Virus record (IMG/VR): IMGVR_UViG_3300048625_000520
Location: 1 to 34,219 of that record
Length of the DNA stretch: 34,219 bases
DNA from: a virus
Strand: one strand, 5' to 3'
Shown here one piece after another: positions 1-34,219 of this stretch. Each line of letters opens with the position of its first letter. The stretch's first letter is position 1. A program made the position numbers and the translations under genes. The notes beneath the pieces were generated by a model. The model did not search any database, had not been told where the DNA came from, and saw nothing but the letters and a program-made list of their open reading frames with translations.

Positions 1-52
1 GAAGTAAGCAAAGGTGGGTGGCGCGTGATCGCCACCCACCTTTGCTTACTTC
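1..52 (-). terminator. Perfect 23-bp inverted repeat, probable terminator of the leftward HTH gene
   Basis: Bases 1-23 and 30-52 are exact reverse complements separated by a 6-nt loop (24-29). The right arm contains the TAA stop (46-48) of the leftward gene, so on the minus strand the hairpin begins at the end of the coding region. That is the usual place for an intrinsic terminator. A T-run would lie beyond base 1 and cannot be seen. A perfect stem of this length exactly at the window edge could also be an assembly fold-back. Confidence 0.55.
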
Positions 53-642
53 TCGTCGCGCAACTGGCGCCACAGCGGGCTTAATTTCTTACGAATAACC
101 GAGTCACTGGGGCAATCCCCGGTGGGCGACTGGTCCATGAACCAGTTCGAGAACTCATCGACAAACTCTTTGAGAAATTCTGGCACGCCCCGCTCGTGAA
201 CACGCACGGCCACGGCGCGCCAAAACGCATCCCAATCGTATTTTGGGTCAGGCCCCCTGCCCGCGTGTTTGCGCCCGAATATATCGTGCTCTATTTCAAA
301 GCGGGCCATCTCCAGGGCCGTGATCATCAAATCATCAAAGGAAACCATCACCCCTTCGGCGGGATTGGTGATCATCCTCCACTCGGTTTCTTGGGGTAAA
401 CGCAGCCGATTTACAGCAAGTTCGCGCGGCCCCAGTCCGGACCGCCGAAACATCGGCAAAATATCCGCAGCAGCAATGACCACGATGCCAGCAAGTGTGG
501 TTTCCCCGCTTTGCACTGGGGCAATGCCGGTCACGATCTCAAGTTGGCCCTGATGCGCCCAGCCTGCGATATCGGCGACGGAATACCCCCAGCGCGCCGC
601 CGCCTCAGAAATTGTAAAGAATACCCTCGAAAGTGTAGCCAT
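46..642 (-). CDS. Phage protein with N-terminal HTH-like segment
   Basis: A 198-residue protein of unknown role, read leftward. The start at 642 is chosen because an AAGGAGAGG ribosome-binding site lies just upstream; the frame stays open further but without a comparable site. Residues 6-35 (FTISEAAARWGYSVADIAGW) resemble an excisionase/MerR-type helix-turn-helix. The remainder is charged and rich in Trp and Glu, with no motif I recognise. It is divergent from the rightward early operon across a 221-bp control region and ends in a perfect hairpin. Its position suggests an early or regulatory gene; DNA binding is inferred from the HTH-like segment only. Confidence 0.7.
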   Translation of the reverse strand: MATLSRVFFTISEAAARWGYSVADIAGWAHQGQLEIVTGIAPVQSGETTLAGIVVIAAADILPMFRRSGLGPRELAVNRLRLPQETEWRMITNPAEGVMVSFDDLMITALEMARFEIEHDIFGRKHAGRGPDPKYDWDAFWRAVAVRVHERGVPEFLKEFVDEFSNWFMDQSPTGDCPSDSVIRKKLSPLWRQLRDEK

Positions 643-863
643 TTTCCTCTCCTTGTTTGGATTTGTGAAATGGCGCCACAGGCCAAGATGTGGATCGCGC
701 GGCGCCAAGGCGGAGTTGGCGCGCAAGTGAAACCGCTATAAACCTGCCAAATACCTGGGAAACTTTCCGCGCCGCTCTGCGCCTCGGCGCCACAAGGGGG
801 CGCATGCTGTTCTCCACCCTGTTTGAAACCGCCCCCGAAACGGGGCTGCAGGGAGAGCCGTAG
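643..863. promoter_or_regulatory. Divergent intergenic control region with GGCGCCA palindromes
   Basis: This 221-bp region separates the leftward HTH gene from the rightward early genes. It holds three copies of GGCGCCA (672-678, 701-707, 786-792); the first lies in the palindrome TGGCGCCA. A 7-bp dyad GCGCCAA/TTGGCGC with a 7-nt spacer lies at 702-722. TATAAA at 737-742, 15 nt downstream of TTGGCG (716-721), is a possible rightward -10/-35 pair that would place the dyad over the promoter. This is consistent with a repressor-controlled divergent promoter, but no repressor gene is in view and GGCGCC sites also occur elsewhere in this G+C-rich DNA. Confidence 0.4.
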
Positions 864-1085
864 ATGGCGGACGTTTCCGAAAAATCGACCGTTCTGGAAG
901 ACTGGATGAGCCGCGGAGAACTGGCCGCCGAGCTGCTGGTCTCGGTGGACACCTTGGCGCGCTGGGAGGGGCGGCGCTTGGGGCCGCCAAGCGTACGCCT
1001 CGGGCGGCGGGTCTATTACCGGCGGGAGGCCGTGCAAACCTGGCTGGTTTCCCAGGAACGCCCAAATGTGCGGGGGCGCAAATGA
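864..1085 (+). CDS. Small helix-turn-helix protein (excisionase/AlpA-like)
   Basis: A 73-residue protein. Residues 16-61 fit the HTH_17/AlpA-type winged helix of phage excisionases and small activators: SRGELAAELLVSVDTLARWE followed by LGRRVYYRREAVQTWL, i.e. helix-turn-helix, a short wing with a basic RR pair, then a last helix ending in W. A GGGAG ribosome-binding site lies 10 nt before the ATG. The stop overlaps the next start (ATGA), so the two are probably translationally coupled. Proteins of this kind act as excisionases or as early-promoter regulators; which applies here cannot be decided, because neither the integrase nor the attachment site is visible nearby. Confidence 0.75.
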   Translation: MADVSEKSTVLEDWMSRGELAAELLVSVDTLARWEGRRLGPPSVRLGRRVYYRREAVQTWLVSQERPNVRGRK

Positions 1086-1384
1086 GCGGGGCAAGTGTTC
1101 GCCCGCCCCGCCATACCCTTTCCCAGGCACGACTCTTGGTGGCCACCGCCTCAAAGCGCGATGAGCCCTTGGTACTTGAGGCCTGCGACGTCCTTGAGCG
1201 TTACGGCAGCCCGACCGACCAGACACGAGGCCGCGCGCTTCGCGCGGCAATCTTTTCACGCACGATGCGGACCGCTGACCAAACGCCGATATGGCCGCAC
1301 CGCCTTGCCATCTTGGCCGATTTGTTTGGCGCGGTGGCACTCTTTGGGCTGCTGTTTCTTCTTTTGCTGTTCACGCCGGATTGA
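1082..1384 (+). CDS. Small protein with C-terminal membrane helix
   Basis: A 100-residue protein of unknown function. The first 75 residues are hydrophilic and Arg-rich. Residues 76-97 are almost entirely hydrophobic (LADLFGAVALFGLLFLLLLF), predicting one C-terminal transmembrane helix and hence a tail-anchored inner-membrane protein with its N-terminus in the cytoplasm. The start overlaps the upstream stop by 4 nt (ATGA), supporting co-expression with the small HTH protein. I do not recognise a family. Tail-anchored early phage proteins can be exclusion or host-takeover factors, but nothing in the sequence shows that here. Confidence 0.6.
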   Translation: MSGASVRPPRHTLSQARLLVATASKRDEPLVLEACDVLERYGSPTDQTRGRALRAAIFSRTMRTADQTPIWPHRLAILADLFGAVALFGLLFLLLLFTPD

Positions 1385-1394
1385 GGGGCGCCAA

Positions 1395-1805
1395 ATGCAA
1401 CGGCTTTCAGGCAGTTACCTTGTTCCTTTCAACCCCAATGACACCGGCGAGGCCTTTGGGCTTCTGCGTGCTACGGTTGCCGGTCGCGACCAATGGTGGC
1501 TTGCGCAAGTTTGGGCGGCGGATGATGCGGAAGAAACCGTCATGCTGCGGTTCTTGGATATTGATGGCCCAGACGGGGATGTCACCGACCATGCCGCGCA
1601 CTATCGAGGTCAGCCTTGGTTTGCGATGCCTTGGATCAGTGACGACATTCCAAGACGCCAGACGCCGGCGCTGCGTGTGCAGGTCGATCTTCCGGCCGGG
1701 GTTCGGGTCACGCAGGAATGGGACCTGGCTGCCATCGGTGAGGCCACGCCCAACGCGGTGTTCAATGCCATTGACCGCGTCATCAAGGGGCGGGCTCATG
1801 CATAG
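1395..1805 (+). CDS. Early-region protein of unknown function
   Basis: A 136-residue soluble protein, acidic in the middle and rich in Trp (QWWLAQVW, QPWFAMPW). No family recognised. The frame is open upstream to about 1095, but that part overlaps the preceding membrane-protein gene, so the ATG at 1395 is preferred; the stop upstream is only 10 nt away. The 3' end overlaps the VRR-NUC gene by 8 nt, which places it firmly in the early operon. No membrane segment and no catalytic motif are visible. Confidence 0.6.
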   Translation: MQRLSGSYLVPFNPNDTGEAFGLLRATVAGRDQWWLAQVWAADDAEETVMLRFLDIDGPDGDVTDHAAHYRGQPWFAMPWISDDIPRRQTPALRVQVDLPAGVRVTQEWDLAAIGEATPNAVFNAIDRVIKGRAHA

Positions 1806-2205
1806 GAAGCCTCGCCTCCCCTTGACCGGCCGGCGCCACACCCCTGAAGCGGATCTACAGCGGCTCGTTGTTGCGTTCTTGCGGCTGGTCCTCCCTGCGG
1901 AGGCAATTGTGCATCACAGCGCGAATGAAACCGGGATTGGAAGCCAAAGCGGGCGCACCAGACAAGCGATCTTGGCCGGCATGGGCGTTTGCGCTGGATT
2001 TTCTGATTTGATTGTCCTGTCCGAGGGGCGGGTTTTGTTCTTGGAACTCAAGAGCAAGACCGGTCGTCTCAGCCCTGAGCAGGAGCGGTTTCGCGACCAA
2101 GTACAAGCCCAAGGATTTGCCTGGGCGATGGTGCGCAGCATTGACGATGTCCTGGGCGCGCTGGGCACCTTTGGCTTCCGTTTCAAAGCGGCTCGGCTGG
2201 GATGA
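1798..2205 (+). CDS. VRR-NUC domain nuclease
   Basis: A 135-residue single-domain protein matching the VRR-NUC branch of the PD-(D/E)XK nucleases. The active-site pattern is visible as E18 near the N-terminus, GFSDLIVL with the catalytic Asp, and LFLELKSKTGRLSPEQ carrying the ExK pair and the family's G-x-L-S-P-x-Q signature. Stand-alone VRR-NUC proteins are common in phages, where they are thought to cleave branched or flapped DNA during replication or recombination. The ATG at 1798 overlaps the upstream gene by 8 nt, and its stop overlaps the start of the replication protein gene (ATGA), so nuclease and replication protein are coupled. The N-terminal extension of the frame to 1291 is not used. 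Confidence 0.85.
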   Translation: MHRKPRLPLTGRRHTPEADLQRLVVAFLRLVLPAEAIVHHSANETGIGSQSGRTRQAILAGMGVCAGFSDLIVLSEGRVLFLELKSKTGRLSPEQERFRDQVQAQGFAWAMVRSIDDVLGALGTFGFRFKAARLG

Positions 2206-2924
2206 GTGTTCAGGCGATCTCTTGGGCGTATTCGCGGGAGGATCTCGACGATCCAATTACCCGGTTCGTCTTGGTCACCTTGGCAAACTACGCCGATGAC
2301 TATGGCGTCTGCTGGCCTTCCGTCATGACCCTCGTGGCTGACCTGCGGTGCAGCGAGCGAAAACTTCGCGACTGCACCCGCGAATTGGAGGATATGGGCC
2401 TTATTCAGCGGCTCGAACGCCGGCGCGATAACGGCTCGCGGCGGTCAAATGCCTACCTCCTGATCGGGTTTGAAGGTCGCCGGCATCCCACCGAGACCGG
2501 CGATCATCCTATCATCGGGCCACAAGATGTAGTGGCAAAAGCGGCACCAAAATCTAACAACCGGCACGTGGTGCCGGATGTCACTACCGGCACCGCGTGC
2601 AGGGTCCCCCTGCACACTGTGCAGGGGGACCCTGCACCACATGCACCCCTTGAACCGTCAATAGAACCAATAAAAGAATCTTACCCCCTTACCCCCAAGC
2701 GGTGGGCTTCAAAATCCGAGGGTGGCGCGGCACGCCGGCAAGACAACCGGCCCTCGTCAAAAACTGGGACCGCTGAAATCAAATCGCTGTCTGGCACGGC
2801 CAAGATGATCAAGACCGGCAAGCCCTATGTCTGCCAAATGATCTCCGCCCACCGCGCCCGCCTGTGCATCGCGGCTGGTCTCGTCACGATCGACGATTGC
2901 CACAAGGCCGACATTTCCATTTGA
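2202..2924 (+). CDS. Winged-helix replication protein (lambda O-like role)
   Basis: A 240-residue protein. Residues 1-90 form a helix-turn-helix/winged-helix domain of the kind found in phage replication initiators: DPITRFVLVTLANYADDYG, then PSVMTLVADLRCSERKLRDC, then a basic ERRRDNGSRRSN wing. The middle (95-190) is low-complexity and Pro-rich, because the DNA there carries strong palindromes (2541-2637). The C-terminus (about 195-240) is a short conserved-looking block, perhaps a partner-binding site for a host helicase or loader. It is coupled to the VRR-NUC gene. By analogy to lambda O, which binds repeats inside its own gene, this protein may bind the palindromes. No helicase or loader gene is visible next to it. 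Confidence 0.7.
   Translation: MSVQAISWAYSREDLDDPITRFVLVTLANYADDYGVCWPSVMTLVADLRCSERKLRDCTRELEDMGLIQRLERRRDNGSRRSNAYLLIGFEGRRHPTETGDHPIIGPQDVVAKAAPKSNNRHVVPDVTTGTACRVPLHTVQGDPAPHAPLEPSIEPIKESYPLTPKRWASKSEGGAARRQDNRPSSKTGTAEIKSLSGTAKMIKTGKPYVCQMISAHRARLCIAAGLVTIDDCHKADISI
2541..2690 (+). repeat. Nested palindromes plus A+T-rich stretch: candidate replication origin inside the replication gene
   Basis: Within the coding sequence of the winged-helix protein lie CGGCACC (2542-2548), the palindrome CCGGCAC-gtg-GTGCCGG (2561-2577), ACCGGCACC (2586-2594) and an exact 20-bp inverted repeat with a single central base (2597-2616 and 2618-2637). Each arm of the last is itself nearly palindromic (GTGCAGGG...CCCTGCAC). 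Immediately after comes an A+T-richer stretch (about 2651-2690). Repeats followed by an A+T-rich unwinding element inside the initiator gene is the lambda ori layout. Origin function is inferred. Confidence 0.5.
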
Positions 2925-2948
2925 CCCAAAACAGAAGCGACCCCAATC

Positions 2949-3413
2949 ATGCCCCGAGACAATTCACTCGCCCCCCTCACACGGGTCGAGATCGAAGATC
3001 GCTTAGAAGAGGCCGCACTTACGCTCCGTCGTCTCCCCAATCCCTCAGGCTCTGGTGCCCGCGGCTACGGTGCCAGTTGGCCTGAATACATCCGCGATGT
3101 TAAGCACGCCTATGGCTATCACGAGGCGCAAATGAAGGTCATTCCCAACGCGCGGGAAATCCAGCGCATGGAAGATGCCCTCGATTGGCTGCGGCTGATC
3201 GCCTATGCGGACGATCCTGATCGTACAGCCATTGATCGGCGGATTGTGTGGATGCGGGCGGAAAACCACCGCTGGCGCCATGTCTGCCGCACAGTCGGCT
3301 TGGGTCGATCACAGGCCTGGCGGCGTTGGGTGGCGGCCCTAATCACCATCGAACGTCGGCTGGCGGCCGCCAAGCGCAAGGATAAGGGCACAAAAAGCGC
3401 AGGGGCTCAGTAA
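2949..3413 (+). CDS. DUF6362 family HTH protein, probable phage regulator
   Basis: A 154-residue protein that fits the DUF6362 family. The N-terminal part has RLEEAALTLRRLP, then WPEYIRD, followed by DALDWLRLI, and a C-terminal sigma-like helix-turn-helix: RRIVWMRAENHRWRHVCRTVG, then LGRSQAWRRWVAALITI. It is the last gene before the late region, the position that lambda Q occupies, so a role as late-gene regulator is plausible. Family members are small phage proteins whose biochemical role I do not know to be established. The gene starts 24 nt after the replication gene. Compare the terminator at 5073-5097 in front of the late operon. Confidence 0.7.
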   Translation: MPRDNSLAPLTRVEIEDRLEEAALTLRRLPNPSGSGARGYGASWPEYIRDVKHAYGYHEAQMKVIPNAREIQRMEDALDWLRLIAYADDPDRTAIDRRIVWMRAENHRWRHVCRTVGLGRSQAWRRWVAALITIERRLAAAKRKDKGTKSAGAQ

Positions 3414-3526
3414 CTTGGCCATGAGAGTTTGCCATTCCTAAGAATTGCAGTGCGGCATCGCGCTGGCCAACATCCCCGCAACGCAATAGCTTGCTTCCAA
3501 TATGTAGAAATTTTGTGAGGCGAGAA

Positions 3527-4465
3527 ATGACAGGTAACGAGGGCCACGACTCGAAAACATCTTCTAATGTTAGCCTTGGCAAGGAAATAGACGCTGCGCT
3601 CGGCGACGTTATCCGTGGCTTACTCAAAAAGCCTGCTGAAGAAGCGGGAAGCCTACTTGCAGATGGAATTGGCATACTTGGCGACCGAGTAAGGCGAAAG
3701 CGGCATCTAAACGCCCAGCTTGGGCTCGAAGATACTCGTGCAATGTTAGAAACCAAAGGCGTTCAACTGCTAAACATCACCCCGCCTGACGAGGAAGACT
3801 TGCAGGTCCTACTTGATGGCATGTCTTTGGCTGGCGACGAAAAGTTGCGAAAACTATGGTCAGGTCTACTCGCAAGTACGTTGGACCCTGATGGGGTGTT
3901 TCCCGTAGAACGCCCCTTCACCTCGGCCATCGCCTCCTTGTCCCCGGCTGATGCTCGAATAATGGAATATGCGGCATTCGTTACACAGAATAACAAGTCA
4001 ATCGAACTTGACGCCAGAAAAGCCGCCGGAGTTGAAACTAAGCAATGGCTAACCGTTGGCGACGCTGATCGCGTCGAAAAAGAGCGGCTCGCAATGGGAG
4101 AGAGACTTAGGGTGTACTTGGCAACCGCATCTCAAATGGAAAGCGATTTTGATCTGCTGGAAATTGTTGGTCGGGAAGGTTGGTCGGACAACCTAGTAAG
4201 GCTCGGAATCATCTGCGCCATAGCCGAGGAATACAGTCCGGCTACGCGCGCGCCCAATATACGTCGGCGGGAAGTTGAAGGAAGGGACCTAGCTGAGCTC
4301 CTCGAGTTCATTGAGCGGCGGATCGGAGAGGCCGAGAGCCTCGCATTGGAGGGATTGAAGATCCGATATCTGGCAAAACGTGACGAGCAAAAGCAATGGA
4401 TAAAACTCGGGGTGGGTTTCACTAGGTTCGGAGAGAAATTTTGTGTGGCATGTGGCGTGCTGTAA
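3527..4465 (+). CDS. Abi-alpha / DUF4393-like candidate abortive-infection protein
   Basis: A 312-residue protein. Residues about 25-150 follow the Abi-alpha (DUF4393) pattern: an amphipathic segment (ALGDVIRGLLKKPAEEAGS, then LLADGIGILGDRVRRKR), then an ITPPDEEDLQVLLDGMSLAG block, then EKLRKLWSGLLASTL and a SLSPADARIMEY motif. The C-terminal half is helical and charged with no recognised domain. The ATG at 3527 follows a GAGGCGAG site; a GTG at 3515 is an alternative. The gene is visibly richer in A and T than its neighbours and sits alone between early and late modules, as cargo genes do. Abi-alpha proteins are linked to abortive infection by name and genome context; the mechanism is not established. 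Confidence 0.65.
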   Translation: MTGNEGHDSKTSSNVSLGKEIDAALGDVIRGLLKKPAEEAGSLLADGIGILGDRVRRKRHLNAQLGLEDTRAMLETKGVQLLNITPPDEEDLQVLLDGMSLAGDEKLRKLWSGLLASTLDPDGVFPVERPFTSAIASLSPADARIMEYAAFVTQNNKSIELDARKAAGVETKQWLTVGDADRVEKERLAMGERLRVYLATASQMESDFDLLEIVGREGWSDNLVRLGIICAIAEEYSPATRAPNIRRREVEGRDLAELLEFIERRIGEAESLALEGLKIRYLAKRDEQKQWIKLGVGFTRFGEKFCVACGVL

Positions 4466-5072
4466 GCGCGCCACATGCCCTTCGACCGTTTCTTTGTCGG
4501 GGGTGACCTTACCTGTGGCCTTTCAGTAGCTGTTTCCGGGAAAGAAGTTGTCTGCGGTCACGATATAGGCGCAGGAAATACAAATATTACCTCTCCGCAC
4601 ATTACCGCCGTTCAACATCAATGCCATAATTCGCCCCCCGCGGGCGTACGCTACCGTTTTATCAGCCGTGAAATACGGACACGCAACGCTATGGCAGCAG
4701 TTGTGCGGGTCTTACCCGGCGACAATCAGAGGAAAATTTACACATCACAAACAATCTCTTAGCTGATTTACATGTTAACCTGAAAAATCGACACGCCGCA
4801 CGGCATGGCGTTCGGCCTCTCTCACCTGTGGGTGAAATGTGGTCTGCATGGCAGAACCCGTTGAACTTTAGGCGCGACAGAACGGGGCAATTTCAGGCAG
4901 TTTATGGATATGCTGGCGAGGAGTGCGAGGGTGCCGATCGGCCCCTCCCCCTGCCTTGGGTCCTCCTCTGGCACAAACGTATGCGGTGGTGCTTTGCGCA
5001 TTAGATCGCTAGTTTGAAACGTTTTTTTTGGGTTCGCACTTAGGGTTCGCAGGTGCGCACCCCTCTACACTG
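4466..5072. other. About 600-bp region without a convincing gene, upstream of the late operon
   Basis: No frame here looks coding. Visible elements are short dyads such as CACCtgtGGGTG (about 4825), a G+C-rich block with GAGGAG/CTCCTC arms (about 4917-4971), a T8 run at 5022-5029, and GGGTTCGCA repeated within 5029-5052 next to GTGCGCACCC (5054-5063), with which it could form an imperfect stem. The region ends in a strong intrinsic terminator. It may hold the late promoter and an untranslated leader RNA. I could not identify a convincing -35/-10 pair or any tRNA. Confidence 0.45.
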
Positions 5073-5097
5073 AAGGCCGGGAATTCCCGGCCTTTTT
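5073..5097 (+). terminator. Intrinsic terminator immediately upstream of the late genes
   Basis: AAGGCCGGG (5073-5081), AATT loop, CCCGGCCTT (5086-5094): a perfect 9-bp stem followed by a T-run to 5097. It is a full palindrome, but the T-run on the plus strand makes it a rightward terminator. It lies only about 25 nt before the GTG of the ParB/methylase gene, so any transcript coming from the left must pass it to reach the packaging and structural genes. Confidence 0.8.
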
Positions 5098-5122
5098 CTT
5101 TGGTCACCGCTTGGAGCCGCGC

Positions 5123-6481
5123 GTGCAGATCGAGTTACTGCCCTTGGATCAGATCGTGCCCTTCGATCGCAATCCACGCATGCACCCGGCTTGGCAAATC
5201 ACGCAGATTGCCGCCTCCATCGAAGAGTTTGGCTTTGTGAACCCCATCTTGCTTGGCGCGGATGGAATCATCATCGCCGGCCACGGCCGCTTTGAGGCTG
5301 CGCGGCTGATCGGACTTGAGGCTGTGCCGGTAATTCGGCTTGGTCATCTGAATGCCGAACAGCGCCGCGCCCTGGTGGTTGCCGACAACAAGATCGCCGA
5401 GAACGCACAGTGGGATATGGACCTGCTGCGCGAGTTGGTCAGCGAATTGCATGCAGAGCATTTCGACCTCGATCTTCTGGGCTTTTCCGACGAAGAGCTG
5501 GGCGATCTGATGGACTTTGCGCCCGATGATGATGTTGCGCCACCAGCGCCCGGCGATCCCGATCACGTCCCGGACATCGAGGCACGTTATGTCAGCCAGG
5601 CGGGGGACATCTGGATCCTCGGCGATCATCGGCTGATGTGCGGCGACAGCACGGACATGGGTGTGGTTTCTCTGCTCTGCAAAGGAGACCTGGTCGATGC
5701 CTGCTGGACCGACCCGCCCTACAACGTGAACTATGAAGGCTCAGCAGGCAAAATCCAAAACGACAACATGGACGCCGGCGCGTTTCGCCGGTTCTTGATC
5801 GACGCTTTCTCGGCCGCGGCGAGCAATATGCGCGCAGGTGCGCCGATCTATGTCGCGCATGCCGACACCGAGGGGCTGAATTTCCGGCGCGCCTTTGCAG
5901 ATGCAGGGTTCAAACTCTCGGGCTGCCTAGTTTGGGTGAAGCCCTCCCTGGTGCTCGGGCGGTCTGATTACCAATGGCGGCATGAGCCCATCCTCTACGG
6001 CTGGAAACCAGGCGCACCACACGCCTGGTTTGGTGGGCGCTCCAATACCACGGTGATCGAGCACAAGGGCGAAAGCCTGCGCATCATGCCCGACGGCAGT
6101 ATTCAGATTGACGTGGCGGGTCAGGTAGTGATCATCGAAGGCGAGAAAATGTCGATGCGTTCGGTCGATTCCAGCATCATCCGGCACAGTAAACCGGCAA
6201 AAAACGGCGATCACCCCACCATGAAGCCGGTCGATTTGATCTGCGGCATGCTGGAAAACAGCACCCAGACTGGATCGGTGGTGCTTGATCTCTTCGGCGG
6301 CTCGGGCTCGACGCTGATTGCCTGCGAAAAGATGGGACGCCGCGCGCGCCTGATGGAGCTTGATGAGAAGTTCTGTGATGTGATCATCCGCCGTTGGCAG
6401 GAGTTCACGGGGCGTCAGGCGATCCTTGAAGGCGACGGGCGCGGCTTTGAAGCGGTTGGCGCCAAAGGACGGGCTGCGTGA
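5123..6481 (+). CDS. ParB-like nuclease domain fused to beta-class DNA methyltransferase
   Basis: A 452-residue fusion. The N-terminal domain (about 1-130) is ParB/sulfiredoxin-like, with NPRMHPAW, an FGFVNPILL strand and the GHGRFEAARLIGLEAVPV core. The C-terminal domain is an amino-methyltransferase: motif IV TDPPYNVNYEG near residue 197 and the SAM-binding motif DLFGGSGSTLIACEKMGRRA near 393. This DPPY-first order is that of beta-class enzymes such as CcrM and points to N6-adenine or N4-cytosine methylation. It probably protects or marks phage DNA before packaging. The start is GTG (5123) or TTG (5111); GTG gives the usual beginning MQIELLPLDQIVPF. The stop overlaps the next ATG (TGATG). 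Confidence 0.88.
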   Translation: MQIELLPLDQIVPFDRNPRMHPAWQITQIAASIEEFGFVNPILLGADGIIIAGHGRFEAARLIGLEAVPVIRLGHLNAEQRRALVVADNKIAENAQWDMDLLRELVSELHAEHFDLDLLGFSDEELGDLMDFAPDDDVAPPAPGDPDHVPDIEARYVSQAGDIWILGDHRLMCGDSTDMGVVSLLCKGDLVDACWTDPPYNVNYEGSAGKIQNDNMDAGAFRRFLIDAFSAAASNMRAGAPIYVAHADTEGLNFRRAFADAGFKLSGCLVWVKPSLVLGRSDYQWRHEPILYGWKPGAPHAWFGGRSNTTVIEHKGESLRIMPDGSIQIDVAGQVVIIEGEKMSMRSVDSSIIRHSKPAKNGDHPTMKPVDLICGMLENSTQTGSVVLDLFGGSGSTLIACEKMGRRARLMELDEKFCDVIIRRWQEFTGRQAILEGDGRGFEAVGAKGRAA

Positions 6482-7173
6482 TGAGCAAGGGCGGCCGCCC
6501 CCGCGCACTGCGCTATTCGTCACAGCGCACACGCTTTGTGGCGCATCGCACCGGCACCGCGGCCGCCGTGATCGGCCCCCTTTCGCCAGGTGTCCGCGTG
6601 ACCGGCCTCACAGCGGGGCAATTTTCGGCAATCGATGCGCTGGAGCATATGGTGGCAGAGTTGGGACCTGCCGATGTATTCGTCTCAACATGGACCACAG
6701 GCATTTACGATGTCGAGCGTACGCGCCAAATCCAGGTTGAAGGGCGGATAAAGGAAATACGGTTTCTCTTGGATCGCGGCACCTTTGAAAAATCGCCAAA
6801 ATATGCAGGTCCCCTGATCGAAAAGCTGGGCGTGGATGCCTTTCGCTGCCTGTCGGTTCACGCGAAGGTCACGATCGTGATCGGCGAGCGCGGGGCGGCG
6901 GTTTGGCGATCCTCGATGAACCTGAACAAGAACCTGCGCACCGAGCAGTTTGATCTCGATGTCTGCGATGAGATGGCCGGCTTCTATCGCGGTTGGTTTG
7001 ACGCGCTTTGGGATCAATCAGGGCGCAGCCAGGACAATCGTGCAATCATCAAAACGGTTTTTGACCGCTATCTGGAAAACCCAGACGAAGAAAACGCCAA
7101 GCGCGCGCCGGTCGGTCGCTTGGTCGAAGACGAAACCTTCGACCTGTCGGAGATTGAGAATTGGGGGCTTTAA
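6481..7173 (+). CDS. Phospholipase D-fold protein (HKD-type motif)
   Basis: A 230-residue protein with one PLD-superfamily motif: VHAKVTIVIGERG and then RSSMNLNKNLRTEQFDL, giving H127, K129, S145, N147 and E155. Such a single motif suggests a dimeric enzyme of the Nuc/BfiI type, i.e. a DNA nuclease, rather than a lipid enzyme. The N-terminal part (60-110) has FVSTWTTGIYD and a helix-strand pattern consistent with the same fold. The ATG at 6481 overlaps the methyltransferase stop by one base (TGATG), so it is coupled to a DNA methyltransferase on one side and is followed by the terminase genes on the other. It may act in packaging or as the restriction partner of the methylase; neither is shown. 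Confidence 0.75.
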   Translation: MSKGGRPRALRYSSQRTRFVAHRTGTAAAVIGPLSPGVRVTGLTAGQFSAIDALEHMVAELGPADVFVSTWTTGIYDVERTRQIQVEGRIKEIRFLLDRGTFEKSPKYAGPLIEKLGVDAFRCLSVHAKVTIVIGERGAAVWRSSMNLNKNLRTEQFDLDVCDEMAGFYRGWFDALWDQSGRSQDNRAIIKTVFDRYLENPDEENAKRAPVGRLVEDETFDLSEIENWGL

Positions 7174-7226
7174 GGCAATCGCGGCACCTGCCCCAACGGT
7201 GGAGCGTGCGCCGGGCACGGCTCTAA

Positions 7227-7850
7227 ATGGGTCTGTCGCGCCGGGCATATGCGACCCACCGCAAGGATCGCGGGCTGAGCGGCGGCACGGAAGCTGCCGT
7301 TCGAAAGGCGATTGCCGCGGGCCGCATCGATGTGCTGAGCGATGGCACAATCGATCCAACTCGCGCCGATGCGCAATGGGCGGCATCGACCGATAAAAAC
7401 AAGGTGCGTGCCGAGGAAGCTGTCGCGCAAGGCGTTGCCAAGACCCGCGACACGGTGGCCGCGGATGAGCGCAAGCCTGTCACGCAGGCCCATATCCAGG
7501 CGGTGAACGAGGGCGTGGCGGCGGCAGAACGGATGGAGCCATCCGAGGCCGGCGGCATGACCATGGCAAAGGCGGCCGCTGCCGATAAGGCCTATTCGGC
7601 CCAGATTAAGCGCCTGCGGCTCTTGCAGTTGAAAGGCGAGTTGGTCAATCGCAAGCAGGTCGTGGCGCATGTTTTCGATCTAGCGCGCAAAGAGCGCGAT
7701 TCCTGGTTGCAACTTCCGGCGCGAAAGGCCGCAAATATGGCCGCCGAACTTGGGGTTGATGCGCATGTGATGGAGCAAACGCTGGATCGCTATCTGCGCG
7801 ATCATCTGGCGGAATTGGCCGAGATCAAGATTGACCTCAATGCTTCCTGA
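7227..7850 (+). CDS. Terminase small subunit / DNA-packaging protein
   Basis: A 207-residue protein directly upstream of, and overlapping, the large terminase gene. The N-terminus (SRRAYATHRKDRGLSGGTEA, then AVRKAIAAGRI) is an HTH-like segment of the kind used to choose the DNA end. The middle (about 60-125) is Ala/Lys/Glu-rich and likely coiled coil. The C-terminus (LVNRKQVVAHVFDLARKERD, then SWLQLPARKAANMAAEL) resembles the Nu1-like family in alphaproteobacterial phages. It should recognise phage DNA and hand it to TerL. The overlap of 11 nt with TerL fits the usual pairing. Confidence 0.82.
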   Translation: MGLSRRAYATHRKDRGLSGGTEAAVRKAIAAGRIDVLSDGTIDPTRADAQWAASTDKNKVRAEEAVAQGVAKTRDTVAADERKPVTQAHIQAVNEGVAAAERMEPSEAGGMTMAKAAAADKAYSAQIKRLRLLQLKGELVNRKQVVAHVFDLARKERDSWLQLPARKAANMAAELGVDAHVMEQTLDRYLRDHLAELAEIKIDLNAS

Positions 7851-9843
7851 CTACGACGGCGCGGCTGAAATTGTGCAAGCCTGGCGGTCTGGGATGGCGC
7901 CCGACCCTGCCATGACAGTGACGGAATGGGCCGACAAGCATCGGTACCTGTCATCAAAGGGGGCCGCGGAGCCTGGGAAATACCGCTCGGATCGCACGCC
8001 GTTCTTGCGTGCCATCATGGACGCGCTTTCACCCAGCCATCCGGCCCAGAAGATTGTCTTTCCGAAGTCTGCACAGGTCGGTGCGACTGAGGCAGGGATC
8101 AACTGGATCGGCTATGTGATGGACGTCGCACCTGGGCCGTTTCTGGCGGTGCAGGCCAACGAAACCACCGCCAAGCGTTTTTCCAAGCAGCGCATTGACC
8201 CGATGGTCGAGGTGACCCCCACGCTGCAAGAGATCATCTCGCCGGCAAAATCGCGCGACAGTGGCAACACCATGCTCGAGAAGAGTTTCAAGGGCGGGCA
8301 TTTGATTATCGCCGGCGGCAATAGCGCGGCGGGGTTGCGGTCGATGCCGATCCGTTATGTCCACCTCGATGAGGTGGACGCTTACAAGGATGATCTGGAC
8401 GAGGAAGGCGATCCGGTCACGCTGGCAGAGGTTCGCACAAACACATTTGGGCGCCGAAAGAAGATCTTCATCTCGTCGACGCCAACGATCAAAGGCGCGT
8501 CCCGCGTAGAGGCAGAGTTCGAGTTGACGGATCAAAACCGCTACTTTGTCCCCTGCCCGCATTGCCTTGAGCCACAGTGGTTGAAGTTCGAACGGTTAAG
8601 ATGGGACTGGGGCAAGCCGCGCAGTGTGCGATATCTCTGCGAGGCCTGCGATGCGCCAATCGAAGAACGCCACAAGACCTGGATGCTTGATCCCGAAAAC
8701 GGCGCGGAGTGGCGGCCAACGGCGGAGCCCGATGTCATCGCGCGCGCCCATGAGGCGCATGTAATTGGGTTCCATATATCGGGGCTTTATTCCCCTATCG
8801 GCTGGCTCTCCTGGGAGCAGATTGCACGCGACTGGGAGGATGCGCAGGGCAAAGAAGCGCTGCTGAAAGCCTTTAAGAACACCACGCTTGGCGAAAGCTG
8901 GGAGGAAAAGGGGGAGGCCCCGGACTGGGAAAAACTCTATGAGCGGCGCGAACAATGGCCGCTTGGCCGGGTGCCCCGCGGTGGATTGATTTTAACCATG
9001 GGTGTCGATGTGCAACGCGGGCCGGCCGGCAATGGCTGGCTCGACTGCCATGTCTGGGCTTGGGGCAGAAACGGCGAGAGCTGGTTGGTGGATCACCAGC
9101 ACATCCCTGGCGATGTCGCCCAGCCCGGAATCTGGGACCAATTGACCAAGCTTTGTGATGCAACCTGGTCGACGGCCGACGGCATTGCCATGACGCTGGC
9201 GCGGGTTGGCATTGATACCGGTGACGGAATGACCACGGATTCCGTCTATGCCTGGTGCCGCCGGATGGGGCGCGGTCAGGTTGTGGCGCTCAAGGGCCGG
9301 GGCGGATTGTCGACGGTTTCACCGGTGGATGGGCCGAGTTTTGTCGATGTCTCCGAAGGGGGGCAGAAAATCCGGCGCGGCGTGGCGCTGTGGAATGTCT
9401 CGGTGTCGGTCTTCAAGCTGGAAACCTATCGGTTTTTGCGCCTGCCTGTGCCCACCGACGAGGACCGCACCATCGGGCGCGGCTGGCCCACGGGCTTCAT
9501 TCATATCGGCCAAGGCGCCACGGCCGAGTGGTTCAAGCAGTTCACCTCCGAACAGTTGGTGACCCGCAAGAACAAGCGCACCGGCTTTTCGAAGGCCGAA
9601 TGGGTGAAATCGCGCGATCGCAACGAGGCGCTGGATTGTCGCGTCTATGCCCGCGCGGTGGCGTGGCTGATGGGCGTGGATCGCTGGGACGACACGCGCT
9701 GGGATGAATTGGAAGCGCAGGTCAGCCCGACGCTGGAAGCACCAGCCCCGGCGGGGGATCCCAGCCGGCGTGCAAAGCCACAAGGCCGCAAGCGCAGTTC
9801 AGATTGGATAAGCGGCGGTGAAAAGAGAGGAAATTGGTTCTGA
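7840..9843 (+). CDS. Terminase large subunit, GpA family
   Basis: A 667-residue protein, about the length of lambda gpA. The N-terminal ATPase has a Walker A-like motif FPKSAQVGATEAG (K76 to T83) and Walker B RYVHLDEVD (about 172-180), followed by the coupling motif FISSTPTIKGAS. A CPHC...CEAC pair (about 240-275) could bind zinc, as in GpA relatives. The C-terminal nuclease domain begins about 388 (LTMGVDVQRG...LDCHVWAWG) with acidic residues for two-metal cleavage. It pumps DNA into the prohead and cuts the packaged DNA. Start: ATG 7840, with a TTG at 7831 as alternative. The stop overlaps the next ATG (TGATG). Confidence 0.96.
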   Translation: MLPDYDGAAEIVQAWRSGMAPDPAMTVTEWADKHRYLSSKGAAEPGKYRSDRTPFLRAIMDALSPSHPAQKIVFPKSAQVGATEAGINWIGYVMDVAPGPFLAVQANETTAKRFSKQRIDPMVEVTPTLQEIISPAKSRDSGNTMLEKSFKGGHLIIAGGNSAAGLRSMPIRYVHLDEVDAYKDDLDEEGDPVTLAEVRTNTFGRRKKIFISSTPTIKGASRVEAEFELTDQNRYFVPCPHCLEPQWLKFERLRWDWGKPRSVRYLCEACDAPIEERHKTWMLDPENGAEWRPTAEPDVIARAHEAHVIGFHISGLYSPIGWLSWEQIARDWEDAQGKEALLKAFKNTTLGESWEEKGEAPDWEKLYERREQWPLGRVPRGGLILTMGVDVQRGPAGNGWLDCHVWAWGRNGESWLVDHQHIPGDVAQPGIWDQLTKLCDATWSTADGIAMTLARVGIDTGDGMTTDSVYAWCRRMGRGQVVALKGRGGLSTVSPVDGPSFVDVSEGGQKIRRGVALWNVSVSVFKLETYRFLRLPVPTDEDRTIGRGWPTGFIHIGQGATAEWFKQFTSEQLVTRKNKRTGFSKAEWVKSRDRNEALDCRVYARAVAWLMGVDRWDDTRWDELEAQVSPTLEAPAPAGDPSRRAKPQGRKRSSDWISGGEKRGNWF

Positions 9844-10049
9844 TGGCTGGATTTACGCAAGGGCAGCTCGACGCAATCAAGCGGGCCTATGCCTCGGGCG
9901 TGACCCGGGTCAGCTATAATGGTGCCAATACCGAATACCGCTCTCTTGCAGAAATGCGCCAGATCATCGCCACGATTGAGGCAGATCTCGCGGTCCAGAC
10001 GGGGCGCAAACGTCCCATAGCCGGCTATGCCGGTTTTCGGAGGTCGTAA
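9843..10049 (+). CDS. gpW-like head-tail joining protein
   Basis: A 68-residue protein of gpW size and position, between terminase and portal. The pattern MAGFTQGQLDAIKRAYASGV, then TRVSYNGANTEYRSLAEMRQ fits the gpW fold: helix, beta hairpin containing YNG, helix. It plugs the portal and completes the head before tail joining. Overlaps of one base on both sides (TGATG with TerL, TAATG with the portal gene) show tight translational coupling. Confidence 0.88.
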   Translation: MAGFTQGQLDAIKRAYASGVTRVSYNGANTEYRSLAEMRQIIATIEADLAVQTGRKRPIAGYAGFRRS

Positions 10050-11572
10050 TGTCAAATCGGATCCCTTCTCCCATCCGTTTTGGCCTCATCGACCGGGCCG
10101 TCGCAGCGCTCTCGCCTGAGGCCGCGCTGCGACGGCTGAACGCCAAGGAGGCTATTTTACGCAAGCGGGGCTATAGCGCTGCCACGAAGGGGCGCGGAAC
10201 GGAAGGCTGGCGCAGCTCTGGCAATTCTGCGGACAAAGAAATCGCCGCCGCGGGGCCTATATTGCGCGACCGGATGCGTGATTTGGTGCGCAACAATCCG
10301 ATGGCAGGCCAATCGGTGCAGGTCTTGGTCAACAATATCGTGGGCCCCGGCATTCGCCCGCGCGCGGCGACGCCGGATGCTGAGCTCAACGCCCGCATTG
10401 ACGCGCTTTGGAACACCTGGTCGCGGGTGTGCGATCGGCACGGGCATACGGATTTTCACGGACTTTTGGCGCTGGCGGTGCGCGAAATGATCGAGGGTGG
10501 CGAGGTTTTTGCCGTGGCGCGCCCGACGTCGATGCGTCAGGCAAGCGTCGTGCCGCTGCAGATCGAGTTGCGGGAAGCCGATCATCTCGATGCCAGTCGG
10601 ATGGATCATCGCGAAAACGGCGTGCGCATTGACCAAGGGATCGAATATGACCGCAACGGTCGCAGGCTGGCCTATTGGATGTTTGACGATCATCCTGGCG
10701 GCACGAGTTCGGTTTTCGGCAGCAGGTTTGTGTCGAGCCGACTGCCGGCAGAGCGGGTGGCGCATCTCTTCGAGCGTCAGCGTTTGCAATCGCGCGGTGT
10801 GCCTTGGGGGGCACCTGCCATGCGCCACATCCGCGACCTCGATGATTGGCAGCACGCCGAATTGGTGCGCAAGAAAACCGAGGCTTGTCTGGTCGGCATT
10901 GTCTTTGGGGCCGAGGAAGTCGACCAAGGCATCGCCCCTGCGGTCGAGGATGCGGATGGCAATCGCATTGAGCAGTTTGAGCCGGGCCTAATCGCCTATG
11001 CCCGCAATGGCAAAACCATTGAATTCAACAATCCCTCACATGCCGGCGGCATCAGCGAGTGGTTGCGCGCGCAGCAACATATGATCGCTGCGGGGTTCCG
11101 GGTGCCTTATGCGTTGATGACCGGCGATCTTAGCCAGGCCAATTTCTCATCCTCGCGGGTTGGACTGAATGAGTTTCGCCGCATGGTCGAACAGCTCCAA
11201 TGGCAGACGGTCATTCCGATGCTTTGCGAGCCGATTTGGGCCTGGTTTATCGCCTATGCCCAAGACGCCGGACTTTTGCCACGCGGAGAGACAATTGCGG
11301 CCGAATGGGCCCCACCCAAGTTTGAAAGCGTCAATCCGCTGCAAGATGTTCAGGCTGATCTGTTGGAAGTGCGCTCTGGTTTTAGCACCTTGGCGCAGCA
11401 GATCGCGCGCCGCGGTTATGACCCGGACGAGGTGCTGCAAGAGGCGGCCGCGTTCAACGAAAAACTCGATGCGCTCGGGCTCGTCTTTGATGCCGACCCG
11501 CGCAAAGTGACCAAGTCAGGCCTTGCGCAATCGTCTGACCCAAACAGCACGCAGCCCTCCGAGCAAGGCTGA
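10049..11572 (+). CDS. Portal protein, lambda gpB family
   Basis: A 507-residue protein of the lambda-type portal family (typically about 500-530 residues). Features include IAAAGPILRDRMRDLVRNNP near residue 65 and the family block AGQSVQVLVNNIVGPGIRP, then DFHGLLALAVREMIEGGEVF near 140, and FRVPYALMTGDLSQANFSS with SRVGLNEFRR near 355-375. It forms the dodecameric ring at one vertex through which DNA enters and to which the tail attaches. The gene overlaps gpW (TAATG) and is followed after 10 nt by the capsid gene. Confidence 0.96.
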   Translation: MSNRIPSPIRFGLIDRAVAALSPEAALRRLNAKEAILRKRGYSAATKGRGTEGWRSSGNSADKEIAAAGPILRDRMRDLVRNNPMAGQSVQVLVNNIVGPGIRPRAATPDAELNARIDALWNTWSRVCDRHGHTDFHGLLALAVREMIEGGEVFAVARPTSMRQASVVPLQIELREADHLDASRMDHRENGVRIDQGIEYDRNGRRLAYWMFDDHPGGTSSVFGSRFVSSRLPAERVAHLFERQRLQSRGVPWGAPAMRHIRDLDDWQHAELVRKKTEACLVGIVFGAEEVDQGIAPAVEDADGNRIEQFEPGLIAYARNGKTIEFNNPSHAGGISEWLRAQQHMIAAGFRVPYALMTGDLSQANFSSSRVGLNEFRRMVEQLQWQTVIPMLCEPIWAWFIAYAQDAGLLPRGETIAAEWAPPKFESVNPLQDVQADLLEVRSGFSTLAQQIARRGYDPDEVLQEAAAFNEKLDALGLVFDADPRKVTKSGLAQSSDPNSTQPSEQG

Positions 11573-11582
11573 GGAGACGATC

Positions 11583-13640
11583 ATGCCACAGGATATATTG
11601 AACCTGCCCCTCATCGGGCGGGATGCGGTCGTGCGCGCCGACACCATCGACGAGGCCGCGCGCACGATCGACATCATCTGGACCACAGGCGCGACGGTTC
11701 AACGCGCGCGCTGGGAAGGATGGGACACCCGGATCGAATACGACGAAGAGCTCGCGGTGAATGCGCAGGCAATTCGGCTGGGCCGTTTGAACGATGGCGC
11801 GCCGTTTTTGGATAGCCATGCCACTTGGGGCGGCGTGAGGACGGTTCTGGGATCGGTCGTGCCCGGATCCGTGCGCATCGAAAACGGCCAAGGAACAGCC
11901 AAAATCAGGCTCACGAGTGCGCCAGATGCGGCCCCGGCCATTCACCGCATCCTTGAGCGCACGATCAACAAGGTCTCAGTCGGCTACAGGGTTCATCGCT
12001 ACGAGATCACCAAGCCTGAGAAAGTCGGCCAGCGTGAACAATGGCGCGCCGTCGATTGGGAACCGTTTGAGATTTCCGCGGTCGCAATGCCCGCTGATCC
12101 CGGTGCCAGCATCCGGTCAGAGAACTCTGATCCAGTGCAGCGCACCCCTTGCGTCCTTGTAAGGCGCGACACCCCTGCCGCGGTGGCGGCTTCTGATGAG
12201 GAGGCAAACATGCCTGATAAAGACCAAAATGCGGCCGGTGGTGACAAAACGGCTGCGCGCCACGATGCGCCCCCGCAAGCCCGCGCATCCAACCCCACCC
12301 AGGCGCCTTCCCCCACGCAAGCGCCAAGCGTCGACGCGGAGGCTATTCGCGCCGATGAACGCGCACGCGCCGCAGAAATTGGCGCGCTTTGCGCGCGGCA
12401 TGGGCTTGAGGCGGGGTTTCGCGATCATTTGATCCGGGACGGCGTTTCGCTTGACGAAGCGCGCGCGCAGATCCTTGATAAGTTGGTAGCCACCGATCCG
12501 GCTGGACGCACCGCGGAACCTGCACCTGCCCAGGCCCGCAGCGGTGATGGGCGCGACGACCAATACCGCGATGCCATGACGACGGCGCTGATGCACCGTC
12601 ATAATCCCGCGGCACATCCGTTGAGTGCCGATGCGCGCGACTTCCGTGGGTTGAGCCTGCTGGAGATGGCGCGGCAAGCCCTGGAGCGCGGCGGGGTCTC
12701 GACGCGGGGCATGTCGAAGATGGAGCTGGCAGGTGCCGCGTTTCAGGTGCGCGCGGGCTATCATTCGACCTCTGACTTTCCGGCCATTCTGGCAAATGTT
12801 GCGGGCAAAACCCTACGCGCGAGCTACGACAGCACCCCGCGGACCTTTGGCACCTGGGCGCGGCGCGCGACGATCACGGATTTCAAGCCGGTGCAGCGCA
12901 CTCAGCTTGGCGGCGCACCTGACCTTGAAAAAGTGCTTGAGTCGGGTGAGTTCCAATATGGCACGATCGGCGAGGCCAAGGAGGTCTATGCGCTGGCCAC
13001 CTATGGCCGCATCATCGGCATCACCCGGCAGACCCTGATCAATGACGATCTTGATGCGTTCACGCGCATCCCGGCCGCCTTCGGCGCATCGGCGGCCGAT
13101 CTGGAGAGCGATATCTGCTACGCAATTTTGATGCAAAATCCGGTGATGGCGGACGGAAAGGCGCTGTTTCACGCCGATCATGGCAACCTTGGCACCGCGG
13201 CGGTGATTGGGGAAGCATCGCTGTCAGAGGCCTATCGCAAATTCGCCCTGCAAACCGGCATCGAGGGACGCAAGATCAGCATCTTGCCGCAATACATCAT
13301 TGTTCCACCGGGTCAGCGCTCCGTTGAAGCCCGCAAACAAATCACCGCCACCACTCCGGTCAGCACCGCAGATGTGAACCCCTACGCAGGCCGCATGCAG
13401 GTGATTGAAGAGCCCCGCCTTATCCCCGCCTCGGGACAAGATCCGTGGTTTCTTGCCGCCGACCCTGCGCGGATCGACACGCTGGAATACGCCTATCTTG
13501 ACGGGCAGGAAGGCGTTTTCACCGAAACGCGCATGGGTTTCGAAGTCGACGGTATGGAAATCAAGGCGCGGCACGACTTTGCCGCCAAGGCGATCGACTG
13601 GCGCGGCATGTACAAAAATGCCGGCGCCGCCGCGGCGTGA
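11583..13640 (+). CDS. Prohead protease-major capsid protein fusion
   Basis: A 685-residue polyprotein. Residues 1-180 are an HK97-type (U35/S78) prohead protease: FLDSHATWG with candidate catalytic His79, NKVSVGYRVHRYEI with Ser132, and the characteristic EISAVAMPADPGA at 163-175. Residues about 185-330 are Ala/Gln/Pro-rich and then charged and helical (AEAIRADERARAAEIGALC), fitting a scaffolding or delta domain. From about 370 the major capsid domain follows (SDFPAILANVAGKTLRASYD, FKPVQRTQLGGAPDLEKV, then EYAYLDGQEG near the end). The protease would free itself and the capsid protein during maturation. The start at 11583 follows a GAGGAG site; no separate capsid gene exists. Confidence 0.93.
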   Translation: MPQDILNLPLIGRDAVVRADTIDEAARTIDIIWTTGATVQRARWEGWDTRIEYDEELAVNAQAIRLGRLNDGAPFLDSHATWGGVRTVLGSVVPGSVRIENGQGTAKIRLTSAPDAAPAIHRILERTINKVSVGYRVHRYEITKPEKVGQREQWRAVDWEPFEISAVAMPADPGASIRSENSDPVQRTPCVLVRRDTPAAVAASDEEANMPDKDQNAAGGDKTAARHDAPPQARASNPTQAPSPTQAPSVDAEAIRADERARAAEIGALCARHGLEAGFRDHLIRDGVSLDEARAQILDKLVATDPAGRTAEPAPAQARSGDGRDDQYRDAMTTALMHRHNPAAHPLSADARDFRGLSLLEMARQALERGGVSTRGMSKMELAGAAFQVRAGYHSTSDFPAILANVAGKTLRASYDSTPRTFGTWARRATITDFKPVQRTQLGGAPDLEKVLESGEFQYGTIGEAKEVYALATYGRIIGITRQTLINDDLDAFTRIPAAFGASAADLESDICYAILMQNPVMADGKALFHADHGNLGTAAVIGEASLSEAYRKFALQTGIEGRKISILPQYIIVPPGQRSVEARKQITATTPVSTADVNPYAGRMQVIEEPRLIPASGQDPWFLAADPARIDTLEYAYLDGQEGVFTETRMGFEVDGMEIKARHDFAAKAIDWRGMYKNAGAAAA

Positions 13641-13705
13641 TCCTGACCTAACGCCGGGCTCAGGAATAAGCCCAGCCTTCCTTCACCTTTAGCGGGAGAG
13701 ACCCC

Positions 13706-14068
13706 ATGAAAAACTTCATCTCGGCCGGCAACACGCTGACCATCACTGCCGGTGCGGACTTCCCCTCTGGATCGGTCGTCGTCGTGGGCGCAGCCATTGG
13801 CATCGCTACCGCGGATATCGCAAGCGGCGCAGAGGGAACCCTCCTCTTGGAGGGGGTCTTTGATATTCCAAAGGCGCCCAGCCAGGCTTGGACGGTTGGG
13901 TCTGCCGTTTACTGGGATGGCACCCAGGCGCGAGCAACAACCCAGGCCGAGGATAATGCACTTCTTGGCATTGCAGTTCAGGCGGTTGGCAGCGGCGCCG
14001 GCGAAACCTCGGGCCGTGTGCGCCTGAATGACTGTTTCGGCGTACCTGTCATCAACGCGGCCCCCTAA
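13706..14068 (+). CDS. DUF2190 capsid decoration protein
   Basis: A 120-residue protein, almost all beta-strand and Gly/Ala/Thr-rich, typical of the DUF2190 family encoded after phage capsid genes. Visible features are NTLTITAGADFPSGSVVVVG, then EGTLLLEGVFDIPKAPSQ and VYWDGTQARATTQAED. Members are thought to be capsid cement proteins that bind the outer shell and stabilise it against DNA pressure. A GGGAGAG ribosome-binding site precedes the ATG, as expected for an abundant product. The 65-bp gap upstream has only a weak 5-bp hairpin. Confidence 0.87.
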   Translation: MKNFISAGNTLTITAGADFPSGSVVVVGAAIGIATADIASGAEGTLLLEGVFDIPKAPSQAWTVGSAVYWDGTQARATTQAEDNALLGIAVQAVGSGAGETSGRVRLNDCFGVPVINAAP

Positions 14069-14070
14069 CA

Positions 14071-14382
14071 ATGAACGTCTTTGCCGCGGCACTTGATGCG
14101 ATTTTCGACGACCCCAATATGGCCTTGGACGGCTGGCATCGCGACGGTGACGGCAACTTTACCCGTGTTCGGGTCATCCTGAGAAACCCCGACGAGGTCG
14201 GCATCTTCAATGATGGCCGTTTTGTCACGGATACGACCATCCTTGAGATGCGGCTTTCTGAAATCCAAAACCTGGCCCCTGGTGATACCGTCCACATCGA
14301 TGGTGACATCTATGAAATTCGCTCTGAGCCGCGGCGCGACGCCCAGCGAATGATTTTGCGCTGCGAGGCGCGGTTGCGATGA
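14071..14382 (+). CDS. Head-tail joining protein (gpFII-like)
   Basis: A 103-residue beta-rich protein in the position of lambda gpFII, just after the decoration gene. The segment TTILEMRLSEIQNLAPGDTV, then HIDGDIYEIRSEPRRD is typical of head-tail joining proteins, in which a small barrel docks on the connector. It should form the ring that attaches the tail to the filled head. It starts 2 nt after the upstream stop and overlaps the next gene (ATGA). Confidence 0.75.
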   Translation: MNVFAAALDAIFDDPNMALDGWHRDGDGNFTRVRVILRNPDEVGIFNDGRFVTDTTILEMRLSEIQNLAPGDTVHIDGDIYEIRSEPRRDAQRMILRCEARLR

Positions 14383-14999
14383 GGATCGATGTGGCGGTGG
14401 CGGGCGATGTGCTTGCCCAGATGCATGAAGAGGTGCTCGCCGGCGAAAAAGCTGTGTCGCAGTCGATGGCATCGGCGGCGACAGGCCTCAAGACCGACTG
14501 GCGGCTGCAAATCCTCGGCGCGGGGCTTGGCCCAAAGATGGCGCGCACCATCCAATCACGCAAATACCCGGTCGCGAAAGACTCCTTGAATGCCGCGGCA
14601 CTGGTCTGGGCCAATGCTCCCGAACCGATCAGCGCTTTCGACAGTGGGGTGCTGATCAAATCGCAAAACGGCTTTTACTTGGCAATCCCGACAGAGGCTG
14701 CCGGAAGTCAGGGCATAGGGCGCAAGCGCATCACCCCACGCGGCTGGGAGCAACGCACCGGCCTGCGTCTGCAGTTCATCTACCGCCGGCGCGGCCCAAG
14801 TTTCCTGGTGGCCGAGGCCCGGCTGAACACCAAGGGGCGCGCCGTAGCCTCCAGAGCAAAAACCGGTCGTGGGATCGCAACGGTGCCCATTTTCCTGCTG
14901 GTGGCACAGGTGTCACTGAAAAACCGTCTTGATCTGGCGCGCGACGCCGAGGTCTGGGCTGGTCGGGTGCAAGGCCTGATTGTGTCAAACTGGCGCTGA
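14379..14999 (+). CDS. DUF6441-type tail completion protein
   Basis: A 206-residue basic protein in the position of lambda gpZ. It shows ASAATGLKTDWRLQILGAGL, then ARTIQSRKYP and the pattern ALVWANAPEPISAFDSG, followed by GFYLAIPTEAAG and a FLVAEARLN strand. This series is what I associate with DUF6441, a minor tail/tail completion family of alphaproteobacterial phages. It probably finishes the head-proximal end of the tail. It is coupled to the head-tail joining gene by an ATGA overlap. Confidence 0.7.
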   Translation: MRIDVAVAGDVLAQMHEEVLAGEKAVSQSMASAATGLKTDWRLQILGAGLGPKMARTIQSRKYPVAKDSLNAAALVWANAPEPISAFDSGVLIKSQNGFYLAIPTEAAGSQGIGRKRITPRGWEQRTGLRLQFIYRRRGPSFLVAEARLNTKGRAVASRAKTGRGIATVPIFLLVAQVSLKNRLDLARDAEVWAGRVQGLIVSNWR

Positions 15000-15007
15000 G
15001 GGCGATC

Positions 15008-15442
15008 ATGACAAGCAAAAGCGAAACCGTGCTGCTGGCACTCTTTGCGGCCCTTGAAGCCGCGCGGCCAGAAAACGCCCGCGTGCTGCGCAACGAGACG
15101 TTGCCCGAGCGTATTGCGCAAGGAGGCCTAATCATTTTGCGCGATGGTGCCCCGGGTGAACCCGAGGTGCTGCTCTCGCCGCCGAGTTACCATTTTGAGC
15201 ATCGGGCCGAGATCGACATTGTTGTCGATCGCCCTCCGGTGTCACGCGATGCAGCCTTCGACGCGCTGAAGACGGCTGTGGGGGCTGCAATTGCGGCAGA
15301 CAGAACACTGGGCGGGCTTTGCGATTACGTTTTGGGTGAGGCGCCTGCCCCGCTCTTGGTGCCCATTGATGGCGCCGAAAGTTTGAAAGCCGCCACCTTG
15401 CCGGTGGTGCTGATCTACGGGTCCTCCGACCCGCTGCTTTGA
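15008..15442 (+). CDS. Tail terminator-like protein (gpU position)
   Basis: A 144-residue alpha/beta protein in the gpU position, between the tail completion and tail tube genes. It begins with a helix (SETVLLALFAALEAAR), then strands (LIILRDGAPGEPEVLLSPPS) and the YHFEHRAEIDIVVDR segment, which is common in phage minor tail proteins of this class. Tail terminators form a hexameric ring that stops tube growth. The assignment rests mainly on size, predicted fold and gene order. Confidence 0.65.
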   Translation: MTSKSETVLLALFAALEAARPENARVLRNETLPERIAQGGLIILRDGAPGEPEVLLSPPSYHFEHRAEIDIVVDRPPVSRDAAFDALKTAVGAAIAADRTLGGLCDYVLGEAPAPLLVPIDGAESLKAATLPVVLIYGSSDPLL

Positions 15443-15460
15443 TGGAAAGGATCGACGAAC

Positions 15461-16399
15461 ATGGCACGCGCACAAGGCGCGCGGGCGCAACTGGCGCTCG
15501 CCTTTGAGACCACATACGGCATCGCCCCAGCGGCGGGCTATCATAAGATGCCCTTTGCCACCTCTTCGCTTGGGGCTGAACAGCCGCTTTTGAACTCTGA
15601 ATTGCTGGGCTATGGCCGCGATCCGCTGGCCCCGATCAAAGACGCACTGACTGCAGACGGCGATGTTGTGGTTCCGATTGATGCCCAGGCGTTTGGCTAT
15701 TGGCTCAAGGGCGCATTTGGCGAACCAATCTCAACCGGCAGCGGCCCCTACACCCATGAATTCCGATCGGGAGGGTGGACCTTGCCCAGCCTTGCCGTCG
15801 AGGTAGGCATGCCGGAATTGCCACGCTTTGCGATGTATACGGGCTGCGTCGTCGATAAGTTTTCCTTCAGCATGCAGCGCTCTGGCTTGCTGACTGCGAC
15901 GATCAGCATGATCGCCCAAGGTGAAACGCCCGCCAGCGTTACGGCCGCCGGCACGCCCAGCGTCATGGAATTGCTGCGTTTTGGCCATTTCAACGGCGCA
16001 ATCAAGCGCGATGGCGCCGCCCTGGCAAACATCGTCTCAAGCCAGATCACTTATTCAAACACGCTGGACCGGGTGGAAACGATCCGTAGTGATGGCAAGA
16101 TCGACGGCGTCGATCCTGGCATGGCGGCATTGACCGGCAATATCGAGGTGCGCTTTGCCGACACCACGCTGATGAGCCAGGCGATCAACGGGGCGGCCTG
16201 CGCCGTGGAGTTTTCCTATGCTCTTGCTTCGGGGCAAAGCCTCACGATCACGGCGCATTCGGTTTATCTTCCGCGCCCGCGCATTGAAATCGCGGGGCCC
16301 CAGGGCGTGCAGGCAACTTTTGATTGGCAAGCAGCCAAGGACGCAACGCTTGGCCGGATGTGCACGGTCGAGTTGATCAATGATGTGGCGGGATATTGA
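15461..16399 (+). CDS. Major tail tube protein
   Basis: A 312-residue protein of the tail tube type used by lambda-like phages of alphaproteobacteria. It has the start ARAQGARAQLALAFETTYGI, then a conserved-looking GYGRDPLAPIKDALTADGDV, a WLKGAFGEP strand, and a C-terminal HSVYLPRPRIEIAGPQGVQA followed by DWQAAKD. These tubes stack as hexamers around the tape measure to make the flexible tail. An AAGGA ribosome-binding site precedes the ATG, in keeping with high expression. Its stop lies 2 nt before the tail chaperone start. Confidence 0.85.
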   Translation: MARAQGARAQLALAFETTYGIAPAAGYHKMPFATSSLGAEQPLLNSELLGYGRDPLAPIKDALTADGDVVVPIDAQAFGYWLKGAFGEPISTGSGPYTHEFRSGGWTLPSLAVEVGMPELPRFAMYTGCVVDKFSFSMQRSGLLTATISMIAQGETPASVTAAGTPSVMELLRFGHFNGAIKRDGAALANIVSSQITYSNTLDRVETIRSDGKIDGVDPGMAALTGNIEVRFADTTLMSQAINGAACAVEFSYALASGQSLTITAHSVYLPRPRIEIAGPQGVQATFDWQAAKDATLGRMCTVELINDVAGY

Positions 16400-16401
16400 C
16401 C

Positions 16402-16752
16402 ATGCTGAAGCTTGACCTCGCCCAAACCGCGCGCTGGATCGATGTAGCGCCTGGCGTGCGGCTTCACCTGCGCCCACTGACAACCGCCCTTATGGTCGCC
16501 ACACGCAATGACCCTGAGGTGGTGGCACTGGCAAGCGACATGTCTGATGAGGATCGCGCGCTCATCTTTGCAAAAGCGCTGGGCTGCCGCGCCATCCTCG
16601 CCTGGGAAGGTGTCGGGGACGCGGATGGTACGCCCATCGAGGTGAGCCCAGACGGGGTACATGCGCTCCTCGACATCTGGCCCATCTTTGAAGCCTTCCA
16701 GACGTCTTACGTCGCGAAGGCGCTGGTTTTGGAACAGGAAAAAAACGCCTGA
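16402..16752 (+). CDS. Tail assembly chaperone G
   Basis: A 116-residue protein between tail tube and tape measure genes, the place of lambda gpG. It is mostly helical with an N-terminal strand pair (VAPGVRLHLRPLTTALMVA). It should coat the tape measure protein during tail assembly and is not part of the virion. The last codons are GAA AAA AAC GCC TGA, which contain a slippery heptamer; ribosomes that slip make the longer GT form (see that entry). The ATG at 16402 is preferred to the in-frame TTG at 16396, which overlaps the tail tube stop. Confidence 0.85.
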   Translation: MLKLDLAQTARWIDVAPGVRLHLRPLTTALMVATRNDPEVVALASDMSDEDRALIFAKALGCRAILAWEGVGDADGTPIEVSPDGVHALLDIWPIFEAFQTSYVAKALVLEQEKNA

Positions 16753-17069
16753 CCGCCCTCGCCGAATGGCATTTCGGCGGGGGCGATACCTATTGCGCCG
16801 CCTGCACTGGTCGCTGCCCAGAATGTCCATCCCGGATCTATTGGCCTGCCAGCTATGAAGGCGTGCAGATCTGGGACCTGGTCGGCCGCTTGGGCGGCCA
16901 GATGAGGATCTCGGGCAAAACCATCATCGGCTGGGACATGGGTGCGGCAATAGCGATGGCGACGGCATTGGGGATCGATGTCCTGGTTGCTGCAGAGCTC
17001 TTGCCAGAAATCGAGGCCATCATGGTCAGGAAAATCAACGATCGGATTGGGGGGCAGTATGACGACTAA
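16402..17069 (+). CDS. Tail assembly chaperone GT, -1 frameshift product with CxxC zinc-knuckle
   Basis: A slip on A AAA AAC (16740-16746) joins the first 115 residues of G to 107 residues read in the -1 frame (codons from 16746, TAA at 17067-17069), giving about 222 residues. The T part is plainly coding: it opens RLTALAEWHFGGGDTYC and carries CAACTGRCPEC, a compact C-x2-C-x3-C-x2-C zinc-binding pattern, followed by IYWPASYEGVQIWDLV and a helical end. In lambda the T part recruits the tail tube subunits while G coats the tape measure. No ribosome-binding site is seen for a separate T gene, and the frame is open back across the G stop. It overlaps the tape measure start by 11 nt. Confidence 0.85.
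16740..16785 (+). promoter_or_regulatory. Programmed -1 ribosomal frameshift signal
   Basis: The slippery heptamer A AAA AAC lies at 16740-16746 in the zero frame. After a 7-nt spacer (16747-16753, containing the zero-frame TGA at 16750-16752) comes a hairpin with a 13-bp stem: 16754-16766 pairs with 16773-16785 across a 6-nt loop, with twelve Watson-Crick pairs and one U-G. Heptamer, spacer and stem together match the classical bacterial -1 frameshift layout and the known G/GT strategy of tailed phages. Confidence 0.88.
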
Positions 17070-19536
17070 GCGTGTTTTTGTACGGCTCGCGGCCGTTGGG
17101 GGAAAACAAGTTAAAGCTGAGCTCGAGGGTATCGGGGAGGCAGGCAACCGCGGCTTGGGGCGGCTTTCGCGCGAGGTGGAACTTGCCAATGCCAGGTTGT
17201 CAGGCTTTGCGCGAAAGGCTGGGATTGCCGCGGGGGCGATGGCCTCGGCAATGGTTGCTGCAGGAGCCGCGATCACCGCGGCAACCGTCCGGTCGGCCAA
17301 TGAAATCACCTATCTTGCCCAGGTCTCAAACGCGACGCCGCAAGCCTTGCAGCGCTGGGCGGCTGGGGCAAAAACCGTTGGGATCGAGCAAGAAAAGCTG
17401 GCCGATATCCTGAAGGACGTGAACGATCGGGTTGGTGATTTCATCCAGACCGGCGGCGGGCCGATGAAGGACTTCTTTGAAAACATCGCCCCCCGCGTGG
17501 GGGTCACCGCCGATCAGTTCGCACAGCTTTCCGGCCCGGAGGCCCTGCAACTCTATGTCAGTTCGCTGGAAAAAGCAGGCGTCAGCCAGCAGGACATGAC
17601 GTTCTACATGGAGGCAATGGCCTCTGATGCCACGCTTCTACTGCCCCTTTTGCGCAACAATGGCGCGGCCATGCAGGCTCTGGGAGATCGCGCCGAAGGA
17701 CTTGGGGCGGTGTTGGACCAAAAAGCGATTGCGGCGATGCGGCGAACACATGTTGCATTGATTGGCGTTGAGCAGGTGTTCGAGGGCATGCGCAACCAGA
17801 TTGCCACGGCCCTAGCGCCTTCAATTGAAGCGCTGGCAAATAGTTTCGTGGCAGCCGCCTCCACCGGAGGTGTTATCAATCGCGCCTTATCGCTGGTGCT
17901 CGGCAACATGGAACGGCTCGCGACTTATGCGGGCACATTTGTGGCGTTCATGGCTGGGCGCTGGGTGGTGGGCTTGGCCGCAGCGGCACTTTCAGTGCAA
18001 GGCCTGGCCACGGCCTTCGTCATCTTGCGGGCGGCTTTGATCCGTACGGGGATCGGCGCCTTGAGCGTGGGCGCAGGCGAGCTGGCCTACCAATTCTCAA
18101 AACTGGTCGAGGGCGCTGGTGGTTTTGGTGCCGCCTTCGCCCTTTTGAAAGATGCTGCCGGTGAGGCTTGGAACCGCATATCATCGGCAGCCTCCGCCGC
18201 CTGGTCGCGGATCGAGGCGGGATGGGCATCAGCACAAGCCGTCATTTATGAGGGGTTGCAAGGCGCCACGGTTGCGGTGGTCGACTGGGGCAATAGCGCG
18301 GTTGGCATCTTCCAAGGAGCATTTGATGCGGTGAAGGCCATTTGGGGAGCCCTACCACAAGCCATCGGCGACTTTGCCTATCAAGCGGCAAACGGCTTGA
18401 TTGATGGCGTAGAGTCGATGCTGAACGCCGTTGTCACCCGGATCAACACCTTCATCGAGGGCCTTAATGCAGCGCTTGCCCTCCTGCCAGAATGGGCAAC
18501 CGGGGAAGGCGGGATCAGTATCGGGTCTTTACAGGCGGTTAATCTCGGCGGGATCGACAATCCATTCCAAGGGGCCGCAGCAGAGGCTGGCGCAGCCGCG
18601 GGAAAAGCCTTCAACGACGCCTTGGGGAAAACCTACGTCGAGTCCCCGAACCTCTTTGGGGGTATGGCCGCGGAGGCGCGATCCCGATCCGGCGCATATG
18701 ATGAGGCTGCCGGAATGCTATCAGATGCGGCATCGCGCCCACTAACCGCCTGGGAAGCGCTGAAGGTCGCCATGACGGGGGCAGGCGCGACCGGTGAAGA
18801 GGCGCTTGCCAATGCCAGCGATGCGGCGACCAATTTGGCGAATGGCCTTAATACGGCAGGAGCGGCGGCCAAGGGCGCAGGTGCAAAGACCAAAGCCGCG
18901 GCTGAAGAGGCCAAAGCCGGTTGGGCAGCTGTTGCACAGACATTGGCAGATTACAGCAAGGAGGCGATGAACTGGGGCAAAGGCCTTGGCAGCACCCTGG
19001 TCAATGCCTTCAATTCGGCCGAAAGCGCCTTTCGGCAGTTCGTAGCCACGGGCAAGTTTGACTTTAAGTCGCTGGTCTCATCGATGCTGGCCGATCTTGC
19101 GGTGCTATCTTTCAAGCGCGCCGTTCTCGGGCCGATTGCGAACGCGTTGTCGCTGTTTATGGGGCCCGCCCCAGGCAGCACGGCCAGTATTTTGCACGCA
19201 GGCGGCCTTGTCGGGGCGGGCGGGCCCAGTCGCGCGGCCCCAACCTTGGCCTTTGCAGATGCGCCACGCATGCATGCCGGCGGTTGGGCCGGACTGAAAC
19301 CTGATGAGGTACCTGCCATCTTGCAACGGGGCGAGCGGGTGCTTTCACGCCGTCAGGTCGCACAGGGGGATGGCACCAAGGGGGCACCCGGCGTAAGCAT
19401 TTCGATCGATGCGCGGGGAGCGCAGATGGGCGTAGCAGAGCAAATTGATGCAAAGTTGCGCGCCGCCATCCCACAAATCGAGCGCATTGCAAAACAGGCC
19501 GTCGCAGATGGGCGGCGCCGAGGTCATGCTGTATGA
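17059..19536 (+). CDS. Tail tape measure protein
   Basis: An 825-residue, Ala/Gly-rich helical protein right after the G/GT genes, close in length to lambda gpH (853). The N-terminus is basic and coiled coil (TKRVFVRLAAVGGKQVKAEL). Residues about 55-78 (AGIAAGAMASAMVAAGAAIT) and parts of 290-340 are hydrophobic. The C-terminal region (FVATGKFDFKSLVSSMLADL, then MHAGGWAGLKPDEVPAILQR) is typical of the family; GERVLSRRQV is its usual ending motif. It sets tail length and is ejected with the DNA. At about 1.5 angstrom per residue a tail near 120 nm is expected. The ATG at 17059 is preceded by a G-rich ribosome-binding site within the T frame. Confidence 0.95.
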   Translation: MTTKRVFVRLAAVGGKQVKAELEGIGEAGNRGLGRLSREVELANARLSGFARKAGIAAGAMASAMVAAGAAITAATVRSANEITYLAQVSNATPQALQRWAAGAKTVGIEQEKLADILKDVNDRVGDFIQTGGGPMKDFFENIAPRVGVTADQFAQLSGPEALQLYVSSLEKAGVSQQDMTFYMEAMASDATLLLPLLRNNGAAMQALGDRAEGLGAVLDQKAIAAMRRTHVALIGVEQVFEGMRNQIATALAPSIEALANSFVAAASTGGVINRALSLVLGNMERLATYAGTFVAFMAGRWVVGLAAAALSVQGLATAFVILRAALIRTGIGALSVGAGELAYQFSKLVEGAGGFGAAFALLKDAAGEAWNRISSAASAAWSRIEAGWASAQAVIYEGLQGATVAVVDWGNSAVGIFQGAFDAVKAIWGALPQAIGDFAYQAANGLIDGVESMLNAVVTRINTFIEGLNAALALLPEWATGEGGISIGSLQAVNLGGIDNPFQGAAAEAGAAAGKAFNDALGKTYVESPNLFGGMAAEARSRSGAYDEAAGMLSDAASRPLTAWEALKVAMTGAGATGEEALANASDAATNLANGLNTAGAAAKGAGAKTKAAAEEAKAGWAAVAQTLADYSKEAMNWGKGLGSTLVNAFNSAESAFRQFVATGKFDFKSLVSSMLADLAVLSFKRAVLGPIANALSLFMGPAPGSTASILHAGGLVGAGGPSRAAPTLAFADAPRMHAGGWAGLKPDEVPAILQRGERVLSRRQVAQGDGTKGAPGVSISIDARGAQMGVAEQIDAKLRAAIPQIERIAKQAVADGRRRGHAV

Positions 19537-20114
19537 TCGCTGAACTTCCGGTCAATCTGGTACGTTCTGTTGAACGACGCTTGATGACCTCGACCGCCGT
19601 TTCGACATCGCCGTTTACCGGAACCCAGCAAGTCCAGTATTGGGGGGCCGAGTGGTGGGAGTTTCAGTTTGAAATGGCCGTCACCCAAGGGGCTAATGCC
19701 CGCAAGCTCTCGGCATTCTTTGCCGCACTCGGCGGCGCGCGCGGTCGTTTTTTGTTTCGCGACCCTTCGATCGAGATCCCGCCTGGCGTTGGCAATCCCT
19801 ATGTTACCCAAGTCAGCGCATCGGGCAACAGCCTGGCCACCGCCGGGTGGGATCTCGGGCTGCGCGCGGGCGAGTTTTTTCAATTGGGCAGCGATGCCAC
19901 CACCCGGCTCTACCAAATCACCGAGGACGTTGCGCCAATCGGCAGCGAAGCCGTCCTGCGGTTTGTGCCCGCCTTGCGGGGTGCCGTTCAAATCGGAACG
20001 CTGATCGGGCTGGATCGCCCCGCGGCCCTCTTGCGCCTCACCGCGCCGGTGTCGGCGGTGATCAGCGGCGCCGATCTGCACCGTTTTACGATTTCTGCCC
20101 GCGAGGCCCTCTGA
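19533..20114 (+). CDS. Tail tip / distal tail protein (putative)
   Basis: A 193-residue beta-rich protein directly after the tape measure, overlapping it by 4 nt. The block VQYWGAEWWEFQFEMAVTQG, then ARKLSAFFAALGGARGRFLF resembles distal tail proteins that start the tail tube under the baseplate hub, where a tube-like N-terminal domain precedes a smaller beta domain. The RFLFRDPS segment is common in alphaproteobacterial phage tail proteins. In gene order it corresponds to lambda gpM. The exact family is not certain. Confidence 0.65.
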   Translation: MIAELPVNLVRSVERRLMTSTAVSTSPFTGTQQVQYWGAEWWEFQFEMAVTQGANARKLSAFFAALGGARGRFLFRDPSIEIPPGVGNPYVTQVSASGNSLATAGWDLGLRAGEFFQLGSDATTRLYQITEDVAPIGSEAVLRFVPALRGAVQIGTLIGLDRPAALLRLTAPVSAVISGADLHRFTISAREAL

Positions 20115-20671
20115 TGCGAGACTTTTCCACCGCTTTCGCAAATGCCTTGGCCGAGCAGAACTTGCAGCCCGTCATCTTGTTCGAGGGGCAATTTGCCACC
20201 GGCATGGTGCGCATCTGGTCAGGTCTGGGCGATTTGGTTTGGAATGAGCAAATTTGGGCGGGTGCTGGCGCCCTTCTCGGCATGGGCGCAATTGACGAAA
20301 CCCGCGAGGTCGTGGCCGGCGGCACAACACTTTCACTCTCTGGTGTGCCGCTTGATCTGGTGCAAGTCGCCATCGATGAGGCGCGCCAGGGCATGCCGGG
20401 GCGGATTTGGATCGGGCTCATGTCAGAGGTGGGCACCCTCATCGCAGATCCGGTGCAGGCGTTTTCTGGTCGCCTTGATGTGCCGGAAATCACCGAGGAT
20501 GCCGACACCTGCACAATCACCATCAGTTATGAAAGCCGCCTGATCGATCTGACCGTACCGCGCACCTGGCGCTACACGCATGAAAGTCAGCAGGTGCTTT
20601 ATCCAGGCGACCTGGCTTTTGAATATGTCACCGCGATCCAAGATCGCGAAATTCCGTGGGGCCGCGGCTAA
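20114..20671 (+). CDS. Tail tip assembly protein (putative)
   Basis: A 185-residue protein in the lambda gpL position. The C-terminal part, SYESRLIDLTVPRTWRYTHE, then QQVLYPGDLAFEYVTAIQDR and PWG, is typical of a siphophage tail-tip family. The N-terminal half is beta-rich with LFEGQFATGMVRIWSGLGDL. It should form part of the hub between the distal tail ring and the central receptor-binding protein. The gene overlaps its neighbour by one base (TGATG). Confidence 0.62.
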   Translation: MRDFSTAFANALAEQNLQPVILFEGQFATGMVRIWSGLGDLVWNEQIWAGAGALLGMGAIDETREVVAGGTTLSLSGVPLDLVQVAIDEARQGMPGRIWIGLMSEVGTLIADPVQAFSGRLDVPEITEDADTCTITISYESRLIDLTVPRTWRYTHESQQVLYPGDLAFEYVTAIQDREIPWGRG

Positions 20672-20672
20672 A

Positions 20673-21080
20673 ATGCCAAGAATTGAAGGATGGGAACGTC
20701 TCCTTGCAGAGGCGATTGAGGGCGCGCGACATTCTGCGTTCGCATGGGGACTGAACGATTGCCCAACCTTTGCGTTTGAAACCCGCACACTTTTGACCGC
20801 GGGTGAGGACATCGCTGCGCTCTGGCGGGGTCGGTATACGACGGCGCTGGGCGGCATACGGATCATGCGCAAACTGGGGTGGCCCTCGCTGGAAAGCATG
20901 GGCCACGCCCTGCTTGGTGCGCCCCTTGAAAACGTCCTGCGCGCAAAGCGCGGGGACATTGTTCTTACCAATACGGGGCTGGGTTTTGGCATCTGCGGTG
21001 GCGCGCACGCTGTTGGCATGGCGCCGATCGGTCTTGTGTCGGCCCCTCTAACCTCTTGCCGCCTTGCCTGGGCGATTTGA
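20673..21080 (+). CDS. DUF6950 / NlpC-P60-like tail protein
   Basis: A 135-residue protein with the motif SAFAWGLNDCPTFA at residues 19-32, in which the Cys of W-G-x-N-D-C is the catalytic-position Cys of the NlpC/P60-related DUF6950 family. LENVLRAKRGDIVLTNTG, then a GICGGAHAVGM segment follow, where the His takes the second catalytic position. In tail operons such proteins correspond to lambda gpK and may open peptidoglycan during DNA entry. Family members differ in whether activity is retained. It starts 1 nt after the upstream stop. Confidence 0.75.
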   Translation: MPRIEGWERLLAEAIEGARHSAFAWGLNDCPTFAFETRTLLTAGEDIAALWRGRYTTALGGIRIMRKLGWPSLESMGHALLGAPLENVLRAKRGDIVLTNTGLGFGICGGAHAVGMAPIGLVSAPLTSCRLAWAI

Positions 21081-21097
21081 ACCGGAGCTGAAATCAA

Positions 21098-23647
21098 ATG
21101 CCGTTCATTGTCACAGCCGTCACCGCAGTCGCGGGATGGGTAGGTGCGACATTGGCAGCGGGTGGCATTGGGGCAGCCCTTCTGCGGATTGGCGGAACGC
21201 TTTTGATTTCGGCAGCAGCTTCCGCATTGATGCCGAAGCCGAAAGTGCAAATGCAGGCCAGAAACGTCACGGTGCGCGAGCCTGTCATGCCCCGCGATCT
21301 GGTCTATGGCCGGGCTCGCAAGGGCGGCGTGATCGTATTTTTGCACTCATCTGGGGCAGACAACCGGGATCTGGATTTGGTCGTGGTGCTGGCCGCGCAT
21401 CAGGTGAAATCCATCGGGGCGATATATTTTGAGTCCGAGATGGCCGTGAACATGGCCGGCGCTGCGCAAGGACGATGGGCGGGAAAGGTCACCATCGAGA
21501 AGGTCTTAGGCAGCCCCAACCAAACGCCCTTTCCCGGGCTTCGCTCTGCTTTGCCGGATAAATGGACAGAGGCCCATCGGTTGCGCGGATGTGCGGCAAT
21601 AAGGTTGCGCCTGACCTACGACCAGGATGCGTTTCCAGGCGGTATCCCCAATATCACCGTCGACATCGAGGGTAAGAACGACATCTATGATCCACGCACG
21701 GCAACCTTTGGCTACACAGAAAACGCCGCCCTTTGCCTTGCCGATTTCATGGCAAACCCGCTTTGGGGTGTCGGTGCGAGCATCGGCAGTATCGATGGGA
21801 TCGACAACCTCAGCTTGGTTGAGGCAGCCAACATTTGCGACGAAACCGTCAACCTCCGCACCGGCGGAACCGAACCGCGTTATAGCTGCAATGGCGTGAT
21901 CTCGCTCTCGGAGGCCCCCAAGACCATTATCGAGGGGATGCTATCGGCTTTTGCCGGGCGCTGCGCCTATTCAGCCGGGACCTGGCGCATCCATGCCGGG
22001 GCATGGCGCGCGGCCACCGTGTCGCTTACCTCTGACGATGTCCGTGTGGGCGGCATGACGCTCGCCACGCGGGTGACAATGTCATCGAATTTCAACGGCG
22101 TTCGCGGCCAGTTCGTCAGCCCGGACAATGACTGGCAACCCGACGATTTTCCCGCTGTCGCCAGTGATGTCTATCTTGCCGAAGACGGGGGCGATCGCAA
22201 ATGGAGCGACATATCGCTGCCTTTTACGATTTCTGCGACCATGGCGCAAAGGCTTGCCAAGATTGAACTGGAACGGGTGCGTCGGCAAATGTCGGTGCGT
22301 CTTTCTGGCAAACTGGCCGCCTGGCGCGCCACGGTTGGTGACACCATCACCCTATCATATGACCGCTGGGGTTTTGCCGAAAAGCCGTTTGAGGTTCATG
22401 GGGTAAGCTTGGACATCGCAGCCGCCGGGGATGGTGCATTGCTGCTTCCTGAGTTGTTGCTGCGCGAAACCTCACCGCTGATCTACGACTGGGCCGCCTC
22501 TGAAGAACAAATCTACGCGGCAGCCCCGCGCACCATGTTGCCGTCTGCCTTCGATGTTCCACCGCCTGGCGAACCCGAAGTTACTGAAGACCTTTATGTG
22601 ACCCGCGACGGCGGCGGCCTGAAAGTTTTGGCTCGGGTGAATTGGGCCGCTGCCCCTTCCGGCTTTATCGCCGACTATCGATTGGAGGCAAAACTCGCAA
22701 CGGATGCCACCTGGAAAGATTACGGGCGCACTGACGGCACCACCTTTGAGATCCGCGACATCGCCCCCGGCAATTGGGATTTCCGGGTGAAAGCGGTATC
22801 GGTGCTGGGCGTCTCATCTGCTTGGCGTCAATCCTCAGTGGAGGTGGTAGGGTTGACCGCCCCACCGGCACAATTGCAGGGCGTAACCGTACAAACGGCG
22901 GGTGGCCTGGCCATCTTGAAGTGGACGCGTGCGGCCGATCCGGATGTGCGCGTGGGCGGCAACATTGTTATCCGCCATTCCAAAGAGGCCGGGGCAACTT
23001 GGGCTGATAGCTATTCGATGGATCGCGTTTCCGGCAGCGAGGCGATTGCCGTCGTTCCCCTGAAACCTGGCACCTACTTGTTGCGCGCCGAGGACAGTGG
23101 GGGCCGCGCCGGGCCAGAAACCCGCGTATCAACCAAAGGCGCGCAGGTCATCGCCTTCTCATTGCTGGGATTTTTGCAGGCGGATCCCACCTTCCCCGGC
23201 ACCAAGACTGACTTGGTGGTTTCCAGTGGAAACCTTCAACTGCCGACAGCCACGAATGGGGCCGGCGTGACACAAGTCACCGCCTTGCAGGGCCTATACG
23301 AGTTTGGCGCTGGGCTCGATCTTGGTGCCGTCAAACGCGTGCGTCTGCGTTCTGACATTGGCGTCGCGGCATTGGCCCTGAATGACGGCATGGATGCCCG
23401 CGCGGCCCTTATCGACGCCTGGGAGGATTTCGACGGCTCGGTCGGTGCAGAAATCGATGTGCTGTTCGAGATGCGCGAGACCGATGACGATCCAAACGGC
23501 ACGCCGAATTGGGGCCCCTGGGGGCGGTTGGATACCCATGAAATCGAGGCGCGGGGCGTTCAGGCACGGGCCTATCTGACCACGAAGGACGCCTCTTACA
23601 CGCCGATCGTCACCCAGCTTCGTATCTATGCCGATGAGGTTGCCTGA
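21098..23647 (+). CDS. Central tail fibre / host specificity protein (gpJ-like)
   Basis: An 849-residue protein, the largest of the tail tip. It opens with a hydrophobic stretch (about residues 5-45, VTAVTAVAGWVGATLAAGGI and on), like gpI/gpJ N-termini that sit in the hub. VTVREPVMPRDLVYGRARKG, then GLRSALPDKWTEAHRLRGCA and VGASIGSIDG are hallmark blocks of phage tail (TipJ-type) proteins. From about 485 to 690 there are fibronectin type III-like repeats (VTRDGGGLKVLARVNWAAAP, then LEAKLATDATWKDYG). The C-terminal 150 residues form a further beta domain and are the most likely receptor-binding part. It is coupled to the next fibre gene (TGATG). Confidence 0.88.
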   Translation: MPFIVTAVTAVAGWVGATLAAGGIGAALLRIGGTLLISAAASALMPKPKVQMQARNVTVREPVMPRDLVYGRARKGGVIVFLHSSGADNRDLDLVVVLAAHQVKSIGAIYFESEMAVNMAGAAQGRWAGKVTIEKVLGSPNQTPFPGLRSALPDKWTEAHRLRGCAAIRLRLTYDQDAFPGGIPNITVDIEGKNDIYDPRTATFGYTENAALCLADFMANPLWGVGASIGSIDGIDNLSLVEAANICDETVNLRTGGTEPRYSCNGVISLSEAPKTIIEGMLSAFAGRCAYSAGTWRIHAGAWRAATVSLTSDDVRVGGMTLATRVTMSSNFNGVRGQFVSPDNDWQPDDFPAVASDVYLAEDGGDRKWSDISLPFTISATMAQRLAKIELERVRRQMSVRLSGKLAAWRATVGDTITLSYDRWGFAEKPFEVHGVSLDIAAAGDGALLLPELLLRETSPLIYDWAASEEQIYAAAPRTMLPSAFDVPPPGEPEVTEDLYVTRDGGGLKVLARVNWAAAPSGFIADYRLEAKLATDATWKDYGRTDGTTFEIRDIAPGNWDFRVKAVSVLGVSSAWRQSSVEVVGLTAPPAQLQGVTVQTAGGLAILKWTRAADPDVRVGGNIVIRHSKEAGATWADSYSMDRVSGSEAIAVVPLKPGTYLLRAEDSGGRAGPETRVSTKGAQVIAFSLLGFLQADPTFPGTKTDLVVSSGNLQLPTATNGAGVTQVTALQGLYEFGAGLDLGAVKRVRLRSDIGVAALALNDGMDARAALIDAWEDFDGSVGAEIDVLFEMRETDDDPNGTPNWGPWGRLDTHEIEARGVQARAYLTTKDASYTPIVTQLRIYADEVA

Positions 23648-24303
23648 TGGCTCAGACGTCAAATTTTGTCATAGCAAATGGCGCTGGTGCGGCCGTGCGC
23701 GCGCGGATCAACGAGGTGTTTGCCGCCCTGCAGTCGATGAATGCTGGGGGCAGCGCACCAAACCCAACGGTGGCGGGCATGTTGTGGATGGACACTTCGG
23801 TTTCGCCGCCGGCACTGCGCCGCAGAAATGTGAACAATACCGGCTGGGATGCTTTGCTCGATAGCGCTGGTAACCTGTCCGGCCTGACAAATAATGCCGT
23901 CGCCAGGGCAAATCTCGGGCTCGGCACAATGGCGACGCAATCCGCAGCGTCCTATGACAGCACACTTGCGGCAAAGGCCAACCTGAGCGGGGCTGCCTTC
24001 ACCGGCTTGGTTTCTGCGACCGACTTCGTGTCGAGCTCAGACCGCCGGCTAAAGTCGGACATTACGACCATTGCCGGTGCCGTCGACCTTGTTTGCGCCC
24101 TGCGCGGTGTCCGTTTCACCATGAACGGCCATCAACAGCTTGGCCTTGTCGCGCAAGAGGTTCTGGAAATTTTGCCTGAAATCGTGCGCGCCGATGACAA
24201 CGGCATACTGTCGATCGCCTACGGCAACATTGCCGGCGTTCTGATCGAGGCGGTGAAAGAGCTGAGCGCCCGGATCGCCCGGCTTGAAGAGGAACGGGCA
24301 TGA
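23647..24303 (+). CDS. Tail fibre protein with S74 endosialidase-type chaperone domain (copy 1)
   Basis: A 218-residue protein. The N-terminal 110 residues look like a short fibre shaft (GAAVRARINEVFAALQ, then ARANLGLGTMATQSAASYDS). Residues about 127-218 are an S74 intramolecular chaperone: FVSSSDRRLKSDI with the self-cleavage Ser-Asp, then HQQLGLVAQEVLEILPEIVR, then a LSIAYGNIAGVLIEAVKEL helix and a C-terminal coiled coil. Such domains trimerise the fibre, then cut themselves off. It is paralogous to the protein at 26123-26716. The small size of the remaining fibre is notable. Confidence 0.88.
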   Translation: MAQTSNFVIANGAGAAVRARINEVFAALQSMNAGGSAPNPTVAGMLWMDTSVSPPALRRRNVNNTGWDALLDSAGNLSGLTNNAVARANLGLGTMATQSAASYDSTLAAKANLSGAAFTGLVSATDFVSSSDRRLKSDITTIAGAVDLVCALRGVRFTMNGHQQLGLVAQEVLEILPEIVRADDNGILSIAYGNIAGVLIEAVKELSARIARLEEERA

Positions 24304-24644
24304 CCACCATGGTTTCTGAAGGGCCCATCATATTGATTGGCTATGAATACCGGCTGCGGCTTGGAACGGATTCCCCGCAGTTTCCGACAGGCTGCCGGCT
24401 GGCCGCACAAATCCGCACCTCCGTCGGGTCTGAGCGTTTGTTGGCCAGCCTCTCGACGGAGACCGGAACCCTGGTCCGCGAAGATGACCAAACATTTGAA
24501 ATTGTCTTGGGACCTGAGATCACGGGCGCACTTTCGGTCGGAAGTGTGGTGATCGATGTCGTTCGCACAGATCTTGCGCCTGATCGCCATCTTGGGTTCA
24601 TCGTCGAAATCCCGGTTCAGCAGCCTGTCACACGAGGGCTTTGA
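24300..24644 (+). CDS. Small beta-rich tail protein of unknown function
   Basis: A 114-residue protein with no recognised motif, composed mainly of alternating hydrophobic beta-strand segments (IILIGYEYRLRLG, then TFEIVLGPEITGALSVGSVV). It starts inside the stop of the S74 fibre gene (ATGA) and is followed by the collagen-like protein, so it is made with the fibres. It could be a fibre-connecting or baseplate adaptor domain. This is inferred from context only. Confidence 0.6.
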   Translation: MTTMVSEGPIILIGYEYRLRLGTDSPQFPTGCRLAAQIRTSVGSERLLASLSTETGTLVREDDQTFEIVLGPEITGALSVGSVVIDVVRTDLAPDRHLGFIVEIPVQQPVTRGL

Positions 24645-24647
24645 TCC

Positions 24648-24875
24648 ATGCCGACAGTGCTCGCGGCCATGGTGCGAACCGGCCCGATCAGAATTCGGGT
24701 CACGGCGTCATATCCGGTCATCACCAGAGTGCAGAACGGGCCGATGACGGTCCGCATCCATGGCAGCCCTGGACCAGGCGGAAAACAAGGCCCTCAAGGA
24801 GACAAGGGCGATCAAGGCGCGCCCGGTGTCACGATCCTGCCCACCGACGCGCCAATCAATGGAGGATTTTTCTGA
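24648..24875 (+). CDS. Short collagen-like tail protein
   Basis: A 75-residue protein. Residues 1-38 form beta strands. Residues about 39-60 are Gly-X-Y triplets (GSPGPGGKQGPQGDKGDQGA), a collagen-like segment known from phage fibres, where it makes a trimeric stalk. The end (LPTDAPINGGFF) is short. It is much smaller than usual collagen-like fibres, so it may be a linker between a hub protein and the larger fibre encoded next; the next gene starts within its stop (TGATG). Confidence 0.68.
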   Translation: MPTVLAAMVRTGPIRIRVTASYPVITRVQNGPMTVRIHGSPGPGGKQGPQGDKGDQGAPGVTILPTDAPINGGFF

Positions 24876-26119
24876 TGGCGAATACGATCCAGCTTAAACG
24901 CCGCGTCTCAGGGGTGGCCGGGGCGCCCGCGGCGCTCAAGTCGGGCGAACTTGCCCATAATGAAGTCGATGACACGCTTTACGTCGGCAAGGGTGATGAT
25001 GGCGGCGGCAATGCCACCTCGATTGTTCCGCTAGCCGGCAAGGGGGCCTTGGTTGATCTGGCAAGTGCGCAGACCGTTGCCGGCGCCAAGACCTTTGCAC
25101 TTGTCCCTAAGTCTTCTCAGGATGCGAGTGCGGCCACCGATCTTGTGCGTAAGTCGCAGATGGATGCCGGGCTCGCCACCAAGGCAGCACTTGCCCATAC
25201 CCATGCGATCGCCGATGTTACGGGGCTGCAGACGGCGCTTGATGGAAAACTTGGCGCAACGGCCACGGCGGTCTCGGCAAGCAAGCTGGCCACGGCGCGC
25301 AGCATCACCCTGGCAGGCGACCTCTCCGGCTCGGTCAACTTTGACGGCTCTGCCAATGTGACGATCACCGCCGCTGTCGTCGATTACAGCCATGCCCATG
25401 TGATTGCCAACGTCGATGGGTTGCAGGCGGCGCTTGATGCCAAGGCGCCGCTGGCCTCGCCCGCGATGACCGGAACGCCCTCTGCGCCGACCGCAATCGC
25501 AGGCACGAACACGACCCAAGTGGCGACGACGGCCTTTGTGCAAGCAGCGATCGTGGCTTTCGGCCCTGGCGATATGCTCAAATCCAACTATGACGCCGAC
25601 AATGACGGCAAGGTCGATGCGGCTGAGGTGGCGGATGCAGCACCTTGGGCGGGGATCACTGGCAAACCCACGAGCTTTCCGCCCTCGGTGCACGCGCATG
25701 CCGTGAGTGATGTGACGGGGCTGCAAGCCGCACTCGAAGCAAAGGCCCCCTTGGCCTCGCCGGCTCTGACCGGCACACCGACGGCCCCCACAGCGCTCTT
25801 GGGCACCAACACCACGCAAGTGGCAACCACGGGTTTTGTGGCTACGGCCATCGGGGCGTTGATCGATGCGGCGCCGGGTGCCATGGATACGTTGAACGAA
25901 TTGGCGGCCGCTCTCGGGGATGATCCGAGTTTTGCCACCACAGTGACCAACGCGCTGGCGGGGAAGCTGGCTTCTGCTTCGAACCTTTCTGATTTGCCAA
26001 ACGTGGCCACCGCGCGGACGAATTTGGGGCTCGGCTCAATCGCCACGCAGGCCGCGAACAGCGTCGCGATCACCGGCGGGTCGATCGATGGCATTGCACT
26101 TGATGGGGGCACGTTCTGA
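24875..26119 (+). CDS. Repeat-containing tail fibre protein
   Basis: A 414-residue fibre, rich in Ala, Thr and Gly. Two long internal repeats are visible: GLQAALDAKAPLASPAMTGT at about 186 and GLQAALEAKAPLASPALTGT at about 285, each followed by GTNTTQVATT and a short helix; a third partial copy (DVTGLQTALDGK) precedes them. Such repeats build the triple-stranded shaft of phage fibres. Between them lies DADNDGKVDAAE, which has the spacing of a calcium-binding EF-hand loop. The N-terminus (TIQLKRRVSGVAGAPAALKS, then GELAHNEVDDTLYVG) is a virion-attachment type domain. The ATG at 24875 follows a GGAGG site. There is no chaperone domain, so the next gene may supply it. Confidence 0.85.
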   Translation: MANTIQLKRRVSGVAGAPAALKSGELAHNEVDDTLYVGKGDDGGGNATSIVPLAGKGALVDLASAQTVAGAKTFALVPKSSQDASAATDLVRKSQMDAGLATKAALAHTHAIADVTGLQTALDGKLGATATAVSASKLATARSITLAGDLSGSVNFDGSANVTITAAVVDYSHAHVIANVDGLQAALDAKAPLASPAMTGTPSAPTAIAGTNTTQVATTAFVQAAIVAFGPGDMLKSNYDADNDGKVDAAEVADAAPWAGITGKPTSFPPSVHAHAVSDVTGLQAALEAKAPLASPALTGTPTAPTALLGTNTTQVATTGFVATAIGALIDAAPGAMDTLNELAAALGDDPSFATTVTNALAGKLASASNLSDLPNVATARTNLGLGSIATQAANSVAITGGSIDGIALDGGTF

Positions 26120-26122
26120 GCC

Positions 26123-26716
26123 ATGGCGAACACACTTCTCGTCAAACGCACGACCGTTGCCGGTCGCGTGCCGACAACCGCGCAGCTCGCGGCCGGCGAA
26201 CTTGCGGTGAATGTCACCGACGGCAAGCTCTACCTTAAGAAAAGTACCAGCGGCGTCGAAAGCATTGTCGATGTCACCTCGGCCGCGCTGACGGACGCGC
26301 AGATCTTTGCCAAGATCACCGCGCAAGATGGGCCTGGCTCGGGTCTCGATGCCGATCTGCTTGATGGCGCCCACGCCAGCGCCTTTGCGCAGCTCGCTGG
26401 GGCGACATTCACTGGCACGGTCACGGCGCCGAACTTCGTCTCTTCGTCCGACGCGCGGCTCAAATCCGACATCGCCCCGATCCCGGATGCGCTGGCCAAG
26501 GTGCAGGCACTGACCGGCGTCACCTTCCGGATGGCCGGATCGGATACCCGCCAGATGGGTCTCATCGCACAGGAGGTGCAGCGGGTTGCGCCAGAAGCTG
26601 TGGTCGAGGCCGAAGGGGTGCTGCGCCTCGCCTACGGCAATCTCATCGGGCTCCTCGTCGAGGCCATCAAGGACCTCGCCCAAGAGGTCGATCAGCTGAA
26701 AAGGACCACCCCATGA
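26123..26716 (+). CDS. Tail fibre protein with S74 endosialidase-type chaperone domain (copy 2)
   Basis: A 197-residue protein. The first 60 residues share the attachment domain of the fibre just upstream (NTLLVKRTTVAGRVPTTAQL, then AAGELAVNVTDGKLY). The next 45 are a short shaft. Residues about 107-197 are an S74 chaperone: FVSSSDARLKSDI, then RQMGLIAQEVQRVAPEAVVE, then LAYGNLIGLLVEAIKDLAQE and a coiled-coil end. It is clearly related to the copy at 23647-24303 but diverged. It begins 3 nt after the large fibre gene and overlaps the next gene (ATGA), the first of the modification cassette. Confidence 0.88.
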   Translation: MANTLLVKRTTVAGRVPTTAQLAAGELAVNVTDGKLYLKKSTSGVESIVDVTSAALTDAQIFAKITAQDGPGSGLDADLLDGAHASAFAQLAGATFTGTVTAPNFVSSSDARLKSDIAPIPDALAKVQALTGVTFRMAGSDTRQMGLIAQEVQRVAPEAVVEAEGVLRLAYGNLIGLLVEAIKDLAQEVDQLKRTTP

Positions 26717-27615
26717 TCGAGACCGGACTTTATGCCATCACCAATTGCGGCGTGCCGCGCCATTACGCGGTCGATGTCAAACCAGACTATGTCTCGATAG
26801 CCGTCTTCGAGTTCGCAGCACCCGGCACGGCAACTGGCATGGGCGGGGTCATGCTCTGGGCCGATCTGCGGGCGCATCTCGAGGCGCGGCCGGCCTTTGG
26901 CAATCAGGCCGGTTTTGTCGACCTCGTTCATAACGAATGCTTTGTGCCGGATCTTCCTGACGCGCCGATGGGGGCGATTTACAAGGGCCGCTCCTGCCTC
27001 GTTGCCGGTGGCATGCGCGGACATGACGAGTTGGTCGATCATGCCCTGATCGACATGGCTGTCTGCTCCGACGGGCGACCGCTCTCTTGGCGGAACCGCT
27101 TTGCACGATCTGCGCGGGAGAAGATCGACACCTCGTTCCGGTACCGGGCACGCGAAGGCATCTCGAATGCGCTCGTCGTCTTTCTGCCGGTGGTGGTGCC
27201 CTTCGATCATGCCCGGATCGAGGTTCTCTGTCAGATCCCGCCGATCCTTCTGAACGGCACAGTGCAAGCAGGCACGGTCGACGATGCGACGATCCCGAAG
27301 GACGGGCTCTGGTACAAGCAGTTCTACTTCCACGCCTTGGGCCCAGAGGCGGCAACCGTGCCAGCCGGTGGGCGAGTGGATGTGCCGGTCGCGCTCAGAT
27401 GGAACGCGGACGGCTCCGCCTTTGCCCATGCCGTCGCGCTGAAGCTCGAGAGTGATGCGGGCTATCTGCCGAAGCGCCGCCTCCTCACTTCTGCTGATGG
27501 CACGGGCAGCTTTGCCATCGAGGCCCATGGGCTCGCCTCGGGCGACCGCATCACCGTCAAACTCAACACCGAGCATTACACTGCGATCGGCAAGATCGTG
27601 TTGGAGGTCATCTGA
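26713..27615 (+). CDS. Unknown protein at the head of the modification cassette
   Basis: A 300-residue protein that I do not recognise. The first 70 residues (DYVSIAVFEFAAPGTATGMG) and the last 80 (VPAGGRVDVPVALRWNADGS, then SFAIEAHGLASGDRITVKLN) look like beta domains, the latter resembling an Ig-like or structural-tail domain. Between them are an Asp/Arg-rich stretch and a hydrophobic strand (NALVVFLPVVVPFDHARIEV). No signal peptide and no catalytic motif are seen. An AAGGA site precedes the start, which lies within the stop of the S74 fibre gene. It may be a virion protein that carries or receives the modification. Confidence 0.6.
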   Translation: MIETGLYAITNCGVPRHYAVDVKPDYVSIAVFEFAAPGTATGMGGVMLWADLRAHLEARPAFGNQAGFVDLVHNECFVPDLPDAPMGAIYKGRSCLVAGGMRGHDELVDHALIDMAVCSDGRPLSWRNRFARSAREKIDTSFRYRAREGISNALVVFLPVVVPFDHARIEVLCQIPPILLNGTVQAGTVDDATIPKDGLWYKQFYFHALGPEAATVPAGGRVDVPVALRWNADGSAFAHAVALKLESDAGYLPKRRLLTSADGTGSFAIEAHGLASGDRITVKLNTEHYTAIGKIVLEVI

Positions 27616-28355
27616 TGCAAATCCCCACCACGAGTGACTTGCAGCTGATCTATCCAAGCTTCGTGCTGCACAAGCACTGGCAGATGCCTGAGGGCTTCAA
27701 TGACCGCCTTTACGCGCTGGCGGCTGAGGATGCCGCGGCCCATCGCATCCAGAATGCGGGGGATGGCCGCAATGTCGGCGATACGACCAATCATCTCGGG
27801 CATCTGCGGCATAACTTCCTGATGGACCGGCAGGACCCGGCCCTCGCGGTACTGGCGCAAATGGTCGCGGCCGGCGTGCGGGAATATCTGCAGCTGGCCT
27901 ATGGCTATGACCATACCGGCGACATCGCCATGATGTCGGACACCTTCTGGCAGCGCCGTGCCGCCCGCGAAAATGTCGGCATCAACACCCACACCCATAT
28001 CCAGAGCGACATCGTCTGCACCTATTACCCGCGGGTGGTGCTGGATGCCGATTGTCCGGACACCTCGCTTCATCGCGGGGCGGTGCGGTTTTATGATCCG
28101 GCCAATGTCGGCAAGCGGCTTTGGCCCTGTCGCAACCCGGACGCCTACACTGGCGGTTGGTATGCGGTCGAGCCCAAGGCGGGGTCGATGCTGGTCTTCG
28201 AGGGGCATCTTCCCCACGACAGCACGTTCTTCGCGGGGGAGGAGCGGATGTGCATTCCGGTCCTCTGTTCGCTCACCCTTCCGAATTCCCATTGCAAGGC
28301 AGGGCTCGCCGAGATCCTGGCTCATCAGGCGCAAGGAGGCAGCCATGGCCTATAA
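27615..28355 (+). CDS. Putative 2OG-Fe(II) oxygenase (TIGR02466-like)
   Basis: A 246-residue protein that fits the putative 2OG-Fe(II) oxygenase family related to TIGR02466. The metal site is suggested by NTHTHIQSDIVCTYYPRV (H126/H128 and D132), with the distal His in MLVFEGHLPHDSTFFAGEE (H198 or H201) and R211 in ERMCIPVLC as the usual 2-oxoglutarate-binding Arg. Members hydroxylate or otherwise oxidise substrates using O2 and 2-oxoglutarate; substrates are mostly unknown. It overlaps the gene before by one base (TGATG) and the small Cys-tail gene after it by 11 nt, so stoichiometric co-expression is likely. The substrate is inferred from context to be a tail protein. Confidence 0.8.
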   Translation: MQIPTTSDLQLIYPSFVLHKHWQMPEGFNDRLYALAAEDAAAHRIQNAGDGRNVGDTTNHLGHLRHNFLMDRQDPALAVLAQMVAAGVREYLQLAYGYDHTGDIAMMSDTFWQRRAARENVGINTHTHIQSDIVCTYYPRVVLDADCPDTSLHRGAVRFYDPANVGKRLWPCRNPDAYTGGWYAVEPKAGSMLVFEGHLPHDSTFFAGEERMCIPVLCSLTLPNSHCKAGLAEILAHQAQGGSHGL

Positions 28356-28659
28356 GGTTGGAACCACCATCGTGATCGATGACACGGGCTTCGTGGATTG
28401 GGCGCGTATCGCCAACAAGCCGGTCATCGGCACGGGGGATGTCAGCGAAGTGGCCGTCGTAAATGGGGTGCCGACTTCTGGCGCTACGGGAGTTGCGACG
28501 GGGGCGGTTTACGGGTCTGGCGGCGTCAACAGCGGGTTTGGCGGCACTACAACCTACAATTGCTATGTCGAAAGCCTGTCGGGCGGCGGGACTGGGGCCA
28601 CCGTCACGATCACCGCCAATCGCAAGAGCTTCAACTGCAACTGCGCCTGCCGGTGCTGA
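28345..28659 (+). CDS. Small fibre-like protein with CxCxCxC tail, candidate modified substrate
   Basis: A 104-residue protein with a strong ribosome-binding site (AAGGAGG, 6 nt before the ATG). The N-terminus (AYKVGTTIVIDDTGFVDWAR) resembles short tail-fibre proteins of alphaproteobacterial phages. The middle (residues 42-89) is Gly/Thr/Ser-rich and beta-like. The C-terminus NRKSFNCNCACRC carries Cys98, 100, 102 and 104 in alternating positions, with Asn, Ala and Arg between; one further Cys is at 73. It lies between two oxygenase genes and ahead of a SPASM radical SAM gene. A Cys-rich C-terminal core after a longer leader-like part is the layout of a RiPP precursor. It could instead be a metal-binding tip protein. 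Confidence 0.72.
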   Translation: MAYKVGTTIVIDDTGFVDWARIANKPVIGTGDVSEVAVVNGVPTSGATGVATGAVYGSGGVNSGFGGTTTYNCYVESLSGGGTGATVTITANRKSFNCNCACRC

Positions 28660-28661
28660 AA

Positions 28662-29288
28662 ATGGAGGTTCGCAGCACGCGCCTGGAGCTCTGGCCGACC
28701 CGGGTCAGTTTTTTTGAAACGCCGGTGGACTGGCCGGTGAACCGGCAGTTGGCTGACGAGGCCATCGCCGCGGTGGGGAGCGGGGGCGCGCGGCTTTCGG
28801 CAGCCGAGCGGCGGGTGCGGGGCATCCTTGAGAGGAGCGCGGCTGGCCAGTCCCTGAAATCCCATCTCTTTGCCTGTGCGCGGGCCGTGCTTGGTCCCTG
28901 GGCGCCCTATCTCGATCCCCACCATTGTGAAAACCGCGCCTTGGTTATCCAGCGCGGTGGCTTCATCTCCACCCACAAGGACAGCCGCGAGGGGGATCTC
29001 ACTTGCGTGCACTTCCTGACCGGTGGCGGGGTGGGGCAGCCGGTGAACTCTGTGGGCACCCTGCGCTTTGTGATCGAGGATCCGTCGCGGTATTTTGATG
29101 AGGGACGGCTGCCCTACGAGAGCCGCCATGGCTTCTCGATCAATCCGCGTCCGGGGCTCTCGATCTTCTTTCCCTCTCATATTCCGCACAACCAGCACCC
29201 CTATGAGGGGAGCACCCCCCATGTGCAGGTGGTCGCGAACTTCCGCGTCAATCTGCCTGTGGCGATCGAAGAAAGGCTATTTGACTGA
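28662..29288 (+). CDS. Second 2OG-Fe(II) oxygenase-type protein
   Basis: A 208-residue protein with a 2OG-Fe(II) oxygenase-like pattern: QRGGFISTHKDSREGDLTCV, giving His105 and Asp107 (the H-x-D pair), and LSIFFPSHIPHNQHPYEGS with the distal His (173 or 176), followed by VQVVANFRVN in the position of the 2OG-binding strand. It is not closely similar to the oxygenase at 27615-28355, so the two probably act on different positions or substrates. ATG 28662 (GTG 28653 is possible) lies 2 nt after the stop of the Cys-tail protein, and its own stop overlaps the radical SAM start. Confidence 0.72.
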   Translation: MEVRSTRLELWPTRVSFFETPVDWPVNRQLADEAIAAVGSGGARLSAAERRVRGILERSAAGQSLKSHLFACARAVLGPWAPYLDPHHCENRALVIQRGGFISTHKDSREGDLTCVHFLTGGGVGQPVNSVGTLRFVIEDPSRYFDEGRLPYESRHGFSINPRPGLSIFFPSHIPHNQHPYEGSTPHVQVVANFRVNLPVAIEERLFD

Positions 29289-30628
29289 TGTGGTTCGATT
29301 TGACCCTGGAAGCGCGGGATGGCAGCCGCCATTCCGTCCGCTACAACCCGCACAGCTCGGACTGCGAGGGGCTGCCGCTGTCCGTGGAACCTAGTGTCTT
29401 TGCACCGGTTCCGCGGGTGGCCAAAGACAAGCCCCTCGGCAAATCCCGCGCACCCCGTATCCTGAAAATCCAACTCGGGCTCTCGTGCAATTATGCCTGC
29501 AGCTATTGCAGCCAGGCCTTCCAGATTGCGGATGCCACGGTCTCGAAGCTGGCGGATGTCGAGCACTTCCTGACCCAGCTTGACGGCTGGATAGCCGACG
29601 CCCCGGAAAAGATCGAGCTCTGGGGCGGGGAGCCCTTCCTCTACTGGGCCAAGATCAAACGGTTGGTGCCGGCGCTGGCGGGGCGGTTCCCCAAAGCGGC
29701 CTTCTCCATCATCACCAACGGATCACTGCTCGACCGCGAGAAGCTCGACTTCATTACCGCGCATGACATCGCGATCACGATCTCCCATGACGGGCCTGGC
29801 CAGCATCTGCGCGGGCCGGATCCGCTTGATGATCCGGATAAGCGACGCTGGATTGAATCCTTGCTGGCCGAGCGACCGGACAAGACCGGGTTTAACGCGG
29901 TGCTGACGCGCGCGCATCACGATCTTCGGGCGCTGAAGGCCTGGTTTGCCGAAAAGGTCGGGCCGGATATCGTCGTCGGGCTTGAGGGAGTGGTGAATGT
30001 CTATGATGCGGCGACGGCGCTTGGGACGGGGCGGTTTGAGCCCTTCGAACTGAACAGCCTGACGCGGTCGATCTTCGAGGCGCTGGTAGAGGACCCGAAC
30101 GCCTTTGGCCTCGGGGAGCGCATCGACGAATTCTACGCCTCGATCCAGCGCCGGCGGCCCATTGAGGCCCTTGGCCAGAAATGCGGGATGGATCGCGAAG
30201 ATAGCATTGCCGTTGACCTGCGCGGCAATGTCATGACCTGTCAGAACACCGGCGCCAAGGGCGTGCACAAGATTGGGCATATCGCGGACTTCGAGGCCAT
30301 CGCACTCGACACCGCGACGCATTTTGCCTTCCGGCCCGAGTGCATGTCCTGCCCCGTCGTTCAGCTCTGCAAGGGGTCCTGCATGTTCCTTGAAGGCGAG
30401 TTCTTCAAGCAGAGTTGCGCCAACGAGTTTGCCTTCAATATGGGGGTCATGATGGCGGCAATTTTCCACCTAACCGGCGCAGTGTTAGTCGGCGTGGCGA
30501 CCGTCGCACTCAAAGCGGAACCCATCAATATAGACAAGAAAGGGGCAGGTCATGGTGCCGGACTGGGAAACGATACAGGCGGTATGGCCGCTGCTTCTGG
30601 GGTTGGCGGGGCTTTGGGGGAGGCTTGA
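29288..30628 (+). CDS. Radical SAM/SPASM domain maturase
   Basis: A 446-residue enzyme. The radical SAM motif is CNYACSYC (C67, C71, C74), followed by the SAM-binding LWGGEPFLY (111-119) and IITNGSLLD. The C-terminal part has a complete SPASM domain for auxiliary Fe-S clusters: C299-x13-G-x4-C318, then C352-x2-C355-x5-C361-x3-C365 and C377. Such enzymes (for example AlbA, PqqE, QhpD) install thioether or C-C crosslinks or other radical changes in ribosomal peptides and proteins. It overlaps the second oxygenase gene by one base. The last 25 codons overlap the next gene by 77 nt and read Gly/Ala-rich, unlike the body; the C-terminus may have been extended at a recombination joint. Confidence 0.9.
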   Translation: MWFDLTLEARDGSRHSVRYNPHSSDCEGLPLSVEPSVFAPVPRVAKDKPLGKSRAPRILKIQLGLSCNYACSYCSQAFQIADATVSKLADVEHFLTQLDGWIADAPEKIELWGGEPFLYWAKIKRLVPALAGRFPKAAFSIITNGSLLDREKLDFITAHDIAITISHDGPGQHLRGPDPLDDPDKRRWIESLLAERPDKTGFNAVLTRAHHDLRALKAWFAEKVGPDIVVGLEGVVNVYDAATALGTGRFEPFELNSLTRSIFEALVEDPNAFGLGERIDEFYASIQRRRPIEALGQKCGMDREDSIAVDLRGNVMTCQNTGAKGVHKIGHIADFEAIALDTATHFAFRPECMSCPVVQLCKGSCMFLEGEFFKQSCANEFAFNMGVMMAAIFHLTGAVLVGVATVALKAEPINIDKKGAGHGAGLGNDTGGMAAASGVGGALGEA

Positions 30629-30818
30629 AGTGGCTTTGTCGAGAACCCGGGATCAAAGCAAGTTGAACGAGAGGGAGATCGCCAAACTCGAACGCAAAGT
30701 CGAAGATCAAGCCGCGGCCACGCAGGCCCAGGCAATTCAGCTTGGGCGCATCGAGGAGTCGATCGTGGGCATCGGCCGCACCTTGGAGCGGATGGATCGC
30801 AAAATCCCCGGCAATTGA
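30552..30818 (+). CDS. Membrane-anchored coiled-coil protein of the lysis region (holin-like?)
   Basis: An 88-residue protein. Residues 9-24 (IQAVWPLLLGLAGLWG) could form one membrane segment. The rest is a heptad-patterned coiled coil (LNEREIAKLERKVEDQAAAT, then IQLGRIEESIVGIGRTLERM). Size and layout recall XhlA-type hemolysin/holin accessory proteins with the order reversed, or an i-spanin. It precedes the endolysin gene, which supports a role in lysis. The ATG at 30552 lies inside the 3' end of the radical SAM gene in another frame. Confidence 0.6.
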   Translation: MVPDWETIQAVWPLLLGLAGLWGRLEVALSRTRDQSKLNEREIAKLERKVEDQAAATQAQAIQLGRIEESIVGIGRTLERMDRKIPGN

Positions 30819-30844
30819 AGCCTGCCAAAGTCACCCCATCCGAC

Positions 30845-30866
30845 GCCGCCTCCGTGGCGGCTTTTT
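30845..30866 (+). terminator. Intrinsic terminator before the endolysin gene
   Basis: GCCGCC (30845-30850), a TCCGT loop and GGCGGC (30856-30861) form a 6-bp G+C-only stem followed by TTTTT (30862-30866). It lies between the coiled-coil gene and the endolysin gene and points rightward. It would reduce expression of the lysis genes relative to the tail genes unless transcription is antiterminated. Confidence 0.72.
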
Positions 30867-30888
30867 CATGTGAAAAGGGAACATCCAG

Positions 30889-31866
30889 ATGAAATTCAAT
30901 CCAGCGATATTGGAGGCGGCCGGCCGTTACCTTGGCATCGAGGAATGGCCAGGCGCGCGCCAAAACCCCGCAGTCCTCGAGTTTTTCCGAAAATCCGACA
31001 ACCCGCAGATCCATGACGATGAAACTTCTTGGTGTGCGGCATTCGTCGGGGCCGTTTTGGCCGAACTCGGATTGCCCAACACCGGCCGGTTGAATGCGCG
31101 GTCATACCTTGAATGGGGCGTACCCGTCGGCACGCCTGAGGCTAAACCCGGCGATGTCGTGATTTTATGGCGCGGCAGCCCCCAAGGCTGGCAAGGCCAT
31201 GTTGCTTTCCTGCTTGGGTTTGAAGGGGACGCAGTAATCCTGCGCGGTGGCAATCAGGGCAACCGTGTGAGCGACGCTCCCTACCCTGCGTCGCGGATCC
31301 TGGGAATTCGCAGGGCCGTTTTGACATCAGGAACGGGCCGGCCGATCCTGCGCATCGGGCAACACGGCGCCGCGGTTCGAGATCTTCAAGATCAACTGTC
31401 AGCGCTCGGCTATCCGGCAGGAGCGATCGATGGCCAGTTCGGTTCCAGAACACGCGAAGCCGTGCTGGCGTTCCAAGCGGATAACAACCTGCCCTGCGAT
31501 GCCATTGTTGGCGGCCAGACCTGGGATGCTTTGCAGGCCGCTGTGCCACGCGTGACGCGCGACGTCGACGCGGCAACTTTGCGCGCGCGCGGCAGCAGCA
31601 TTATCCGCAACGCGGATACCGCCCAGGCCGGCACCACCGTGGCCATGTTGCTTGGCGGGGGCACAATCGCCCTCGAACGCGCAGATGGCGCAATCACCGC
31701 CATGGAAAAGGCCGGTGATCTGTTCGACCGAGCGACAGGCGTGCTGGGCGCCCTTTGGCCGGTCCTTGCCGTCGCGGGAATCGGCCTATCGGTCTGGTAT
31801 TTGCTGAACGAAATCAAACGCGCCCGCGTCGAAGACGCCCGCTCCGGAAAACACATAGGCCGCTGA
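30889..31866 (+). CDS. Endolysin: CHAP/NlpC-like peptidase, PG-binding domain and C-terminal membrane helix
   Basis: A 325-residue enzyme of the TIGR02594 type. The catalytic domain (1-145) has DDETSWCAAFVGAVLAE with the nucleophile Cys49, GWQGHVAFLLG with the His, and ILRGGNQGN. A peptidoglycan-binding domain follows (about 150-215: LRIGQHGAAVRDLQDQLSAL, then IDGQFGSRTREAVLAFQ). The C-terminus has a hydrophobic helix (about 288-309, LGALWPVLAVAGIGLSVWYL) and a basic tail, so the protein is probably held in the inner membrane until the lysis trigger. It cleaves the cell wall. The stop overlaps the i-spanin start (TGATG). Confidence 0.88.
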   Translation: MKFNPAILEAAGRYLGIEEWPGARQNPAVLEFFRKSDNPQIHDDETSWCAAFVGAVLAELGLPNTGRLNARSYLEWGVPVGTPEAKPGDVVILWRGSPQGWQGHVAFLLGFEGDAVILRGGNQGNRVSDAPYPASRILGIRRAVLTSGTGRPILRIGQHGAAVRDLQDQLSALGYPAGAIDGQFGSRTREAVLAFQADNNLPCDAIVGGQTWDALQAAVPRVTRDVDAATLRARGSSIIRNADTAQAGTTVAMLLGGGTIALERADGAITAMEKAGDLFDRATGVLGALWPVLAVAGIGLSVWYLLNEIKRARVEDARSGKHIGR

Positions 31867-32135
31867 TGATGAATATTTTAGCGGGGTGGTTTGGCGCGAG
31901 CACGGTCGGAAGGGCGCTGGTCGGGGCCTTGGCAATGCTCGCAGCGATCTTGGTCGTCCTGCAGGGGATTGGACGAACCTCTGCGCAGCGAGAACGTGAA
32001 AAACACGCAATCAGGGAATTGCGGCAAGCCGCCGAAGCAAGAAGGAGAATGGACCATGCGGATATTGGCCATCATGATATTGACGATGACCGCGAGTGGC
32101 TGCGCGCCCGAGGAAGCTGGCCTCCATCAAAGTGA
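31866..32135 (+). CDS. Inner-membrane spanin subunit (Rz-like, putative)
   Basis: An 89-residue protein with an N-terminal membrane helix (about 15-35, GRALVGALAMLAAILVVLQG) and a charged helical periplasmic part (QREREKHAIRELRQAAEARR). This is the layout of an i-spanin that links to an outer-membrane lipoprotein and fuses the membranes in the last lysis step. The lipoprotein gene begins inside its 3' end in another frame, as with Rz/Rz1. The start is ATG 31866 or 31869. Confidence 0.7.
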   Translation: MMNILAGWFGASTVGRALVGALAMLAAILVVLQGIGRTSAQREREKHAIRELRQAAEARRRMDHADIGHHDIDDDREWLRARGSWPPSK

Positions 32136-32268
32136 CGCGATCTGCGATGCGACAAGTGGGCCGAGAACCCAGCTTGCGGCCGCCCTAGCTGCCGATGGCG
32201 GTGTCCAGTCGGTGACATCGGGCCGAGCACTGATTGCCATTTTGGACGCAGGGTGCCGCACGAATTGA
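32056..32268 (+). CDS. Outer-membrane spanin lipoprotein (Rz1-like, putative)
   Basis: A 70-residue protein with a lipoprotein signal peptide: MRILAIMILTMTASGC, whose lipobox T-A-S-G-C puts the lipidated residue at Cys16. The mature part is 55 residues with two more cysteines (29 and 67), unlike the Pro-rich Rz1 of lambda. It starts after a GAAGGAGA site inside the i-spanin gene (80-nt overlap, different frame), the arrangement known for overlapping spanin pairs. A surface lipoprotein for exclusion is an alternative. Confidence 0.68.
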   Translation: MRILAIMILTMTASGCAPEEAGLHQSDAICDATSGPRTQLAAALAADGGVQSVTSGRALIAILDAGCRTN

Positions 32269-32429
32269 CACCCAACTTGCTCGACAAGGCGCTACAGTGT
32301 CGAAGTAGGCCTATTGGACCAGCATGAATCTAGGTCAGACATCGTGATCGCTCCGAATATCGACGCGAGTTGCCATCGGTCAGGCCGGGTAGCGGACTGG
32401 ACATTTCCCCAAGGCGTTTCGTTACCCAG
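32269..32429. other. Convergent intergenic gap
   Basis: These 161 bp separate the rightward lysis genes from the leftward Thoeris genes. There is a 6-bp dyad GTTACC/GGTAAC (32421-32426 and 32438-32443) around the stop of the leftward TIR gene and a weak CGACA/TGTCG pair near 32283-32303. Neither has a T-run good enough to call a terminator. No gene is seen. Confidence 0.4.
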
Positions 32430-32984
32430 CTACCTTAGGTAACCCCAGCCAACTTGGGTTTCGCGGTTATAGTATTGAAGGGGTGTGTTCAGATTCCCAC
32501 TGTTAACTGTGAACTGACCGATTGCATCAAGGATGGCGTCCTTCTTGAAGGGAATGTGTATCGCTTTGGCGGTGGAGGCATCTATCCGCGCTGCAAGCAC
32601 TGTAGGCCATCTTGACCGCAATAGCCCCGGGTTCAGAATTGCATCGTATCCCGGGTATGCGATAATCAAGGGCAATTTATAGTAGTCAACGGCCATCTCA
32701 ATCTCATACGATAGAAGGCTTCCGCTCTTCCGTGTATCGTCGGAAAGGATCACAACCATGTTCTTTGATGCTGCAAGACGCTCGCGGATGCTTCTTTTAA
32801 GAGTTTCAATGGTGCTCGAGTCGCGAACGGCGCTTGCCTTTTCGTGACTGTTGACGAATTTGAATTCGACACCCCGATTGGCGTCCCATCCCTGAACGGT
32901 CGCATAATATTTGAAATCCGATTGCGTAGGATCCGCCTGTCCAAGGCCATCAAATGCGAAATAGGTTCCGGTTCTATTAGCCAT
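32430..32984 (-). CDS. thsB: Thoeris ThsB-like TIR-domain protein
   Basis: A 184-residue protein of the MTH538/DUF1863 TIR-like fold used by Thoeris ThsB. The first strand is GTYFAFDG, followed by WDANRGVEFKFVNSHEK. The middle has NMVVILSDDTRKSGSLLSYE, then IEMAVDYYKLPLIIAYPGYD; E94 or E96 is the candidate catalytic Glu for NAD+ cleavage. ThsB proteins sense infection and make a nucleotide signal from NAD+; in type II Thoeris the signal is His-ADPR. ATG 32984 overlaps the ThsA stop by 8 nt, so the two genes are coupled. The frame extends 7 codons further upstream. It runs opposite to the phage late genes and is A+T-richer. Confidence 0.85.
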   Translation of the reverse strand: MANRTGTYFAFDGLGQADPTQSDFKYYATVQGWDANRGVEFKFVNSHEKASAVRDSSTIETLKRSIRERLAASKNMVVILSDDTRKSGSLLSYEIEMAVDYYKLPLIIAYPGYDAILNPGLLRSRWPTVLAARIDASTAKAIHIPFKKDAILDAIGQFTVNSGNLNTPLQYYNRETQVGWGYLR

Positions 32985-33828
32985 GTGCGTTCCAGCCCCT
33001 CTCATAGTGCTTAAGATTTATTTCGCCTTCTTTTTCTGCTGGTAAGATGATGGTGATCTTGCCAGTAATTTTTCCTAGCCTACTTTCCTCGTGGATCGCC
33101 GCAAGGATCAGATCAACCAGCACAGAAGTCTTTATTCCTATACGCGCTAGGCCCGAACCCATAAGCGGGATCGTGAGTGACTCGTATGAACACTTCGCGC
33201 GCGCCTTCTGTAGAAGACCGCGCACCGCACAGATCAAGCTTTCCGCGCTTGCCGTGGTCACATTGTTGGAACTGTCGGTTCGCCCAAGTGCGACGAAAAG
33301 GAACTTTTGGTTCGCTGTGACGGCGCTAGCTGTGGTGCCAATGGGGTATCGCTTTGTGTTGCCCTTGATTCGACCTTCTTTCTCGAAAGTCGCGTCATTC
33401 AGCGAAGCGTTGACCTGCTTTTGCCAATCCTCTCGGTTATCTGGCCAAAACCGCTTTATTGTCACTCCGTGCAGTGACTTGGATGAAACCAAATCCTCAT
33501 CGACATAGCTATCGAAGAAGTCATTGGTTGCGACTGCTTTCCAGCCGTCCTTGGAGAACAGATCGCCAAACTCAACGAAGATTTTCGTATCAAAACCGTG
33601 ATTCTTTATTTCAATCCGCTTCTTCAGAAAGCCAGTCAAAAAATGTCCATCAACAACGTAGAAGGCAATGGCCAAGGCAGCGGCGAATGCGAGAAAGCAA
33701 CCAAATGGGAAAGTGACATTTCCATCCGATATTGCTTCGTAGGATTCGATTGGCAGAAAAATTGCTCCAAGGGCGGACAGGAAAGACCTGAGAACAGGCA
33801 ATATGTGTGACGTGAGGTCTTTCCACAT
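32977..33828 (-). CDS. thsA: Type II Thoeris ThsA-like effector: membrane-anchored macro-domain protein
   Basis: A 283-residue protein with two N-terminal membrane segments (about 13-30 and 41-60, FPFGCFLAFAAALAIAFYVV) and a cytoplasmic macro-type domain (about 80-270, DUF6430/ThsA-macro). Domain blocks include TKIFVEFGDLFS, then LFVALGRTDSSNNVTTASAE, and the ligand-loop-like IPLMGSGLARIGIKTSVL. In type II Thoeris this membrane-macro protein binds the TIR-made signal and damages the membrane, stopping the infection. It lacks the SIR2-SLOG layout of type I ThsA. A GGAGACG ribosome-binding site precedes the ATG. It is the first gene of a two-gene leftward unit at the right end of the prophage. 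Confidence 0.83.
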   Translation of the reverse strand: MWKDLTSHILPVLRSFLSALGAIFLPIESYEAISDGNVTFPFGCFLAFAAALAIAFYVVDGHFLTGFLKKRIEIKNHGFDTKIFVEFGDLFSKDGWKAVATNDFFDSYVDEDLVSSKSLHGVTIKRFWPDNREDWQKQVNASLNDATFEKEGRIKGNTKRYPIGTTASAVTANQKFLFVALGRTDSSNNVTTASAESLICAVRGLLQKARAKCSYESLTIPLMGSGLARIGIKTSVLVDLILAAIHEESRLGKITGKITIILPAEKEGEINLKHYERGWNAHG

Positions 33829-34045
33829 CTAGTCGTCTCCGTGTCTGCGGCTACTCTGTCTTGATGTATCCGATCTGATGAGAGGTGCAATCCGGAAACG
33901 CCTCAAGGGCGAACGGCCGCTTACTCCTTACGGACACGAGCCTCTCGCAGTCGCGGCGAATGGTCGGAATCCGGCCATTTTGCTAATCGCCAAATTCACC
34001 GCGATCGATTTTGGTGACTAGGTGGTGACTCAAAATTCGGAACGC
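33829..34045. other. Non-coding region between Thoeris genes and the tRNA; may hold the Thoeris promoter and the prophage end
   Basis: No gene is visible. An inverted repeat AATGGTCGG-aat-CCGGCCATT (33959-33979, one G-U pair) is followed on the plus strand by TT, making it terminator-like but weak. GGTGACT occurs twice in close succession (34013-34029), a possible recombinase-binding or att-proximal repeat. The leftward Thoeris promoter should lie near 33840-33900, but no clear -35/-10 pair was found. Confidence 0.35.
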
Positions 34046-34066
34046 AAAAGGCGCCCCTTAGGGCGC
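34046..34066 (-). terminator. Terminator of the tRNA-fMet gene
   Basis: On the minus strand, GCGCCC (34066-34061), a TAAG loop and GGGCGC (34056-34051) form a 6-bp stem followed by C and TTTT (34049-34046). It lies about 30 nt downstream of the 3' end of the leftward tRNA gene, as expected for its intrinsic terminator. Confidence 0.7.
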
Positions 34067-34096
34067 TGCGCAAGTATTTGATCTTGCACGGAATTT

Positions 34097-34173
<77 letters not shown>

Positions 34174-34219
34174 ACGTTTCCCGAGGGCTTTTTTTGTGCG
34201 ATCGGGTGTTTTTGAGATC

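Follow-up and report, generated by a model that had tools for sequence, protein, structure and literature searches.

A predicted programmed −1 ribosomal frameshift of the lambda G/GT type in a siphophage tail chaperone locus, with DUF7697 as its putative T half

The analyzed DNA (the window, 34,219 nucleotides of the IMG/VR virus record IMGVR_UViG_3300048625_000520) very probably carries a programmed −1 ribosomal frameshift, by which a siphophage would make lambda-like G and GT tail assembly chaperones. A frameshift of the tail chaperone had been proposed in a sequence-only reading of the window, and the proposal was supported by the gene order, the protein families, the phase of the heptamer, the downstream stem, the absence of a usable T start and more than 100 relatives. 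The frameshift is of a known kind, that of lambda G/GT, and is well supported, and in its Rhodobacter phage relatives the two frames are already annotated as joined. The additions made here are modest and consist of the placement of DUF7697 as the putative T half and of three relatives in which an extra A gives a single-frame fusion.

Table 1. Features of the tail chaperone junction and its neighbours in the window.
Feature	Position	Strand	Basis
Tail tube protein gene (upstream neighbour)	15461-16399	+	Pfam Phage_tube_2, E 5e-61
Frame-0 tail assembly chaperone (G-like), 116 aa	16402-16752	+	PHROG_313, E 2e-14
Slippery heptamer A_AAA_AAC	16740-16746	+	Read from the sequence; conserved in relatives
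−1 frame extension (T-like), 107 aa + stop	16746-17069	+	Pfam PF24752, E 5e-23
7-nt spacer holding the frame-0 stop TGA (16750-16752)	16747-16753	+	Sequence
Stimulatory hairpin (arms 16754-16766 / 16773-16785)	16754-16785	+	Pairing, folding, synonymous resampling
Tape-measure gene, overlapping the T-frame end	17059-19536	+	Tape_meas_lam_C, E 1e-16; phrog_8462, E 8.5e-103

The locus has the anatomy of a siphophage morphogenesis module, in which tail tube, chaperone and tape measure follow each other in this order (Table 1) and the chaperone is placed between the other two genes, as in G/GT-type pairs. The succession of tail tube gene, PHROG_313 chaperone, DUF7697 frame and tape-measure gene corresponds to the arrangement around lambda G/GT. 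Elsewhere in the window, prohead protease and major capsid domains were found within one ORF (11523-13640). The region between the tail-fibre genes and the lysis genes held cargo that is unusual in a siphophage (27615-30628), namely a putative 2OG-Fe(II) oxygenase at 27615-28355 and a radical SAM protein at 29288-30628; the product encoded between them (28398-29288) had no Pfam match and is, as a guess from its sequence, a possible second oxygenase. The end of the virus record carries a Thoeris defence locus of two genes on the minus strand (32430-33828; ThsB TIR-like, E 1e-63; ThsA Macro, E 4.5e-49).

The 3′ end of the chaperone gene reads ...CAG GAA AAA AAC GCC TGA, with a run of seven A's (16739-16745) followed by a C. 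The A_AAA_AAC proposed at the end of G was exact to the base, and its codons, GAA AAA AAC, are in phase with the chaperone gene for a −1 slip; the proposed 7-nt spacer was also present, with the frame-0 stop inside it. The −1 frame is free of stops from 16692 to 17069, and the 107 open codons claimed for it could be followed to the TAA at 17067-17069. No ATG, GTG or TTG occurs in the T frame before the GTG at 16863. The T frame is open, overlaps the chaperone gene in −1 and is without an efficient start of its own, which is the arrangement of G/GT-type genes.

The C-terminal half of the T protein (residues 57-103) is covered by PF24752 (DUF7697) with a score of 81.3 bits against a Pfam gathering score of 27, and the −1 frame also matches phrog_11212. 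Searches of Rfam and of NCBIfam gave no family match. Positions 16794-16826 encode CAACTGRCPEC, the CxxC-x3-CxxC motif that had been noted in the −1 frame. Its four cysteines were kept without exception in the 131 T proteins aligned, and the spacing between the Cys pairs was variable in sphingomonad and related loci; the motif is a putative zinc-binding knuckle. On sequence grounds, DUF7697, listed as a family of unknown function, is identified as the putative frameshift-encoded T half of the tail chaperone, which the family model would represent in shortened form. No mention of DUF7697 was found in the literature searched.

Separate translation of the −1 frame, by re-initiation at a CTG (16749) or from the GTG at 16863 or a later start, was considered extremely unlikely. 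In the window the CTG overlaps the stop and has an AGGA about nine bases upstream, and some records annotate internal T-frame starts. However, the CTG is not conserved, most relatives having CTC or CTT at that codon; initiation at 16863 or further downstream would drop the invariant knuckle; and separate translation leaves the in-phase heptamer unexplained.

Conservation of the junction was analyzed in two samples of relatives. The T-protein search gave 80 viral and 21 genomic loci, which keep the A-run and nearly all of which keep the stem; this sample is biased towards the junction, as the search peptide EWHFGGGD overlies the stem. For this reason a second search was performed with the profile of DUF7697, a domain located over 50 codons further downstream, on 695 genomes of three alphaproteobacterial groups and five genomes with earlier loci. 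This resulted in at least 60 DUF7697 loci, 59 of them genuine; one match (L164) was false, being below the cut-off and in a frame that reads as another protein. An in-phase slippery heptamer was present in all 59 genuine loci among the matches listed, where it lies within the chaperone overlap and 56-83 codons ahead of DUF7697; elsewhere in the same genes, in-phase heptamers occurred at 11 of 16,474 codon positions. A search for relatives that retain both frames but lack the heptamer found no such case among the fetched loci that need the shift. A chance or decayed arrangement, in which adjacent frames carry a fortuitous heptamer and hairpin, has next to no probability: the window does contain dozens of slippery-looking heptamers, counted in any phase, but the heptamer is kept in all of the 59 independently found loci and in the 101 T-protein loci, and this conservation already refutes such a reading.

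The heptamer varied among the relatives. A_AAA_AAG replaces A_AAA_AAC in locus L008, Rhodobacter phage RcKemmy has G_GGA_AAC, some relatives have A_AAA_AAT or G_GGA_AAA, and the Nostoc phage, with a run of eight A's, reads A_AAA_AAA there without a change of phase. L002, the relative closest to the window at 93% identity, differs from it at few positions. Avoidance of A_AAA_AAG due to a host tRNA-Lys(CUU) was examined as a possible reason for the preference and rejected as a general one. The tRNA was present in four of the five hosts first checked (confirmed by ARAGORN), and matches in a set of ten hosts, which are from a pattern search only, numbered six; as the pattern occurred in only six of the ten, the heptamer preference is not explained in general.

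The claimed 13-bp hairpin, with twelve canonical pairs and one U-G, could be read directly from the window and has a loop of 6 nt. The fold of 16740-16800 has a free energy of −28.2 kcal/mol (z −3.5), which was equalled by none of 200 dinucleotide shuffles. In resampling with synonymous codons drawn by local usage, the window stem had a z of −4.6. The stem also beat resampling over 117 distinct loci, which share ancestry and whose counts are non-independent events, with a mean z of −2.7 and with the observed stem among the best 5% of resamples at 79% of the loci. Since the observed stem is stronger than that of resampled codons, it exceeds what the protein alone requires. Within the stem, the first Ala codon ends in C or T at each of the 66 distinct junctions and never in G, although GCG makes up ∼43% of Ala codons in these genes; the Leu codon was always CTC or CTT (65 of 65), with CTG at ∼49% in the same genes.

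A conserved structure 3′ of the slip site was thus found, as in G/GT-type genes. Loss of the stem in relatives, which the sequence-only reading had named, together with loss of the heptamer in close relatives that retain both frames, as evidence against a frameshift, was confined to a weakening in a few distant loci, and the stem was mostly kept; it was no better than synonymous resampling in L101, L102, L152, L159 and L160. In most of the 66 distinct junctions, 12-13 of the pairs are retained. Covariation is thin because each pair-keeping change among these close junctions alters one side of a pair only, as in C-G to U-G or A-U to G-U, and none of the 66 shows a double change. A two-sided change was seen in RcKemmy, where U-A replaces C-G at pair 7; the wobble at pair 6 is there turned into U-A. 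In L150 and L151 a stem forms from the same 5′ arm and a shifted 3′ arm.

Three relatives (L004:2656-3333; L015:2656-3351, the same locus as L087; and L147:1498-2160, minus strand) have eight A's and carry chaperone and T in one ORF; a prophage of Chelatococcus sambhunathii DSM 18167 holds one such A8 locus. In these loci the upstream homology falls in the T frame and the fusion is directly encoded; the extra A may reflect either a homopolymer sequencing error or a natural loss of the frameshift. The model of the L004 fusion, built with separate rows for G and T, had a mean pLDDT of 92.8, and a predicted helix (residues 93-134) passes through the joint. Matches to the predicted fold came from predicted tail assembly chaperones of viruses, with 5.9e-7 as the best E, and included that of Acinetobacter phage Loki; no match to the fold was found in the PDB, and the PDB sequence search gave no meaningful match.

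Such runs also bear on transcriptional slippage, in which RNA polymerase would stutter on the seven A's and gain or lose an A, leaving some mRNAs with a single frame. The A7C run is present, and gain of one A would yield the fusion encoded in the three A8 relatives. However, a conserved downstream stem at fixed spacing is expected of ribosomal slippage, and relatives with G_GGA_AAC or G_GGA_AAA have no long homopolymer and are still slippery and in phase; transcriptional slippage therefore appears very unlikely, and the programmed −1 ribosomal frameshift is the preferred explanation. With rather low probability, DUF7697 may be essentially only a frameshift-encoded chaperone half, its 52-residue model having been truncated by gene callers, while some lineages may in addition have swapped the frameshift for the one-extra-A fusion; with both halves in a single frame, the short G form would then have to arise by opposite slippage or by transcriptional stuttering.

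The heptamer of phage lambda is G_GGA_AAG, whereas the window has A_AAA_AAC, followed directly by a strong stem of 13 bp, and a T half with Cys4 and DUF7697. The position before the tape-measure gene, the −1 slip towards the end of G and the extension into the T frame are shared with lambda G/GT (Levin 1993; Xu 2004, 2013, 2014, as summarised in PMC5009743). The Rhodobacter phages of cluster RcC (RcKemmy gp15/gp16, RcKai) share the T family (48-50% identical) and the gene order, and RcKemmy differs from the window in its heptamer and in other bases of the stem. Rapala et al. (2021; PMC8601537) describe this frameshift as a usual feature of genes for tail chaperones. In Acinetobacter phage Loki (gp12/gp13), a −1 frameshift was proposed at AAAAAAC beside the G stop (PMC5313236); Loki shares this motif and a similar predicted fold with the window, but has a different host group and is absent among the T-protein sequence relatives in the phage search. 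The haloarchaeal virus HCTV-2 has a g-t frameshift at A_AAA_AAC (PMC5009743) and an archaeal host, and it shares this heptamer with the window. The consensus heptamers of conserved frameshifts in prokaryotes include A_AAA_AAC, and one tail chaperone cluster gave 6-7% frameshifting in tests (PMC3711429).

The expectation that automated annotation would miss the fusion held for Nostoc phage Nsp-JY21 and Synechococcus phage Sc-Yong805-1, which are annotated with two genes, and failed for the Rhodobacter phages, as the GenBank records of RcKemmy and RcKai have the two frames joined. The junctions of Nsp-JY21 (L104) and Sc-Yong805-1 (L105) are the same, with different recorded cyanobacterial hosts, and one of the two has a tyrosine recombinase label on the gene that occupies the tail tube position; the recorded host or the annotation may be in error.

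By the proposed mechanism, most ribosomes would stop at the frame-0 TGA and make the 116-aa G protein. A minority would be held by the hairpin while AAA occupies the P site and AAC the A site; these ribosomes would move back by one base on A_AAA_AAC and read the −1 frame to 17069. The product would be a 222-aa GT fusion with the predicted joint peptide ...EQEKNRLTALAEWHFGGG..., whose T half contains the Cys4 knuckle and DUF7697. If the fusion works as its lambda counterpart does, its G half would coat the tape-measure protein, and recruitment of the tail tube subunit would fall to the T half. In E. coli, A_AAA_AAC is a weak site compared with A_AAA_AAG (PMC5009743), and the efficiency of the frameshift may therefore be low.

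DUF7697 is common in alphaproteobacterial phages, and annotations should join its frame to that of the chaperone. The relatives also provide a natural series of heptamers (A_AAA_AAC, A_AAA_AAG, A_AAA_AAT, G_GGA_AAA and G_GGA_AAC) over a conserved stem, with which the slippery codons could be gauged outside E. coli.
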